Shown in pieces: positions 1 through 64,000 of a stretch of 64,000 nucleotides of DNA. The first letter of the stretch is position 1. Each line of letters begins with the position of its first letter. Where the stretch lies: contig OMXJ01000004.1 in NCBI GenBank assembly GCA_900315015.1, forward strand, positions 62,001 through 126,000. Reading direction: 5' to 3'. The translations under genes and the position numbers were made by a program. Source of the stretch: an uncultured Eubacteriales bacterium. GTDB taxonomy: Bacteria > Bacillota > Clostridia > Lachnospirales > Lachnospiraceae. Below the pieces are notes generated by a model that saw only the letters and a program-made list of their open reading frames with translations, ran no database searches and had not been told where the DNA came from.

Positions 1-498
1 AAGCCTGATAGTCAGGAAATATGCTTTGTTAATGATAATGACTATGCGGGTTTTATAAAGAATTATGATAAAATAGAGGATGAGCCTGGAAATTTTGTGC
101 TAGAAGATGGAGAAATCCTTGGAAGGCATAAGGGAATCATCCATTATACCATAGGACAAAGAAAAGGCCTTGGCCTATCTCTTAAGGCGCCTTTATATGT
201 AAAGAGAATAGATCCTGAAAGAAATGAAGTGGTGCTTAGCTCTAATGAAGAGCTTTTTGCAAGTAAAATGTTAGTAAGAGATATTAATTACATGGCACTT
301 GAAGACTTTGAGGATGGCCTTGAGTGTATAGTTAAGGTACGCTATGCACATAAAGGAACGCCTGCTAAAATATACCACGAGGGTGATGGCATAAGGGTAG
401 AATTTGAGGAAAATGTACGCGCCATAACCCCGGGTCAGGCAGCAGTGTTCTATGATAATGAAGGAAGAGTCCTCATTGGAGGAATTATAGTAAAATAA
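1..498 (+). CDS. mnmA: tRNA-specific 2-thiouridylase MnmA, C-terminal part
   Basis: This is the 3' part of mnmA; the frame is open from base 1, so the start and the ATP-binding PP-loop lie outside the window. MnmA transfers sulfur to C2 of U34 in the wobble position of Lys, Glu and Gln tRNAs. The first codons read KPDSQEICFV, the conserved block that carries the second catalytic cysteine (codon at 22-24). This is followed by TIGQRKGLGLS and the C-terminal beta-barrel that packs on the tRNA, ending in the usual position. The gene ends 20 bp before rqcH and runs in the same direction, so the two are probably co-transcribed. Identity is secure from the motifs. Confidence 0.95.
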   Translation, partial: KPDSQEICFVNDNDYAGFIKNYDKIEDEPGNFVLEDGEILGRHKGIIHYTIGQRKGLGLSLKAPLYVKRIDPERNEVVLSSNEELFASKMLVRDINYMALEDFEDGLECIVKVRYAHKGTPAKIYHEGDGIRVEFEENVRAITPGQAAVFYDNEGRVLIGGIIVK

Positions 499-518
499 GA
501 CGGAGAAATAAAGAATAA

Positions 519-2333
519 ATGGCACTTGATGGAATTACAGTAAAAGCCATAGTTACAGAGATTAAGGATAAGCTGCTTGGCGGCAGGATAATGAAAATAA
601 ATCAGCCGGATGATAATACCCTTATCCTTAATATCAAGAATTATGACACTTATAAGGTTTTTATGACAATAAATGCACAGTCGCCGCTTATGTACATCTC
701 AAATGATACCTATGAGAATCCAAAACAGGCCCTGAATTTCTGTATGCTTTTAAGAAAGCACTTAGGAAGCGGAAGGGTAGTGGATATCATCCAGCCAGGG
801 CTCGAGAGAGTTGTTGGAATTAAGTTTGAGCATCTAGACGACATGGGTGATCTGTGTACAAAATTTATAATAATTGAGATGATGGGAAAATATTCCAATA
901 TCATCTTTGCAAAGCCTTCAGATGAAGCTGATAAGGAATCGCCTTTTGGAAGGCTTCAGATAATAGATTCAATAAAGCATGTATCGATGCTTGTAAGCTC
1001 GGTGCGTGAGGTTTTACCGGGAAGGTCTTACTTCATTCCTGAAACTCAGGATAAGCTAGATGCCTTTACAGTGACAGCGGAAAGATTCAGAACTGTGGTA
1101 TTAGCACATAAGGAGCCTGTACATAAGGCACTTTATATGATATTTACAGGTTTTTCGCCGCTTTTTGCAAATGAAATCTGCTTCAGGAGCTCGGTTGCCC
1201 CTGATATAGTTTGTTCATCACTTTCAGATGATGAAATAAGCCGTATTTATCAAACGATTGTATACTTCATGACAGAAATCAGCAGCGGCTCCTTTTCACC
1301 GGTCATGGTATTAGAAGGAAGAAAGCCTGTTCAGTTTTCGGCCTTTGATTTAAAATGCTATGGAGAGCCTTATGAAAAGCGTGCCTATGAATCGATAAGT
1401 ACGCTGCTTTCAGACTTCTATTCAAGGAAGGTGGCCTTTTCTGCAATGCAGCAAAAGACTGCGGATTTAAGAAAGGTCATTTCAAATTTAATAGAAAGAG
1501 ATGTAAAGAAGCTAGATCTTCAGCAGAAGCAGCTCCTTGATACCGAAAAGAGAGATAAGTATAAGGTGTATGGCGAGCTTCTTACAGCCTTTGGCTATGA
1601 GGCAAAGGGCGGAGATAAGTCCATAAAGGTAAATAATTATTATACCGGAGAGGACATAACCATTCCGCTTGATAAGGACCTTACAGCCATAGAAAATGCT
1701 AAAAAGTATTATGATAAATACGCGAAGCTAAAGAGGACCTATGAGGCTCTATCAAAGCTTACAGTAGAGACTGAAGAGGAAATAGAGCATCTTAATTCCA
1801 TTATGGTCTCAATTAATTTAGCAGCATCAGAGCAGGAGCTCGTTGAAATAAAGGAAGAGATGATACAGTCCGGCTATATGAAGCGCCGTCTAAAGAATGT
1901 AAAGGGCACTCCTAAAAAGGAAAAGAAATTCCAGCTAAAGAGCAAGCCTATGCATTATGTTACAAATGACGGCTATGATATTTATGTCGGCAGGAATAAT
2001 TATCAGAACGACATGCTTACCTTCCAGATAGCAGATGGAGGCGACTGGTGGTTCCATGCTAAAAAGATGCCTGGTTCCCATGTAGTAGTGAAGGTGAAGG
2101 AAGGTGAGCTTCCGGATAGAGTTTTTGAGCTTGCTGGAACCTTAGCAGCTCATTACTCAAGCGGCAAGGAGCAGGGAAAGGTAGAAATAGATTATTTAAA
2201 GAGAAAGGGAGTAAAAAAGCCGGCTGGCGCAAATCCTGGCTTTGTGGTTTATTACTCGAATTATTCCCTTATAGCTTCAAGTGATCTAGACCTTGTAATG
2301 GAAAAGGGAGAGCTGACGCTCTTATCAGAATAG
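519..2333 (+). CDS. rqcH: RqcH/NEMF-family ribosome quality control protein (NFACT)
   Basis: RqcH binds obstructed 50S subunits carrying peptidyl-tRNA and recruits tRNA-Ala to add C-terminal alanine tails that mark the stalled chain for degradation. The 604-residue length fits the family. It has an N-terminal NFACT-N domain, a helical/coiled-coil middle (about residues 300-450) and a C-terminal NFACT-R domain with DWWFHAKKMPGSHVV from residue 509. The N-terminal family motif that is Asp-Arg in the characterised Bacillus subtilis protein reads Glu-Arg here (E96-R97, in GLERVVG). It was formerly annotated as fibronectin-binding protein. It follows mnmA by 20 bp. Its last eight codons form the first unit of a tandem repeat array. 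Confidence 0.93.
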   Translation: MALDGITVKAIVTEIKDKLLGGRIMKINQPDDNTLILNIKNYDTYKVFMTINAQSPLMYISNDTYENPKQALNFCMLLRKHLGSGRVVDIIQPGLERVVGIKFEHLDDMGDLCTKFIIIEMMGKYSNIIFAKPSDEADKESPFGRLQIIDSIKHVSMLVSSVREVLPGRSYFIPETQDKLDAFTVTAERFRTVVLAHKEPVHKALYMIFTGFSPLFANEICFRSSVAPDIVCSSLSDDEISRIYQTIVYFMTEISSGSFSPVMVLEGRKPVQFSAFDLKCYGEPYEKRAYESISTLLSDFYSRKVAFSAMQQKTADLRKVISNLIERDVKKLDLQQKQLLDTEKRDKYKVYGELLTAFGYEAKGGDKSIKVNNYYTGEDITIPLDKDLTAIENAKKYYDKYAKLKRTYEALSKLTVETEEEIEHLNSIMVSINLAASEQELVEIKEEMIQSGYMKRRLKNVKGTPKKEKKFQLKSKPMHYVTNDGYDIYVGRNNYQNDMLTFQIADGGDWWFHAKKMPGSHVVVKVKEGELPDRVFELAGTLAAHYSSGKEQGKVEIDYLKRKGVKKPAGANPGFVVYYSNYSLIASSDLDLVMEKGELTLLSE

Positions 2334-2481
2334 TGAAAATTTTAGAGCACGCCCTTTTATAAGAAGCATGAAATATGAGAGCACGCCCTTTTATAAGAAA
2401 CATGAAAATATGAGAGCAAGCTCTTTTATAAGAAACATGAAATATGAGAACATGCCACTTTGTAAAAAAATAGAAATGTGA
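2310..2481 (+). repeat. Tandem repeat made from the 3' end of rqcH, five units of 34-35 bp
   Basis: Units start at 2310, 2345, 2379, 2414 and 2448. The first is the coding end of rqcH (GAGCTGACG... to the stop at 2331-2333 and just beyond). The others begin GAGCACGCCC or GAGCAAGCTC and share TTTTATAAGAA and CATGAAA blocks. Unit 1 and unit 3 match at about 24 of 35 positions, while units 2 to 4 are nearly identical. The array lies between rqcH and the PHP gene, and no terminator is visible there. Confidence 0.85.
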
Positions 2482-2512
2482 AATATGTATGTGTTGGTAA
2501 AGGAGGAAGAAA

Positions 2513-3403
2513 ATGATTATTTCTGATTTACATACACATTCAAGCTTTTCAACAGACTCAGAGGCACCTCAGGAGGAGATGCTCGATAGAGCAATATCCC
2601 TAGGTCTAAAGACCTATTGCTTTACAGACCATTATGATTATATCTGGCCAGAGCAATATGAGGATAGATTTATCTTTGACGTTGATAAGTATTTTGAAAA
2701 GCTTACTGCCTTAAAGCAGGCGTATAAAGGAAAGATAGAAGTTCTTATAGGAGTTGAGGAAGGACTTAGAAATGAGCCAGGCCTCCCTGAGCAGGTAAAG
2801 AGCTTTTATGATGAGATGAATTCAAAATACCCGTTTGATTTTGTAATCGGCTCAAGCCACATACTAAGATATTACGATCCTTATTATGAGGATTACTGGA
2901 GTGGTAAGCCGGCACCGGGCAAGGATTTAGGAGCACCTGATTATGCCAAAAATAAAGAAAGGCTGAGCCTTGAGGACGGTCTTAGAGAGTATTTTGAATC
3001 TATTTTATTTAATAGCAAAAACTATGATAATTATGACATCTATGGTCATCTTGATTACATAGTACGCTATGCTCCGGGACTTAGCAAGGAGGAAAAGGAT
3101 TATTCGCCTATGGATTTTAAAAATATAATTGATGAAATTCTTAAGGAAATAATAGCAAAGGGGAAGGGCATAGAAATAAATACCTCAGGAATAAAGTATG
3201 GACTTGGCTATACTCACCCGAAAGAATGGATAGTAAAGCGTTATCATGAGCTTGGAGGAGAAATAATTACCGTAGGTTCTGATGCACATCAAAAGGAACA
3301 TATTGCGTATGGCTTTGATACGGCGGCAAGTGTCCTAGAAAACAGCGGCTTTAAGTATTATTGTATTTTTAGAAATAGAAAGCCGGAATTTATTAAGTTA
3401 TAA
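2513..3403 (+). CDS. PHP-domain phosphatase, histidinol-phosphatase-like
   Basis: This is a 296-residue metal-dependent phosphoesterase of the PHP superfamily, closest in layout to the HisJ/HisK-type histidinol-phosphatases (last but one step of histidine synthesis). Metal-ligand motifs are in order: DLHTHS (residues 5-10), FTDH (37-40), VEEG (81-84), SSH (114-116), GHLD (179-182), EINTSG (221-226) and GSDAH (255-259). A strong GGAGG site lies 8-12 bp before the ATG. No his genes are nearby, so the substrate is inferred from family resemblance only; another phosphoester is possible. The stop codon is followed in the same frame by 28 further open codons (see findings). Confidence 0.85.
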   Translation: MIISDLHTHSSFSTDSEAPQEEMLDRAISLGLKTYCFTDHYDYIWPEQYEDRFIFDVDKYFEKLTALKQAYKGKIEVLIGVEEGLRNEPGLPEQVKSFYDEMNSKYPFDFVIGSSHILRYYDPYYEDYWSGKPAPGKDLGAPDYAKNKERLSLEDGLREYFESILFNSKNYDNYDIYGHLDYIVRYAPGLSKEEKDYSPMDFKNIIDEILKEIIAKGKGIEINTSGIKYGLGYTHPKEWIVKRYHELGGEIITVGSDAHQKEHIAYGFDTAASVLENSGFKYYCIFRNRKPEFIKL

Positions 3404-3536
3404 AAAGATGAGGACATTGAAATAACAGCACCAGAGAAAACTATTAATGTTATAGAATTTGTGTCTGCTTTAGTTGGCAGCATGAAATAATAATTGCAGG
3501 TTTTATTATGAAAACTAAGGAGTATAAATAGAAAGT

Positions 3537-4553
3537 ATGTACAATTTTTTAATTAAGCTAGAGAGGAAGTTTGCAAGGTATTCAATAAGGAATCTTACTA
3601 ACATAATGATGGTTATTTATGCAATCAGTTATATTATTGAAATTGCAACGCCTGAACTAATGCCTTATTTGTATTTTAATCTTTATGATATCATATATCA
3701 TTATCAGTTCTGGAGAATAATCAGTTGGGTGTTATTACCGCCGGAAGCTCTTGATATTTTTATTATATTCATGTTTATTTTTTACTGGCATGCGGGTAAC
3801 AGTCTTGAACGCTCCTGGGGAGCATTTAGGTATAATGTATTCATTTTTTCGGGTATTATATTTATGATGATTGGAGCAATATTGCTTTACTTTATTGGAC
3901 CGCATGTGTATCCTGAAATATTTGAGGTATCTAAGGAATATGGGTATGAAGTAATTTATACATCGCATCATGTATCTACTTCGTATGTTAATTTTTCGCT
4001 GTTCCTTGCTTATGCAATAACATATCCGGAATTAGAAATATACTTTATGATGTTGATTCCAATAAAAATGAAGTACATAGGCTTTGCATATGGCACCTAT
4101 ATTTTATATTCTCTGTTCAAAGTTGATGATTTAATGTATAGAGTTTATACTGTAATGACCTTGCTCAATGTAATTCTTTTAGTAGTAGTGTCAAGAAAAT
4201 TCTTCTTAACTACACCTGAAGAGAGCCGTAGACGTTATGTATTTAAAAAAGAAATACGAGAGGGCATGAAGGGCAAGTATAAGCCTAAGAAGGTAGATGG
4301 CAGTAATGTTGTTAGTTTTGCAACTGGAAAAGGGCTTGCTAGACATAGATGTGTAGTCTGTGGTAGAACAGAATTAGATGATCCAAATCTTGAATTCCGT
4401 TTCTGTTCACAGTGTGATGGTGAGTATGAATATTGCCTGGAGCATCTTCACAATCATGTTCATATAAAAAAGAATCCAGTGGCTTCTAGTGAGGAAGGGG
4501 ATTCTAAAGAAACTAAGACAGCTGAAAGTTCTCAAAGCGATAATAATTCGTAA
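3537..4553 (+). CDS. Rhomboid-like membrane protein with C-terminal zinc-ribbon, probable pseudoprotease
   Basis: The protein has 338 residues with about six hydrophobic segments (residues 20-220), then a basic linker and a cysteine/histidine-rich tail. The order of segments, the amphipathic WRIISWVLLPP stretch and LERSWGAFRY resemble the rhomboid/derlin fold. I do not see the catalytic GxSG serine motif or the partner histidine, so proteolysis is unlikely. The tail carries CVVC (272-275), CSQC (290-293), C300 and an HLHNHVH cluster (303-309), suggesting one or two zinc sites. An AAGGAG site precedes the ATG at a rather long spacing. It is followed after 6 bp by an ABC-2 permease, so it may share that operon. 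Function unknown. Confidence 0.7.
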   Translation: MYNFLIKLERKFARYSIRNLTNIMMVIYAISYIIEIATPELMPYLYFNLYDIIYHYQFWRIISWVLLPPEALDIFIIFMFIFYWHAGNSLERSWGAFRYNVFIFSGIIFMMIGAILLYFIGPHVYPEIFEVSKEYGYEVIYTSHHVSTSYVNFSLFLAYAITYPELEIYFMMLIPIKMKYIGFAYGTYILYSLFKVDDLMYRVYTVMTLLNVILLVVVSRKFFLTTPEESRRRYVFKKEIREGMKGKYKPKKVDGSNVVSFATGKGLARHRCVVCGRTELDDPNLEFRFCSQCDGEYEYCLEHLHNHVHIKKNPVASSEEGDSKETKTAESSQSDNNS

Positions 4554-4559
4554 AAAATA

Positions 4560-5708
4560 ATGATCAGATTTGAATTTAAAAAATTATTTGGCAAGGGAAA
4601 AGTTTTTTTATACCTTGTAATATTCGCCCTTCTTTTTATTTTGATAATGTATGGCTTTGGATTTGTAGGAAATAAAAAGAAGCCAGGAGCTGAGAATGAA
4701 AAGAAGGGTAAGAGATTTATCAATTTAGGGGTAGTGAATAGAGATGGTTCTGCTATTTCTGAAATGCTTATATCTTATTTTGTCGAGAATGATGAATTTG
4801 AAAAATATGTAAATATCATTGTCCCTGAATATAAAAGTCCTGATGAAGCAAAGGCTTATCTTGATGAAGAACTAAGAAAAGGAAGACTTGATATATATCT
4901 TGATATTCCCGAGGAATTTGCGGTAAAGATGTATAATCTGGAAAATCTCCCGGTAGATATTTATATTTCTGATAAAAGCCCTATGAAGGCAGCGCTTTTA
5001 TCAGAACTTTTTAGGAGCTATGGAAGCTATGTTACGGCGGCAGAAGTAGGAAGTCTTACCTTTAGAAGAGCGCTTGCAGCTGCAGGTGCGAGTATTGAAA
5101 CAATAAATTCCCTAGATGAAAGGGTTACCATAAAGCTTGTCACTAGTGCGCTAGGGAAAGATTCTTTTTTTAATAGAATAGAAGATAATGGAATAGAAAA
5201 TATTCCTATAAAGCAGTATTATATTGGAGGAGCAGTCTTTTTGCTCCTTATGATTTTTATGGCCTTTTCGGGTGTTTCCGTACTAAATGAAAATGAGTGT
5301 GGAATTTCAACAAGGCTTAAGACCTATGGAATTTCAAAAACTAAGAGTATGCTTTCAAAGCTTCCAGCGCATCTTATGCTTCTTTTTATTCTTTTTGCAC
5401 CGGTCTTTTTTGTAATAAGGAAAAGTATTCTGGTAAAAAAAGTAAATGAGCTGATGAAATTCTCTAAAGATGATTATCTGTTTTTTGCGGGTTATTTGGC
5501 ACTTATGCTAATTGGCATAGTGGCATTTATGCTCATGGCTACGGTTATAAAATCTGTGCCGGGGTATTTTACCTTTGCCTTTTCATTTATATTAGTTGAG
5601 GCGATTATCGGAGGTGCACTTATACCTATGGGCTATCTGCCTGATATGATACAAAAGTTAGCTCTATTATCGCCGTTTTACTGGAGTCTTGAACTCATAG
5701 CGCTTTAA
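4560..5708 (+). CDS. ABC-2 type transporter permease
   Basis: This 382-residue integral membrane protein has the ABC-2 layout: one N-terminal membrane segment (about residues 16-35), a soluble extracytoplasmic region of about 180 residues, then about five membrane segments from residue 222 on. Such permeases pair with an ATPase to export drugs, peptides or lipids. No ATPase gene adjoins it; the next gene but one (5919-7073) is a second, similar permease. The ATG lies 6 bp after the rhomboid-like gene and has no clear Shine-Dalgarno sequence, which suggests translational coupling. Identity as a permease is good; the substrate is unknown. Confidence 0.78.
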   Translation: MIRFEFKKLFGKGKVFLYLVIFALLFILIMYGFGFVGNKKKPGAENEKKGKRFINLGVVNRDGSAISEMLISYFVENDEFEKYVNIIVPEYKSPDEAKAYLDEELRKGRLDIYLDIPEEFAVKMYNLENLPVDIYISDKSPMKAALLSELFRSYGSYVTAAEVGSLTFRRALAAAGASIETINSLDERVTIKLVTSALGKDSFFNRIEDNGIENIPIKQYYIGGAVFLLLMIFMAFSGVSVLNENECGISTRLKTYGISKTKSMLSKLPAHLMLLFILFAPVFFVIRKSILVKKVNELMKFSKDDYLFFAGYLALMLIGIVAFMLMATVIKSVPGYFTFAFSFILVEAIIGGALIPMGYLPDMIQKLALLSPFYWSLELIAL

Positions 5709-5738
5709 AGGTGAGTCCATGAGCTTAAAGAGTTCCCT

Positions 5739-5878
5739 CATAAGGGAATAGTTAAAAGTGCTAAAATGATTCCTTGCATAAGGGAAGAGTTAAAAGTACT
5801 AAAAGGATTACTTACATAAGGGAAGAGTTAAAAGTGCCAAAAGGATTCCTTACATATAAGGTAAAACTAAATGCCGAT
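5739..5878 (+). repeat. Tandem repeat of 38-bp units between the two permease genes
   Basis: Three full units start at 5739, 5777 and 5815, each beginning CATAAGGGAA and containing GTTAAAAGT. A decayed fourth starts at 5853. The 38 bases before the first full unit (5701-5738) contain the stop codon of the upstream permease and resemble the unit only in their last third (GCTTAAAGAGTTCC). No hairpin terminator is visible here. Confidence 0.8.
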
Positions 5879-5918
5879 GTAGCAAGAAAAAGAAGTAAAT
5901 AGCAGGAGATTTCAGTTT

Positions 5919-7073
5919 ATGAAGGTTTTTACTGCCGAATTGAAAAAACGTTTGAAGCTTGGTTTTTCTGATAAGGCGTATCTTATAGTGATGCTACTTT
6001 GCGTTGCTGTCTTTGGCGTAATTGTCCATTACATTAATTCAAGGAGCGCTGAAAGCAGCAGATTTCCTATAGGAATTGTCAATGAGGATAAAAGCGAGAC
6101 TTCAAATAAGCTTGTTTTAGCACTAAAGAAGAATGCTTCTTTAAGTGTATATGAAGAAGACTTTAACGAGCTTAAAGAAAGAATGGAAAATGGAGTGCTT
6201 GAGTGCATTTTCGTGATAGATAAGGGCTATGAAGAAAAGCTCGCCTCCTTAAAAACGAGGAATCTCATTACGCTCTATAAAAGCCCGGGAGATAAAATCT
6301 CTGGCGTAATAAGTGACATTGTAGCAGGAGAAATGATGCTTGATATAATGTCCGAGATGTCGTATAATGATTATAGTGTGCGTTTTGACGAAGCAGCAGC
6401 TGAGGGAGCTGAATTATTAAGCAAGGATGAATATTATCAGATGATTTCTGAATTGAAGAAGGATCCTAAATATCAGCTTGCTTTTAATATTCATACCATA
6501 GCTGTTAGCAAGACAGAGACCGAGGCTCTAAGAGGAGACAGTGAGATAGCCTATTCAGTAGATGCCTCCTTTGTATATGAGCAGGTGATTATCTGTCTTA
6601 TGGGGCTGATAATCTCCTTCATTTCAATGACAGGAGCAGTTACTTTTATAAGCGAAGCGCGTTCGGGCGTAGGAATAAGGCTTAAATGTCTTGGAAGAAA
6701 TAAGATAGCTGCCTTTGCAGGGAACTGCCTTGGCATATTTGTGCAGCTTTCAGTTTTCAGTTTTGCCCTGGCGGCCATATTTGAGAGAAAAATGCTGCTA
6801 AAGGCTCTATTGATAAATTTTGGTTTTGCCCTTTTCTGGGAAGTGCTATGCGTAGCAATAGCCTATGCAGTGGCTTATATATTTAAAAGAGAAGAGGCTC
6901 CTGGAAGTAAGGCCTATGCAGCCTATAATTGCATATGCCTTGTTGCAGTGCTTCTTTCAGCAGCAATCTGCGTTGCATATATTTTTGAAGGTATTGTATT
7001 TGAAAAGGTTCCGGAATTTCTGCATTATACTCCGGGTCTGAAATATTTATCTTTACTATCAGAGCTATTATAA
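5919..7073 (+). CDS. ABC-2 type transporter permease, second paralogue
   Basis: This 384-residue membrane protein has the same plan as the permease at 4560-5708: one N-terminal membrane segment (about residues 20-40), a large extracytoplasmic part with a PIGIVNEDKS strand matching LGVVNRDGS in the first protein, and a C-terminal block of about five segments. The two are probably the two halves of a heterodimeric exporter. An AGGAG site lies before the ATG. As with its partner, no ATP-binding protein is encoded nearby; the ATPase must be elsewhere or the pair works without one. Substrate unknown. Confidence 0.75.
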   Translation: MKVFTAELKKRLKLGFSDKAYLIVMLLCVAVFGVIVHYINSRSAESSRFPIGIVNEDKSETSNKLVLALKKNASLSVYEEDFNELKERMENGVLECIFVIDKGYEEKLASLKTRNLITLYKSPGDKISGVISDIVAGEMMLDIMSEMSYNDYSVRFDEAAAEGAELLSKDEYYQMISELKKDPKYQLAFNIHTIAVSKTETEALRGDSEIAYSVDASFVYEQVIICLMGLIISFISMTGAVTFISEARSGVGIRLKCLGRNKIAAFAGNCLGIFVQLSVFSFALAAIFERKMLLKALLINFGFALFWEVLCVAIAYAVAYIFKREEAPGSKAYAAYNCICLVAVLLSAAICVAYIFEGIVFEKVPEFLHYTPGLKYLSLLSELL

Positions 7074-7103
7074 TAACATAATGAATAAAGAGGTTTTGTT
7101 TTC

Positions 7104-8624
7104 ATGAATAACACAGACAGATTATTAAAGGCATTAAAATCAAAGGTGGCTCCAGACCAGGAGCTTCCAGTTTTTTTTAGTGAAATGTCAACGGCTCAGT
7201 ATAAGTATGCTGTTACGACCTTTGCCTTTAATTATTACAATTACAATGAGAAGCTTGCAACAGAGGAGAATGGCTTTGCCTTTTCAGATGAGGATGTTAC
7301 CCTGCTGCATAAGGCAATAGATGAAATAGTAAGGGATGCCCTTCTTGGGGATTTTGATCCTATTGTACGTGAAAAGGCCATTTCTAAGTTAGATGCCTTT
7401 AGATTAAAGGCGAGCATGCGTACTAAGATATTAGTTACCTATGCAGACGTAGTTGCACTTTATAATTATGTTTTATCAAGACTTGAGGATTATTCCGATA
7501 ATAAGGAATATGCATATGTTGACTATGCAGATGAAAATTTTGTTACTAATACGACCAAGAGATTATATGACTTCATTTTCCATGATAAGGATAATGCAGT
7601 TATTAATGATAAAATAAGAGGAGTGCTATCTCAGCTTCCTATTAGAATGACAAAGGTAAGATTCTTTGATCTTCTTCATAATAATCTTACTCTTTACATT
7701 GGAAGTGAGGTTTCAGCCTTAAATGGAATGCTTTATAGATTAAGAAGTGCCTGCGGCCTGTTATTCTATGAGGATCCATCAAAGTCTGTGTTCGAGAGCA
7801 TTGGAAAGAGCATAGTAAGTCTTGAGACTGCTTCAAAGAGCGGCGCCTTTAAGTCAGGAATGTCAAAGGAAATGCTTGAGGGCTATGAGGCAGATGTAAA
7901 GCTTCTTGATAAGAAGATACATAAGCTCATAGAGGATTATACTCAGACAGCAGAGCTTATAAATTTCCTTTATGCAGCTCTTTTATCAAAGCCATATGTT
8001 ACCATAGATGCAAATGAAAGATTTAGGATGGTAGAGCCTGTTTTAAGGGCTGTAAATGCTAGTCTTTTAAGTGGAAATCCGGTTTCAGCTGCAGCGCTTG
8101 CTGATGAGAATTTCCAGAAGGCAGAAGGTACTCTTGAGGATGACCTTTTAAATATTAATAAGCTGAATGGTGTATTTGAAGAGGTTCAGAATGTGTGCGG
8201 AGATTTCATAGAAGCAATGAATCTCAGTGCTCAGGAAAAATGCATAAGCTATTCTAAGGATCTTGTTTCAGATTCTATTTTTGCAGCACTTTCAGACAAT
8301 AAGGAAGAAAATACTGACATGCTTTCTGAAGAAACCCTTTCAGATGGCAAGGGCGGTATAAAGGAAAATGTTGATGCTGAGATGATCGAAAAGGTATTTG
8401 AAGGTCTTAAGGAGCTGTTTGAAAATGGCTTTAGCGGTTCAAAGCAGTTATCAAGAGCAAGAATGGCAGCAGCAATTTCGAACTTCAATGTATTTTTCCA
8501 GGATAATCAGGAAATCGTGGATTATATAAGACATGTTTTAACTGCCTGTCACGACAGAAATGAGCTATGTGCAAGCATTCAGCTTGAAGATCAGCTCATG
8601 ATGGGAGATGCAGAAGAAATCTAA
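7104..8624 (+). CDS. Unrecognised soluble helical protein
   Basis: The 506-residue protein has no signal peptide or membrane segment, and I recognise no domain. The composition (many Leu, Lys, Glu, Asp; few Gly, Pro) and spacing of hydrophobic residues suggest an almost all-helical protein. Residues about 395-430 are acidic and look disordered (NKEENTDMLSEETLSDGKGG). It starts 30 bp after the second permease with an AGAGG site, so it may belong to that operon. A 14-bp repeat array follows the stop codon directly. The length and normal codon use make it a real gene; the function is unknown. Confidence 0.8.
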   Translation: MNNTDRLLKALKSKVAPDQELPVFFSEMSTAQYKYAVTTFAFNYYNYNEKLATEENGFAFSDEDVTLLHKAIDEIVRDALLGDFDPIVREKAISKLDAFRLKASMRTKILVTYADVVALYNYVLSRLEDYSDNKEYAYVDYADENFVTNTTKRLYDFIFHDKDNAVINDKIRGVLSQLPIRMTKVRFFDLLHNNLTLYIGSEVSALNGMLYRLRSACGLLFYEDPSKSVFESIGKSIVSLETASKSGAFKSGMSKEMLEGYEADVKLLDKKIHKLIEDYTQTAELINFLYAALLSKPYVTIDANERFRMVEPVLRAVNASLLSGNPVSAAALADENFQKAEGTLEDDLLNINKLNGVFEEVQNVCGDFIEAMNLSAQEKCISYSKDLVSDSIFAALSDNKEENTDMLSEETLSDGKGGIKENVDAEMIEKVFEGLKELFENGFSGSKQLSRARMAAAISNFNVFFQDNQEIVDYIRHVLTACHDRNELCASIQLEDQLMMGDAEEI

Positions 8625-8625
8625 A

Positions 8626-8835
8626 GCATTAGCTTTAAAACTTTAGCTTTAAAACTTTAGCTTTGTAACTTTAGCTTTAAAACTTTAGCTTTGTAACTTT
8701 AGCTTTGTAACTTTAGCTTTAGAGCTTTAGCTTTAGAGCTTTAGCTTTAGAGCTTTAGCTTTAAAACTTTAGCTTTGTAACTTTAGCTTTAGAGCTTTAG
8801 CTTTAAAACTCTAGCTTTAAAACTTTAGCTTTGGA
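8626..8835 (+). repeat. Fifteen tandem copies of a 14-bp unit
   Basis: Starting two bases after the stop codon at 8624, fifteen units of exactly 14 bp follow (CTTTAGCTTTAAAA in one phase), with variants ending GTAA, AGAG or GGAA. Variation sits almost only in the last four bases. The unit contains TAG and often TAA, so stops fall in all frames. No spacers separate the copies, so this is not CRISPR. It fills most of the 251-bp gap before the gene at 8876. Confidence 0.95.
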
Positions 8836-8875
8836 ACTTCAGGGCAGCAATAGAATATGGGAAAGGATTCCTACT

Positions 8876-9220
8876 ATGCTGAAATGGTATAATGACTGTT
8901 TTGTGCAAAATTCAATGAAGAAATCCTTTGAAAAAATAAAGGGTGAAATTAATGCAGGCACCTGCAAAAGTACGGTTCATTTAATTGTTGTATCCTTAAA
9001 TAAGGAGGATGTTTTTGACATACTTAACATGAAAGAGCTTAAGTATGAAGGAAAGCAGGCAGAGGAGGGATATGATGGCAATATTTACGTGGTAGGTATT
9101 GCAAGGAGCCGCGATGATGCAAAGGAGCTTGCAGGCAGCATAATAAGTAGCTATTACACACAAAGGGGAACTTTGGATGTAAGAAGTTTTTTTGAGGACA
9201 AGAAGAATGAGTTTAATTAG
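8876..9220 (+). CDS. Small conserved-looking protein of unknown function
   Basis: This is a 114-residue soluble protein. I place the start at the ATG at 8876, with GGAAAGGA at the right distance upstream; an earlier TTG at 8831 lies in the repeat array and is unlikely. The sequence alternates strands and helices (LIVVSLNKEDVFDIL, then GNIYVVGIARSRDDAKELA), like a small alpha/beta domain. It overlaps the start of the DUF2953 gene by 14 bp, so the two are translationally coupled and probably act with the GerW-like gene beyond. I do not recognise the family. Confidence 0.72.
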   Translation: MLKWYNDCFVQNSMKKSFEKIKGEINAGTCKSTVHLIVVSLNKEDVFDILNMKELKYEGKQAEEGYDGNIYVVGIARSRDDAKELAGSIISSYYTQRGTLDVRSFFEDKKNEFN

Positions 9221-10613
9221 TATATTGGGAGTTACACTTGCAGTACTGAAGGTAATAGGCAAGATAATTCTGATTATTCTTGCAGTAATACTTGCGATTA
9301 TTCTTCTTGTACTTATTCTGCTAAGTTTGCCGTTTTCTTATGAGGCAGGGGGCTATGTAGATACTGCAAATATGAAGAAGACGGATGTGACCTTAAAATT
9401 TAAGTATTGTTTTGGCGTGATATTAAATGCTATAGCGGAATATAAAAAGAAAAAATTAAAGATATTGGTAAAAGTGTTTTTCTTTACCGTTATGAAAAAG
9501 TGCATAGGCGGAAAAAAGAAAGAGAAAGAGGATGCTGAAGGCAGCACATCTTCTGAAAGTTCTGAAAGTGCTGAAAGTACTGAAAGTGAAAGTGATGTCT
9601 CGGGTGAAGCGAATGGCAGCGCTGATAACGCGGATGGCAAAGCCACAGGCGAAAGCGAAGGCTCTGATAGCACAGATGAAGCCTTAAGCGAAAGTGACGG
9701 CGCTGATAACGCGGATGGCAAAGCCGCAGGCGAAAGCGAAGACTCTGGTAGTACAGATGAAGCCTTAAGCGAAAGTGACGGCGCTGATAACGCGGATGGC
9801 AAAGCCACAGGCGAAAGCGAAGGCTCTGATAGCACAAATGATGGACCAAAGGGTGAAAATTTCAACGAAGGAATGGACCTAGAGGATGAAATATCAGAAG
9901 AGGAAGCGGATTTAGAGGAAGAAGAAGCAGAGCTTGAAGGCAAGGTGAGTGAAGTCGAGTCTAGAGAAGAGGGCGCTAATGCTAATGAAGCATATGCTAA
10001 TGAAGCAAATGATGTGGAGGCAGAAAGTCCGGAAAACTCTGAAAGAGCGGCTAATGAAGAACCTGGTGAAATAGTAAAAGAGAAAAAAGAACTCGGCGAA
10101 AAGTTAGATGAAATAGCTGATAAGCTGGATGATCTAGATGAAGTCGGAGATAAAATCGATGCCAAGGTAGCTGGAATTGAAGAAAAATATTCTAAATTCG
10201 AGAGAATAAAGAATGCGATAGTAGAAATAATAGAGGATGAAAAATTCTTTAAGGACATAGCATTCTTTAAAAAGCATCTGCTAAAGATCTTAAAGGCCTT
10301 CCTTCCTAAAAAAATAGAGGGCTGGCTGGATTATGGAATGGCAGACCCGGCTACAACGGGCAAGATTACTGCAATTTTGGGAATGTTATATGGAATGTAT
10401 GCAGAGAACTTTGATTTTACCCCGGATTTTGAAACAGATATTACCTATGTAAGGGGAGAATTTAAGTTAAAAGGTTGTTTTTGCTTGATTTATATATTGG
10501 GCCAGCTTCTTAGAATGGTCTTCTCGTTCCACTTTATAAGGGTTTTCAAGAGGTATAAAAAGATCATGGCAGCCGTTAATGGAGAAGAGCCGGAAAAGGC
10601 TAAGGGTCAATGA
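9207..10613 (+). CDS. DUF2953 membrane protein (YtfI-like) with long acidic repeat insert
   Basis: I start it at the ATG at 9207 (GAGGACAAG upstream), giving 468 residues. Residues about 5-38 are a strong membrane anchor, followed by a DUF2953-like strand region (YEAGGYVDTAN...). Residues about 100-330 are an acidic, low-complexity insert rich in Ser, Glu, Asp, Ala and Gly, including a 27-residue unit repeated three times. The C-terminal part (about 350-468) returns to normal sequence with ITAILGMLYGMYAENFDFTPDF, typical of DUF2953. In Bacillus subtilis the DUF2953 gene ytfI sits next to ytfJ; here too a YtfJ/GerW gene follows. The insert makes this protein much longer than the usual DUF2953 proteins. 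Confidence 0.8.
   Translation: MSLISILGVTLAVLKVIGKIILIILAVILAIILLVLILLSLPFSYEAGGYVDTANMKKTDVTLKFKYCFGVILNAIAEYKKKKLKILVKVFFFTVMKKCIGGKKKEKEDAEGSTSSESSESAESTESESDVSGEANGSADNADGKATGESEGSDSTDEALSESDGADNADGKAAGESEDSGSTDEALSESDGADNADGKATGESEGSDSTNDGPKGENFNEGMDLEDEISEEEADLEEEEAELEGKVSEVESREEGANANEAYANEANDVEAESPENSERAANEEPGEIVKEKKELGEKLDEIADKLDDLDEVGDKIDAKVAGIEEKYSKFERIKNAIVEIIEDEKFFKDIAFFKKHLLKILKAFLPKKIEGWLDYGMADPATTGKITAILGMLYGMYAENFDFTPDFETDITYVRGEFKLKGCFCLIYILGQLLRMVFSFHFIRVFKRYKKIMAAVNGEEPEKAKGQ
9619..9840 (+). repeat. In-gene 81-bp repeat, three copies, in the DUF2953 gene
   Basis: Copies start at 9619, 9700 and 9781, all with GCGCTGATAACGCGGATGGC. The period of 81 bp keeps the frame and encodes a 27-residue unit (GADNADGKA, GESE, DSTDEALSESD). 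The copies differ at a few bases. The third is incomplete and ends near 9840. The stretch is richer in GC than its surroundings. Confidence 0.92.
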
Positions 10614-10642
10614 AATAAGACTTAAAATTAATTAAAAAGTAC

Positions 10643-10671
10643 TTGTTAAAAAATGATATTTGAATTATAAT
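10643..10671 (+). promoter_or_regulatory. Sigma-A type promoter before the GerW/YtfJ gene
   Basis: TTGTTA at 10643-10648, a 17-bp spacer, and a perfect TATAAT at 10666-10671. Transcription would start just before the ribosome-binding site of the gene at 10698. Confidence 0.8.
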
Positions 10672-10697
10672 AATGAGGTATGAACAAAGGAGGCAAT

Positions 10698-11123
10698 ATG
10701 GCAGAGAACGAGAAAAAGGGATTATCATCTTCAGAGGATTTTAATACAGCTGTAACCGCATTACTTAAGGGAATGAATACTTTTGTATCAAGCAAGACTG
10801 TTGTCGGAGAACCGGTAAAATTCGATGATGGCACGATTATTGTCCCTTTTGTTGACGTTTCCTTCGGTGTCGGAGCAGGAACACTTAATGCAGATAAAAA
10901 GGGAAAGGCCGGCGGAGGAATGGGCGGCAAGATTTCCCCTACTGCAGTGCTCGTTATTCAGAACGGAACTTCAAGAATTGTAAGTGTCAAGAACCAGGAT
11001 ACTATTACTAAGGTACTTGATATACTTCCAGATGTAGTAGACAGATTCAAGAAGACACCTGAGCAGAAAGCCCAGGAAAAAGCGGTTAATGACAAAGTAA
11101 AAGAAAAATATCAAAATAAGTAA
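10698..11123 (+). CDS. GerW/YtfJ family sporulation-associated protein
   Basis: The start is the ATG at 10698, because AAAGGAGG (10686-10693) lies just before it; the ATG at 10680 lies upstream of that site. The product has 141 residues. Family features are the VVGEPVKFDDGTIIVPFVDV strand pair, a glycine-rich stretch (AGGGMGGKI) and SPTAVLVI followed by a helical end. In Bacillus subtilis YtfJ (GerW) is a sporulation protein needed for lysozyme-linked germination; the family also occurs in organisms that do not sporulate. It has its own promoter and follows the DUF2953 gene as in B. subtilis. The precise role here is not known. Confidence 0.88.
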   Translation: MAENEKKGLSSSEDFNTAVTALLKGMNTFVSSKTVVGEPVKFDDGTIIVPFVDVSFGVGAGTLNADKKGKAGGGMGGKISPTAVLVIQNGTSRIVSVKNQDTITKVLDILPDVVDRFKKTPEQKAQEKAVNDKVKEKYQNK

Positions 11124-11131
11124 AAAAACAC

Positions 11132-11160
11132 TTGCAATTTGAAAAAAAGTTTGCTAAAAT
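11132..11160 (+). promoter_or_regulatory. Promoter of rpmB
   Basis: TTGCAA at 11132-11137, a 17-bp spacer, and TAAAAT at 11155-11160. The leader of about 45 bases ends in TAAGGAGGTG before the ATG at 11211. Confidence 0.78.
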
Positions 11161-11210
11161 AGATAACTGTTTGCAGGTAAGTTTTTATAGTTTGTAAGGA
11201 GGTGGCCGTA

Positions 11211-11408
11211 ATGGCTAAATGTGCAATTTGTGAGAAGGCATCACTGTGGGGATCACAGTTAAGCCACTCAAGAAGCCGTCTTAGCGGAAAGCATAACAGA
11301 GAGTGGAAGTCTAACGTAAAGCATGTTAGAATCAAGGTTGATGGCAGAACAGTTACATCTTATGTATGTACAAAGTGCCTTAGAGCTGGTAAGGTTGAGC
11401 GTGCTTAA
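11211..11408 (+). CDS. rpmB: 50S ribosomal protein L28
   Basis: The 65-residue L28 has the family core CAICEKAS, SRSRLSGKHNREW and the C-terminal CTKC pair. With four cysteines it is the zinc-binding form. The true start is the ATG at 11211 after AAGGAGGTG; the GTG at 11202 overlaps that site. The gene has its own promoter and a hairpin terminator at 11435. It lies divergence-free upstream of asp23 and fakA, a neighbourhood common in Firmicutes. Confidence 0.97.
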   Translation: MAKCAICEKASLWGSQLSHSRSRLSGKHNREWKSNVKHVRIKVDGRTVTSYVCTKCLRAGKVERA

Positions 11409-11434
11409 TTATAGTCTGTAATGCAGAAATTATC

Positions 11435-11465
11435 ATAGGGGTACTCTGAAGTATCCCTATTTTTT
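11435..11465 (+). terminator. Rho-independent terminator after rpmB
   Basis: The inverted repeat ATAGGGGTAC / GTATCCCTAT (10 bp, one G-T pair) has a six-base loop and is followed by TTTTT. Confidence 0.88.
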
Positions 11466-11495
11466 ATGCATTTTAACTGCGATTTATTTTTATAC

Positions 11496-11524
11496 TAGAC
11501 AATGAACGCAACATTTGGTATAAT
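11496..11524 (+). promoter_or_regulatory. Promoter of the asp23-fakA-(recG) unit
   Basis: TAGACA at 11496-11501, a 17-bp spacer, and TATAAT at 11519-11524. The leader of about 85 bases runs to the ATG of the Asp23 gene at 11615. Confidence 0.7.
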
Positions 11525-11614
11525 AATAAAGATATAGTGATTTTAGTGCGTTTATTTATATATTTCAGTTATTGCATTGAAAATAGCTATAGTAAAAGGA
11601 ATGGAGGGCAGGAT

Positions 11615-11971
11615 ATGATTACAACAATGACAACTAAGAATGGAAATATTAGTATGGATACTGAAGTAATTGCAAATTATGCTGGTTCAGCTGCTGTTGA
11701 ATGCTTTGGTGTTGTTGGAATGGCTTCTATAAGTATGAAGGATGGTCTTGTACGTCTTTTAAAGGGAGATAATCTTACACATGGAGTGGGTGTTAAGATG
11801 CATGATGGAAAAATCATTATTGATTTCCATATTATTGTTTCTTATGGTGTTTCAATCGTTACTGTTGCTGAAAATCTTGTATCAAATGTGAAGTATAAGG
11901 TTGAAGAATTTACAGGATTAAACGTAGAAAAGATTAATATATATGTAGAAGGTGTAAGAGTAATAGATTGA
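11615..11971 (+). CDS. Asp23/Gls24 family envelope-stress protein (YloU-like)
   Basis: The 118-residue protein starts at the ATG at 11615, after GGAGGG; upstream in-frame alternatives lie in the promoter leader. The Asp23/YloU core is visible: GNISMDTEVIANYAGSAAVE, a central GVGVKMHDGKIIIDFHIIV strand block and NVKYKVEEFTGL near the end. Members are cytoplasmic or membrane-associated and linked to envelope stress. In Bacillus subtilis the homologue yloU lies just before yloV (fakA), and the same order holds here with a 20-bp gap, so a shared transcript is likely. The molecular role is poorly known. Confidence 0.9.
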   Translation: MITTMTTKNGNISMDTEVIANYAGSAAVECFGVVGMASISMKDGLVRLLKGDNLTHGVGVKMHDGKIIIDFHIIVSYGVSIVTVAENLVSNVKYKVEEFTGLNVEKINIYVEGVRVID

Positions 11972-11990
11972 CTTTAGGAGGTACATTTAG

Positions 11991-13766
11991 GTGAGTACAT
12001 TGGCTATTGATGCACAGATGCTCAAGAAGCTTTTTCTTGCAGGTGCAGCTACCATAGAGGCAGATAAGGATCGTATAAACGAACTTAACGTTTTCCCTGT
12101 TCCAGATGGAGATACAGGTACAAATATGACATTGACAATTATTTCTGCAGCTAAGGATGTAGCAGAAATTGAAGATGTTAATTTTGAGACTCTTTGTAAG
12201 ACAATGAGCAGCGGCTCTCTTAGAGGCGCACGTGGAAATTCAGGTGTTATTTTATCACAGCTCCTTCGTGGATTTACAAAGGAAGTAAAGACTTGTACGG
12301 AGATAACAGTTCCTGTAGCTGTCGCAGCCTTCAACAAGGCAGTAGAGACAGCATACAAGGCAGTTATGAAGCCAAAGGAAGGAACAATCCTTACTGTAGC
12401 AAGAGGAGGAGCAGAAAAGGCCTCTCAGCTTCTTGGAGAGACAGAAGATCTCGTAGAGTTCCTTGAAAAGGTAGTAGAGCGCATGAGAGAGGTTCTTGAC
12501 TATACCCCGGAGCTTCTTCCTGTTCTTAAGGAAGCAGGCGTTGTGGATTCAGGCGGAGCTGGTCTTCTTGCAATCATGGAAGGTGCATTAAAGGCACTTA
12601 AGGGCGAAGATATCGATGTTTCTGCAGTAGTAGGAGATGCAGAGGCAGGAGCAGCAAAGAAGAATCTTGATTCTTCAAAGATATCAACCGCGAATATTAA
12701 GTATGGTTATTGTACAGAATTCATTGTAGTTCTCGATGAGCCACTTGATACACAGGTAGAGGAAGCCTTCAAGAATTATCTCCTTGGAATGGGAGATTCT
12801 CTTGTATTTGTAGGCGATGAAGAATATATAAAGATCCATGTTCATACAAATCATCCAGGAGAAGTATTTGAAAAGGCTCTTACATATGGACAGCTCAGCC
12901 GTATGAAGATCGATAATATGCGTATCGAGGCAACTGAGAAGTTTGAAGAAGAAAGAGAAAAGATCGCAGCTGCTCAGGGTGATGAAAAGATGGCAGAAGC
13001 AATGTTTGCTGACATCGTTTCTAGAAATGAGCGTTCATCTTCAGCTATTAATTCTGGTATAAAGATAAATGAAAAGAAGGCAGAAGCGCCTAAGAAGGAA
13101 GAAGTAAAGGAAGTAGGTTTCATTGCAGTATCAATCGGATCTGGAATGAATGAGATTTTCAAGGGACTTGGCGTAGATTACATCATTGAAGGTGGTCAGA
13201 CAATGAACCCAAGCACTGAGGATATGCTCAATGCGATTTCAAATGTAAATGCTAAGACAATTTATATTCTTCCAAATAATGGTAATGTTGTTCTTGCAGC
13301 TAATCAGGCAGCGACACTTACCAAGGATAAGAAAATCGTGGTTGTACCTTCAAAGACTGTTCCTCAGGGAATTGCAGCTCTTATCAACTATGTATACGAT
13401 AGAACTCCGGAAGAGAATACAGAGTATATGAAGGAACAAATGGCTGCAATTAAGTCTGGTGAGGTTACCTACGCAGTCAGAGATACCACTTATGAAGGAA
13501 AGACAATTAAGCAGAATGATATCATGGGCATTGGTGATAAGGGAATCGCAGCTGTAGGTTCAGACATTGAAGAGACAGCACTTGAGCTTATTGCTTCAAT
13601 GATAGATGAGGATAGTGGACTCGTAAGTATCTATTATGGTGCAGAACGCACGGAAGAGGATGCCGAGAAGCTTTCAAATCTTATCTCTGAAAAGTATCCA
13701 GATGTTGACGTTGATGTTCAAAATGGTGGACAGCCAATTTACTACTACGTACTTTCAGTAGAATAA
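11991..13766 (+). CDS. fakA: Fatty acid kinase catalytic subunit FakA (DAK2 domain, YloV)
   Basis: FakA is the ATP-dependent kinase that phosphorylates fatty acids presented by a FakB (DegV-type) protein, feeding exogenous fatty acids into phospholipid synthesis. The 591-residue length is typical. The N-terminal DAK2/DhaL domain carries NVFPVPDGDTGTNM with metal-binding D39 and D41, SGSLRGARGNSGVILSQ, and DSGGAGL. A middle domain follows and a C-terminal DegV-like domain begins near residue 365. The start is a GTG with TAGGAGG about 9 bp upstream. No fakB is in the window. A terminator separates it from recG. Confidence 0.93.
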   Translation: MSTLAIDAQMLKKLFLAGAATIEADKDRINELNVFPVPDGDTGTNMTLTIISAAKDVAEIEDVNFETLCKTMSSGSLRGARGNSGVILSQLLRGFTKEVKTCTEITVPVAVAAFNKAVETAYKAVMKPKEGTILTVARGGAEKASQLLGETEDLVEFLEKVVERMREVLDYTPELLPVLKEAGVVDSGGAGLLAIMEGALKALKGEDIDVSAVVGDAEAGAAKKNLDSSKISTANIKYGYCTEFIVVLDEPLDTQVEEAFKNYLLGMGDSLVFVGDEEYIKIHVHTNHPGEVFEKALTYGQLSRMKIDNMRIEATEKFEEEREKIAAAQGDEKMAEAMFADIVSRNERSSSAINSGIKINEKKAEAPKKEEVKEVGFIAVSIGSGMNEIFKGLGVDYIIEGGQTMNPSTEDMLNAISNVNAKTIYILPNNGNVVLAANQAATLTKDKKIVVVPSKTVPQGIAALINYVYDRTPEENTEYMKEQMAAIKSGEVTYAVRDTTYEGKTIKQNDIMGIGDKGIAAVGSDIEETALELIASMIDEDSGLVSIYYGAERTEEDAEKLSNLISEKYPDVDVDVQNGGQPIYYYVLSVE

Positions 13767-13778
13767 TATGCTTTTTGT

Positions 13779-13813
13779 GGCGGATAGTGTGGTTACGCTG
13801 TCCGCCTTTATTT
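13779..13813 (+). terminator. Hairpin terminator between fakA and recG
   Basis: GGCGGATAG pairs with CTGTCCGCC (one G-T pair) around a short loop, followed by TTTATTT. recG starts 12 bases later, so readthrough is probably part of recG expression. Confidence 0.75.
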
Positions 13814-13824
13814 AGTTTTAGGAA

Positions 13825-15885
13825 ATGGGATTATTATCAATGAAAAAATATGCGCTTGAGGATGAGCTGACAAAAATAAAGGGTATAGGCCCTAAAAGTG
13901 CAGCTCTGTTTGAGAAGCTTGGAGTAAAAAGAATAGAAGATCTTCTGTATTTTTACCCATCAAGATATGAAGAATTTGAAGAGCCTCTTCCAGTAAGAGA
14001 ACTCCAGAGCGGAGCCTTAAAGGCCGTAGAGGTAACTCTCCAGGGTGAGCCTGTCTTTAAAAGATTTAAGGGAAGAGTCATGACGACTGTTATAGTAGGA
14101 GATGTTACGGGAAATATAAGGGCTGTATGGTTTAATATGCCATATATTTCAAAAACTCTCAAATCTGCAGTTCACTATGTAATGAGGGGAAATATTTCGG
14201 CAAAGGGCGGTATGATGGAAATAATCCAGCCAAAGCTCTATTCAAGGCAGGAGTATCAGCTTATTACGGGAAGGCTTCTTCCGGTTTATCACCTTGTTAA
14301 GGGACTTACCAATAATGCAGTAACTAAGGCGATAAGTGCTGTCATAGAGGATGTGGAATTTCCAGAGGATTATCTAAGCCTCAAGGAAAGAAGAGAGCTT
14401 GGAGTATGCAGCCTGACAGAGGCACTAAAGACCATCCACTTTCCTAAAAATAAGGATGATGTAATAAAGGCAAGAAAGAGGCTTGTATTTGATGAGCTCT
14501 TTACCTTTTCAGTTAAAATGCAGCTCCTTAAAAGTAATGATAAGGAGCATAAAAACGGTTATGTTGTTTCGGAGAAAAATAGCGAAGGGGGAAGTGTTTT
14601 AGAGGAGTTTAAGAAAAGCCTTCCTTTTGAGCTTACTAAAGCGCAGAGCCTTGCAGTAGAGAAAATATCGAAGGAGATGTCCGGAGAAGCTACCATGAAT
14701 ATGCTGCTTCAAGGAGATGTAGGCTCGGGAAAGACTGCAGTTGCAGCAGCTGCAATGTATATGGCTGTTAAAAGCGGCTATCAGGCAGCTCTTATGGCGC
14801 CAACGCAGGTATTAGCAGTTCAGCACTATGGAAAATTGTCTCCGATGTTCGAAAAGCTCGGAATCAGGACGGTACTGCTAAATGGCGGTATGAGCGCAGC
14901 TAAAAAGAAGGAGGCAGCAGCCCTTATAGCTTCTCACGAGGCAGATGTAATAATCGGTACAAACGCCCTTATTCAGGGAAAGGTAGAATATGATAAATTA
15001 GCCCTTGTAATAACGGATGAGCAGCACCGCTTCGGTGTAAAGCAGCGAGAGGCTCTTTCCTTAAAGGGGACAGAGGGTGAAGTGTTGCCGCACGTATTAT
15101 GCATGTCTGCAACTCCTATTCCAAGGACACTTGCAATAATTCTTTATGCAGACATGGATATCTGCGTTTTGAACGAGCTTCCAGCAGGAAGACTTCCGGT
15201 TAAAAATGCCGTTGTCGATCCATCTTATAGACCAAAGGCCTGGAATTTTATAAGAAATCAGATATCCGAGGGAAGACAGGCATATATAGTATGTCCTATG
15301 ATAGATGAAAATGATACTCTAGAGCTTGAGAATGTAACGCAGTATGTTGAGGATTTAAGAAGCACTCTTCCTCCAAGCATCAGAATTGATTCTCTGACCG
15401 GAAAGATGAAGCCGGCACAGAAGGATGCTGTACTAGAGAAGTTTGCAGCGCATGAGACAGACATACTAGTTTCAACGACAGTAATAGAGGTCGGAATAGA
15501 TGTACCTAACTGTACGGTAATGCTCATAGAAAATGCCGAGCGCTTCGGACTTGCATCTCTTCATCAGCTGAGAGGAAGAGTAGGAAGAGGAAGCAATCAG
15601 AGTTATTGCATATTTATGAGCGGTAAATTTGATAAAGATACCATGAAGCGTCTTGAGGTAATGAGGAATTCAAATGACGGCTTTAAGATAGCAGAAGAGG
15701 ATCTTAAAATGAGAGGACCGGGAGACTTCTTTGGAATCAGGCAGAGCGGAGAAATGGATTTTAAGCTTGCTGATATTTATCAGGACTCTGAGGTACTTAT
15801 AAAGGCAGCGCAAAAGGCGAGAGAGTTAAGTGAAGAAGAGCTCGCTGAAATGTCAGAGCGCTTCCCGATTCATTTTATGTTGTAA
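13825..15885 (+). CDS. recG: ATP-dependent DNA helicase RecG
   Basis: RecG remodels stalled replication forks and branch-migrates recombination intermediates. The 686-residue length is standard. Visible parts are an N-terminal HhH-like KGIGPKSA, the OB-fold wedge domain (about residues 55-160), Walker A GDVGSGKT (from about residue 298), the DEQH box with RFG behind it (about 398), SATPIPRT, and the helicase C motifs TTVIEVGIDVPN and QLRGRVGRG. The ATG at 13825 is used; an in-frame ATG at 13840 is also possible. It sits in the same order after fakA as in other Firmicutes. Confidence 0.97.
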   Translation: MGLLSMKKYALEDELTKIKGIGPKSAALFEKLGVKRIEDLLYFYPSRYEEFEEPLPVRELQSGALKAVEVTLQGEPVFKRFKGRVMTTVIVGDVTGNIRAVWFNMPYISKTLKSAVHYVMRGNISAKGGMMEIIQPKLYSRQEYQLITGRLLPVYHLVKGLTNNAVTKAISAVIEDVEFPEDYLSLKERRELGVCSLTEALKTIHFPKNKDDVIKARKRLVFDELFTFSVKMQLLKSNDKEHKNGYVVSEKNSEGGSVLEEFKKSLPFELTKAQSLAVEKISKEMSGEATMNMLLQGDVGSGKTAVAAAAMYMAVKSGYQAALMAPTQVLAVQHYGKLSPMFEKLGIRTVLLNGGMSAAKKKEAAALIASHEADVIIGTNALIQGKVEYDKLALVITDEQHRFGVKQREALSLKGTEGEVLPHVLCMSATPIPRTLAIILYADMDICVLNELPAGRLPVKNAVVDPSYRPKAWNFIRNQISEGRQAYIVCPMIDENDTLELENVTQYVEDLRSTLPPSIRIDSLTGKMKPAQKDAVLEKFAAHETDILVSTTVIEVGIDVPNCTVMLIENAERFGLASLHQLRGRVGRGSNQSYCIFMSGKFDKDTMKRLEVMRNSNDGFKIAEEDLKMRGPGDFFGIRQSGEMDFKLADIYQDSEVLIKAAQKARELSEEELAEMSERFPIHFML

Positions 15886-15942
15886 CTTGATATCTTAGCT
15901 AGTAAAATATTTAATTTAGTTAAAATGTAATATGGGAGCCAT

Positions 15943-16881
15943 ATGGATCTAAAGAAAAATAAAGTAGCAAATGCAGATGGAAATCTGCTTGAGAGAATAG
16001 AGGCAGTAAGGAAGGAAAGACAGAGACAAAATCTCGAGAAACTTCTTGGCGAGCTGAATGAAATGATAGGCCTAAATCAGGTGAAGAATGAAATCAATTC
16101 ATTAGTAAATCTCATTGAAATAGCCAGGATGAGAAGTGAAAAGGGCCTTCCTTCAATGGATATGTCTTATCATATGGTATTTACTGGAAATCCTGGAACT
16201 GGAAAGACGACAATAGCAAGATTAGTTGCAGGAATATATAAAGAACTGGGCGTCTTAAGCGCCGGAACTCTTACAGAGACAGACCGGGCAGGCCTCGTAG
16301 CGGGCTTTGTGGGACAGACGGCTCTAAAGGTAAAGGATGTCTGCAAGAAGGCAAGCGGCGGAGTTTTATTTATAGACGAGGCCTATTCACTTACCCAGAG
16401 CACAAGCTCAAGTGACTTTGGACTTGAAGCGGTTGATACCCTTGTTAAGGAAATGGAAGATAATAGAGGAAATCTTGTTGTAATAGCGGCAGGCTATACT
16501 AATGAAATGAGAAGGTTCATAAGTGCAAATACCGGTCTTATGTCAAGATTCAATAAAATAATAGAATTTCCGGATTATTCAGAGGAAGAGCTGATAGATA
16601 TATTAAGACTTATGGCAAAAAGAGCTGGTTATCAGCTTACAGCAGAGGCTGTCATGGTAATAAAGTGCTATGTAGAGGAAATGACCCCTAATGAGGCAAG
16701 AGATTTTGGTAATGCAAGAGGAATAAGAAATCTGTTTGAAAGAATGGTCACCAATCAGGCAAACAGGCTTATGAGCCAAAAAGGAGTAAGGAGCGTCAAG
16801 GCGCTTACCTTTATTACCAGAGATGATGCGATGCTTGCGGTAAAGGAAAATATAGCAAGCCATGGCTGGAATCTGTTGTGA
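15943..16881 (+). CDS. AAA+ ATPase of the CbxX/CfqX-SpoVK type
   Basis: This 312-residue protein has a single AAA+ module: Walker A GNPGTGKTT (residues 83-91), Walker B VLFIDEAY (about 141-148), sensor-1 region VVIAAGYTNEM and the arginine-containing GLMSRFNK. A short helical N-terminal part precedes it. The family includes SpoVK of Bacillus sporulation and the Rubisco activase CbxX; no Rubisco genes are here, so the SpoVK-like branch is the better fit. It has a GGGAG site before the ATG and follows recG by 57 bp. The substrate is unknown. Confidence 0.87.
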   Translation: MDLKKNKVANADGNLLERIEAVRKERQRQNLEKLLGELNEMIGLNQVKNEINSLVNLIEIARMRSEKGLPSMDMSYHMVFTGNPGTGKTTIARLVAGIYKELGVLSAGTLTETDRAGLVAGFVGQTALKVKDVCKKASGGVLFIDEAYSLTQSTSSSDFGLEAVDTLVKEMEDNRGNLVVIAAGYTNEMRRFISANTGLMSRFNKIIEFPDYSEEELIDILRLMAKRAGYQLTAEAVMVIKCYVEEMTPNEARDFGNARGIRNLFERMVTNQANRLMSQKGVRSVKALTFITRDDAMLAVKENIASHGWNLL

Positions 16882-16923
16882 TGCAAAAGCACTTTAAAAT
16901 GCTGAATATTTAAGGAGAGCAAA

Positions 16924-19197
16924 ATGGCTGCAATAGTTTTTTTATTAACCGCATTTATTTTAGGCTATGCTCTGACAAAGAGTATATTTCCTAAGGTATC
17001 GGGCTTTGTAAGAGGTACCTCGGAGTATTTCCTCCTTATACCAATGTGGTTTTATTTGGGAATAATTCCCATTACCTGGGCAGTGTATATACTGGCTACG
17101 CTGCTAGTAGGTAAGGTAAAGGGAAATGTGCTCTTACCTGCTAATGCCATAGCGATAGGAACGTCTCTTGTTATTTCAGCGCTGTTATTATTTCTTTCTA
17201 GCAGAAAGGAAAAAGCTCTGGCTAAATCAGAAAAGGCGGCTGAAGAAGAGAATTTAAAGGAAAAGGCGGGAAAGGGAGCTTCTGGTAAAAACTCTAAGGG
17301 AAAAGGTAGAGCGGGCCTTCGAGCTGCTCAGGATATAGGTGATAAAAATAGTAAGAATAATAAGGGCAGCAAGGATAATACAAAGGTAAAAAAGGATAGA
17401 TATGCCCGTCTTACAAGTGCAGAAATGGTATTTTTCATACTTGCTGCAGCGCTTATCATCTTCCTTATGGTAGAATCCTTCCACATTAAGGATGGAAAGA
17501 TTTATGTCGGTTTATCGGTGTTCAGTGATTTTTCACCTCACCTTTCGATGATACGTTCATTTTCAAGGGGAACTAATTTCCCTGCGCAGTATACACCATA
17601 TGCCGGAAGTGATATAAAGTATCACTTTATGTTTGAGTTCCTTGCAGGAAATCTTGAATTTTTAGGCTTAAGATTAGATTATGCTTTTAATGTACCATCA
17701 ATACTTGGAATGCTAAGTACCATAAGTCTTATTTACGTATTTGCGCTTAAGCTTTCATATAGAAAGCTTGCAGGCGGACTAGCAGTGCTTTTCTTCTTGT
17801 TCAGGTCCTCGCCTAGCGCCTTTACTTATCTAGCTTCGGTGTCTAAGGGCAATGTCAAGAATACACTTCTTGAAACCATGGAATTCATAGGCTATACTCC
17901 AAATGAGAACTGGGGTCTATGGAACCTTAATGTATATCTTAATCAAAGGCATTTAGGCTTTTCTTTAGGAGTGATGATTTTATTTGTAATGTTCTTTACT
18001 GAGCGCTTCCTTGAGGGAGCGGCAAGGCTTAAGGAGAGAACCTCCATTGCAAATGGTGGAACCTTAGATCTTGAAAAAGGATTTGGAGGCTTTTTTACAG
18101 CCTTAACTAAGAGAATAAGTGTATTCGTTAAAGATAGTCTTTTCTCTTTAGCCGGCTGGAAGATAAGAGATAAGCAGTTCTACGGAGAGGGGAAGGGCAT
18201 TGTCAAAAGGCTTTCTCTTGGAATAATTGCAGGTCTTTACCTTGGAATGCTGGGCTTTTGGAACGGGGCAGTAGTAATAGCGGCGCTTCTTGTGCTTTTT
18301 ATGCTGGCGGCAGCAGGAGATGGAAGGCTTGAATACCTTGTAACAGCTATTATTTCAGTTGGACTGGTGCTGCTTCAGAGCCATACCTTCATAGAGGAAA
18401 GTCCTTTTGGTATCAAATATCAATTTGGCTTTATTGCTGAAAATAAGACCTTCTTTGGAGTACTTGACTATATCTGGCTGCTGACGGGAGCTGTTTTAAT
18501 AGTTATGTTCGCGGCCTTTGTAACGCAAAAGGGCAGCAGGAAGTATCTTATACTTGCATACTTCATACCGTTTGTTTTTGCCTTTAATGTTTCAATGACC
18601 ATAGATGTTACTGTAAATCATAAGTATATAATGATGTCGCTCATGCTCCTTTCGATCGTGGAGGGAGAATTCATAGGTGAGATGTTTTCAAAGACAAAGA
18701 GCCTTGCAAAGAAGGCGGCTTACGTGCTTCTGGTATTTGTACTTATATTTACAGGAGCCTTTGAGGCAAAGATAATAGCAAATAGAAATGAAGATAAAAT
18801 CACTGAAGCCTCGGGGCTTACGTTTGATGTTGATGACCCGGTTACAAAATGGCTTATTGAAAATACTGATTCAGACGACATTCTTCTTACGTCAAATTAC
18901 TGCATGAATAATGTAATTCTTGCAGGACCTAGTCTTTATCTGCAGTGGCCATATTATGCATGGAGTGCGGGCTATGACACTGATTACCGCGCAGAGCAGG
19001 TAAAGCTTATGTATTCTGCTAGCAGCGTAAGTGAGCTAAAGGAGCTGGTGCATGAAAATGATATCAGCTATATAATAGTGGATAGTGATAATAGAATGTC
19101 AGAGGATTATGAATTGAATGAGGATACTATAGCAGAGGCTTTTGAATTAGTATTCCATGATGATAATAGGTTTTTAAATATCTACAAGGTAGATTAA
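16924..19197 (+). CDS. Large polytopic membrane protein, GT-C glycosyltransferase-like
   Basis: The 757-residue protein has about three N-terminal membrane segments, a cytoplasmic Lys/Gly/Asn-rich loop (about residues 97-160), then ten or so further segments and a soluble C-terminal domain (about 640-757). The first large loop reads DFSPHLSMIRSF and then YAGSDIKYHFMFEF, which parallels the DUF2298 pattern in the protein at 21306. The C-terminal domain ends VHENDISYIIVDSD, matching EYDVSYIVVGY in that protein. I infer a lipid-linked-sugar-using GT-C enzyme. Its neighbour glf and the GT2 gene support a role in building a surface glycan. The exact reaction is not known. Confidence 0.72.
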   Translation: MAAIVFLLTAFILGYALTKSIFPKVSGFVRGTSEYFLLIPMWFYLGIIPITWAVYILATLLVGKVKGNVLLPANAIAIGTSLVISALLLFLSSRKEKALAKSEKAAEEENLKEKAGKGASGKNSKGKGRAGLRAAQDIGDKNSKNNKGSKDNTKVKKDRYARLTSAEMVFFILAAALIIFLMVESFHIKDGKIYVGLSVFSDFSPHLSMIRSFSRGTNFPAQYTPYAGSDIKYHFMFEFLAGNLEFLGLRLDYAFNVPSILGMLSTISLIYVFALKLSYRKLAGGLAVLFFLFRSSPSAFTYLASVSKGNVKNTLLETMEFIGYTPNENWGLWNLNVYLNQRHLGFSLGVMILFVMFFTERFLEGAARLKERTSIANGGTLDLEKGFGGFFTALTKRISVFVKDSLFSLAGWKIRDKQFYGEGKGIVKRLSLGIIAGLYLGMLGFWNGAVVIAALLVLFMLAAAGDGRLEYLVTAIISVGLVLLQSHTFIEESPFGIKYQFGFIAENKTFFGVLDYIWLLTGAVLIVMFAAFVTQKGSRKYLILAYFIPFVFAFNVSMTIDVTVNHKYIMMSLMLLSIVEGEFIGEMFSKTKSLAKKAAYVLLVFVLIFTGAFEAKIIANRNEDKITEASGLTFDVDDPVTKWLIENTDSDDILLTSNYCMNNVILAGPSLYLQWPYYAWSAGYDTDYRAEQVKLMYSASSVSELKELVHENDISYIIVDSDNRMSEDYELNEDTIAEAFELVFHDDNRFLNIYKVD

Positions 19198-19219
19198 ATA
19201 ATAAATGGAGGGTTTTAAT

Positions 19220-20326
19220 ATGAATTATGATTATGTTATTGTTGGAGCTGGACTTGCAGGACTTACCTTTGCAAGAATTAAAGCGGATGAAGGGAAAAAG
19301 ATATTAGTAGTTGAAAGAAGAAGTCATATAGGAGGAAATGTGTATGATTCCTATAATAATGATGGCATTTTGATCCATAACTATGGACCTCATATTTTCC
19401 ATACAAAGGATAAAGGGGTATATGAGTTCCTTAGCAGATTCACCGAGTGGAATGATTTTCAGCACAGAGTCCTTAGCTTTGTAGATGGAAATCTCATACC
19501 TATGCCTATAACTCTTGAGAATGTCAATAAGCTCTATAATTTGAACATGTCCACAGAGGAAATGAAGGATTTCATAGCAAAGAAGGCAGAGAAAATCGAT
19601 GAGATAAAGAGCAGCCGCGATGTGGCTCTTAGCATGGCAGGTCAGGAAATATATGAAAAGTTTTTTGAGAATTATACCAAAAAACAGTGGGGAGTAGATC
19701 CTAAGGATCTTGATACTTCTGTAATATCACGTATTCCACTTCGCTATAATAGAGACACCAGGTATTTTACAGATCAGTATCAGGGAATGCCAAAATTTGG
19801 ATATACCAAGATGTGTGAGAGCATGATAGCAAGCAAAAATATCAAGATTATGCTCAATACTGACTTTGAAGAAATAAGAGAGGACATTCCAGAGTCTGCG
19901 CAGATTATCTATACAGGTGCTGCAGATGCTTATTACGGCTATAAGTATGGAAGATTAAAATACCGCAGTCTGAAATTCAAGTTCGAGACCTATAGAATGG
20001 AAGAATATCAGGAGGCACCGGTCGTAAATTATCCAAATGACTATGACTATACAAGAATTACTGAATTCAAGAAGATGACCTGGCAAAAGAGCGATGTGAC
20101 GACTATTGTAAAAGAATTCCCTTGTGACTATGATCCGGATGACCCGGAGGCAGACGAGCCATATTATCCATTCCCAACTAAGGAGTGGAAGGATAAATTT
20201 GCTCTTTATAAGGCGGATATGGACAAGGAGAAGAGGGTTCACTTCATAGGAAGACTTGCGCAGTACCGTTACTATAATATGGATGCTGTTGTAAGGACAG
20301 CAATCGATCTTGCAAAAGAGGTTTAA
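19220..20326 (+). CDS. glf: UDP-galactopyranose mutase
   Basis: This FAD enzyme interconverts UDP-galactopyranose and UDP-galactofuranose, the precursor of galactofuranose in surface glycans. I start it at the ATG at 19220, with GGAGGG (19207-19212) before it, giving 368 residues. The N-terminal FAD motif YVIVGAGLAGLTFAR, VVERRSHIGGNVYD, NYGPHIFHT, the RVLSFVDG strand and NYTKKQWGVDP are all typical, as is GRLAQYRYYNMD at the C-terminus. It lies 22 bp after the GT-C-like gene. Its presence predicts a galactofuranose-containing polymer. Confidence 0.96.
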   Translation: MNYDYVIVGAGLAGLTFARIKADEGKKILVVERRSHIGGNVYDSYNNDGILIHNYGPHIFHTKDKGVYEFLSRFTEWNDFQHRVLSFVDGNLIPMPITLENVNKLYNLNMSTEEMKDFIAKKAEKIDEIKSSRDVALSMAGQEIYEKFFENYTKKQWGVDPKDLDTSVISRIPLRYNRDTRYFTDQYQGMPKFGYTKMCESMIASKNIKIMLNTDFEEIREDIPESAQIIYTGAADAYYGYKYGRLKYRSLKFKFETYRMEEYQEAPVVNYPNDYDYTRITEFKKMTWQKSDVTTIVKEFPCDYDPDDPEADEPYYPFPTKEWKDKFALYKADMDKEKRVHFIGRLAQYRYYNMDAVVRTAIDLAKEV

Positions 20327-20372
20327 AGTTTGGAAATAGGCTAATTTGTTTCGAAATTTATTATTTTTAGTC

Positions 20373-20401
20373 TTTAAAAATCTAATAAAATATGATATAA
20401 T
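20373..20401 (+). promoter_or_regulatory. Promoter before the GT2 gene, extended -10
   Basis: TTTAAA at 20373-20378, a 17-bp spacer and TATAAT at 20396-20401 preceded by TGA (extended -10). It lies in the 180-bp AT-rich gap after glf; the leader to the GT2 start is about 100 bases. Confidence 0.55.
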
Positions 20402-20506
20402 ATTATCAATAATTTTATTGAAGATTAATAAAGTTATTCCGCATAGGAAAAGAAAAACAGCATTTGAAAATGTATTTAATAGGGCTATAATAATAAAGGA
20501 GGCTAA

Positions 20507-21220
20507 ATGGATAGTTTATATATCGTGATTCCTGCTTACAATGAAGAAGCAAATGTAGAAAATGTAGTTAAGGACTGGTATCCAGTCATTGAGAAAATGA
20601 GTGATAAATCAAGGCTTGTAATAATTGATGATGGAAGCCGGGATAATACTTATAAGATTCTTACAAGGCTTGCAGAAAAAAGACCAAAGCTCATAGCGCT
20701 GACAAAGCCTAATGCAGGTCATGGTGCAACGGTTCTTTATGGATATAATTATGCAATCGAGAAGGGGGCAGATTATATTTTCCAGACTGATTCAGATGGA
20801 CAGACACTTCCATCAGAATTCTGGAAATTCTGGGATACTAGAGAAAAGTATGCAATGGTAATAGGTCATAGAAAGGGCAGACAGGACGGCTTCTCAAGAG
20901 TATTTGTTACAAAGACTCTTAAGCTTGTAATTCTTCTGTGCTTCCATGTAAGTATTACTGATGCAAATACTCCGTTCAGATTAATGAAGGCAAAGGTGCT
21001 AAAGGAGAGATTAAAGCTTGTGCCAAAGGATTTCAATCTTTCAAATGTTTTGATATCTGTAATATATGCAAAGCAGAAACTTCCTGTAAAATATATGCCT
21101 ATTACCTTCAGACCACGCCAGGGCGGCGTAAATTCAATTAATCTAAAGAAGATTTTTGGAATCGGCAAGAAGGCGCTTTTAGATTTTGTGAAGCTCAATA
21201 AGGCGCTAAAGAAGGCCTGA
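20507..21220 (+). CDS. Family 2 glycosyltransferase, polyprenyl-phosphate sugar synthase-like
   Basis: The 237-residue GT-A fold enzyme begins LYIVIPAYNEEANVE, with the nucleotide-binding IIDDGSRDNT and the catalytic-metal TDSDGQ, and ends without a membrane segment. This short form resembles dolichol/polyprenyl-phosphate mannose synthase, which makes the lipid-linked sugar donors used by GT-C enzymes. That fits its place between two GT-C-like genes. AAAGGAGG precedes the ATG. A strong hairpin follows at 21255. The sugar specificity cannot be read from the sequence. Confidence 0.88.
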   Translation: MDSLYIVIPAYNEEANVENVVKDWYPVIEKMSDKSRLVIIDDGSRDNTYKILTRLAEKRPKLIALTKPNAGHGATVLYGYNYAIEKGADYIFQTDSDGQTLPSEFWKFWDTREKYAMVIGHRKGRQDGFSRVFVTKTLKLVILLCFHVSITDANTPFRLMKAKVLKERLKLVPKDFNLSNVLISVIYAKQKLPVKYMPITFRPRQGGVNSINLKKIFGIGKKALLDFVKLNKALKKA

Positions 21221-21254
21221 GAGGCAAAAGTTTTTTAAAATAATAAATAATGGG

Positions 21255-21294
21255 GCGCTTTACATCTGCGGTAAGCAGTATGTAAGGCGCTTTT
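21255..21294 (+). terminator. Long hairpin terminator after the GT2 gene
   Basis: GCGCTTTACAT pairs with ATGTAAGGCGC (one G-T pair), with a further inner stem CTGC / GCAG, followed by TTTT. The next start codon is only 12 bases on, so it may act as an attenuator for the gene at 21306. Confidence 0.85.
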
Positions 21295-21305
21295 ACGAGG
21301 AAATC

Positions 21306-23711
21306 ATGAATAAAGAAAAAGTGAGCATATTCAGCTATATAAAGCCATTGGTATTAATGGTATGCGCAGTGATTGCAGCAAAAGGTTTTTTGACAAAGGA
21401 TTTTGGACCTTTCATCAAATGGTATCTGATTCTATTTTTAGTTTCGCTTAGTGCCATGCCGCTTACCTTCATATTATTCAGGAAATTCAATAATCTGGGC
21501 TATATGTTTGCAAAGCCGGTAGGTATATCGATTTCAGGAATGATAATGTGGTATTTATCTTCATTTAAAATAATGAAGTTTAATGAGGTGAATTCTTTTA
21601 TTTGCGTTGGTCTAACGCTCGTTATTTCAGGAGTGTGCTATTATTTCTGGAATTATTGGAAGAAGGATGTGCCTAAGATAAACCTTGATGACATAAAGAG
21701 CGCCATACCATCCATGATAAGAGTAGAATTTATCTTCCTGGTGATTTTTACTTTTTGGTGTTACATGAAAGGCTTTAATGCTCAGGCCTATGGAACTGAA
21801 AAATTCATGGATTATGGCTATATGACAGCGATTAATAGAGCTGAATATATGCCGCCGCAGGACCTCTGGTTTTCAGGTAAATCCATAAATTATTATTATA
21901 TCGGACAGTACCTTGCAACTTTCCTCACAAAAATCTCCGGAGTCGGAGTGGGCTATGGCTACAATCTCATGCTTATGACTCTTGCAGCGCTTTCCTTCTC
22001 ACTTAGCTATGCCATAGTGTGCAATGTATTGCTTCAGGCAATGGAGGGAAAGGTTAAAAGACGTGAAAAATACAGCCTTACAGATGATTTCATCCAGATA
22101 CAGCCTATAATAGGAGGAACTCTTGCAGGACTAGCAAATAGTATAGCAGGAAATGTCCACTATGTAGTTTACGGAATAATCATTCCCATAATTAAGAAGA
22201 TAAAAGGTGAGTCCTATGATTCGTATTGGTTCCCTGATGCAACCAGATACATTGGTTACAATCCGGACAGACCAGATAAGACCATTCATGAATTCCCTTG
22301 CTATTCTTTTGTATTAGGAGATCTTCATGCTCATGTACTTAACATAATATTTGTACTTACCGTACTTGGAATTCTTTATTCACTTTTACTTGAAAGAAAG
22401 GATTATTTAAGGGCGGCAAATGAAGGAAGAGAGCTAGGGACCCCGGGTATCTTTAGGGAAGCTTTTACCCCGCAGATCATAATGCTTGGTTTTTACATCG
22501 GCCTTTTCCATACTACCAATTACTGGGATTTCCCGATTTATTTTGTGGTAGCAGGTGCAATCATACTGTTCTCAAATATAGTAGTATATAATAAGGCGCT
22601 GCCGGTATTAAAGCTAACGTCGCTTCAGGCACTGGTGATTCTTGCAATTTCAAGCCTTGTAAGTCTGCCATTTACCTTAAATTTTACACAGATATCAACT
22701 CAGATAAAGCTTGCAGAAAATCATAGCTATTTCTATCAGCTGCTCGTACTCTGGGGACTTCCGGTAATTACAGCATTGATTTTCTTTATAATGCAGGCTG
22801 GGGAATATGCTGAAGGGTATAACTTTAAAAAGAAAAAGAGCAGAAATATTTTTCTGAAACTCTTTAGAAGCCAGGATGCAAGTGATATGTTCATATTTAC
22901 TATAACAGCCTGCGCTGTGGGACTTATAATTTTGCCGGAAATCATTTACGTAAAAGATATCTACGAGGGAGATTATAAGCGCTCAAATACAATGTTCAAG
23001 CTTACTTACCAGGCATATATTATGCTAAGTCTTATGCTAGGCTATGCTTTCCCTAAGCTTATAGTATTTACGAAGAAAGTATTATACAGAGTTCTTGGCA
23101 TAATATCTTTGATTTTATTTGTCCTTACACTTGGATACTTTGATGTAGCTGTGGGAAGCTGGTTCGGAGAAATATCTAAGCAGGAAGGCTATATATCCCT
23201 CGATTCTTCAGAATTCTTAAAATTTAGCTCCATAGAAGGTGATGACATTCCTATGGTAGATGATAGAAGGGCGATTGACTGGCTGAATGAAAATGTAAAG
23301 GGGACTCCAGTGGTATTAGAAGCAAATGGAGACAGCTATACCTATTATAATAGAATATCGACCTTCACGGGATTACCTACAATACTGGGCTGGAGAACTC
23401 ACGAGTGGCTATGGAGAAGTGAAAATTCATCCACGGGCTTCCCGGAGGAGGCAGCAGTAAGAGAAGAGGTTGTAAAAAATATATATACCTCTGAAGATGA
23501 GCAGTACGTAAGAGAAAAGCTAGAGGAATATGATGTATCTTACATTGTTGTGGGGTATTGTGAATTAAATAATCAGATGAAATGGGGAGAGGCGCCTGTA
23601 AATGAAGAACTGCTCAAGAGCCTTGGTACAGTGGTGTTTGAATCTGATCAATTTGATGGAGTAGCCCCAATATATATAATTAAGATAAACAAATGGTGGG
23701 AAAAAAAGTAA
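21306..23711 (+). CDS. DUF2298-type polytopic membrane protein, GT-C-like
   Basis: The 801-residue protein has at least twelve membrane segments. The DUF2298 signature is present at about residues 168-205: DYGYMTAINRAEYMPPQDLW, then GKSINYYYIGQY. HEFPCYSFVLGDLHAHV follows further on. The C-terminal soluble domain begins near residue 660 (DWLNENVKGTPVVLEA) and ends with EYDVSYIVVGY. DUF2298 proteins are predicted membrane glycosyltransferases; the two catalytic-type acidic residues in the first loop support this. It pairs with the related protein at 16924. Start by ATG with GAGG upstream. The role in a galactofuranose-type glycan is inferred from the neighbours. Confidence 0.8.
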   Translation: MNKEKVSIFSYIKPLVLMVCAVIAAKGFLTKDFGPFIKWYLILFLVSLSAMPLTFILFRKFNNLGYMFAKPVGISISGMIMWYLSSFKIMKFNEVNSFICVGLTLVISGVCYYFWNYWKKDVPKINLDDIKSAIPSMIRVEFIFLVIFTFWCYMKGFNAQAYGTEKFMDYGYMTAINRAEYMPPQDLWFSGKSINYYYIGQYLATFLTKISGVGVGYGYNLMLMTLAALSFSLSYAIVCNVLLQAMEGKVKRREKYSLTDDFIQIQPIIGGTLAGLANSIAGNVHYVVYGIIIPIIKKIKGESYDSYWFPDATRYIGYNPDRPDKTIHEFPCYSFVLGDLHAHVLNIIFVLTVLGILYSLLLERKDYLRAANEGRELGTPGIFREAFTPQIIMLGFYIGLFHTTNYWDFPIYFVVAGAIILFSNIVVYNKALPVLKLTSLQALVILAISSLVSLPFTLNFTQISTQIKLAENHSYFYQLLVLWGLPVITALIFFIMQAGEYAEGYNFKKKKSRNIFLKLFRSQDASDMFIFTITACAVGLIILPEIIYVKDIYEGDYKRSNTMFKLTYQAYIMLSLMLGYAFPKLIVFTKKVLYRVLGIISLILFVLTLGYFDVAVGSWFGEISKQEGYISLDSSEFLKFSSIEGDDIPMVDDRRAIDWLNENVKGTPVVLEANGDSYTYYNRISTFTGLPTILGWRTHEWLWRSENSSTGFPEEAAVREEVVKNIYTSEDEQYVREKLEEYDVSYIVVGYCELNNQMKWGEAPVNEELLKSLGTVVFESDQFDGVAPIYIIKINKWWEKK

Positions 23712-23873
23712 AATAAAAAGGAATATGCCGGCTAGGTATAAATAATGTAGTAAAAAATAGAAAGCTAATATAATAATAACTTTACTGGTAATTTGAGAGA
23801 AAATGATTATAATGTAACTGTGTGCAAAATTAGAAGAATTTATCAATCGTAGGGAAATAAAGGGAAAGGAGAA

Positions 23874-24713
23874 ATGACCGTGATTGTATTCATGGGAAAC
23901 GAAGCTGGGGCAGGAGTTACAGGAAATATGATATCCATAGCTCTCGCACTTGCTAGTGAGATGAATTGCACCATTACGTTGTTTGAAAATCATGCTGGAA
24001 ACAATGGAATTATGAACTATTTGAAACCGCACGAAAATGTTAATTGCGTGTGTGAGGAGGATTACTTAAGTTCTCTGTATCGGAATTCTTTAACAAGGAG
24101 CAAATCAGAGTATACTGTTGAGGAAATCGTACAGAATAGGCTCTACTATTATGGAAAGCCTGCTCAGAATCAGTTAGCTCATGATTATGGAATGACCTAC
24201 ATGATCAGTGAAGTTTTAAATGACATCAAGTCAATAGAGAAAGTTAGAAATAATTTTGTCTTTGTCGATGCGAAGCTCTCTGGTACGGAAAATTCAAAAT
24301 ATCTTATTGAGAAAGCAGATCTTATTGTTGTAAATCTGACTCAAAACCGTTCGGGAATAAGGGATTTCCTGATAAATTATCCAGATATATCTGAAAAAGC
24401 AGTTTTTGTAGTTTCAGATTTTGATGCAAATGACGAGAGTTCTAGAGCAGAAATCAATAATTTGATGCTGTTTCACAGAAATAGGACCTTCGTTCTGCCA
24501 CATTGCAGTGATTTTAGATTTTCAGCTGAAAGTGGAGATCTGATTGAGTTTTTCAACAATGGCTGGGAGAGTGAACAAAAAAACTGGTATGAGGATAAAA
24601 CTGCTCATGGCGAGAGAGTATTCTATTTTAAATCCTTGAAAAACGTATCAAGATCAATAATGGTAATGCTCAATGAAATACGTGAGTCAAAAGAGGCAAA
24701 AAAGCGGGTATAG
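23874..24713 (+). CDS. ParA/MinD-like protein (TadZ/CpaE-like) with degenerate P-loop
   Basis: The 279-residue protein has the fold pattern of the ParA/MinD superfamily: an N-terminal VIVFMGNEAGAGVTG loop, a switch-like FVFVDAKLSG strand and a LIVVNLTQNRSGI strand. The P-loop lacks both the signature and the catalytic lysine (GAGVTG instead of KGGVGKT), as in atypical TadZ/CpaE proteins, so ATP hydrolysis is doubtful. No tad pilus genes are in the window. AAAGGAG precedes the ATG. The 162-bp gap upstream holds a TATAAT at 23808 but no good -35 box. It stands alone and the role is unknown. Confidence 0.65.
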   Translation: MTVIVFMGNEAGAGVTGNMISIALALASEMNCTITLFENHAGNNGIMNYLKPHENVNCVCEEDYLSSLYRNSLTRSKSEYTVEEIVQNRLYYYGKPAQNQLAHDYGMTYMISEVLNDIKSIEKVRNNFVFVDAKLSGTENSKYLIEKADLIVVNLTQNRSGIRDFLINYPDISEKAVFVVSDFDANDESSRAEINNLMLFHRNRTFVLPHCSDFRFSAESGDLIEFFNNGWESEQKNWYEDKTAHGERVFYFKSLKNVSRSIMVMLNEIRESKEAKKRV

Positions 24714-24787
24714 TTCCGAACTTAAGTTAAGACCGGAAGGGCTATTGATGGCTCTTAGATGCAGCAATTTTTAAACAAGAAAAATGT

Positions 24788-24828
24788 ACAAAAAGGACCT
24801 GTAAAGTAAACAGGTCCTTTTTGTATTT
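24788..24828 (+). terminator. Strong terminator after the ParA-like gene
   Basis: The perfect inverted repeat ACAAAAAGGACCTGT / ACAGGTCCTTTTTGT has a seven-base loop and a T-rich tail. The 329-bp stretch 24714-25042 otherwise holds only the promoter and leader of gap; I see no gene in it. Confidence 0.93.
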
Positions 24829-24934
24829 AGAAAAATACTTATTTGTTTATTATGATAAAGATGTAAATATAAGGTAAATATAATATCGCTTAAAGGCTTT
24901 TAGTGAACTTATTGTGAATATTTAAAAATGTTAC

Positions 24935-24963
24935 TTGCTTTTTTTGATTATGTTTGTTAAAAT
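24935..24963 (+). promoter_or_regulatory. Promoter of gap
   Basis: TTGCTT at 24935-24940, a 17-bp spacer and TAAAAT at 24958-24963. The leader of about 70 bases ends in TTTAGGAGG before the ATG. Confidence 0.75.
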
Positions 24964-25042
24964 AATAACGGTTTAGTAAATATGAGTTTTAAGAAAAAGT
25001 CTTAAGACCCAAAAAATATATCTTATTTTAGGAGGAATAGTT

Positions 25043-26077
25043 ATGGCAGTAAAGGTAGCTATCAATGGTTTTGGCCGTATCGGTCGTCTTGCATTCAGAC
25101 AGATGTTCGAAGCAGAGGGTTATGAGGTTGTTGCAATCAACGATTTAACAAGCCCAAAGATGCTTGCTCATCTTCTTAAGTATGATACAGTTCATGGTGC
25201 ATATGCTCCATCATTCATGGCTGGAAAGCACACAGTATCATATGATGACACATCAATCACAGTAGATGGCAAGAAGATCGAAATCTCAGCAGAGAAGGAT
25301 GCTAACGATTGCCCATGGGCTAAGTACAACGTAGACGTTGTTCTTGAGTGTACAGGTTTCTATACATCAAAGGAAAAGGCACAGGCTCACATCAATGCAG
25401 GTGCAAAGAAGGTTGTTATTTCAGCTCCAGCTGGAAATGATCTTCCTACAATCGTTTACAACGTTAACCACAAAACATTAAAGGCTTCAGATACAGTTAT
25501 TTCTGCAGCTTCATGTACAACAAACTGCCTTGCACCTATGGCAAAGGCTCTCAATGATTATGCTCCAATCCAGAGCGGTATCATGCTTACAATTCACTCA
25601 TACACAGGTGATCAGATGATCCTTGACGGACCACAGCGTAAGGGTGACCTTCGTCGTTCACGTGCTGGTGCAGAGAACATCGTTCCTAACTCAACAGGTG
25701 CAGCTAAGGCTATCGGTCTTGTTATCCCAGAGCTCAACAAGAAGCTCATCGGTTCAGCAGAGAGAATTCCATGCCCAGATGGATCAACAACACATCTTTT
25801 CGCAGTAGTTAAGGGCAAGGACATCACAGTTGAGTCAGTTAACGAGGCTATGAAGAAGGCATCAGATCCAGAGACATTTGGTTACAACGAGGATGAGATC
25901 GTATCAAGCGATATCGTTGGAATGACATATGGTTCACTCTTTGATGCAACACAGACAATGGTATCAAAGATTGACGATGACACATACCAGGTAGAGGTTG
26001 TTTCATGGTATGACAACGAGAACTCATACACAAGCCAGATGGTTCGTACAATCAAGTATTTCGCAGAGCTTCAGTAA
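25043..26077 (+). CDS. gap: Glyceraldehyde-3-phosphate dehydrogenase
   Basis: The type I GAPDH of glycolysis converts glyceraldehyde 3-phosphate, NAD+ and phosphate to 1,3-bisphosphoglycerate. The 344-residue protein has the NAD-binding start [16 protein letters not shown], the catalytic [12 protein letters not shown] with Cys158, and [13 protein letters not shown] near the end. Codon use is strongly biased (ACA, TCA, CTT, GTT), as expected for a very highly expressed gene. It has its own promoter and terminator and is followed by pgk and tpiA. Confidence 0.98.
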
Positions 26078-26151
26078 TTTCGCCATCTAGTGGCAAAAAT
26101 ATGAATTTTTGCACAGCTCGCATGAAAATGTGTGCTTAAATTAAGACTCAT

Positions 26152-26190
26152 AAGGGGTCCGGTCTTTAAGTGGACCGGAGCCCCTTTTTG
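26152..26190 (+). terminator. Terminator after gap
   Basis: AAGGGGTCCGGTC pairs with GACCGGAGCCCCTT (one bulged base) around TTTAAGTG, followed by TTTTTG. It separates gap from pgk. Confidence 0.92.
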
Positions 26191-26240
26191 TTTTTTAAAA
26201 ATTCTTTTCCTAAAAGGATATATATATAAGGTAAGTCAGC

Positions 26241-26274
26241 AATAGTTCCACCTGAAAATATGGTGGGAATTGTT
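26241..26274 (+). other. Hairpin in the leader of pgk
   Basis: AATAGTTCCACC can pair with GGTGGGAATTGTT (one bulge) around an eight-base loop, 40 bases before the pgk start. It is followed by only a short T stretch, so a 5' leader structure (stability or processing) seems more likely than a terminator. The promoter of pgk should lie between 26190 and 26240 but has no clear consensus. Confidence 0.4.
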
Positions 26275-26313
26275 TTAACATACAACAAATAATTATATAA
26301 AGGAGATTTCAAA

Positions 26314-27549
26314 ATGTTAAACAAGAAAACTGTAGATGATTTTAACGCTGCTGGAAAGCGCGTACTTGTACGTTGTGACTTCAACGTACCTCTTAAGGAA
26401 GGCAAGATCACAGACGAGACACGTATCGTTGCAGCTCTTCCTACAATCAATAAGCTTATTAATGATGGTGCAAAGGTTATTCTTTGCTCACATCTTGGAA
26501 AAGTAAAGAATGGTCCTAATGAGGGTGAGTCACTTGCTCCAGTAGCAGCTCGTCTTTCAGAAAAGCTTGGCAAGGCTGTTAATTTCGTAGCAGATTACAA
26601 TGTAACAGGTGAGGCTGCAACAAAGGCAGTTGAGGCTATGCAGCCAGGCGATGTAGTTCTTCTTCAGAACACACGTTTCCGTGGTAAGGAAGAGACAAAG
26701 CCAGAGGCAGCTGGTGAGCAGTTCGCTAAGGAACTTGCTGATCTTGCAGATTGCTATGTATGTGATGCTTTCGGTTCAGCACACAGAGCACATGCTTCAG
26801 TTTCAGTAGTTACAAAGTACATCCGTGAAAAGGGCGGCGTTAATGCTGTTGGATACCTTATGGAGAAGGAAATCAAGTTCCTTGGAAATGCAGTTAATAA
26901 CCCGGTTCGTCCATTCGTAGCTATCCTTGGTGGTGCTAAGGTTGCAGACAAGCTTGCAGTTATCGACAACCTTCTTGCAAAGTGCGACACTCTTATCATC
27001 GGTGGTGGTATGGCTTATACTTTCATCAAGGCTAAGGGCGGTTCAGTAGGTAAGTCACTCGTTGACGATACAAAGATCGATTATTGTAAGGAAATGCTTG
27101 CAAAGGCAGAGAAGCTTGGAAAGCAGCTTCTTCTTCCTATCGATACAGTAGTAGCAGACGGATTCCCAGATCCTATTGATGATCCTAACCTTCAGGTTGA
27201 GATTGTTCCTTCAAATGCTATTCCTGATGACAAGGAAGGTCTTGATATCGGTGAGAAGACACGTGCTCTCTTTGCAGATGCTGTAAAGAACGCTAAGACA
27301 GTTGTTTGGAACGGACCTATGGGCGTTTCAGAGAACCCGGTTCTTGCAAATGGTACAATCGCTGTAGCTAAGGCTCTTGCTGAGACAGACGCTACAACAA
27401 TCATCGGTGGTGGTGATTCAGCTGCTGCTGTTAATAACTTAGGCTTCGGCGACAAGATGACACACATCTCAACAGGTGGTGGAGCTTCTCTTGAATTCCT
27501 TGAAGGCAAGGAGCTTCCAGGTGTATACGCAGCTGATGATAAGGAATAA
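26314..27549 (+). CDS. pgk: Phosphoglycerate kinase
   Basis: The monomeric kinase makes ATP and 3-phosphoglycerate from 1,3-bisphosphoglycerate. The 411-residue protein carries [17 protein letters not shown], the LLQNTRF and [15 protein letters not shown] substrate motifs, and the C-terminal nucleotide loop [18 protein letters not shown] lies before the ATG. It follows gap after a terminator and leader hairpin and precedes tpiA by 50 bp. The same strong codon bias as in gap is seen. Confidence 0.98.
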
Positions 27550-27599
27550 TTTTAATTATTCAAAATGAATTATATTTAAATGATTGGAGATAAATAAAA

Positions 27600-28352
27600 A
27601 TGGCAAGAAGAAAGATCGTTGCAGGAAACTGGAAAATGAATCAGACACCAAGTCAGGCTAAGGCTCTCGTTGAGACACTTAAGCCACTTGTTGACAATCC
27701 GGATGTAGATGTAGTTTACTGTGTTCCAGCTATTGATTTACCAGCAGTTATCGAAGCAGTTAAGGGCACAAACGTTCATGTCGGTGCAGAGAATATGTAC
27801 TATGAGGAGAAGGGTGCCTTCACAGGTGAAATCGCTCCTGACATGCTTACAGACCTTGGTGTTGAGTATGTAATCATCGGACATTCAGAGAGAAGAGAGT
27901 ACTTCGCTGAGACAGATGAGACAGTTAATAAGAAGGTATTAAAGGCTCTTGAGCATGGTATCAAGCCTATCCTTTGCTGTGGTGAGTCTCTTACACAGAG
28001 AGAGCAGGGAATTACAATCGATTGGATCCGTCAGCAGATCAAGATTGCTCTTCTTAATGTAACAGCAGATCAGGTTAAGGATGTTGTAATCGCATATGAG
28101 CCAATCTGGGCTATCGGAACAGGAAAGACAGCTACATCAGATCAGGCAGAGGAAGTTTGTGCAGCTATCCGTCAGGTAGTTAAGGAGCTTTACTCAGATG
28201 AAGTAGCAGAGGAAGTTCGTATTCAGTACGGCGGATCTGTAAATGCAGGTAATGCAGCAGAGCTTTTTGCAAAGCCAGACATCGATGGTGGCCTTGTAGG
28301 TGGTGCTTCACTTAAGCCAGATTTCGGAAAGATCGTAAATTACAATAAGTAA
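27600..28352 (+). CDS. tpiA: Triosephosphate isomerase
   Basis: TpiA interconverts dihydroxyacetone phosphate and glyceraldehyde 3-phosphate. The 250-residue TIM barrel has the substrate lysine in AGNWKMN, the catalytic His95 in IIGHSERR and Glu167 in [11 protein letters not shown], all at canonical positions, and the phosphate loop [10 protein letters not shown]. It is most likely co-transcribed with pgk. Its last codons (AAT AAG TAA) form the start of a tandem repeat array that runs towards a terminator. Confidence 0.98.
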
Positions 28353-28429
28353 TTAATTAATCAGTAAGTAATTGATTAATCAGCAAGTAATTGATTAATC
28401 AGTAAGTAATTAATCAGTAATTGATTACC
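28344..28429 (+). repeat. Tandem repeat starting in the last codons of tpiA, 19-bp unit
   Basis: Units start at 28344 (AATAAGTAATTAATTAATC, containing the tpiA stop), 28363, 28382, 28401 (15 bp) and 28416 (14 bp). The full units are 19 bp and read AGTAAGTAATTGATTAATC with few changes. Confidence 0.88.
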
Positions 28430-28465
28430 AATTATTAAATACTAAGGCTTTGCATAAAGGTCTTT

Positions 28466-28510
28466 AAAAAAGAGAGTTTGTGGAGATTTCCACGAACTCT
28501 TTTTTGTTTT
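28466..28510 (+). terminator. Terminator after tpiA
   Basis: GAGTTTGTGG pairs with CCACGAACTC (one G-T pair) around AGATTT, with flanking A and T runs (AAAAAAGA / TTTTTTG). It ends the pgk-tpiA transcript. Confidence 0.93.
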
Positions 28511-28538
28511 TAAAATTTTATGATTTCCTTGTTAATCG

Positions 28539-28567
28539 TTGACAATAAATAGATTAATAAGTATAAT
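28539..28567 (+). promoter_or_regulatory. Consensus promoter of the L,D-transpeptidase gene
   Basis: Perfect TTGACA (28539-28544), a 17-bp spacer and perfect TATAAT (28562-28567). Confidence 0.92.
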
Positions 28568-28609
28568 ATTCCTATAAAAATAAGCTTTATATTGCAGGAG
28601 GAAAAGGTC

Positions 28610-29872
28610 TTGAATAAGGTATTATTAAGGGGGTTGGCGTTATCACTTGCAGCAGCACTTGTGATAAATAATCCAGCAATGACAGTAAGGGCTGACGATA
28701 AGAAAGCCACTGAAAAAGAAGCTACTGTTACGGGACAGGAAGCGGAAAAAGAAGCTGAAATAGCATTGAATAAAACTAAAAAGACTATTTATACTGGAAA
28801 AACCTTTAAGCTTGTCTTAAACGGCATTACCCAAAAGGTATCCTGGTGGAAAAGTACAGACGAAAGTGTCGCAACGGTAAAAGGTGGCAAGGTGACAGCT
28901 GTGGCAGCAGGAACCTGCGATGTAAAGGTAAGATATAATAAAAAGACATATACCTGCAAGATAACCGTAAAGGATCCTTATATAAAGCCTGACAGGGATT
29001 ATATGAGAGTTGGCGATACTATGAAGATGACAGTAAAGGGTGATAAGGCGCTTGAATATAAATCAAGCAAGCCTAAGATAATATCTGTAGAAGAAGATGG
29101 AACCCTTACTGCACATAAAAAAGGCACAGCTAAGATTACCGCTACCTGTAAAAGTGGAAGGACATTAGAGATTACAATAAATGTATATGACCAGATAAAA
29201 ATAATAGAAAATCCAACTTTTGATGATTTGGCGCCGACAACTCACATGACCTTTGCTGAGCTGGTTGGAAATAGAGGCGAGGTGGGATATCCTAAAGCAA
29301 TGCCGGCACCAGATACCTATAGAATTACGGTGGATTTATACTGGAAGGTAATTATGGTATATGCAAGGGATAATAACGGAGAATATACTATTCCAATAAG
29401 ATATATGCTCTGCTCACCAGGAAAATCCACGTCACAGACTCCTACTGGAACCTTTGAAATGAAAGGAACCAGGGTAAGAAATTCGAGATTTAATGGACTT
29501 ACTGTTTGGGCACAGTTCTGGAGCCTTATAACAGGAAGGATATATTTCCATTCTATATTATATAATTCTTCAAATGCATCAGATTATACGGCTTCCTATA
29601 GCAGACTTGGAAATGCAGCATCGCATGGCTGCATAAGACTTACGGTACCAGATGCAAGATGGATTTACTATAATGCAGCACCTGGAACAGTGGTAGAAAT
29701 AAGGAGCGGCTCTTCTAAGGACAGTGCGACAAAGGCAATAAAGAATAAGCTAAAGCTTGCAGCAATGCCATCAGTACGTCCTACGCTTAAGGCAAAGGAT
29801 ATACCATGGACAGATAACTGGGAAATTGATGAAGTTCCTCAGGATTTCAAGTATGTAAGAGTTCCTCAGTGA
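28610..29872 (+). CDS. Secreted L,D-transpeptidase (YkuD) with Ig-like domains
   Basis: The enzyme forms 3-3 cross-links in peptidoglycan or attaches proteins to it. I start it at the TTG at 28610, because AGGAGG (28596-28601) lies 8 bp before; the TTG at 28592 overlaps that site. The 420-residue protein has a signal peptide (VLLRGLALSLAAALV, cleaved after AMTVRA), two Big2-type Ig-like domains (about residues 45-200) and a C-terminal YkuD domain with SHGCIRL, catalytic Cys341 and His339. It probably acts outside the membrane. It has its own consensus promoter. Confidence 0.92.
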   Translation: MNKVLLRGLALSLAAALVINNPAMTVRADDKKATEKEATVTGQEAEKEAEIALNKTKKTIYTGKTFKLVLNGITQKVSWWKSTDESVATVKGGKVTAVAAGTCDVKVRYNKKTYTCKITVKDPYIKPDRDYMRVGDTMKMTVKGDKALEYKSSKPKIISVEEDGTLTAHKKGTAKITATCKSGRTLEITINVYDQIKIIENPTFDDLAPTTHMTFAELVGNRGEVGYPKAMPAPDTYRITVDLYWKVIMVYARDNNGEYTIPIRYMLCSPGKSTSQTPTGTFEMKGTRVRNSRFNGLTVWAQFWSLITGRIYFHSILYNSSNASDYTASYSRLGNAASHGCIRLTVPDARWIYYNAAPGTVVEIRSGSSKDSATKAIKNKLKLAAMPSVRPTLKAKDIPWTDNWEIDEVPQDFKYVRVPQ

Positions 29873-29917
29873 TTAACCAGAGGGAAATATAGATTTAAAT
29901 AATAAGACGAGGCAAAA

Positions 29918-30685
29918 ATGATTCAGGCAAATGAATTAAAGTTAGAAATAGAAGGAAAAAAGATATTAAAGGGGATCTCGATTGCTTCAGATGATAGCAA
30001 TGAAAAGAAGTTCATAGGTATTCTAGGACCAAATGGAAGCGGAAAAAGTACAATGCTAAAGTGCATTTACAGGGTAATGAAGGCTGATTCCGGTACAGTT
30101 TATTTAAACGGAACAGATATAAATGATATCCCTGTAAAGAAAAGTGCCAGGGAAATGTCGGTAGTTGCGCAGCATAATGGTTCTAATTTTGAATATACCG
30201 TCATGGACATAGTTCTCATGGGAAGAGCTCCATATAAAAAGCTGCTTGAGCAATACGATGAAAAGGATAATGAATTAGCCATGGAAGCCTTAAAAAAGGT
30301 CGGAATGGATAGCATGAAGGATAGAGTTTATTCTACCTTATCAGGCGGAGAGCAGCAGAGAATAATATTAGCAAGAGCCTTAGCTCAGGATGCGGGAACT
30401 CTTATAATGGATGAGCCGACAAATCATCTGGATATTAAATATCAGCTTCAGATAATGAATGTAGTAAAAGAACATAAGGGGGCAATCATCTGTGCTCTTC
30501 ATGACCTGAATCTTGCTCTTACCTATTGCAGCTATGTTTATATATTAAAGCAGGGCGAGCTGGCATTCGAGGGGAGGCCTGAAGAAGTGATAACTGCAGA
30601 AAATATCTATAAGGTATATGAGGTGAAGGCAAAGGTACTTACTCTTGAAGAAACAGGACGTAAGTATGTTGTTTATTATAGTTAA
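29918..30685 (+). CDS. Orphan ABC transporter ATPase, FecE/BtuD-like
   Basis: The 255-residue ATPase has Walker A GPNGSGKST, Q-loop VVAQHNG, signature LSGGEQQRIILARAL, Walker B LIMDEPTNHLD and the H-loop ALHDLNLAL. The VLMGRAPYKK and DLNLALTYCS patterns are those of iron-siderophore, haem or B12 importer ATPases. No permease or binding protein gene is adjacent: the transpeptidase lies upstream and secG downstream. It may serve a permease elsewhere. The start codon has only a weak GACGAGG site. Its last codons recur 44 bp downstream. Confidence 0.88.
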   Translation: MIQANELKLEIEGKKILKGISIASDDSNEKKFIGILGPNGSGKSTMLKCIYRVMKADSGTVYLNGTDINDIPVKKSAREMSVVAQHNGSNFEYTVMDIVLMGRAPYKKLLEQYDEKDNELAMEALKKVGMDSMKDRVYSTLSGGEQQRIILARALAQDAGTLIMDEPTNHLDIKYQLQIMNVVKEHKGAIICALHDLNLALTYCSYVYILKQGELAFEGRPEEVITAENIYKVYEVKAKVLTLEETGRKYVVYYS

Positions 30686-30720
30686 ATAAGTAAAAGCATA
30701 AATGTGAGTATGTTGTTTAT
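30663..30720 (+). repeat. Duplicated 3' end of the FecE-like ATPase gene
   Basis: AGTATGTTGTTTAT occurs at 30663-30676 (coding, just before the stop) and again exactly at 30707-30720 in the spacer, 44 bp apart. Confidence 0.7.
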
Positions 30721-30818
30721 GTATTTGCACTTGTAATTGCAGTAACAATAAATGTATTACTGCATAAGAGGATATAAAAAAGTGCTTTCAAGCGTTTGCA
30801 AAAAAAATAAAAAAGTAC

Positions 30819-30847
30819 TTGCATTGTGATAATAAATGTGTTATACT
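30819..30847 (+). promoter_or_regulatory. Promoter of secG
   Basis: TTGCAT at 30819-30824, a 17-bp spacer and TATACT at 30842-30847, in front of TTAGGAGGTG. Confidence 0.8.
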
Positions 30848-30882
30848 TTTAGGGCTATTTATTAGGAGGTGCACTAAGCATT

Positions 30883-31119
30883 ATGGAAACTTTAAGAGCA
30901 ATCGTAACTATAGTTTATGTATTAATTTGTATAGCTTTAACCATTCTTGTACTTATGCAGGAAGGAAAGCAGTCAGGTCTTGGCGCATTAGCCGGAGCAT
31001 CAGATTCATATTGGAGCAAGAATAAGGGCCGTTCAGTAGAGGGAAGTCTCAAGAAGGGCACAAGAATCCTTGGTTTATTCTTTATAATTTTATCAATTGT
31101 AATTAATCTACCTTGGTAA
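30883..31119 (+). CDS. secG: Preprotein translocase subunit SecG
   Basis: SecG is the small third subunit of the SecYEG export channel. The 78-residue protein has two membrane segments (about residues 4-24 and 58-76) joined by the conserved loop QEGKQSGLGALAG. It has its own promoter and a hairpin terminator. The order secG-rnr-smpB found here is a common Firmicutes arrangement. Confidence 0.95.
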   Translation: METLRAIVTIVYVLICIALTILVLMQEGKQSGLGALAGASDSYWSKNKGRSVEGSLKKGTRILGLFFIILSIVINLPW

Positions 31120-31152
31120 TTGAAATATTTTATATTTGCATTGAAATGAACT

Positions 31153-31190
31153 AAGCGGCACACCAATAGGAGTGTCGCTTTTATTTTTAT
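31153..31190 (+). terminator. Terminator after secG
   Basis: AAGCGGCAC pairs with GTGTCGCTT (one G-T pair) around a ten-base loop, followed by TTATTTTTAT. The 345-bp gap 31120-31464 also holds AT-rich filler and the polypurine repeat at 31362. Confidence 0.78.
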
Positions 31191-31361
31191 GTAATGAATT
31201 AAAATATAAGAAATCCTGTAGATGCAATGGAAAAGACACAGTTAAAAAGTAAAGATGGTGTAGAAAAATAGAAGCTGTGAAAAAGTAAAGTAATGGTAAA
31301 CTTGCTGGTATAAAAATAATGGTAGAAAAAAATCAGAAAAAGGGTTAGTATTAGTATTAGC

Positions 31362-31455
31362 AGAAAAGAAAAAGAGAAAAGAAAAAGAGAAAAGAAAAAG
31401 AGAAAAGAAAAAGAAAAAAGAAAAAAGAGAAAAGAAAAAGAGAAGAAAGAAAAAG
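31362..31455 (+). repeat. Pure polypurine repeat (13-bp unit) directly before rnr
   Basis: Ninety-four bases consist only of A and G, built of about seven units of AGAAAAGAAAAAG, with four exact copies starting at 31362, 31375, 31388 and 31401 and later ones slightly changed. The tract runs up to the ribosome-binding site of rnr. No hairpin can form in it. Confidence 0.93.
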
Positions 31456-31464
31456 GTGATTAAA

Positions 31465-33804
31465 TTGGGAAAGAAAAATAAGAAGAATGTAGTAAAGTAT
31501 GAGGCAGGACAAATTGCAGAGGGACATGCAGAGCTTTTAATGGCTTTTATATCGGATAAAGAATATAAACCTATGAGATTTAAGGACATTGCAATGATTC
31601 TTAACGTGCCAAAGTCAGAGAGAGTATTTCTCGATATGGAGCTCTCGGATTTAGTATCTCAGGGGAAAATTGAACTTGATGAAAAGGGCTGCTATAGGCT
31701 TAGCAAAAAGGGCTCTTATAGCGGCATTTTTATGTCGACACAGAAGGGCTTTGGCTTTGTACGTGCAGAAGAGTTCGGAGATGACATCTTCGTATCTGCA
31801 GATGACACTAATGGCGCTCTTGATGGAGATAAGGTAGAAGTAAAGCTTATAACTACCAATGTCAGAGGAAAGCATGGACCAAGCGGAAAGCACGAAGAAG
31901 GCGTAGTAATAAAAATATTAGAGAGAGACTCTCATGCCATTGTAGGTACCTTTACAAAAATGGCAGGAGATAATTCAAAGAGTGAAGCAAGGATTGCAAA
32001 AATATCTGCACTTACAGGAATAGTGCCTTACGGAATTGTGGTTCCAGACAATCAGAAATATAATTTCAGTATTTTAATAGATAAAAAGAAGTCAGTATCG
32101 TCAGCAGATGGCGCAAAGGTAGTTGTCCAGATAACTGATTATGGGAATCCAAATGAATATGGAAATGCTGCGAGAGATGATAAGAGAAATAGCATAAATA
32201 ATTATATATCTCAAGACATGCCAAAGGGAATTATTACAAGAGAAATCGGACATAAGGACGATCCGGGCGTAGATGTTCTATCAGTGGTATTTGCAAATGG
32301 AATACCAGTAGAGGTTCCAGAAGAGGTAACAAAGCAGGTGCAGACCATTCCAGAGGAGGTAGCAGAGGAAGATAAGCAGGGCAGACTAGACCTTAGGGAT
32401 GAGGTTATGTTTACCATAGACGGTGATGATACAAAGGACTTTGATGATGCTGTATCCCTTAAATATGAAAATGGAGTTTATACTTTAGGAGTTCATATCG
32501 CTGATGTGACTAATTATGTTACAGAAGGCTCAGCACTTGATAAGGATGCCTTAAAGAGAGGAACTAGCGTATATCTTGCAGATAGAGTAGTACCTATGCT
32601 GCCTCATCAGCTCTCAAATGGAATATGTTCATTAAATGAGGGTACTGATCGTCTTACACTCTCATGCATAATGCAGGTGGATGATGAGGGAAATATCATC
32701 GGACATAAGATGGCAGAAACTCTTGTAAATATCAATAAGAGAATGACCTATAATAAGGTGGCGGAGCTTCTTGAGGTGTACGGCACCGAAAAGATGAAGG
32801 ATGCAGGTCCATTGGATTATGAGGAATATGCCCCTGTTCTTTTAAAGATGCAGGAGCTCTCGCATAAGCTTCGTAAAAAGAGAATGGCAAGAGGCTCGAT
32901 AGATTTTGATTTCCAGGAAAGTAAGCTTATTGTAGATGAAAGAGGAAAAGTAATAGACATAAAGCCTTACATCCATAATGAGGCGACAAGACTTATAGAG
33001 GATTTTATGCTTGCTGCAAATGAGACAGTAGCAGAGGATTATTTCTGGCAGCAGATTCCTTTCCTTTATAGAGTGCATGAAAAGCCGGATGAAGAGAAAA
33101 TGGACACTCTTATCGAGTTTATCAGAGGTTTTGGCTATGCATTAAAGATGCCAAAAGGAGAAATTCATCCAAAGGAAATTCAAAAGCTCCTTAAAAAGGT
33201 AAAGGGCACTGATGAAGAGAATGTAATCTCGACTCAGGTACTTCGCTCAATGAGACAGGCAAGATACTCACCTGAGTGCCTTGGACACTTTGGTTTAGCA
33301 GCAAAGTATTATGCGCACTTCACCTCACCTATCAGAAGATACCCGGATCTTCAGATACATCGTATCATCAAGGAAAGTCTTGAAGGAAAGCTGACGGATG
33401 AGAGAATTAAGCATTATGAATCCATACTTACTTCAGTTGGCGATTCAACAAGTAAGACCGAGCGCCGCGCTGATGAGACTGAGAGAGAAGTAGAAAAGAT
33501 CAAGAAGGCTGAGTATATGGAGCAGTTCGTTGGACATACCTTCGAGGGCGTAATTTCAGGACTTACCTCCTGGGGAATATTTGTACAGCTTCCTAACACT
33601 GTAGAAGGTATGATACGTACAGCACTTTTGATGGATTATTATGAAATGGATGAGAGCACCTATACTTTAGTAGGAAGAGATAGTGGAAATATCTTCAGAC
33701 TTGGACAAAAACTTAGGATATTAGTTACAAATGCAGAAAAGGCTACGGGAACTGTATCCTTTATGTTAGCAGACCCATCACTAGAATCAGGCAAGATGTG
33801 GTAA
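31465..33804 (+). CDS. rnr: Ribonuclease R
   Basis: RNase R is a processive 3'-5' exoribonuclease that degrades structured RNA and, with SmpB-tmRNA, defective mRNAs. I prefer the TTG at 31465 (AAGGTGAT at 31453-31460 as ribosome-binding site), giving 779 residues; the GTG at 31456 is the alternative. It has an N-terminal winged-helix and cold-shock part (FMSTQKGFGFVRAEEFGDDI), the RNB domain with DGDDTKDFDDAVSL (residues 319-332, catalytic aspartates), HFTSPIRRYPDL and a C-terminal S1 domain (EGVISGLTSWGIFVQL). smpB follows. Its last codons start a repeat array. Confidence 0.96.
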   Translation: MGKKNKKNVVKYEAGQIAEGHAELLMAFISDKEYKPMRFKDIAMILNVPKSERVFLDMELSDLVSQGKIELDEKGCYRLSKKGSYSGIFMSTQKGFGFVRAEEFGDDIFVSADDTNGALDGDKVEVKLITTNVRGKHGPSGKHEEGVVIKILERDSHAIVGTFTKMAGDNSKSEARIAKISALTGIVPYGIVVPDNQKYNFSILIDKKKSVSSADGAKVVVQITDYGNPNEYGNAARDDKRNSINNYISQDMPKGIITREIGHKDDPGVDVLSVVFANGIPVEVPEEVTKQVQTIPEEVAEEDKQGRLDLRDEVMFTIDGDDTKDFDDAVSLKYENGVYTLGVHIADVTNYVTEGSALDKDALKRGTSVYLADRVVPMLPHQLSNGICSLNEGTDRLTLSCIMQVDDEGNIIGHKMAETLVNINKRMTYNKVAELLEVYGTEKMKDAGPLDYEEYAPVLLKMQELSHKLRKKRMARGSIDFDFQESKLIVDERGKVIDIKPYIHNEATRLIEDFMLAANETVAEDYFWQQIPFLYRVHEKPDEEKMDTLIEFIRGFGYALKMPKGEIHPKEIQKLLKKVKGTDEENVISTQVLRSMRQARYSPECLGHFGLAAKYYAHFTSPIRRYPDLQIHRIIKESLEGKLTDERIKHYESILTSVGDSTSKTERRADETEREVEKIKKAEYMEQFVGHTFEGVISGLTSWGIFVQLPNTVEGMIRTALLMDYYEMDESTYTLVGRDSGNIFRLGQKLRILVTNAEKATGTVSFMLADPSLESGKMW

Positions 33805-33911
33805 AGGTAATGGCATTAAATCTACTAAATAAGGTAAGATATGGTAAAGGCGATGGCATAAAACCTAATAAAGCGGGCGATATGCGGCGAAGGACGTAAC
33901 ATAAAAATAAG
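33793..33911 (+). repeat. Tandem repeat of the rnr 3' end, 43-bp unit
   Basis: Unit 1 (33793-33835) contains the last three rnr codons and the stop (AAGATGTGGTAAAGG). Unit 2 (33836-33878) begins AAGATATGGTAAAGG. A third, decayed unit (33879-33911) begins GATATGCGGCGAAGG. All share ATGGCAT or similar and AAATAAG or TAATAAAG further on. Confidence 0.83.
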
Positions 33912-33939
33912 AACAGAGTTAAATAAATAAAAAAAATAC

Positions 33940-33968
33940 AAGACAAACGACGATGATTGTGGTATACT
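33940..33968 (+). promoter_or_regulatory. Promoter of smpB
   Basis: AAGACA at 33940-33945, a 17-bp spacer and TATACT at 33963-33968; the leader is about 70 bases. Confidence 0.65.
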
Positions 33969-34045
33969 GAAAGGTATATTGCGAATATCGTCTTTTGAAG
34001 TTTATAGGTCCGGGATGGGGATTGTTTCGTTGAAAGGAAAAAAAT

Positions 34046-34522
34046 ATGGCAGCAGTAGATAATAATGGAAGAAAAATAGTAGCCAATAATAAAAAAGCGT
34101 ATTTTGATTATTTCATATTAGAAAAATATGAATGTGGAATAGCGCTTGCAGGCACGGAAGTAAAATCAATCAGAATGGGCCATGCAAGCATAAAGGAATC
34201 CTTTGTAAGAATAATAAATGGAGAGGCATATATTTTAGGAATGCACATTACTCCATATGAAAAGGGAAATATCTTCAATAAAGAGCCAGTAAGAAATAGA
34301 AAGCTTCTACTTCATAGAAGGGAAATAAATAAGCTCCTTGGCGAGGTGACTCAAAAGGGCTATACCCTAGTGCCGCTTGAACTTTATTTAAGAAAAGGGC
34401 TCGTAAAGCTTGAAATAGGACTTGCAAAGGGTAAAAAGAATTACGACAAGCGTGATGACATAGCTAAGAAAGATCAAAGAAGAGCGACAGAGAGAGAATT
34501 TAAGGTAAAGAATCTATACTAA
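34046..34522 (+). CDS. smpB: SsrA-binding protein SmpB
   Basis: SmpB binds tmRNA and brings it to stalled ribosomes for trans-translation. The 158-residue protein has the family core: [66 protein letters not shown] and the basic tail [24 protein letters not shown] precedes the ATG. It follows rnr but has its own promoter. The tmRNA gene ssrA, often next in line, is not seen here; a pyrophosphatase gene follows after 32 bp. Confidence 0.97.
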
Positions 34523-34554
34523 TTGAAATGGGGAATGTGTAGAAGGAGGAATAG

Positions 34555-36393
34555 ATGGCGGTTAGAAAGGCGGCAGCAAAGGCAGGAAAGATGGCATCTG
34601 CAAAGAAGACGGCAAAGGCGGGAGCAGTTAAAAAGAGCGCAGTAAAAAAGAGCGGAGCTGATAAAAATGCAGAAAATGGCAAGGAAATGTCAGCTAAAGT
34701 AAATAGTGCTATAGCTGATGAATTAGGAAAAGAACTTAAGACTACTCTTGTAGAACCAGCAGAAAAGGTAATTGTAATAGGACATAAGAATCCAGATACA
34801 GACTCAATCTGCTCAGCGATAGGCTATGCAAATTTTAAGAGCCAGGTGACTGGCAAGAGATATGTGCCATACCGCGCAGGCGAGCTGAATTCAGAGACTG
34901 AGTATGTATTAAAGAGATTAGGAGTTGAGGTCCCTCAGTATATGGAAAATGTTGCGACTCAGCTTCGTGACATAGAATATCGCTATACTCCTGGAGTTGA
35001 TCCAAGTATTTCACTAAAAAAGGCCTGGAATATCTTAAATGATGAGAGCCTTTATACTCTTCCTATCACAGAAGGAAAGAAGTTAAAGGGAATCATTACC
35101 GTAGGAGGAATAGCTCATTCATATATGGAGAGCTTTGACTCTGACATACTAGCTCAGGCAGAAACTCCGGTTAAAAATGTAATAGAGACCATAGACGGAA
35201 AGCTGATAGTAGGAGATGCAGAGGCTGTAATTACTAAAGGAAAGGTGCTTATAGCAGCAGCAAATCCAGATCTCATGGAGGATTATATCAAGGAAAATGA
35301 CATAGTCATCCTCGGAAATAGATATGAATCGCAGCTTTGTGCCATTGAAATGAGCGCAGGAATAATAATTGTCTGCGAAGGTGCAAAGATATCAATGACA
35401 ATAAAGACCTTAGCAAAAGAAAAGGGCTGCATGATCATCTCTACGCCTTATGACACCTATACAGTAGCTCGTCTTATGAATCAGAGCATGCCAATAGGTC
35501 ATTTCATGGTAAGAGAAGAGCTGATAAAGTTCAAGACGGGCGATTTTGTAGATTATGCGCGTGAAATCATGGCCCAGAACAGAAACAGAGATTTCCCTAT
35601 CGAGAATCACTTAGGGGAATATTGCGGAATGGTCAGCAGACGTAATCTTCTTAATATGCGCCGCAAGAAGGTAATATTAGTAGACCATAATGAAAAGACC
35701 CAGGCAGTAGATGGAATAGAGGATGCAGAGCTTCTTGAAATCATCGACCATCATAGACTTGGAACAGTTACGACCCTTGGCCCGGTTTACTTTAGAAACG
35801 AGCCTCTTGGCTGTACTGCAACCATTATTCTAAAGATGTATAAGGAAAACTGCATTGTTCCGGATAAGAAAACTGCAGGTCTTCTTTGTGCGGCAATTCT
35901 TTCAGATACTCTTATGTTCCGTTCACCTACCTGCACACCTCTTGATGAGGCATCAGCAAAGGAACTTGCTGAAATAGCAGGAATCAATATACTTGAGTTT
36001 GCAGAGGCAATGTTTACTGCAGGCAGCAATCTTGGAAATAAGAGCCAGGAAGAAATATTCTATCAGGATTTCAAGAAGTATTCTTCAGAGAATATGAATT
36101 TTGGTGTAGGCCAGATAAGTTCACTTAATAAGATAGAACTAGATGAAATCAAGAAGAAAATACTTCCATATATGCAAAAGAAGCTTAAGGAACGCGAGCT
36201 TGACATGATTTTCTATCTCCTTACAGACATTATAAATGAGACAAGTGAAGTAATATTTGTTGGAGATAATGCAGCCAATCTTTTAAAGAATGCCTTTGGA
36301 GTAGAAGCAGATGAAGAAAGCGCTATCTTAAAGGGAATAGTATCTAGAAAGAAGCAGTTCATACCTGCGCTTGTAGGTCAGCTTCAGCAGTAA
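34555..36393 (+). CDS. Family II inorganic pyrophosphatase with CBS-DRTGG insert and basic N-terminal tail
   Basis: This manganese-dependent pyrophosphatase hydrolyses pyrophosphate. The catalytic DHH domain has GHKNPDTDS (residues 76-84), the IIDHHR motif (D398-H399-H400) and the C-terminal DHHA2 part ending in SRKKQ near residue 600. The regulatory insert (about residues 125-375) has two CBS halves around a DRTGG domain, the nucleotide-regulated form known from clostridia. Unusual is a 45-residue Lys/Ala-rich tail at the start (AKKTAKAGAVKKSAVKK), resembling histone H1 tails. AGGAGG lies 6 bp before the ATG, so the tail is translated. The gene at 36401 follows directly. Confidence 0.92.
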   Translation: MAVRKAAAKAGKMASAKKTAKAGAVKKSAVKKSGADKNAENGKEMSAKVNSAIADELGKELKTTLVEPAEKVIVIGHKNPDTDSICSAIGYANFKSQVTGKRYVPYRAGELNSETEYVLKRLGVEVPQYMENVATQLRDIEYRYTPGVDPSISLKKAWNILNDESLYTLPITEGKKLKGIITVGGIAHSYMESFDSDILAQAETPVKNVIETIDGKLIVGDAEAVITKGKVLIAAANPDLMEDYIKENDIVILGNRYESQLCAIEMSAGIIIVCEGAKISMTIKTLAKEKGCMIISTPYDTYTVARLMNQSMPIGHFMVREELIKFKTGDFVDYAREIMAQNRNRDFPIENHLGEYCGMVSRRNLLNMRRKKVILVDHNEKTQAVDGIEDAELLEIIDHHRLGTVTTLGPVYFRNEPLGCTATIILKMYKENCIVPDKKTAGLLCAAILSDTLMFRSPTCTPLDEASAKELAEIAGINILEFAEAMFTAGSNLGNKSQEEIFYQDFKKYSSENMNFGVGQISSLNKIELDEIKKKILPYMQKKLKERELDMIFYLLTDIINETSEVIFVGDNAANLLKNAFGVEADEESAILKGIVSRKKQFIPALVGQLQQ

Positions 36394-36400
36394 AGAAGTA

Positions 36401-36907
36401 ATGAAATTAGAAAGGCTGGTAAGAGGCGGGGCTATTTTAGAAAATGTAAAAACTAAAGCCGCCGAGAATTATATGATAAAGTATTGTGCCCAGCAGGGCG
36501 TTGAGAGCAAATTAAGGTTCAATGATTTTCTATCGCCTATGATTTCAGATTTTGAATGTGCATATGTATGCGGAAAGTTCGCTTATATCTTCGGAATAGA
36601 GCTTAATGAGGTGGAGGAAGAATTTGTAAATGAGCACACCTCGGAAAAGATGGTTAAGAAGGTGATAGAATTTAAGGACCTGTATCCAGTAATAATGGAA
36701 AGGGTCAATGCGCTAACTGAGGATGAAATATCTGAGATGACAGCACATAACCAGAACATGGTAAAGCTGATAAAAGGCTATAAGACAAGAGGCTTTTATC
36801 ACAGCTATGGCGGGGCAGTGGAGGATGAAGTCGAAAAGCCGCAGCCTGATGAAGTAACAGAAATAATAAAGTTAGGAGTAGAAGTAGCTAGTAAGGAAAA
36901 TGAATGA
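36401..36907 (+). CDS. Unrecognised 168-residue protein
   Basis: This is a soluble, mostly helical, acidic protein. There is no signal peptide or membrane segment. The C-terminal 30 residues are charged and probably flexible (VEDEVEKPQPDEVTEI). It starts 8 bp after the pyrophosphatase gene, whose end supplies the AAAGAAG stretch, and overlaps the VanZ gene by 8 bp, so it is part of this operon. I do not recognise a family. Confidence 0.72.
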   Translation: MKLERLVRGGAILENVKTKAAENYMIKYCAQQGVESKLRFNDFLSPMISDFECAYVCGKFAYIFGIELNEVEEEFVNEHTSEKMVKKVIEFKDLYPVIMERVNALTEDEISEMTAHNQNMVKLIKGYKTRGFYHSYGGAVEDEVEKPQPDEVTEIIKLGVEVASKENE

Positions 36908-37424
36908 TAATATTTTTGAAAGCTTTGAGGGATGGGCCCTTAGCAAAATAAAAAAGATACGAAGAATTCTATTTATCCTTATAATAGTATTAATGATCCT
37001 GATATTCTGGTTTTCGTCAAGAAATGCAGATGAATCTTCAAACCAGAGCGGATTGCTCCTTAAAATAGCACTAGATCTGACACCGGAACTGAAGAAGGTT
37101 GATACTTCAATACTTGAGCACTTTTTGAGAAAGGGAGCGCATATGTTTGAATATTTTGTGCTGTGCATTTTATCTGTCACATATATTCTTACATTTGGAA
37201 AAGCAAGGAAAAATAGGAAATGGCTTCTTATGGCTCTTTTGGTCTGTCTATTTTATGCCTCGACAGATGAATTCCATCAGCGCTTTGTACCTGGAAGATG
37301 GGGCTGTGTTACGGATGTATGTGTGGACCTTACAGGAGCGACGATAGGATTCTTATTATATATGTTGATGCTTAGGATATATGGATTATATAGAAATGGC
37401 TTAATAGTCGGGGAAATTGATTAA
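36900..37424 (+). CDS. VanZ-family membrane protein
   Basis: The 174-residue protein has four hydrophobic segments (about residues 23-40, 80-100, 110-122, 142-160). The VanZ pattern is present: IFWFSSR after the first segment, FLRKGAHMFEYFVL, YASTDEFHQRFVPGRWG and DVCVDLTGATIG. VanZ itself gives low-level teicoplanin resistance, but chromosomal relatives are widespread and have no settled role. It overlaps the unknown gene before it, and its stop codon lies two bases before the start of rarA. Confidence 0.9.
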   Translation: MNDNIFESFEGWALSKIKKIRRILFILIIVLMILIFWFSSRNADESSNQSGLLLKIALDLTPELKKVDTSILEHFLRKGAHMFEYFVLCILSVTYILTFGKARKNRKWLLMALLVCLFYASTDEFHQRFVPGRWGCVTDVCVDLTGATIGFLLYMLMLRIYGLYRNGLIVGEID

Positions 37425-37425
37425 T

Positions 37426-38757
37426 ATGGATTTATTTGAATACATGCTAGAGAAAAATAAGGACAATGAATCTCCGCTTGCTGCGAGGATGCGTCCTAAG
37501 ACTCTTGATGAAGTAATAGGACAAGAGCATATAATCGGAAAGGATAAGCTGCTCTATAGAGCAATAAAGGCGGATAAGCTGAGCAGTGTTATCTTTTACG
37601 GGCCTCCGGGCACTGGAAAAACAACGCTTGCAAGAGTTATCGCAAATAGCACAAGCTCGGAATTTGTCCAGTTAAATGCTACAACTGCCGGAAAAAAGGA
37701 CATGGAAGAGGCAGTAGAAAATGCCAAAAAGCTTGTAGCCGGACATAATAAAAAGACAATATTATTTGTAGATGAGATACACCGCTTTAATAAAGGTCAG
37801 CAGGATTACCTGCTGCCATTTGTAGAGGATGGCACGATAATTCTCATAGGAGCAACTACGGAGAATCCCTTCTATGAGGTAAATAGCGCTCTTATATCAA
37901 GATCTACGGTGTTTCAGTTAAAACAGCTTACTAAAGAAAATATCAAGTCCATCTTAAAAAGAGCAATAGAGGATGAAAAAAGAGGACTTGGAATATATAA
38001 GGCAAAGCTGGAGGAGGAGGCTTCTGATTTTCTTGCAGAGCAATCTGACGGCGATGCCAGAAGAGCTCTTAATGCACTAGAGCTGGCGGTGCTTACAACC
38101 GAAAAAAATGAAGAAGGCGTAATTGATATTACCTTGAAAATTGCCTCGGACTGCATACAGAGAAAGGTATTAAGATATGATAAGACAGGTGAAAATCACT
38201 ACGATACCATATCGGCCTTTATAAAAAGCATGAGAGGCTCGGACCCTGATGCGGTAGTTTATTATCTGGCAAAAATGCTAGAAGCAGGGGAGCAGCCGGA
38301 GTTTATAGCAAGAAGAATTCAGATATGTGCGGCAGAGGATGTAGGAAATGCAGACCCAATGGCAACTGTGCTTGCAAATGCAGCCTTTCAGGCAGTAATG
38401 GGAATAGGAATGCCAGAGGCTAGGATAATACTCTCACAGGCAGCAGTTTATGTGGCCTATGCCCCAAAAAGCAACGCTTCCTACAACGCAATAAATAAGG
38501 CACTTGAATTTGTGCGCACCCATGAATCGGTACCAATCCCTAATCACCTTCATAATTCTAATTACGAGGGCGAAAAGAAACTGGGAAATGGAATCGGCTA
38601 TAAATATGCGCATGACTATAAGAATCATTATGTAAAGCAGCAGTATCTGCCTGATGAATATAAGGATGAGAAGTTTATAGAGCTTACCGGAAATGGTTAC
38701 GAAAAGGAAATGCAGGCTCTCTATAAAAAAATCAGGAAGGAAGGTGAGGAGCAGTAA
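37426..38757 (+). CDS. rarA: Replication-associated recombination protein A (RarA/MgsA)
   Basis: RarA is an AAA+ ATPase that works at stalled replication forks. I start it at the ATG at 37426 (GGGG about ten bases upstream), giving 443 residues. Motifs are LAARMRPKTLDEVIGQEHI, Walker A GPPGTGKTT, Walker B ILFVDEIHRFNKGQQD, sensor-1 IGATTENPFYEV, the arginine-finger ALISRSTVF, and SDGDARRALNALE. The C-terminal tetramerisation part holds AAEDVGNADPMA and the HLHNSNYEG motif. All are typical of the family. Confidence 0.96.
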   Translation: MDLFEYMLEKNKDNESPLAARMRPKTLDEVIGQEHIIGKDKLLYRAIKADKLSSVIFYGPPGTGKTTLARVIANSTSSEFVQLNATTAGKKDMEEAVENAKKLVAGHNKKTILFVDEIHRFNKGQQDYLLPFVEDGTIILIGATTENPFYEVNSALISRSTVFQLKQLTKENIKSILKRAIEDEKRGLGIYKAKLEEEASDFLAEQSDGDARRALNALELAVLTTEKNEEGVIDITLKIASDCIQRKVLRYDKTGENHYDTISAFIKSMRGSDPDAVVYYLAKMLEAGEQPEFIARRIQICAAEDVGNADPMATVLANAAFQAVMGIGMPEARIILSQAAVYVAYAPKSNASYNAINKALEFVRTHESVPIPNHLHNSNYEGEKKLGNGIGYKYAHDYKNHYVKQQYLPDEYKDEKFIELTGNGYEKEMQALYKKIRKEGEEQ

Positions 38758-38760
38758 AAT

Positions 38761-39066
38761 ATGAAGAATTTTAAAAGAATAATGGCGTGGATTGCGCTTA
38801 TATTAATAGTTGGAATGTATGCTTTCTCATTTTGGGCAGCCTTTCACGACAGAACGGCCGGAAGAAGATGGTTCATGGCCAGCATACTAACAACAGTATT
38901 TGTGCCTATTCTCGTATACATAATCATAAGGTCTTACTCCATCATGCAAGAGCGCAGAAAGAACGGTGTCAGCATGAGAGATCTCATGAAAATGAAGAAG
39001 GAATTAAAAGAGCAGGAAAAAAAAGGTGTAAAAAATAAGGAGACTAAAAAAGAAGAAAAAAATTAA
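38761..39066 (+). CDS. Small two-segment membrane protein
   Basis: The 101-residue protein has hydrophobic segments at about residues 8-27 and 38-58, then a charged cytoplasmic tail dominated by Lys and Glu (KKELKEQEKKGVKNKETKK). It starts 3 bp after rarA, with GGTGAGGAG upstream, so it is read with it. It is not AtpI despite its place before the ATP synthase operon: AtpI-type proteins have more segments, and a promoter separates the two. Function unknown. Confidence 0.75.
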   Translation: MKNFKRIMAWIALILIVGMYAFSFWAAFHDRTAGRRWFMASILTTVFVPILVYIIIRSYSIMQERRKNGVSMRDLMKMKKELKEQEKKGVKNKETKKEEKN

Positions 39067-39073
39067 TGAGAGC

Positions 39074-39102
39074 TTGAAAAATTAAAGATATAGGCTTATA
39101 AT
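39074..39102 (+). promoter_or_regulatory. Promoter of the ATP synthase operon
   Basis: TTGAAA at 39074-39079, a 17-bp spacer and TATAAT at 39097-39102. No other consensus promoter is obvious inside the operon. Confidence 0.82.
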
Positions 39103-39157
39103 AACGAAGGATTTAGTGGGGTTAAAGATAAAGACGGGAAAGGAGGTCATCATCTGC

Positions 39158-39838
39158 ATGATAATATTATCTGAAAAGGAAGATCTAGGTTCGGTCATAG
39201 TTGAAAAGCTGAACTGTAAAAATGTCTTCACCATATTCGGGATAGGAGTATCCGAGGCGGTGGTGGTTACCTGGATAATAATGGCTGTTATTTTGATAGT
39301 GAGTCTGATACTTACGCATAATCTAAAGGTTGAGAATCCGGGAAAAAAGCAGCTTTTTGCAGAAGCGGCAGTTGAATGGCTAGACAAATTAATAGGAGAC
39401 ATATTGGGAAAAGAAGCAAGAGAATATACTGACTATCTTATTACGGTAATAATATATCTTGGATTTGCAAATTTGATAGGGATGTTCGGCTTCAAGCCTC
39501 CAACGAAGGATTTAAGAGTTACGGCGGCGTTAGCGTTGATGAGTATAGTGCTCATAGAGGCAGCCTGCATCAGGAAAAAGAAGCTTAAAGGCTTTTTAAA
39601 GAGCATGAGGAATCCGATGAATATCCTAGAGCTAGGAATAAAGCCATTATCGCTTTGTATGCGACTCTTTGGTAATGTACTTGGAGCTTATGTCATCATG
39701 ACACTTATTGATGAAACAACTCATGTATTTTTCCCTGTAGTAGCAAGTATGTACTTTGATGTATTTGATGGACTTATACAGGCATACATATTTGTATTCC
39801 TAACAGGAATGTTTATACAGGAACAGGTAGAAGATTAA
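39158..39838 (+). CDS. atpB: ATP synthase Fo subunit a
   Basis: Subunit a forms the ion half-channels next to the c-ring. I start it at the ATG at 39158, about 11 bases after AAAGGAGG, giving 226 residues; a GTG at 39116 is less likely. The protein has about five membrane segments. The essential arginine lies in SLCMRLFGNVLGAYVIM, and the last segment reads FDGLIQAYIFVFLTGMFI, as in other bacterial a subunits. It is the first gene of the operon; no atpI is visible. Confidence 0.95.
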   Translation: MIILSEKEDLGSVIVEKLNCKNVFTIFGIGVSEAVVVTWIIMAVILIVSLILTHNLKVENPGKKQLFAEAAVEWLDKLIGDILGKEAREYTDYLITVIIYLGFANLIGMFGFKPPTKDLRVTAALALMSIVLIEAACIRKKKLKGFLKSMRNPMNILELGIKPLSLCMRLFGNVLGAYVIMTLIDETTHVFFPVVASMYFDVFDGLIQAYIFVFLTGMFIQEQVED

Positions 39839-39882
39839 ATAAAAAAATTATATAGCCAAAAGGCAGAAAAGGAGATAAATCT

Positions 39883-40116
39883 ATGAATCCAAATTCGGTT
39901 ATAGCAATTGCAGCTGCACTTGCAGCAATGGTAGGTATCGGTGCAGGAATAGGTCTTGGCATCGCAACAGCAAAGGCGGCAGAGGCGGTAGCCCGTCAGC
40001 CGGAAGCAGATGGTAAGATAATGAAGGTACTGCTTCTTGGTGGAGCGCTTGCAGAAGCAACGGCAGTTTATGGTCTTGTAGTAGCTCTTGTTATCGTTCT
40101 TCTCTTAAAGTCTTGA
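39883..40116 (+). CDS. atpE: ATP synthase Fo subunit c
   Basis: The 77-residue hairpin of two membrane helices forms the rotor ring. The loop is ARQPEADGK and the ion-carrying carboxylate is Glu58 in LAEATAVYGLVVAL. Compared with the Na+-binding c subunit of Ilyobacter tartaricus, the glutamine ligand (Q32) is Leu25 here and the serine after the glutamate is Ala59. This suggests a proton-driven ring. AAAGGAG precedes the ATG. It lies between atpB and the fused b-delta-alpha gene. Confidence 0.97.
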   Translation: MNPNSVIAIAAALAAMVGIGAGIGLGIATAKAAEAVARQPEADGKIMKVLLLGGALAEATAVYGLVVALVIVLLLKS

Positions 40117-40154
40117 TTTAAGCTTAAAATAATTATCAAAAGGGAGGCAATAAA

Positions 40155-42491
40155 ATGCTATCACTTGAACCGATGAATATACTCTTTACAGTAATAAATG
40201 TTTTAATACTGTTTGTTATTGTAAGGTTTGCTTTATTAAAGCCTATTCGCAAGATAATTGCAGAAAGAAAAAAGCTCATAGAAGATACCAAGGCAGAAGC
40301 TGAAAAGTCTAAAGAAGAAGCAGCAAAGCTGGTTCAGGACAAGGAAGCAGAGCTTGCAAAGGTAGATGAGGAAAAGAAGGTCATTATTTCAGAAGCTAAG
40401 TCAAAGGCCATGTCAGATGGTGAAAAGATAGTAGCACAGGCGACGGCAAAGGCGGAGGAAATAAAGAAAAAGGCTGAATTTTCTGGTAAAGAGACTCATG
40501 ACAGAATGATAGCTCAGGTAAGCAGAGAAATTACCGAGCTTGCAACAAAGGCAGCAGAGGAAGTAGCTAGCAAGAATACTTTAAAGCCTTCTCAAAATGC
40601 AGTAAAGACTGTATATGATGAGTTCGTTGAAAATGCAGCAGAAGATAAGGCTAGGACTTTGGAAAAGTCAGAAAAATCTGACGAAAAGGAAGAGCCAAAT
40701 GCAGAACTTATTTATGTTGAAAAGCCGGATGCAGTACATCTTGCAGCACTTTCGAATATAGTAGCTGAAAAAACAGGCCTTAAGAATGTGCGCTTTAAAT
40801 TAACAGAAGATAAGAGCATCGGCGATGGCTTCATAATAAGAACAGCCGAGCATGAATTTGACTGGAGCAAATCAGGAAGACTTGCTTCACTCAAAAAAAA
40901 AATAGAGGATGAAATCGCAAAGCTTACTAAGGATGCTAGAATAAACGGAAAGCTATTTGAAAGTGGGCAGGTAATCTCCATGATAAAGGAGAATATAAAT
41001 GGCTTTGCAGAAGGGGCTTTCTTAAGTACAGATCCAGCAGAAATAGGCTATGTAAAGACTGTAGGAGATGATATAGCACTTGTAAAGGGACTTAGACATG
41101 CAGAATATGGTGAAATCGTCATATTTGAAAACGGTGTCAAGGGAATGGTACAGGATGTTAAATCAGATGGAACAGTCGGAATCATCATACTTGGCGATGA
41201 TGAGAAAATCTATGAAGAATCAAAGGTAGTTCGTACTTATAAGATGGCCGGTGTACCAGTAGGTAATGGCTTCATCGGAAGAGTTGTAAATGCACTTGGT
41301 GAAAAAGTGGATGACGGCGAAGAAATAATTGCAGATGGCTATAGGGCAGTAGAGCAGCCAGCACCTGGAATCATAGATAGAAAGAGCGTTTCGGTTCCTT
41401 TGGAGACAGGTATTCTTTCAATAGATTCCATGTTCCCGGTAGGAAGAGGACAGCGTGAGCTTATAATCGGAGATAGACAGACAGGAAAGACAGCAATCGC
41501 AATAGATACCATCCTTAATCAGAAGGATAAGGACGTAATCTGTATTTACTGTGCAATCGGTCAGAAATCTTCAACTGTAGGTCAGGTGGTTCGTACACTC
41601 AAGAAGTATGGAGCAATGGATTATTCTATTGTAGTTAATTCTCCGGCTTCAGACCCGGCACCTCTTCAGTATATCGCGCCTTATTCAGCAACAACTATTG
41701 CAGAATATTTCATGTATGCAGGTAAAGACGTCCTTATTATTTACGACGATCTAAGTAAGCATGCAGTAGCATATAGAACAATATCACTTCTTCTTAAGCG
41801 TTCACCGGGACGTGAAGCTTATCCGGGAGATGTATTCTATCTTCATTCAAGACTGCTTGAGCGTTCAAGCAGACTTTCGGATGAACTTGGAGGTGGCTCA
41901 ATAACAGCACTTCCTATTATCGAAACACAGGCAGGTGATGTATCAGCATACATCCCTACCAACGTTATCTCGATTACAGATGGACAGATCTATCTTGAAT
42001 CGGATCTATTCAATTCAGGTATGCGTCCGGCTGTAAATGTAGGTCTTTCAGTATCGCGTGTAGGCGGTGCCGCACAGACAAAGGCAATGAAGAAGGCAGC
42101 AGGTTCGGTACGTATCGACCTTGCACAGTACCGTGAAATGCAGGTATTTACGCAGTTCTCATCTGACATGGATGATGCAACGATGAATCAGTTGAAATAC
42201 GGCGCAGATCTCATGGAGCTCTTAAAGCAGCCACAGTACCATGCGCTCAGCCTTACAGATCAGGTAGTTCTGCTTGTAGTAGCAACAAACAGAATACTTA
42301 TGAATGTGCCTACAGATGAAATATCAAGCTTTAAAGATAAACTTCTTGCGAAGTTCAGAAGTGAATATTCAGATATCTGCGAGGAAATAATAGTAGATAA
42401 GGATATATCAGAAGACCTTAAGGATAGGATAATAAAGGCGGCAGCAAAATATGTCGATGAATGTTATCCGCCTGAAAAGGTAAAAAAATAG
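40155..42491 (+). CDS. atpA: Fused ATP synthase subunits b, delta (C-terminal domain) and alpha
   Basis: One unbroken 778-codon frame covers three subunits that are normally separate. Residues 1 to about 160 are subunit b: a membrane segment (residues 8-27), then KPIRKIIAERKK and a long charged coiled coil. After a charged linker (about 160-182), residues about 183-257 match the C-terminal domain of delta (LSNIVAEKTGLKNVRFKLTE, IGDGFIIR, FDWSKSGRLASLKKKI); the six-helix N-terminal domain of delta is missing. From about residue 270 a complete alpha follows, with P-loop GDRQTGKT (439-446) and VSRVGGAAQ with R635. AGGGAGG precedes the ATG. The operon has no other b or delta gene. Confidence 0.93.
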   Translation: MLSLEPMNILFTVINVLILFVIVRFALLKPIRKIIAERKKLIEDTKAEAEKSKEEAAKLVQDKEAELAKVDEEKKVIISEAKSKAMSDGEKIVAQATAKAEEIKKKAEFSGKETHDRMIAQVSREITELATKAAEEVASKNTLKPSQNAVKTVYDEFVENAAEDKARTLEKSEKSDEKEEPNAELIYVEKPDAVHLAALSNIVAEKTGLKNVRFKLTEDKSIGDGFIIRTAEHEFDWSKSGRLASLKKKIEDEIAKLTKDARINGKLFESGQVISMIKENINGFAEGAFLSTDPAEIGYVKTVGDDIALVKGLRHAEYGEIVIFENGVKGMVQDVKSDGTVGIIILGDDEKIYEESKVVRTYKMAGVPVGNGFIGRVVNALGEKVDDGEEIIADGYRAVEQPAPGIIDRKSVSVPLETGILSIDSMFPVGRGQRELIIGDRQTGKTAIAIDTILNQKDKDVICIYCAIGQKSSTVGQVVRTLKKYGAMDYSIVVNSPASDPAPLQYIAPYSATTIAEYFMYAGKDVLIIYDDLSKHAVAYRTISLLLKRSPGREAYPGDVFYLHSRLLERSSRLSDELGGGSITALPIIETQAGDVSAYIPTNVISITDGQIYLESDLFNSGMRPAVNVGLSVSRVGGAAQTKAMKKAAGSVRIDLAQYREMQVFTQFSSDMDDATMNQLKYGADLMELLKQPQYHALSLTDQVVLLVVATNRILMNVPTDEISSFKDKLLAKFRSEYSDICEEIIVDKDISEDLKDRIIKAAAKYVDECYPPEKVKK

Positions 42492-42512
42492 AGAAAGGGG
42501 GCGTTATAGATT

Positions 42513-44957
<2,445 letters not shown>

Positions 44958-44959
<2 letters not shown>

Positions 44960-45437
44960 GAGTGAAATTCCTTTTAACTTGAGAATTCTTGCAACAGATC
45001 ATCCGATATATGATGGCTATGCCACCAGACTAGTATTTAAATCAACCGATGGCGGAATGGTAGGAATACTTGCACATCACTGCGATGAGCTTATCACCAT
45101 AGATGTAGGAGAAATGCAATATGATCCTGCACCAGAGCCGGGAAGTGAAGATAAAGAAGAAAATAAGGATTTTGACAGGTCAACTAAATATGTGTTAGCA
45201 GGTGAAGGCTTCATGCAGATAATAAACGGCAGAGTTACAGCCTTTGTAGAAACTGCAGAACGCCCGGATGAAATAGATGAAAAGAGAGCGCTGGATGCTC
45301 TTCATAGAGCAGAAGAAGCCATGGCAGGAAAGCGAATCATGGAAGATTATGCAATGACAGAAGCTAATATACAAAGAGCGCTTGCAAGAATTAGTGAAAA
45401 GCATAAGTTCTTCAGCAATATGAACAATGTAATATAA
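44958..45437 (+). CDS. atpC: ATP synthase F1 subunit epsilon with acidic insert
   Basis: Epsilon couples the shaft to the c-ring and can inhibit hydrolysis. The 159-residue protein has the N-terminal beta-sandwich (FNLRILATDHPIYDG, GMVGILAHHCDELITID) and the C-terminal helical pair (DEKRALDALHRAEEAM and so on). Between the strands lies an acidic insert (about residues 54-74, PAPEPGSEDKEENKDFDR), which the usual 130-140 residue epsilon lacks. Its ribosome-binding site and start are made from the last copy of the atpD 3'-end repeat. Confidence 0.92.
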
Positions 45438-45492
45438 AGCATTTGGGAAACCATGTTAATTGTTTGTATTGAAATGTCGTTTAAATTTTAAG

Positions 45493-45521
45493 TTGACTAA
45501 AAACTAAACAAGTGATATACT
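45493..45521 (+). promoter_or_regulatory. Promoter of the SEC-C gene with a palindrome over the -10 box
   Basis: TTGACT at 45493-45498, a 17-bp spacer and TATACT at 45516-45521. GTGAT (45512-45516) and ATCAC (45522-45526) form an inverted repeat around the -10 box that could be an operator. Confidence 0.75.
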
Positions 45522-45581
45522 AATCACGCAAAAAATAGCAAAAATGGGCACTAGTTAATGTGTCTTATGGAGGAGAGAACG

Positions 45582-46088
45582 ATGAGTTTACTTGAGAATT
45601 GGCGTAATAAAGCCTATGGCGAAAAGGATCAGGCAAAGTCAAATCAGTTATGGAATGCTTATTTCGTAAAGGAAAAGGCAATATATGAGAAGCTTCTTGA
45701 GAATCCAGAGGCAGTTGAAGAAGGAACTGTAAAGGAACTTGCAGAAAAGTATGATATGTCATTGGAGTTTATGGTAGGCTTCCTTGATGGCATCAACGAC
45801 AGCCTTAAGACACCTAACCCAATTGAGACAATGGAAGAGGATACCAAGGTATCACTCCCAATCGATACAGAAAAGCTTTATAAGAACATGGTAGACTGCG
45901 ATGCAAAGTGGCTCTACTCACTTGAACAGTGGGACAAGATCTACGATAAAGAAAAGCAGAAGGAGCTTTTCCTTGAGCAGAAGAAGTCAAATACCATCAG
46001 GAGATCAGGCAAGAAGGTAATGCCAAATGATCCATGTCCATGTGGTTCAGGAAAGAAGTATAAGAAGTGCTGCGGAAGAAATGCATAA
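45582..46088 (+). CDS. SEC-C motif protein
   Basis: I start it at the ATG at 45582 (GGAGGAGAG upstream), giving 168 residues. The body is helical and soluble ([17 protein letters not shown] and so on). The last 20 residues form the SEC-C zinc motif [17 protein letters not shown], as at the end of SecA and in many small accessory proteins. Similar short proteins are common in Lachnospiraceae. The motif binds one zinc and often contacts SecB or ribosomes, but the target here is unknown. Promoter at 45493, terminator at 46153. Confidence 0.85.
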
Positions 46089-46152
46089 TTAAAAATCCAG
46101 CAGACAGTATAGGCGTGTGAATGCACGGCTGAAAAATAATAATAAAAAATAT

Positions 46153-46187
46153 GGCTGCTACATCGAAAATGATGTAGCAGCTTTTTT
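46153..46187 (+). terminator. Terminator after the SEC-C gene
   Basis: GCTGCTACATC pairs perfectly with GATGTAGCAGC around GAAAAT, followed by TTTTTT. The 347-bp stretch 46089-46435 holds this terminator and the next promoter, and I see no gene in it. Confidence 0.95.
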
Positions 46188-46318
46188 AAATCAATCGCCG
46201 GCAAATAAATAGGCTGTAAACAAAATAGCCTTAAAATAATGGCCCTAAAAACAAAGGTTTAAAAATAGTGTATAAATTAGTATTCTGATAAATTCGCGGT
46301 GGACTTTTTGGTTTAGTA

Positions 46319-46327
46319 TGGTATAAT
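46319..46327 (+). promoter_or_regulatory. Extended -10 promoter of the DUF4015 gene
   Basis: TGGTATAAT at 46319-46327 is a full extended -10 element. The -35 region (GTGGAC at 46299-46304, 17 bp upstream) is weak. The leader is about 100 bases. Confidence 0.65.
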
Positions 46328-46435
46328 TAGAAATGGCTGTTTGGAGATTTTATAATTGAAAAGCAATATAATATACTATTGTAGAACTTTTAAGTCTACT
46401 GCAGGCAGCAAAACTAAGGGTAAAAGGAAAAATAC

Positions 46436-47971
46436 ATGCGTTCACATATAGATATAGGCGAAAAGAAAAGAAGGCAGCGCAGGCTCCGTCTTAAGCTTTT
46501 TCAAGGATTGGTAGTAATAATACTTGCAGCAATAGCAATGATACCTAGCTATTTATTACTTAAGAAGCGTTACATAGCACAGGCAAAGGAAATTAATAAG
46601 GCTGCAGCAACCAAGCAGGAGACGACCACTGCAAACGTAGATGGAAACGAGGAAATAACTACTCTTGCAGGAGATAAATCAGCTCAGATAGTAACGAATA
46701 CAGAAATGGCAGGACCATATATGTACCTTTGCACACCTACTCCTGAAGGAGGAAAGAAGCCGGAAGGCGCCGCAAAGAGTGCAGACCAGGAAGAATTCAT
46801 GCCGGATTTTGTAGATACCAGAAAGCATACAGTAGTAAAGGGCGTTTACATGACCAGTGATGGCGCAACCAGGAATCTGGACAATATACTGGAAATGATA
46901 GATAATACTGAGCTTAATGCCATATACGTAGACATTAAAGACGATGATGGAAGAATAACCTGCGAAATGCATGGAGAATATATTGATAAGTTCGGAACAA
47001 GCAGAAACTTTATCCCGGACATCAATGCATTTGTAAAAAAGTGTAAAGAACATAATGTATATTTGATAGCACGTGTGGTTTGCTTTAAAGATCCACTTCT
47101 TGCAAAAAATGCACCGGAACTCGCAATCCATCACGAAGATGGGACTATCTATACAGACTATGCAAACATAAAATGGGTAAATCCAGGAAAGAAGGAAGTC
47201 TGTGACTATCTCATTGAAGTAGCAAAAAACTGCTATGAATTAGGTTTTGATGAGGTGAATTTCGACTATATGCGTTTCCCGACAGATGGAACCATAAGCG
47301 ATTTTGATCTTGGTGTAGAAAAGGATGAAAGAACCAAGATAGAACTAGTATCAGCAGCCATGAAGTACATGTGCGAGGAAATAAAGCCGATAGGAATCAT
47401 GGTATCAGGCGACGTATTCGGAACAGTAATATCAAGCTCAATCGACCAGAAGTATGTAGGACAGGACTTTGCACAGCTTTGTAGATATCTTGACTATATC
47501 TGTCCGATGGTATACCCATCCCACTACGGAGATGGCAGTTATAGAATAGATTATCCAGACACAGAGCCATACAAGCTTATTCTTGCGTCAATGTTAGATG
47601 CAAAGAATGTACTCTCTGTAATTCCGGATGATGGAAGCGTAAATAAGGCAGAGGTAAGACCATGGCTTCAGGACTTTACAGCAAGCTGGGTAAGGCATCA
47701 CATAACCTATGGTCCAAAGGAAATAAGAGATCAGATAAATGCGACCTATGATGCAGGTTATCAGGGCTGGAGCCTTTGGAATGCGGCAATGAGATATACG
47801 GTATCAGGCCTTTATACAGAAGAATATGCAAATGAAGAGTATAAGAACAGGCCGACACCTACCCCAACTCCGACACCAACACCAGCAGCAACACCTACCA
47901 AGGATCCAAATAGAGGAGAGTATATTGATTCACCGTGGAAGGCATATAAGGAAACTGAAGAAAATAGATAG
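46436..47971 (+). CDS. Membrane-anchored glycoside hydrolase-like protein (DUF4015)
   Basis: The 511-residue protein has a basic start, one membrane anchor (about residues 22-45), a Thr/Gln/Ala-rich stalk to about residue 125, then a TIM-barrel-like domain (about 135-460) with YVDIKDDDGRITCE, LIARVVCFKDPLLA, DEVNFDYMRFP and ICPMVYPSHYGDG. These match the DUF4015 putative glycoside hydrolase family. The C-terminal tail is a Pro-Thr repeat (TPTPTPTPTPAATPT), typical of wall-spanning linkers. It probably acts outside the cell. Activity and substrate are unproven. AAAGGAAAAA precedes the ATG. Confidence 0.87.
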   Translation: MRSHIDIGEKKRRQRRLRLKLFQGLVVIILAAIAMIPSYLLLKKRYIAQAKEINKAAATKQETTTANVDGNEEITTLAGDKSAQIVTNTEMAGPYMYLCTPTPEGGKKPEGAAKSADQEEFMPDFVDTRKHTVVKGVYMTSDGATRNLDNILEMIDNTELNAIYVDIKDDDGRITCEMHGEYIDKFGTSRNFIPDINAFVKKCKEHNVYLIARVVCFKDPLLAKNAPELAIHHEDGTIYTDYANIKWVNPGKKEVCDYLIEVAKNCYELGFDEVNFDYMRFPTDGTISDFDLGVEKDERTKIELVSAAMKYMCEEIKPIGIMVSGDVFGTVISSSIDQKYVGQDFAQLCRYLDYICPMVYPSHYGDGSYRIDYPDTEPYKLILASMLDAKNVLSVIPDDGSVNKAEVRPWLQDFTASWVRHHITYGPKEIRDQINATYDAGYQGWSLWNAAMRYTVSGLYTEEYANEEYKNRPTPTPTPTPTPAATPTKDPNRGEYIDSPWKAYKETEENR

Positions 47972-48067
47972 TATAATAATTGTGTGATTTTAACCTGAAT
48001 ATTTGTTTACAAAAATATCCAAATGAAAGAGGATAAAATCGTATTATATTTTAGCAAAAAAATGTTA

Positions 48068-48096
48068 TTGAAATTTTTGCTAGACTGATGTATGAT
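48068..48096 (+). promoter_or_regulatory. Promoter of ilvE
   Basis: TTGAAA at 48068-48073, a 17-bp spacer and TATGAT at 48091-48096. The leader (about 40 bases) is too short for a T-box or leader peptide. Confidence 0.75.
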
Positions 48097-48143
48097 AGGT
48101 GAAGGTTGTGTTTAAAATCAAACCGTGAAAGGAAGAAATTATT

Positions 48144-49172
48144 ATGGCAAAGAAAGATATTGATTGGTCAAACCTTGGATTTGGCTATATTAAGACAGAT
48201 TACAGATACGTATCTTACTTTAAGGATGGAAAGTGGGATGAAGGCGCTATCATTACAGACGACAAGATTCAGATGTCAGAGTGCGCAGGTGTTCTTCAGT
48301 ATTCTCAGAACTGTTTCGAAGGCCTTAAGGCATACGAGACAAAGGATGGAGACATAGTTACATTCCGCCCAGACCTCAACGCAGAAAGACTTCAGCAGTC
48401 AGCAGCAAGACTTGAAATGCCTATACTTCCAGTAGAACAGTTCATTGATGGCGTAAAGAAGGTAGTAGCAGCAAATGCAGATTTTGTACCACCATATGGC
48501 ACAGGTGCAACACTTTATCTTCGTCCATTCATGTTCGGTTCAAACCCAGTAATCGGTGTAAAGCCAGCAGAAGAATATGAATTCAGAATTTTCACAACAC
48601 CAGTAGGCCCATACTTCAAGGGCGGTGCAAAGCCAATTAAGATCAAGGTTTCAGATTTCGACCGTGCAGCACCAAGAGGCACAGGTTCAATCAAGGCAGG
48701 TCTTAACTACGCAATGAGCCTTCATGCAATTGTTACAGCACATAAGGAAGGTTTTGCAGAGAATCTTTATCTTGATCCTGCAACACGTACATATATCGAA
48801 GAGACAGGAGGAGCAAATATCCTCTTTATCGACAAGGAAGGAAATCTTGTAGTACCAAAGTCAGATTCTATCCTTCCATCAATCACACGTCGCTCACTTG
48901 TTTATGTAGCTAAGAATTACTTAGGACTCAAGGTAGAAGAGCGCAAGGTTGCATTATCAGAGCTTTCAGATTTCGCAGAAATGGGTCTTTGCGGAACAGC
49001 AGCAGTTATTTCACCTGTTGGCAGCGTAAACGATCATGGTAAGGAAATCCTTATCCCAAGCGGAATGGAAAAGATGGGACCAGTTCTCCAGAAGCTCTAT
49101 GATACACTTACAGGAATCCAGATGGGCAGAATCGAAGCTCCAGAAGGATGGATCGTAAAAATCAATAAGTAA
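48144..49172 (+). CDS. ilvE: Branched-chain amino acid aminotransferase
   Basis: This PLP enzyme transaminates the keto acids of Leu, Ile and Val. The 342-residue fold-type IV protein resembles the larger BCAT group: GVLQYSQNCFEGLKAY, FRPDLNAERLQQSAARL, LYLRPFMFGSN, and the PLP lysine K184 in RGTGSIKAGLNYAMSL. YIEETGGANILFI and SDSILPSITRRS follow. Codons are strongly biased, as in gap and pckA, suggesting high expression. AAAGGAAG precedes the ATG. It stands alone between a promoter and a terminator. Confidence 0.96.
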   Translation: MAKKDIDWSNLGFGYIKTDYRYVSYFKDGKWDEGAIITDDKIQMSECAGVLQYSQNCFEGLKAYETKDGDIVTFRPDLNAERLQQSAARLEMPILPVEQFIDGVKKVVAANADFVPPYGTGATLYLRPFMFGSNPVIGVKPAEEYEFRIFTTPVGPYFKGGAKPIKIKVSDFDRAAPRGTGSIKAGLNYAMSLHAIVTAHKEGFAENLYLDPATRTYIEETGGANILFIDKEGNLVVPKSDSILPSITRRSLVYVAKNYLGLKVEERKVALSELSDFAEMGLCGTAAVISPVGSVNDHGKEILIPSGMEKMGPVLQKLYDTLTGIQMGRIEAPEGWIVKINK

Positions 49173-49199
49173 ATAATATGTGCGCAGAGCGCACTTAAA

Positions 49200-49249
49200 G
49201 GGACATAGGGCTGTAAAGAACAGTCCTATGTTCTGTTTGTTTTTTAAAA
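49200..49249 (+). terminator. Terminator after ilvE
   Basis: GGGACATAGGGCTGT pairs with ACAGTCCTATGTTCT (with wobble pairs) around AAAGA, followed by GTTTGTTTTTT. A small TGCGC / GCGCA hairpin lies just before. Confidence 0.88.
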
Positions 49250-49278
49250 TAATTTAAGATAATTTTTTTTCAAGGATA

Positions 49279-49307
49279 TTGACATTTCTTTAACGATTTA
49301 TTATACT
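49279..49307 (+). promoter_or_regulatory. Promoter of pckA
   Basis: Perfect TTGACA at 49279-49284, a 17-bp spacer and TATACT at 49302-49307. The leader is about 105 bases and could hold regulation, but I see no known element. Confidence 0.88.
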
Positions 49308-49417
49308 ATTAAAAGTTAAATTGTCTGATCACTGTGCGATATGATTGCAAAAAAAACGTCAAATGGCGCAGTCTAAAGAAAAAACTTAATAAAATATTAA
49401 AAGAGAGGTAATTTAAG

Positions 49418-51031
49418 ATGGCTAATGTTGATTTAACACAGTATGGTATCACTGGAACAACAGGTATCGTTTACAACCCTTCTTACGAGGAACTTTATAA
49501 GGCAGAGACAGATCCAAGTCTTGAAGGATATGAAAAGGGACAGAACACAGAACTTAACGCAGTTAATGTTATGACAGGTGTATTCACAGGTCGTTCACCT
49601 AAGGATAAGTACATTGTTGTTGATGAGAACTCAAAGGACACAGTTTGGTGGACAACAGAGGGCTACAAGAATGACAACCATCCAATGACACAGGATCAGT
49701 GGAACGTAGTTCTTGATCTTGCAAAGAAGGAGCTTTCAGGAAAGAACCTTTATGTTGTAGATGCATTCTGTGGTGCAAATGCTGATACTCGTATGGCTGT
49801 TCGTTTTATCATGGAAGTTGCTTGGCAGGCTCATTTCGTAACAAATATGTTCATTAAGCCAACTGCAGAAGAGAAGGCAAACTTCAAGCCAGATTTCGTT
49901 GTATATACAGCTTCAAAGGCAAATGTAGCAAATTACAAGGAGTTAGGTCTTAACTCAGATACATGTGTAGCATTCAATATCACATCTAAGGAGCAGGTTA
50001 TCCTTAACACATGGTACGGTGGAGAAATGAAGAAGGGTATGTTCTCAATGATGAACTACTTCCTTCCACTTAAGGGAATGGCTTCAATGCACTGCTCAGC
50101 TAACACAGATATGAACGGTGAGCATACAGCTATCTTCTTTGGTCTTTCAGGAACAGGTAAGACAACTCTTTCAACAGATCCAAAGCGTCTCCTCATCGGT
50201 GATGACGAGCACGGCTGGGATGATAACGGCGTATTCAACCTTGAAGGTGGATGCTACGCAAAGGTTATCAACCTTGACAAGGAATCAGAGCCAGACATCT
50301 ACAACGCAATCAGAAGAGATGCTCTTCTTGAGAACGTTACAGTTGATGCAGCTGGAAAGATCGATTTCGCAGACAAGTCAGTTACAGAGAATACTCGTGT
50401 ATCATATCCTATCGATCATATCAAGGGAATTGCAGCAAATGTTAACGGTGTATCACACGGACCAGCAGCTGAAAATGTAATCTTCCTTTCAGCAGATGCT
50501 TTCGGAGTACTTCCTCCAGTATCAATCCTTGATCCAGAGCAGACAAAGTACTACTTCCTTTCAGGCTTCACAGCAAAGCTTGCTGGTACAGAGCGTGGAA
50601 TCACAGAGCCTACACCAACATTCTCAGCTTGCTTCGGACAGGCATTCCTTGAGCTTCATCCTACAAAGTATGCAGAAGAGCTTGTTAAGAAGATGGAAAA
50701 GAGCGGAGCAAAGGCTTACCTCGTTAATACAGGTTGGAACGGAACAGGAAAGAGAATTTCAATCAAGGATACTCGTGGTATCATTGATGCAATCCTTTCA
50801 GGTGATGTTCTTAAGGCAAATACAAAGAAGATCCCATTCTTCAACTTCGAAGTACCTACAGAGCTTCCAGGTGTAGACACAGGTATCCTTGATCCAAGAG
50901 ATACATATGCAAATGCTTCAGAGTGGGAAGTTAAGGCTAAGGATCTTGCAGAGAGATTCATCAAGAACTTCAAGAAGTATGAGACAAATGATGCTGGTAA
51001 GGCATTAGTTGCAGCAGGCCCACAGCTTTAA
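49418..51031 (+). CDS. pckA: Phosphoenolpyruvate carboxykinase (ATP)
   Basis: PckA interconverts oxaloacetate and PEP with ATP/ADP; in fermenting anaerobes it often runs towards oxaloacetate to fix CO2. The 537-residue length is standard. Motifs are [10 protein letters not shown], the Mn/substrate region, the kinase loop [11 protein letters not shown] (from residue 242, K248), [20 protein letters not shown] and [15 protein letters not shown]. Codon use is strongly biased, so it is highly expressed. It has its own promoter and a hairpin after the stop. Confidence 0.98.
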
Positions 51032-51065
51032 TTTTAAGCTGAAAGCTTTATAGAAATAATAATTC

Positions 51066-51100
51066 AAGGCAGTCATGCAAATGCATGGCTGCCTTTCTCA
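51066..51100 (+). terminator. Hairpin after pckA
   Basis: AAGGCAGTCATGC pairs with GCATGGCTGCCTT (one G-T pair) around AAAT, followed only by TCTCATT. The T tail is weak, because the hairpin runs straight into the transporter remnant. Confidence 0.75.
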
Positions 51101-51189
51101 TTCCGGTAACTCTAGGAAATATTATAGGTGGAGCCTTCGTTGTTGGATTGGGCTACTACTATGTATATCTTACAGCAAATAAGGAATAA
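51085..51189 (+). pseudogene. Remnant of a formate/nitrite transporter gene (3' end only)
   Basis: In one frame 51085-51189 reads 34 codons ending LIPVTLGNIIGGAFVVGL, YYYVYL and a charged tail before a TAA. This is the C-terminal end of the FNT (FocA/NirC) family, for example E. coli FocA with LIPVTIGNIIGGG in the last membrane helix. Nothing upstream belongs to the transporter: the frame starts in the 3' arm of the pckA hairpin. It has no promoter or ribosome-binding site. I take it as the leftover of a deleted gene. It ends next to the convergent ppk2. Confidence 0.8.
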
Positions 51190-51190
51190 A

Positions 51191-52072
51191 TTATTTTTTT
51201 CCTTCACTCTCTAGTTGAACCTTGCAACCGGCTAAATTTGCTTTCTGCTCATCACTTACATCAGGATATTTAGGATCCATATCCCTAAGGGTATCCTTTA
51301 TGATCTCAGAAACTAAGTATCTTGTAAACCATTTCTGGTCAGCAGGAAGCACATACCAAGGTGTATTCTTACTAGAAGTAGCATTAATAGCATCCTGATA
51401 GGCTTTATGGTATTCATCCCATAAAGCTCTTTCTTTTATATCGCTAGAAGAGAACTTCCAGTTCTTTTCAGGTCTGTCAATTCTTTCAAGGAATCTCTTT
51501 TTCTGCTCATCCTTAGAAACGTTGAGGAAAATCTTGATGATTCTATAGCCATTATGATAGAGATACTTTTCATAGTTTAAGATGTCCTCGTATCTTTCAC
51601 TGAAGAACTCGTCCTTCTTCTTTTTTGTGCAGCGCTCAGGCATCTTGTAGTTTTTATACATGTCATGTACCTTGACAACGAGAACATCCTCGTACTGGGA
51701 ACGGTTGAAAATACTGATCTTTCCGCGCTCAGGAACACATGATTCGATTCTCCAGAGGAAATCATGAGCAATCTCGGCAGAAGAAGGAGCCTTGAAGCTA
51801 TAGACATTAACGCCCTGAGGATTGATACCGCTCATTACGTTTTTAACAGTGCTGTCCTTACCAGCAGCATCCATTGCCTGGAGAACAATGATAAGGCCCT
51901 CACGGCCATCAGCGTAAAGTTTATCCTGAAGCTCAGCAATTTTCAGCTGATTCTTTTCAGTCTCAGCAATATACTTTTCCTTCTCTTTTTTGTCGATTTT
52001 TTCACTAGTAACGAACTTGTCAATGTCGATCTTCTTACTTCCATCAACATAAAATTTCTTGTATCCCTTCAT
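51191..52072 (-). CDS. ppk2: Polyphosphate kinase 2 family protein
   Basis: PPK2 enzymes transfer phosphate between polyphosphate and nucleotides. The 293-residue single-domain protein has Walker A QAMDAAGKDST (D68, G71, K72), the lid/Walker B region FNRSQYEDVLVVKVH, the basic lid ERCTKKKKDEFF, FLNVSKDEQKKRF and LPADQKWFTRYLVSEII. This length and pattern fit the short class that makes NDPs or NTPs from polyphosphate. Which nucleotide it prefers cannot be told. It is convergent with pckA and divergent from nadE, with GAAAGGATGG before the ATG. Confidence 0.93.
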   Translation of the reverse strand: MKGYKKFYVDGSKKIDIDKFVTSEKIDKKEKEKYIAETEKNQLKIAELQDKLYADGREGLIIVLQAMDAAGKDSTVKNVMSGINPQGVNVYSFKAPSSAEIAHDFLWRIESCVPERGKISIFNRSQYEDVLVVKVHDMYKNYKMPERCTKKKKDEFFSERYEDILNYEKYLYHNGYRIIKIFLNVSKDEQKKRFLERIDRPEKNWKFSSSDIKERALWDEYHKAYQDAINATSSKNTPWYVLPADQKWFTRYLVSEIIKDTLRDMDPKYPDVSDEQKANLAGCKVQLESEGKK

Positions 52073-52134
52073 AAAAAGCCATCCTTTCTGAATAATATGA
52101 TAAACTTTGTTAAAATTAACATAATTACACCCAT

Positions 52135-52163
52135 ATTATACCATTTTAATTGTATAAATTCAA
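52135..52163 (-). promoter_or_regulatory. Promoter of ppk2
   Basis: Read on the - strand: TTGAAT (52163-52158), a 17-bp spacer and TATAAT (52140-52135) preceded by TGG (extended -10). Confidence 0.82.
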
Positions 52164-52199
52164 CAAATGCTTTGGGTTTTTGAATACGTTGATTTTACG

Positions 52200-52228
52200 T
52201 TGAAGTTTTTGCGGTTTTGTGGTAGTAT
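52200..52228 (+). promoter_or_regulatory. Promoter of nadE
   Basis: TTGAAG at 52200-52205, a 17-bp spacer and TAGTAT at 52223-52228. The leader of about 120 bases contains no motif I recognise. Confidence 0.62.
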
Positions 52229-52357
52229 TTAACTTAAGTGTTTTCGCTAAAGAGTGAAACAAAAGTGAACTTATGTTCGTAGTTTAATGAATGCAGTTTA
52301 ACACATTTCATAAGATATGCAAATAATCCGAAATAAACACATTGTAAGGAGTTTATT

Positions 52358-54421
52358 ATGCTAAATGGATTTGTAAAAGTAGCAGCTGCTACACCTGACA
52401 TTCAGGTTGCAGATTGCGATTTTAATTCAGATGAAATAGTAAGAAGCATGAAAAAAGCAGCTTCTGAAGGAGCAAAGATTCTGGTATTTCCTGAGCTTGT
52501 AATAACAGGCTATACCTGCTCTGATCTTTTCTTGCAAGAGCCATTATTAACAGGAGCATTGTCAGCACTAGCAAAGATAATCAAGGCCTCAAGAGGTCTT
52601 GACATGTTAGTTACTGTTGGTCTTCCGGTCACTAAGAACGGAAAGCTTTATAATGTAGCAGCTCTTCTTTTAAATGGAAAGCTTTTGGCGATGATACCAA
52701 AGCGCTATATACCAAATTATTCGGAATTTTATGAAGCAAGACATTTTGCTCCGGCACCGGAATATTTAATGTATTTCGGAATAAGCGATGTTCCGTATGA
52801 TATACGTGACGAATTTGAGGGCATTCTCTCAGATGTAGAAAGATATTCAGGTTCTGCCTCAAAGGGAAGCATCTGCGTACCTTTTTATAATAAGTTGGTG
52901 CTTGAAAATGTGAATATGCCAGGACTTGCAATCGGCGTAGAAATCTGCGAGGATCTATGGACACATAATCCGCCAAGTGGAAATTTAGCAGCAGCAGGAG
53001 CTACAGTAATAGTAAATCCATCAGCAAGTGACGAAACTACTGGAAAGAGCTATTATAGAAAGAATCTTGTAGCAATGCAGTCAGCAAGACTGGTAAGTGC
53101 ATATATTTATGCAGATGCAGGAGAGGGAGAATCAACTACAGACCTCATATTTGCTGCACATAACATGATAGCAGAAAATGGAACCATGCTTGCAGAATCG
53201 GAAAGATTTAAGAACGGCATGATAACCACAGAAATAGATATAGGAAGACTTGTTGCAGACAGAAGAAGGATGAATACCTATGAAACCATAGAAGCAAAGG
53301 CACTTGGAATGCTGTATTCATCGGATAATTCAGAAAGCTTTGCAAATGCAGCGAGGGAGGAGGGCTATGTCAAATTTGCCTTTGCCTTCAAGAATCTTGA
53401 AACACCAGAGCTTACCCGTTTTGTAGATCCTCATCCGTTTGTACCATCAGATGAGGCAGCAAGAGCAAGCAGATGCTCAGAAATAATAAATATGCAGGCG
53501 CTCGGCCTCAAAAAGAGAATTGTCCATACTCATGCAAAGACTGTTACAATCGGTGTATCAGGCGGACTTGACTCAACACTTGCGCTCCTCGTAGCAAAGA
53601 GAGCCTTTGAGCTTGCAGGACTTCCAGCGGAAGGCATCGTAGCAGTTACAATGCCATGCTTTGGAACAACAGACAGAACCTATAATAATGCAGTAAAATT
53701 AATAAAGGAAATCGGTGCGACCTTTAGAGAGGTACGCATCAATGATGCCGTACTTCAGCACTTTAAGGATATAGGACATGATGAGGCAGTTAAGGATGTA
53801 ACCTATGAAAACTGCCAGGCCAGAGAACGTACTCAGGTAATCATGGACATAGCAGGAGAAACCGGCGGCTTTGTAGTAGGAACAGGAGACTTATCAGAGC
53901 TGGCACTGGGCTGGGCAACCTACAACGGTGATCACATGTCCATGTACGGTGTAAATGCCTCAATACCAAAGACACTTGTTCGCTATCTGGTAGCTTATTT
54001 TGCAGATATTTACGACAATCTAAGAGAAGTGCTTCTAGACATACTTGATACACCGGTAAGTCCAGAGCTTCTTCCACCAGTAAATGGAGAAATAGTTCAA
54101 AAGACAGAAGATAAGATCGGACCTTACGAGCTTCATGATTTCTTCCTATATTATGTAATGAGATTTGGTTTTATGCCAACAAAGATCTTCACCTTAGCAA
54201 AGAAGGCCTTTGTAGAGCCGGGAACCTACGATGAAGATACAATCGTGAAGTGGCTTAAGAATTTCTACTCGAGATTCTTTGCACAGCAGTTCAAGAGAAG
54301 CTGTCTTCCAGACGGACCAAAGGTAGGAAGCATAGCAGTCAGCCCAAGAGGAGACCTTCGTATGCCATCAGATGCGGTAAAGGCACTCTGGATGCAGGAT
54401 ATAGAGAATATCGAACTGTAA
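52358..54421 (+). CDS. nadE: Glutamine-dependent NAD+ synthetase
   Basis: NadE amidates deamido-NAD to NAD+ using glutamine. The 687-residue protein is the two-domain form. The N-terminal nitrilase-type glutaminase has the triad E46 (FPELVITGY), K115 (IPKRYIPNY) and C197 (EICEDLW). The C-terminal synthetase has SGGLDSTLAL (from residue 401), MPCFGTTDRT, VGTGDLSELALGWATYNGD and the FKRSCLPDGPK end. TAAGGAG precedes the ATG. It has its own promoter, divergent from ppk2. A repeat array lies downstream. Confidence 0.97.
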   Translation: MLNGFVKVAAATPDIQVADCDFNSDEIVRSMKKAASEGAKILVFPELVITGYTCSDLFLQEPLLTGALSALAKIIKASRGLDMLVTVGLPVTKNGKLYNVAALLLNGKLLAMIPKRYIPNYSEFYEARHFAPAPEYLMYFGISDVPYDIRDEFEGILSDVERYSGSASKGSICVPFYNKLVLENVNMPGLAIGVEICEDLWTHNPPSGNLAAAGATVIVNPSASDETTGKSYYRKNLVAMQSARLVSAYIYADAGEGESTTDLIFAAHNMIAENGTMLAESERFKNGMITTEIDIGRLVADRRRMNTYETIEAKALGMLYSSDNSESFANAAREEGYVKFAFAFKNLETPELTRFVDPHPFVPSDEAARASRCSEIINMQALGLKKRIVHTHAKTVTIGVSGGLDSTLALLVAKRAFELAGLPAEGIVAVTMPCFGTTDRTYNNAVKLIKEIGATFREVRINDAVLQHFKDIGHDEAVKDVTYENCQARERTQVIMDIAGETGGFVVGTGDLSELALGWATYNGDHMSMYGVNASIPKTLVRYLVAYFADIYDNLREVLLDILDTPVSPELLPPVNGEIVQKTEDKIGPYELHDFFLYYVMRFGFMPTKIFTLAKKAFVEPGTYDEDTIVKWLKNFYSRFFAQQFKRSCLPDGPKVGSIAVSPRGDLRMPSDAVKALWMQDIENIEL

Positions 54422-54461
54422 TGGTAAAAACGTGCAAAATAAGCTTTACCTTAAGACGTCT

Positions 54462-54643
54462 AAAAAAGCGATATGTAAAAGTGTGCAGTAAAGCAATACT
54501 CAAAAGCGCTACAGTAAAGCAATACTCAAAAGCACTATAGTAAAACAATACTCAAAAGCGCTACAGTAAAGCAATACTTAAAAGCATTACAGTAAAGCAA
54601 TACTCAAAAGCGCCACAGTAAAGCGATATGTAAAAGCAGTAAA
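54462..54643 (+). repeat. Tandem repeat of 26-bp units after nadE, seven copies
   Basis: Five regular units start at 54488, 54514, 54540, 54566 and 54592 (GTAAAGCAATACTCAAAAGC then GCTACA or similar), with changed units before (54462) and after (54618). The stretch 54410-54435, which includes the nadE stop, weakly resembles the unit (GGTAAAAACGTGC against TGTAAAAGTGTGC). Copies abut without spacers. Confidence 0.9.
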
Positions 54644-54699
54644 AAGTAGTACAGCAAAAGAGATGAAAGCAGTAACGGAATATTGCAAAATAACAAAAA

Positions 54700-55701
54700 A
54701 TGGAAATTAAATATAAAGAATATGAGCACTGCCATTTATGTGCAAGAAACTGCGGAATAAACCGCTATGAAAGGGCAGGCTATTGCGGAATTGGCGCAGA
54801 GCTCCTAGCAGGAAGGGCAGCCCTGCACTACTGGGAGGAGCCTATAATATCAGGAAAAGAAGGCTCGGGAGCAGTGTTTTTTACAGGCTGTTCGCTGCGC
54901 TGTGTATTCTGCCAGAATTACAATCTTGCGCACTGCCTGGAAGGGGGAAATAACTCCTCAAAGGCTCTTACAACGCAAAGGCTGTCAGAAGACTTTTTAA
55001 GACTTCAGGAAGAGGGTGCAAATAACATAAACCTGGTAACAGGAACGCACTATGTACCTCATATAGCAAAAGCCATAGAAAAAGCAAAAAATGCGGGGCT
55101 AGAAATACCAGTACTATACAATACAGGCACCTATGACAATGTGGAAACTGTTAAAATCCTTGATGGACTTGTTGATATTTATCTTCCAGATCTAAAATAT
55201 GTGGATAAAAGCATAAGCGGAAGGTATTCTAAAGCAAAGGATTATTTTGAAGTAGCCACAGCAGCCATAGCAGAAATGTATAGGCAGGTAGGAAAGCCTA
55301 AATTTGTAGTAAAGAAAATAGGCACTAGAAACTATGTGTCATTAAAATCAGAAGAAATAAAAGAAAATGAAAAATTGGATAATGACCAGGAAATACTCAT
55401 GCAAAAGGGTGTGGTAATAAGGCATATGATGCTGCCAGGAGCACTGCTAGACTCAAAGCGCATAGTAAAATATGTAGCAGACACTTATGGTGATAATGTA
55501 TATATGAGCCTGATGTGCCAGTACACGCCATTACACGAGAATTTAAAGGATTATCCGGAAATAGACAAAAAGGTATCAAGGAAAAGGTATGAAAGACTAG
55601 TAGACTATGCCATAGAGCTAGGCATAAAAAATGCCTTCATACAGTCACAGGAAGCAGTCTCAGAAAGCTTCATACCAGCCTTTGATGGAACAGGGATTTA
55701 A
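54700..55701 (+). CDS. PflA-like radical SAM protein
   Basis: The 333-residue protein belongs to the radical SAM group related to pyruvate formate-lyase activating enzymes. The [4Fe-4S] motif is C64-x3-C68-x2-C71 (TGCSLRCVFCQNYN). An N-terminal cysteine group (C11, C14, C18, C29 in CHLCARNC and AGYCG) suggests a second metal site. LVTGTHYVPHI, VDIYLPDLKY and VVIRHMMLPG follow. No glycyl-radical enzyme is encoded nearby, so it may have another substrate. The start codon lacks a good ribosome-binding site. The ABC-F gene begins one base after its stop, so the two are linked. Confidence 0.88.
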   Translation: MEIKYKEYEHCHLCARNCGINRYERAGYCGIGAELLAGRAALHYWEEPIISGKEGSGAVFFTGCSLRCVFCQNYNLAHCLEGGNNSSKALTTQRLSEDFLRLQEEGANNINLVTGTHYVPHIAKAIEKAKNAGLEIPVLYNTGTYDNVETVKILDGLVDIYLPDLKYVDKSISGRYSKAKDYFEVATAAIAEMYRQVGKPKFVVKKIGTRNYVSLKSEEIKENEKLDNDQEILMQKGVVIRHMMLPGALLDSKRIVKYVADTYGDNVYMSLMCQYTPLHENLKDYPEIDKKVSRKRYERLVDYAIELGIKNAFIQSQEAVSESFIPAFDGTGI

Positions 55702-55702
55702 A

Positions 55703-57736
55703 ATGGAAACTTTAATAACGCTAGAGAATGTTTCAAAGGAGTATCCTCATAGGGATGTACTGAAAAATATCAGCTTTGGAATAAATGATGGGGATAGGAT
55801 AGGACTCATCGGAGTAAATGGAACAGGAAAATCAACGCTATTAAAATGTCTCGCAGGAGAAGAAGAGGCGGATGAGGGCAGAATCACTAAAAATGGAAAG
55901 CTAAGGATAGCATATCTTCCGCAGACGCCGGTATTTGATAATAGTAAAAGTGTACTAGATAATGTAGTAGAAGGAAAGAGAGCAGAGGAAGAATATATAA
56001 ATCTAAGAGGACAGGCAAGAACTCTGCTATTGCAGTTTGGAATAGAAAATCCGGATGACACGGCAGAGCACCTATCAGGCGGAACAAAAAAGAGGGCAGC
56101 TCTAGTAAGGACAATACTTACACCGTCAAACTTTCTGATCCTCGATGAGCCTACTAACCACTTAGACTCAGACATGACCGAATGGTTAGAGAACTTCTTA
56201 AAGGGTTATAAGGGAGCCTTTATCATGATAACTCATGACAGATACTTCCTAGATAGAACAGTAAATAAAATGATAGAGCTAGATCAGGGAAAGATATATG
56301 AATATGTAGGAGCAAACTATTCAAAATATCTTGAAATGAAGGCAGAAAGAGAAGAAATAGCCCTGAGCACAGAGCATAAGAATCAGAATCTATATAGAAT
56401 AGAGCTGGCCTGGATGCAAAGAGGAGCAAGAGCTAGAACAACCAAACAAAAGGCACATATCGAACGTTTTAATGAGCTTGCAAATAGAGAAAAGCCGGTA
56501 ATAACTGATGATGAAGTAAAAATCAGCACTCTTTCCTCAAGACTTGGAAAAAAGACAATAATCCTGGATCATATCAGCAAAAGCTTTGGAGAAAAGCAGG
56601 TAATAAAGGATTTCTCATATACCCTTTTATCAGATGACAGAATAGGTATAATAGGAAAGAACGGCTGCGGAAAATCAACACTGTTAAAGCTTATAACAGG
56701 TCTACTACAGCCAGATACAGGAACAGTAGAAACAGGAATTACAGTAAAGGCAGGTTTCTTCTTGCAGGAAAATGAAGAGCTTCCTCAAAATGAAAGAGTA
56801 ATAGACTATATAAGAGAAACAGCAGACTATATAAAATCCACTGATGGAGTAATCACAGCTTCACAGATGCTTGAGAAATTCCTTTTTAGTGGAGCAGCGC
56901 AATATGGCATAATAGGAAAGCTATCAGGCGGAGAAAAAAGAAGGCTATTTCTGCTGCATGTATTAATGCAGGAGCCTAATATCCTGATACTGGATGAACC
57001 TACAAATGATCTTGACATAAAGACGCTGACAATCTTAGAAAACTACCTAAAGAGCTTTCCGGGAATTGTAATCAGCGTATCTCACGACCGCTATTTCCTC
57101 GACAAAATGGCAAATAGAATCTTCTCATTTGAAGGAAATGGCATAATAAAACAGTATGAAGGCGGTTATTCTGACTACAGACTAAAGAAGGAAGTTGAAG
57201 ATGAAAAAGAACTTTTTGGAGAATTATCTGGCGGAAAGAAGAGGGGCAAAGAAGGCAAAGCTGAAGCTAATGGTAAAGGGAAAGCTGAAGCCGGGGCCAT
57301 TGCAGCTGAAAACCAAAATGGAAGTAAAAAAGCTTCAGAAGGCGAAGGCCGAGAAGAAGGCAAAGCGAAAGAAGGCAGTGAAGAAGGGGCTTCTTGGAAC
57401 GGGGAAGGTACTTCTGAAGGTAGGGAAAATTGGAGTGAAGGCAGTGGCAGTTGGAATAAAGGCAGTGCCGGTGGTAACTCGCGTCATGAAAAAAAAGTAA
57501 GATTCTCTTATAAAGAAGAACGTGAATTTGAAACCATAGATGCCGACATAGAAAAGCTGGAAGCAGAGCTGGCAGAGGTAGAAGCAGGAATCGTAAAGGA
57601 AGCAAGCAACTATCCAAAGCTCTCAGAGCTATCAAAAAGAAAAGAAGAATTAGAAACAAAGTTAGAAGAAAAAATGGAGCGCTGGGAGTACTTAAGTGAA
57701 TTAAACGAAAAAATCCAGGCCCAGAAAAAGAACTAA
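55703..57736 (+). CDS. ABC-F family ATPase, Uup/YfmR-like, with long low-complexity linker
   Basis: I start it at the ATG at 55703 (GGAACAGGGA upstream), giving 677 residues. ABC-F proteins work on ribosomes rather than in transport. Two ABC domains are present: GVNGTGKST with LSGGTKKRAALVRTIL and DEPTNHLD, and GKNGCGKST with LSGGEKRRLFLLHVL and DEPTNDLD, joined by the usual charged linker. The C-terminal coiled coil (about residues 610-675, EAELAEVEAGI, KRKEELETKLEEKME) is typical of Uup/YfmR. Between domain 2 and the coiled coil lies a Gly/Glu/Ser/Lys-rich stretch of about 95 residues, longer than usual. Confidence 0.9.
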   Translation: METLITLENVSKEYPHRDVLKNISFGINDGDRIGLIGVNGTGKSTLLKCLAGEEEADEGRITKNGKLRIAYLPQTPVFDNSKSVLDNVVEGKRAEEEYINLRGQARTLLLQFGIENPDDTAEHLSGGTKKRAALVRTILTPSNFLILDEPTNHLDSDMTEWLENFLKGYKGAFIMITHDRYFLDRTVNKMIELDQGKIYEYVGANYSKYLEMKAEREEIALSTEHKNQNLYRIELAWMQRGARARTTKQKAHIERFNELANREKPVITDDEVKISTLSSRLGKKTIILDHISKSFGEKQVIKDFSYTLLSDDRIGIIGKNGCGKSTLLKLITGLLQPDTGTVETGITVKAGFFLQENEELPQNERVIDYIRETADYIKSTDGVITASQMLEKFLFSGAAQYGIIGKLSGGEKRRLFLLHVLMQEPNILILDEPTNDLDIKTLTILENYLKSFPGIVISVSHDRYFLDKMANRIFSFEGNGIIKQYEGGYSDYRLKKEVEDEKELFGELSGGKKRGKEGKAEANGKGKAEAGAIAAENQNGSKKASEGEGREEGKAKEGSEEGASWNGEGTSEGRENWSEGSGSWNKGSAGGNSRHEKKVRFSYKEEREFETIDADIEKLEAELAEVEAGIVKEASNYPKLSELSKRKEELETKLEEKMERWEYLSELNEKIQAQKKN

Positions 57737-57757
57737 GATATTGCTGAAATGCTGATA

Positions 57758-57871
57758 AATAAAGGGGCTTGGGCAAATGTACAATTTGAGTAAAGGCTAA
57801 AATAAAGGGATTTGAGCAAATGTACAATTTGAGTAAAGGCTAAAATAAAGCTTTTTGAAAAAAACATAATT
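57758..57871 (+). repeat. Tandem repeat of 43-bp units after the ABC-F gene
   Basis: Two units (57758-57800 and 57801-57843) share AATAAAGGG and the exact block GCAAATGTACAATTTGAGTA. A third decayed copy begins AATAAAGC at 57844. The bases around the ABC-F stop (57715-57757) resemble the unit only weakly. Confidence 0.85.
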
Positions 57872-57877
57872 AAAAAA

Positions 57878-57922
57878 AGAAAATCTAAGAAACAAAACGT
57901 CTCTTAGATTTTCTATTTTTTT
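57878..57922. terminator. Bidirectional terminator between ABC-F and HD genes
   Basis: AGAAAATCTAAGA (57878-57890) pairs with TCTTAGATTTTCT (57902-57914), with an A run before and a T run after, so it can end transcripts from both convergent genes. Confidence 0.9.
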
Positions 57923-57927
57923 TATTT

Positions 57928-58401
57928 TTACGCGAAAGTCCTGCCAGAAAGCACTTCTTTAGTAGCACAGATCTTATCGGCGATGCATACGATCCAGGCT
58001 TCCCTATTTGTAGGAGGGATAACAGTGAGAGGGAACATATGTCTTTTAATGATGATCTTTTCGATATCATTAAGTTCCCAATCCTCTTCGGCATTCTTAA
58101 GTGCAGTGGTAGGATGGGTAAAGCCATGGATATTATGGCCCTTTCTTTCCTTCTCGTGCCAGTCGTATAAAAAGTAATCATGGAGCAGGGCACCGACAAT
58201 TAAAGAGTGAAGATTTACAGTAATACCAAGCTTTTCAGCGATTATAACGCTAAGGAGCGCAACACCGAAGCAGTGGTCATAAACTGAGATATTTGAATGC
58301 TGGATATATTTTTTAGTATCCGAATATCTGCCTTCCTTTTCTAGTCTTATTGCTTCCTTTCTTATCATACTCTTATATTTCTCAAGTAATATATTAGACA
58401 T
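57928..58401 (-). CDS. HD-domain protein
   Basis: I start it at 58401, where GGAAAGGA precedes the ATG, giving 157 residues; a start at 58434 is less likely. It has the HD phosphohydrolase pattern: an early histidine (VYDHCFGVALLS), the HD pair in VGALLHDYFLYDWH and IIKRHMFPL later. Such proteins act on nucleotides or phosphoesters, but the substrate is unknown. It is divergent from the pel genes and convergent with the ABC-F gene. Family assignment is good, function open. Confidence 0.87.
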   Translation of the reverse strand: MSNILLEKYKSMIRKEAIRLEKEGRYSDTKKYIQHSNISVYDHCFGVALLSVIIAEKLGITVNLHSLIVGALLHDYFLYDWHEKERKGHNIHGFTHPTTALKNAEEDWELNDIEKIIIKRHMFPLTVIPPTNREAWIVCIADKICATKEVLSGRTFA

Positions 58402-58473
58402 ATCTATTCCTTTCCGTCTAAAAAAGCTATTCAATTAAGTGGTTTGCAATAACTAACAAACTCACCACCTTAC

Positions 58474-58482
58474 ATTATAACA
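58474..58482 (-). promoter_or_regulatory. Extended -10 promoter of the HD gene
   Basis: On the - strand TGTTATAAT ends at 58474. The -35 region is weak (TAGATT, 17 bp upstream). The leader can form a hairpin between GTGG and CCAC segments at about 58440-58470. Confidence 0.5.
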
Positions 58483-58611
58483 TATCAATTGAAAAAAATC
58501 TATACGAATATCGAAAAATAAGGTTGAAATTAGGTAAAAAAATGCGGATATTTAAATTGGATATGTAGTGTAAATAAATAAATGATAAAATATAACTATA
58601 ATATAAACTGT

Positions 58612-58640
58612 TTGACTGAAAGGAAAAAATGTGCTAGTAT
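58612..58640 (+). promoter_or_regulatory. Candidate promoter of the pel cluster
   Basis: TTGACT at 58612-58617, a 17-bp spacer and TAGTAT at 58635-58640. Transcription would start at about the GGAGG of pelD, leaving a very short leader. A TATAAT at 58597 without a clear -35 box is an alternative. Confidence 0.5.
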
Positions 58641-58661
58641 GGGTTTGGAGGTAGAAAAATA

Positions 58662-60812
58662 ATGAACATACTATTTACAGGAAATATACGTCCTATTTCT
58701 GTGAATTTTTTTAAAAAAGTTTCTGAGGACAATACCTGTGTTGTATTTGAAGATTATAGCAATGAGGGGCATTTTCTAGCTGATAAGCAGAATAAAGAAG
58801 AAGAGCCGCGTAATCTTGAGAAAATACGAAAATTAAAAAATGTAAAGGTATTTACGACAGAGACAGAGCAGACACTGACAGATCTATATGTAGCATATAG
58901 CTTTGACATGGTGGTATATGTATCAAAAGCGATAGATGGGGCTATTCGCATTTATGATGACTTAGAAATGCTCGAAGAAAATATGTATCTTTGCAGGCAT
59001 AATAAAATAAAGAATTTTGTATTGATTACATCAAATGATGTAAATGCACCGGTTGTACAGGATACAGCAAGAAGCAGAAACAGAAGAGTATTAAATATGA
59101 CAGGCGAGAGGCTTGCATATATAGGCGCATCTGAAGATGAAATGCATACGCAGATCTTAAGAGTTCCGCATATGTATTCAACCGAAGAAAATGACTGGCA
59201 GCTAGAGAAATGGATCCATTCAGCAGTCAGGACAAAGAAAATTTCATTTACAGGCTATAGAGACGAGAACACCGATTTCTTAAATGATGAAGATCTGGGT
59301 GTTCTTGTGGCGCGTATTGCAGATTTACCACCGGATGAGAAGTATCTTGAAATGAATCTTGGGGGAGGAAACATTGAATCCTTAAACGATTTAGTAAACT
59401 GCATAAAGAAAAATATTCCGGGAGTAACCGGAACCTTCAAGAATTTTGTTGTAGGACAGCCAATAGCTTACGGGGATAATACTGCAAAGAAGGAATACGG
59501 CTGGTATCCAACACATGATTTAAGAAAAGAGCTTCCAGACATAATAAGCTCTGTAAAAAATGATATCTTAAATCTGAGCAAAAAGAAAAAGAGAATGAGA
59601 AATCTTAAGAGAATCGGAGAGGTGACCAGAGTAACGGCTGAAATAGCAGTACTTGCGGTAATCACTGAATGGCTGAATCATCTGGTAAAGGGTAATTCTC
59701 TGCTTGAATTTATGGATTTCAGGCTCTTAGCAGTGCTGATAGTAGGAACAATGAATGGACTTATGCCAGGCCTTATATCAGCCCTAATAGCTAGTTTTGG
59801 ATACCTCTTTTCATTACTAGATACAGTGAGCTGGCAGCTTCTTATAACGAACATTCAGAACTGGCTGCCATTTGCGGCTTACTTCCTATTAGGATCAGTA
59901 ACAGGCTACGGCAGAGATAAGATGAACGATAAGCTAAAGAATGTGACAGAAGAAAATGAAGTAATGGAGAAGAAGTACGTATTCTTAAATCTTCTTTATC
60001 ATGATGTATTAAAGACAGCAGAGCACTACAACAACCAGATCATCGGCTATAAGGACAGCTACGGAAAGATCTACTCAGCAGTAAAAGAACTTGAAAAGCT
60101 CTCAACTGAAGAAGTACTCTATGAAGCAGTTCAGGTATTAGAAAAAATGCTTGGAAGTGAATCCATTGGCATCTATAGCTGTAAAAAGGATAGCTGGATG
60201 GCTCGTCTTGAAGTATGCTCTAAGAATGAAAATGAAAGAATGAAGAAGTCCATAGATTTAAGGAACTATATGGAATTTATGGATGAAATGGAGAAGAATG
60301 AGACATTTATAAATAGGGAATGCTTACCGGATTATCCAGCATATGCAGCACCTATTTATGACGGAGAGTATCTATACGGAATAGTCATCATAAAGGAGGC
60401 TGATGAAAGTCAGCTGAACATTGAATTCTCAAATAAATTTACAATAATTTCAAAGCTCATATCCTCATCAATAACAAATGCCATAAAGGAAACCACAAGA
60501 GTGGATAGATTCGTAAAGGGCACAAAGGTATTAAATAGTGAAAACTTTGCAAAGCTCGTAGATATAAGAAAGAAGATGTTCGAAAAGAACTTTGCAGACT
60601 ATACACTTATTAAAATCAATAGCCAGGGCGAAGCAATAAATGAAATTGAGAAGAAAATCGAAAAGGTTACAAGAAATAATGATGTACTTGGAATAGGAAA
60701 GAATAACGAGCTATATCTTCTATTAGTACAGACAGGAAATGTAGGTGCAGAAAAGGTAGCAGGAAGACTAACTGAAATAGGTCAGCAATTCGAGATTGTA
60801 AAGGACTATTAA
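58662..60812 (+). CDS. pelD: PelD-type c-di-GMP receptor fused to an epimerase-like (PelX-like) domain
   Basis: PelD is the inner-membrane receptor that switches on Pel polysaccharide synthesis when it binds c-di-GMP. The 716-residue protein has three parts. Residues 1 to about 305 resemble a NAD-dependent epimerase fold, but the glycine motif is degraded (FTGNIRPIS) and no clear YxxxK is seen. About four membrane segments follow (325-425), then a GAF-like domain (about 440-590) and a GGDEF-like domain (about 600-716). That last domain keeps the I-site RNND (671-674) but has GKNNE in place of GGDEF, as in PelD. pelE starts directly after the stop. Confidence 0.85.
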   Translation: MNILFTGNIRPISVNFFKKVSEDNTCVVFEDYSNEGHFLADKQNKEEEPRNLEKIRKLKNVKVFTTETEQTLTDLYVAYSFDMVVYVSKAIDGAIRIYDDLEMLEENMYLCRHNKIKNFVLITSNDVNAPVVQDTARSRNRRVLNMTGERLAYIGASEDEMHTQILRVPHMYSTEENDWQLEKWIHSAVRTKKISFTGYRDENTDFLNDEDLGVLVARIADLPPDEKYLEMNLGGGNIESLNDLVNCIKKNIPGVTGTFKNFVVGQPIAYGDNTAKKEYGWYPTHDLRKELPDIISSVKNDILNLSKKKKRMRNLKRIGEVTRVTAEIAVLAVITEWLNHLVKGNSLLEFMDFRLLAVLIVGTMNGLMPGLISALIASFGYLFSLLDTVSWQLLITNIQNWLPFAAYFLLGSVTGYGRDKMNDKLKNVTEENEVMEKKYVFLNLLYHDVLKTAEHYNNQIIGYKDSYGKIYSAVKELEKLSTEEVLYEAVQVLEKMLGSESIGIYSCKKDSWMARLEVCSKNENERMKKSIDLRNYMEFMDEMEKNETFINRECLPDYPAYAAPIYDGEYLYGIVIIKEADESQLNIEFSNKFTIISKLISSSITNAIKETTRVDRFVKGTKVLNSENFAKLVDIRKKMFEKNFADYTLIKINSQGEAINEIEKKIEKVTRNNDVLGIGKNNELYLLLVQTGNVGAEKVAGRLTEIGQQFEIVKDY

Positions 60813-61748
60813 ATGATACTGATATTATTAATTCTAATACACCTGATAATAAGTGTGGTGGTCTTTGTTTTGCAGGACATGAACATCTTAAAAATCAGGG
60901 ACAGGATTTATCCTATAGTATATTTAGTGCCTTATGTGGGTTTCATGATGCTGTTAGTTGAGTGCATTATGGACAAAAGAAACCGCATAGGTCAAAGAGA
61001 AATAGACTTAGACAAGCTAGAAATAACCCAGGTCAGATATAAGCAGATAAAGGTACCTCAGAAGGAGGAAAATGAAGTAGTTCCTCTAGAAGAGGCCATG
61101 GCAATAAATGACAGCAGGGTAAGAAGATCTCTGATACTTGATATATTAAGGAAGAATCCTGAAAATTATGTAGCAGTGCTTGAAAAGGCCAGCCTTTCAA
61201 GCGACACAGAGCTCTCCCACTATGCTACAACCTCAATGATGGCAATACAGAGCAGGTATGAAAAGAGCATAACAGAGCTTGAAAAAGAAAAAGAAAGAGA
61301 TAAGGATAATCCGGTAGTACTTGACGATTATGCCACTGTATTAAAGAATTACATTAAAAGTGGCCTCATATCAGGACAGGTGCTTAGGATATATCAAAAT
61401 AAGCTGAATAAGGTGCTTGAAGAACTTAAAGGGCTTTGTCCGGAGAAAATCAAGTATCGTTTTGACTGGATAGACAATAGGCTTGATATAGGAAATACAG
61501 CAGGAGTAAAAGCAGAATGCGAAGACCTGTTAAAGAAATGGCCGGGGGAAGAAAGGTGCTATCAGTCTTATATGGCATATGCCTTTAAGATATCAGATAA
61601 AAAGCTGGCAATGCAGATATTAAAGGAAGTAAAGGAAAAAGAAGTATATCTCTCAAGAGCGGGACGAGAGTGGTACGACTTCTGGAATGCTGAAAGCAAG
61701 GGTGAAGAATTATATGGAAGATCTTCAGGAACAAATCCAAAAATATGA
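60813..61748 (+). CDS. pelE: PelE-like membrane TPR protein
   Basis: The 311-residue protein has two N-terminal membrane segments (about residues 1-20 and 32-52) and a helical cytoplasmic region with TPR-like repeats (NPVVLDDYATVLKNYIK, GVKAECEDLLKKWPGEERCY). PelE is a poorly conserved part of the inner-membrane Pel complex with this layout. The assignment rests on layout and position between pelD and the deacetylase gene. AAAGGA lies in the end of pelD. Its 3' end overlaps the next gene by 35 bp. Confidence 0.75.
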   Translation: MILILLILIHLIISVVVFVLQDMNILKIRDRIYPIVYLVPYVGFMMLLVECIMDKRNRIGQREIDLDKLEITQVRYKQIKVPQKEENEVVPLEEAMAINDSRVRRSLILDILRKNPENYVAVLEKASLSSDTELSHYATTSMMAIQSRYEKSITELEKEKERDKDNPVVLDDYATVLKNYIKSGLISGQVLRIYQNKLNKVLEELKGLCPEKIKYRFDWIDNRLDIGNTAGVKAECEDLLKKWPGEERCYQSYMAYAFKISDKKLAMQILKEVKEKEVYLSRAGREWYDFWNAESKGEELYGRSSGTNPKI

Positions 61749-63618
61749 ACGGGAAGAAATAGCAGATAAAGAAAGAGAAATAAAGAAAAATAGAAAAAAT
61801 AAGAATACCTGGTTCAGAGTAGCAATACCGATAATCGCAATGTTTGTATTTACGGTGTTCGTAGTATTAGAAAGACGAGGAATCTCCGTACAGGTAGCAT
61901 CAAGATTTGAGGATCTGTCAAAAATACAGCTGACAGAAACCTTTGAGCAGGAAAAGGAATGTCTTGTAGTAGTAGACAAAAAGGGAGAAAGCGAAGAAAA
62001 AATCACCTCTGAAATGCTCTTTGTATTAGATAGCTTAAGAGTAGGCTATGATGTAAAGGATGTATCTGAGGTAGACTGGGAAAATGAGCTTAAAAATTAT
62101 AAGACATTAGTACTTTCCTTCCAGGACTGGGATAAGATAGGCGAAGGAGCAGAGCAGCTATCAAAGTGGTTAGTATCAGGCGGAAGAATGATGAATACCA
62201 TGACTCCAGCACCTAACAGTGTATTCTCGCTCCTTGCATCAAAAATAGGAGTAGATTCCTTTTCATCGTATGTAGGAATAGATGGACTAAGGATGGACAA
62301 TAATGCTCTTATAGGAGCAGATCAGAAAAATACCTATAAATTTATGCTGGGTGAAGAAACAGAAATTCTGACTTCACTAGGCGTGTTATTAGATTCAAAG
62401 GCAAAGCGCTATGTATCTTCCTATGACGGAACAGTGCCTCTTATATGGTCAAATGACATAGAGGATGGAAGAGCAGTAATAATGAATTATGTAATTACAG
62501 ATAAATTCCAGAGAGGCTTCTACACACTCTGTTACAGCCTCTTAGAAGATTCCTTCGTGTATCCTGTAATAAATGGTTCATCATTTTACATAGACGACTT
62601 CCCGGCACCAGTACCAGGAGGAAACGGAGAATATATCGAAAGAGACTACGGAATAGATACAGCAAGCTTTTACTCAACTGTATGGTGGCCTCAGATACTC
62701 AACTGGCAGAAGCAGTACGGAATAGTATATACAGGACTCATAATCGAAGATTATAACAACTTTGTTGAAGGAGAACTGCCAAGAAATAAGCAGACCAGCA
62801 GATTCTCATTGTTCGGAAATACCATGATAAATAATGGAAATGAGCTAGGACTCCATGGCTATAATCACCAGCCGCTTTGCGTAGAAGGAATAGATGATAA
62901 TATGCAGTTCGGTGAATACAAGCTCTGGGCAAGCGAAGAAGATCTAAAGAACTCCATAAAGGAGCTTGTAGAATTCTCAAGTGCACTATATCCAACCGAA
63001 AAGTTCCAGGTATATGTACCGCCATCGAACATCATGTCAGAAACCGGAGAAAAGCTCTTGCTTGAAGCAGCACCTGATATAAAGGTAATAGCGAGTGTAT
63101 ATCTAAAAGCAGATGGCGTAGAAAGCATGGTACAGGAATTCACAGTAGAAGAAAACGGCATAATAGATACACCAAGAGTAGTATCAGGCTGCATGCTGGA
63201 TGAATACGCAAAGCTTACTGCTTTTTCAGAATTTAACTTCCATTACGTACAGTCACATTTCGTACATCCGGATGATATATTAGATGAAGACAGAGGTGCA
63301 AAGAGCGGATGGCCTGAAATGTCAAGACAGTTTACAGAATATCTGGAATTAGTAAAGAATGCTGTACCAGATATGAGAAACCTCTCAGGAACAGACATGG
63401 GAGCAGCAACCTATAGATATTGCGGTCTATCAGTAGAAAGAGATATAAAGGACGGCGAAATAGACGTAAGGCTCGGAGGTTTTTCAAAGGAAGCGTATCT
63501 CCTTCTTAGAATAAACGAGGGCGAAGTAAAGAATACAGAAGGCTGCACAGTTACAGAGGTAGCAGATGGTCTGTATTTAGTAAAAGCAGTAGAAGAAAAC
63601 ATCAAAATATATTATTAA
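61714..63618 (+). CDS. DUF2194 PelA-like polysaccharide deacetylase
   Basis: I start it at the ATG at 61714, with AAGGGTGA about 8 bp upstream, giving 634 residues; an in-frame ATG at 61687 lacks a site. It has a basic N-terminus and one membrane anchor (about residues 36-55), then a large extracellular part. NodB-type metal residues are D294-D295 (FYIDDFPAP) and H381/H385 (LGLHGYNHQP), with YVPPSN later. DUF2194 is found in Pel deacetylases; in P. aeruginosa PelA a glycoside hydrolase domain is joined to it, but is absent here. It probably removes acetyl groups from Pel at the cell surface. Confidence 0.83.
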   Translation: MEDLQEQIQKYEREEIADKEREIKKNRKNKNTWFRVAIPIIAMFVFTVFVVLERRGISVQVASRFEDLSKIQLTETFEQEKECLVVVDKKGESEEKITSEMLFVLDSLRVGYDVKDVSEVDWENELKNYKTLVLSFQDWDKIGEGAEQLSKWLVSGGRMMNTMTPAPNSVFSLLASKIGVDSFSSYVGIDGLRMDNNALIGADQKNTYKFMLGEETEILTSLGVLLDSKAKRYVSSYDGTVPLIWSNDIEDGRAVIMNYVITDKFQRGFYTLCYSLLEDSFVYPVINGSSFYIDDFPAPVPGGNGEYIERDYGIDTASFYSTVWWPQILNWQKQYGIVYTGLIIEDYNNFVEGELPRNKQTSRFSLFGNTMINNGNELGLHGYNHQPLCVEGIDDNMQFGEYKLWASEEDLKNSIKELVEFSSALYPTEKFQVYVPPSNIMSETGEKLLLEAAPDIKVIASVYLKADGVESMVQEFTVEENGIIDTPRVVSGCMLDEYAKLTAFSEFNFHYVQSHFVHPDDILDEDRGAKSGWPEMSRQFTEYLELVKNAVPDMRNLSGTDMGAATYRYCGLSVERDIKDGEIDVRLGGFSKEAYLLLRINEGEVKNTEGCTVTEVADGLYLVKAVEENIKIYY

Positions 63619-63630
63619 TGGAGAAAAAAA

Positions 63631-64000
63631 GTGAGGGTATGTTTTATTCTTGAAGGATGCTACCCTTATGTATTTGGAGGCGTTTCAAGCTGGACGCATC
63701 ATTACATAGAGGCAATGCCTGATGTTGAGTTCGTACTCTGGTGCATAGGTTCAAAGGAAGAATTAAAAGGAAAATATAAATTTCAGCTTCCTAAGAACGT
63801 AGTAGAGATACATGAAGTATTTCTAGATACGGCGCTAGAAATAAAAATGGATAAACGTCAGAGAAAGCATCCAAAAATAACAAAAGAAGAAAGAGAAGAG
63901 ATGCAGAATCTTTTTGCAGGAAATGATGTAAATTGGGATGTGTTGTTCAATCTTTTCCAGGAAAAAAAGATGAATCCGACCTCCCTGCTCATGAGTCAGG
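63631..64000 (+). CDS. pelF: PelF glycosyltransferase, N-terminal part
   Basis: The frame is open to the end of the window (123 codons). It starts with GTG at 63631, with TGGAGAAA upstream; an ATG at 63619 is in another frame that soon stops. The start VRVCFILEGCYPYVFGGVSS with WTHHYIEAMP is the hallmark of PelF, the cytosolic GT4 enzyme that uses UDP-GalNAc/GlcNAc to build Pel. It is 12 bp after the deacetylase gene. A pelG gene is expected next, outside the window. Confidence 0.92.
   Translation, partial: MRVCFILEGCYPYVFGGVSSWTHHYIEAMPDVEFVLWCIGSKEELKGKYKFQLPKNVVEIHEVFLDTALEIKMDKRQRKHPKITKEEREEMQNLFAGNDVNWDVLFNLFQEKKMNPTSLLMSQ

Follow-up and report, generated by a model that had tools for sequence, protein, structure and literature searches.

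The pelD locus and its gene neighbourhood

Bacteria of various phyla make the biofilm polymer Pel, whose production is switched on by the membrane receptor PelD. The window (the whole stretch of 64,000 nucleotides analysed here, from an uncultured Lachnospiraceae genome) carries near its end a pelD gene opening with ATG, the first gene of a pelD-pelE-pelA(DUF2194)-pelF operon (Table 1), which continues on the contig beyond the window with pelG, two cotH genes and genes for a VTC-type protein, DUF4956 and DUF4832. The operon thus contains pelE, pelA, pelF and pelG alongside pelD, although the 311-residue pelE-like product matched no Pfam family and is assigned by position; the true start of the pelA deacetylase gene probably lies downstream of its ORF start at 61687. 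No RNA family was detected at the operon start in an Rfam scan, and promoter matches for the operon were at chance level only. A gene for an HD-domain (HDIG) protein is divergent from pelD (57928–58434, minus strand); its product had no match to the HD-GYP family.

Table 1 Features of the pelD locus (window coordinates).
Feature	Position	Strand	Basis or remark
GGAGG ribosome-binding site 5' of pelD	58647–58651	+	Read directly
pelD, 716 aa	58662–60812	+	Pseudo-SDR, membrane helices, coiled coil, GAF, degenerate GGDEF
Predicted dead extended-SDR (epimerase-like) domain, residues 1–286	58662–59519	+	Profile, AlphaFold2, Foldseek
Former TGxxGxxG loop, residues 6–13 (TGNIRPIS)	58677–58700	+	G7 kept, G10 to R, G13 to S
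Arg141 in place of catalytic Tyr	59082–59084	+	Alignments
Asn145 in place of catalytic Lys	59094–59096	+	Alignments
Linker helix from SDR to first membrane helix, residues 287–341	59520–59684	+	AlphaFold2 full-length model
Membrane-helix region, residues 330–422	59649–59927	+	DUF4118 match weak, below cut-off; AlphaFold2
Long helix / coiled coil, residues 398–479	59853–60098	+	AlphaFold2 full-length model
GAF-like domain, residues 482–611	60105–60494	+	Model; GAF in homologues
Degenerate GGDEF domain	60498–60809	+	GGDEF motif lost
c-di-GMP I-site RxxD (R671-N-N-D674)	60672–60683	+	Conservation
pelE-like gene, 311 aa	60813–61748	+	Operon position
pelA_DA, DUF2194 / polysaccharide deacetylase	61687–63618	+	PF09960, E 1e-160
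pelF glycosyltransferase, cut by window end	63631–64000	+	

The receptor end of the window protein has the membrane helices, GAF-like domain and degenerate GGDEF domain with RxxD expected of a PelD, with the GAF assignment drawn from the model and from homologues, as Pfam gave no GAF match in the protein itself; the full-length model has a pTM of 0.59, which leaves the relative placement of the domains uncertain. The RxxD motif is kept in 93 of 95 PelD rows with a dead-type SDR domain (defined below) and in all 21 rows with an intact one, and both exceptions are streptococcal. Binding of c-di-GMP has been demonstrated only for the PelDs of Bacillus cereus and Pseudomonas aeruginosa (PMC7112168), and by analogy with the B. 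cereus protein we infer that the window PelD would also bind it. Supply of the ligand is likely, since the window genome has 28 GGDEF matches. Streptococcal PelDs have been described as lacking GGDEF; two of them (L099:4261–6345 and L107:5172–7217) align to the C-terminal part of the domain, where another residue stands in place of the RxxD Arg (GAFD and TIFD), so that the domain persists there as a remnant instead of being wholly absent.

An epimerase fold that has lost its active site

Searches of Pfam and NCBIfam with the single window PelD sequence gave no epimerase match and single-sequence phmmer gave a marginal one (E 0.039), so family profiles were needed. While a scan of genome contigs with PelD as query returned nothing, PelF succeeded as an anchor, and a profile was built from 67 homologous N-termini gathered via 80 pelF-anchored loci in named genomes. 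This profile matched extended short-chain dehydrogenases/reductases (SDRs) in the PDB along the entire profile, including a UDP-GlcNAc 4-epimerase (E 7e-17 to 7e-16), and when GalE-type enzymes of the window genome were compared with it profile to profile the E-value was 5e-15 over 279 columns. AlphaFold2 modelled the domain with high confidence (pLDDT 92.3, pTM 0.92) as a Rossmann fold followed by a C-terminal substrate domain, the arrangement of extended SDRs. The nearest solved folds are UDP-sugar 4-epimerases (Foldseek TM ~0.72), with a UDP-GlcA 4-epimerase as top match (E 4.9e-15, TM 0.72). The resemblance is far above chance. A frameshift or wrong start was rejected as the source of the unusual N-terminus, which is encoded in one ORF and recurs in dozens of relatives.

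These analyses bear out the first-pass annotation, made from the sequence alone, in its proposal of a degenerate epimerase domain at the PelD N-terminus, and the structure prediction that it suggested as a check returned an extended-SDR fold. Its extent was overstated: of the proposed residues 1 to ~305 the N-terminal epimerase fold stands, but the fold stops near residue 286 (window position 59519) and residues 287–311 form the part of the linker helix before the first membrane helix. The label 'PelX type' is not retained, as PelX (6wj9) matches more weakly than several other SDRs.

None of the signatures of an active UDP-sugar 4-epimerase (TGxxGxxG, YxxxK and the UDP contacts) is present in the window PelD. 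The annotation had correctly read the glycine-rich loop as lost (its first glycine remains) and YxxxK as absent; two independent alignments place a basic residue at the catalytic Tyr and a non-basic one at the catalytic Lys. The UDP-contact positions (E. coli numbering) are likewise substituted, with Asn179 replaced by H170, Arg231 by T204 and Arg292 by N261. The same pattern extends across the 95 dead-type rows, which comprise two sets (67 + 28) with at least 4 genes in common by contig and length: G10 is kept in 22, G13 in 2, Asp31 in 2, Tyr in 4 and Lys in 2. In no case do Tyr and Lys co-occur, and none of the rows has the complete set of three loop glycines. Arg231 is kept in 0/95, Asn179 in 5/95 and Arg292 in 7/95, against 20–21 of 21 for each of the three in the intact fused domains described below. 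Over eight canonical NAD, catalytic and UDP positions, 58 rows keep none, 30 keep one and 7 keep two. The exception is Ser/Thr124 of the catalytic triad, kept in 75/95, and two-thirds of the rows (66/95) have Arg or Lys at the catalytic Tyr position. Judged by these residues, the SDR domain of PelD is catalytically dead, with the canonical active site gone except for Ser/Thr; the loss of the UDP-binding positions along with the NAD ones, and the predominance of Arg or Lys at the Tyr position, are new here. An ordinary GalE is encoded on another contig of the window genome, so the PelD domain is not needed for general 4-epimerase supply.

Diversity, selection and evolution of fused PelDs

A survey of PelDs, of the kind suggested in the first-pass annotation for Gram-positive ones, yielded the dead-type rows above and, in addition, 21 fused PelDs with an intact SDR domain, all from a single other Bacillota family. 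Of these intact domains, 20 keep all eight NAD, catalytic and UDP positions and the remaining one keeps seven; one such SDR half scored 171 bits against the GalE model, under the cut-off of 262. The contrast between intact (Brevibacillus) and dead (clostridial) versions is thus seen again in a larger sample. An intermediate case is the Bacillota PelD L137, retaining the whole glycine loop and Tyr with Lys replaced by Cys. More than one independent loss of catalysis was suggested by a first tree, but in a careful tree without long branches a single branch (support 95/87) splits the dead and intact types, and multiple losses are not claimed.

Several loci depart from the common gene layout. In L183, an intact epimerase (1501–2469) and an SDR-less PelD (2469–3683) are two genes overlapping at GTGA; both fall inside the fused intact clade, which argues against a fusion in progress, and gene fission is the more probable origin. 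L184 may reflect a frameshift in a poly(A) tract. L185 (1078–2445, minus strand), in which an intact SDR runs straight into a GGDEF-like segment and both the membrane helices and GAF are missing, is an internal deletion or pseudogene. Liquorilactobacillus satsumensis has a separate intact epimerase gene (L066:4113–5057) directly upstream of its dead-SDR pelD. Dead-SDR pelD also lies beside pelF in Treponema MAGs of the Spirochaetota (L101:4996–7164, and L113, which is cut by a contig end), outside the Gram-positive groups reported so far. L010–L029 include a further lineage of PelDs from the same family, also with a dead SDR, and the pel operons of L038 and L039 have an extra gene of 823–903 aa between pelE and pelA (in L039, 9835–12543), for which the one product tested had no Pfam match.

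Seven PelDs of Oscillospiraceae/Clostridia (923–931 aa) have an intact HD-GYP domain fused N-terminally to the dead SDR (L072:1273–4065, L074:4421–7207, L092, L096, L097, L106 and L115), at the same site upstream of pelF. The domain carries HDIGK...HHERYDGTGYP and matches HD_5 (E down to 2e-27) and PDB 4mcw (E 4e-31); these proteins keep RxxD, and those placed in trees form one clade. From their motifs they are likely to combine a c-di-GMP phosphodiesterase with a c-di-GMP receptor. The fusion was not found in the literature searched and is reported here as new.

We found no close relative of the window PelD, and the selection test therefore uses other PelDs of this family. Nei–Gojobori dN/dS for the dead-type SDR domain was 0.05–0.25 (21 close pairs in eight clusters, with several dS values >1 and pairs within a cluster non-independent), compared with 0.04–0.12 for the rest of PelD, and the SDR value was always equal to or above that for the rest of the same protein. 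In the intact fused PelDs the SDR domain was the tighter half in 7/8 pairs (0.015–0.092 versus 0.043–0.135). The dead SDR domain is therefore under purifying selection in these relatives, more relaxed than that on the remaining PelD; this constraint, and the usually tighter intact domain, are additions of the present study.

The 67 PelDs in which the dead domain aligns over its whole extent come from Bacillota, Actinomycetota and Spirochaetota. The fold core is the most conserved part (W281, the C152 position, Y279, Y86, P169 and D211); conservation is low in the catalytic loop and in the UDP-diphosphate loop, the latter being among the least conserved stretches of the domain. The mouth of the former pocket has a new consensus, comprising N8 (42/67), T/S13 (46/67), G30 (43/67, replacing Asp), S88 (60/67) and the Arg/Lys at the Tyr position (66/95), although the window PelD has E30 rather than G30.

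Role of the dead domain and comparison with known systems

We favour, with a probability of roughly 55%, a non-catalytic role for the dead SDR domain as a cytosolic scaffold of PelD in the PelDEFG complex. An ancestral NAD-dependent nucleotide-sugar epimerase would have become fused to PelD and lost the ability to bind cofactor and substrate and to catalyse the reaction, giving a pseudo-epimerase of ~286 residues. Selection would retain this module at the cytosolic face of the membrane, joined through one helix to the first membrane helix, where it most likely acts as a protein–protein scaffold within the synthase complex. Structural tethering, one of two roles raised in the first-pass annotation, is compatible with all the data. 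The scaffold is in part a reading by default. Nor is the domain required in every case, as Streptococcus thermophilus JIM8232 has a PelD that lost it and still forms pel-dependent biofilm (PMC7112168). Streptococcal PelDs, which are not thought to be c-di-GMP sensors, keep the dead domain, which may therefore control PelD in these organisms.

The residues newly conserved around the former pocket mouth could indicate a new ligand rather than a scaffold. The main rival to the scaffold is accordingly that the Rossmann pocket was rebuilt to bind a different ligand (a nucleotide, NAD(P) bound in another way, or a further molecule), with PelD joining this signal to c-di-GMP, a possibility that we consider less likely. 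It is consistent with the location of the new consensus, which falls where the Rossmann strands end, and with the frequent Arg/Lys at the catalytic Tyr position, but the replacements are not universal (E30 in the window being one departure), glycine and small residues may be structural, and conservation is poor in the catalytic loop and in the UDP-diphosphate loop. A fuller version, in which a sensor pocket formed by G7-N8, T/S13, G30, S88 and Arg/Lys141 binds a ligand other than a UDP-sugar, PelD joins c-di-GMP and this second signal, and some Oscillospiraceae modules add a phosphodiesterase that would empty the receptor locally, appears rather unlikely. Sensing of UDP-GlcNAc or UDP-GalNAc, the other role proposed in the annotation, would suit a domain with the fold of nucleotide-sugar epimerases and a polymer that P. 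aeruginosa builds from UDP-GalNAc (PMC12345266); the loss of the UDP contacts (T204, H170 and N261 stand there in the window) alongside the NAD and catalytic residues disfavours sensing in the ancestral mode, and we consider the proposal improbable. Equally doubtful is a decaying remnant of the ancestral fusion: the faster evolution of the SDR relative to the remaining PelD and the tolerated loss in JIM8232 would fit such a vestige, but dN/dS is well below 1 in every dead-type pair and the full-length alignment spans three phyla. That the domain is still an epimerase with an unusual mechanism is very improbable, for although the triad Ser/Thr is commonly kept, the domain has lost Tyr, Lys, two of the loop glycines, the Asp that binds ribose and the UDP residues, and a normal GalE is present in the genome. 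The question is thereby narrowed, with ancestral-mode UDP-sugar sensing unlikely, the domain still constrained and specific candidate residues named.

NmrA-type degenerate SDRs, the analogy for such a rebuilt pocket, sense dinucleotides. Those sensors have an intact glycine-rich loop that binds NAD(P), whereas the window PelD has lost G10 and G13. The domain shares its fold with GalE, PelX and the B. cereus UDP-GlcA 4-epimerase 6zl6 (Foldseek TM 0.72) but lacks their TGxxGxxG, YxxxK and UDP-binding Arg/Asn. The PelDs of P. aeruginosa and B. cereus have the same TM-GAF-degenerate GGDEF order with I-site RxxD as the window protein, without an SDR domain.

The coupling of a dead enzyme domain to a c-di-GMP receptor, as read in the first-pass annotation, is correct and already published (PMC7112168, PMC12345266). 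The type has been known since 2020, when Whitfield described degenerate epimerase domains on the PelDs of clostridia, streptococci and actinobacteria and a functional-looking version in Brevibacillus (PMC7112168), and a passage in PMC12345266 (2025, citing Whitfield & Howell 2021) sorts PelD into four classes. Streptococcus intermedius requires a PelD of the dead-SDR type for Pel, and the function of the domain was called unknown in 2025 (PMC12345266). The Brevibacillus-type PelD has the same domain order as the window protein, but there all catalytic, NAD and UDP residues are kept. The clostridial dead-SDR PelD shares with the window protein the dead N-terminal SDR domain, the membrane helices, the GAF domain and a degenerate GGDEF that carries RxxD, and the clostridial and streptococcal cluster is likewise pelDEA(DA)FG followed by cotH, a VTC-type polyphosphate polymerase, DUF4956 and DUF4832 (PMC7112168). 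Nothing essential differs between the window cluster and the described clostridial one, the window contig having two cotH genes.
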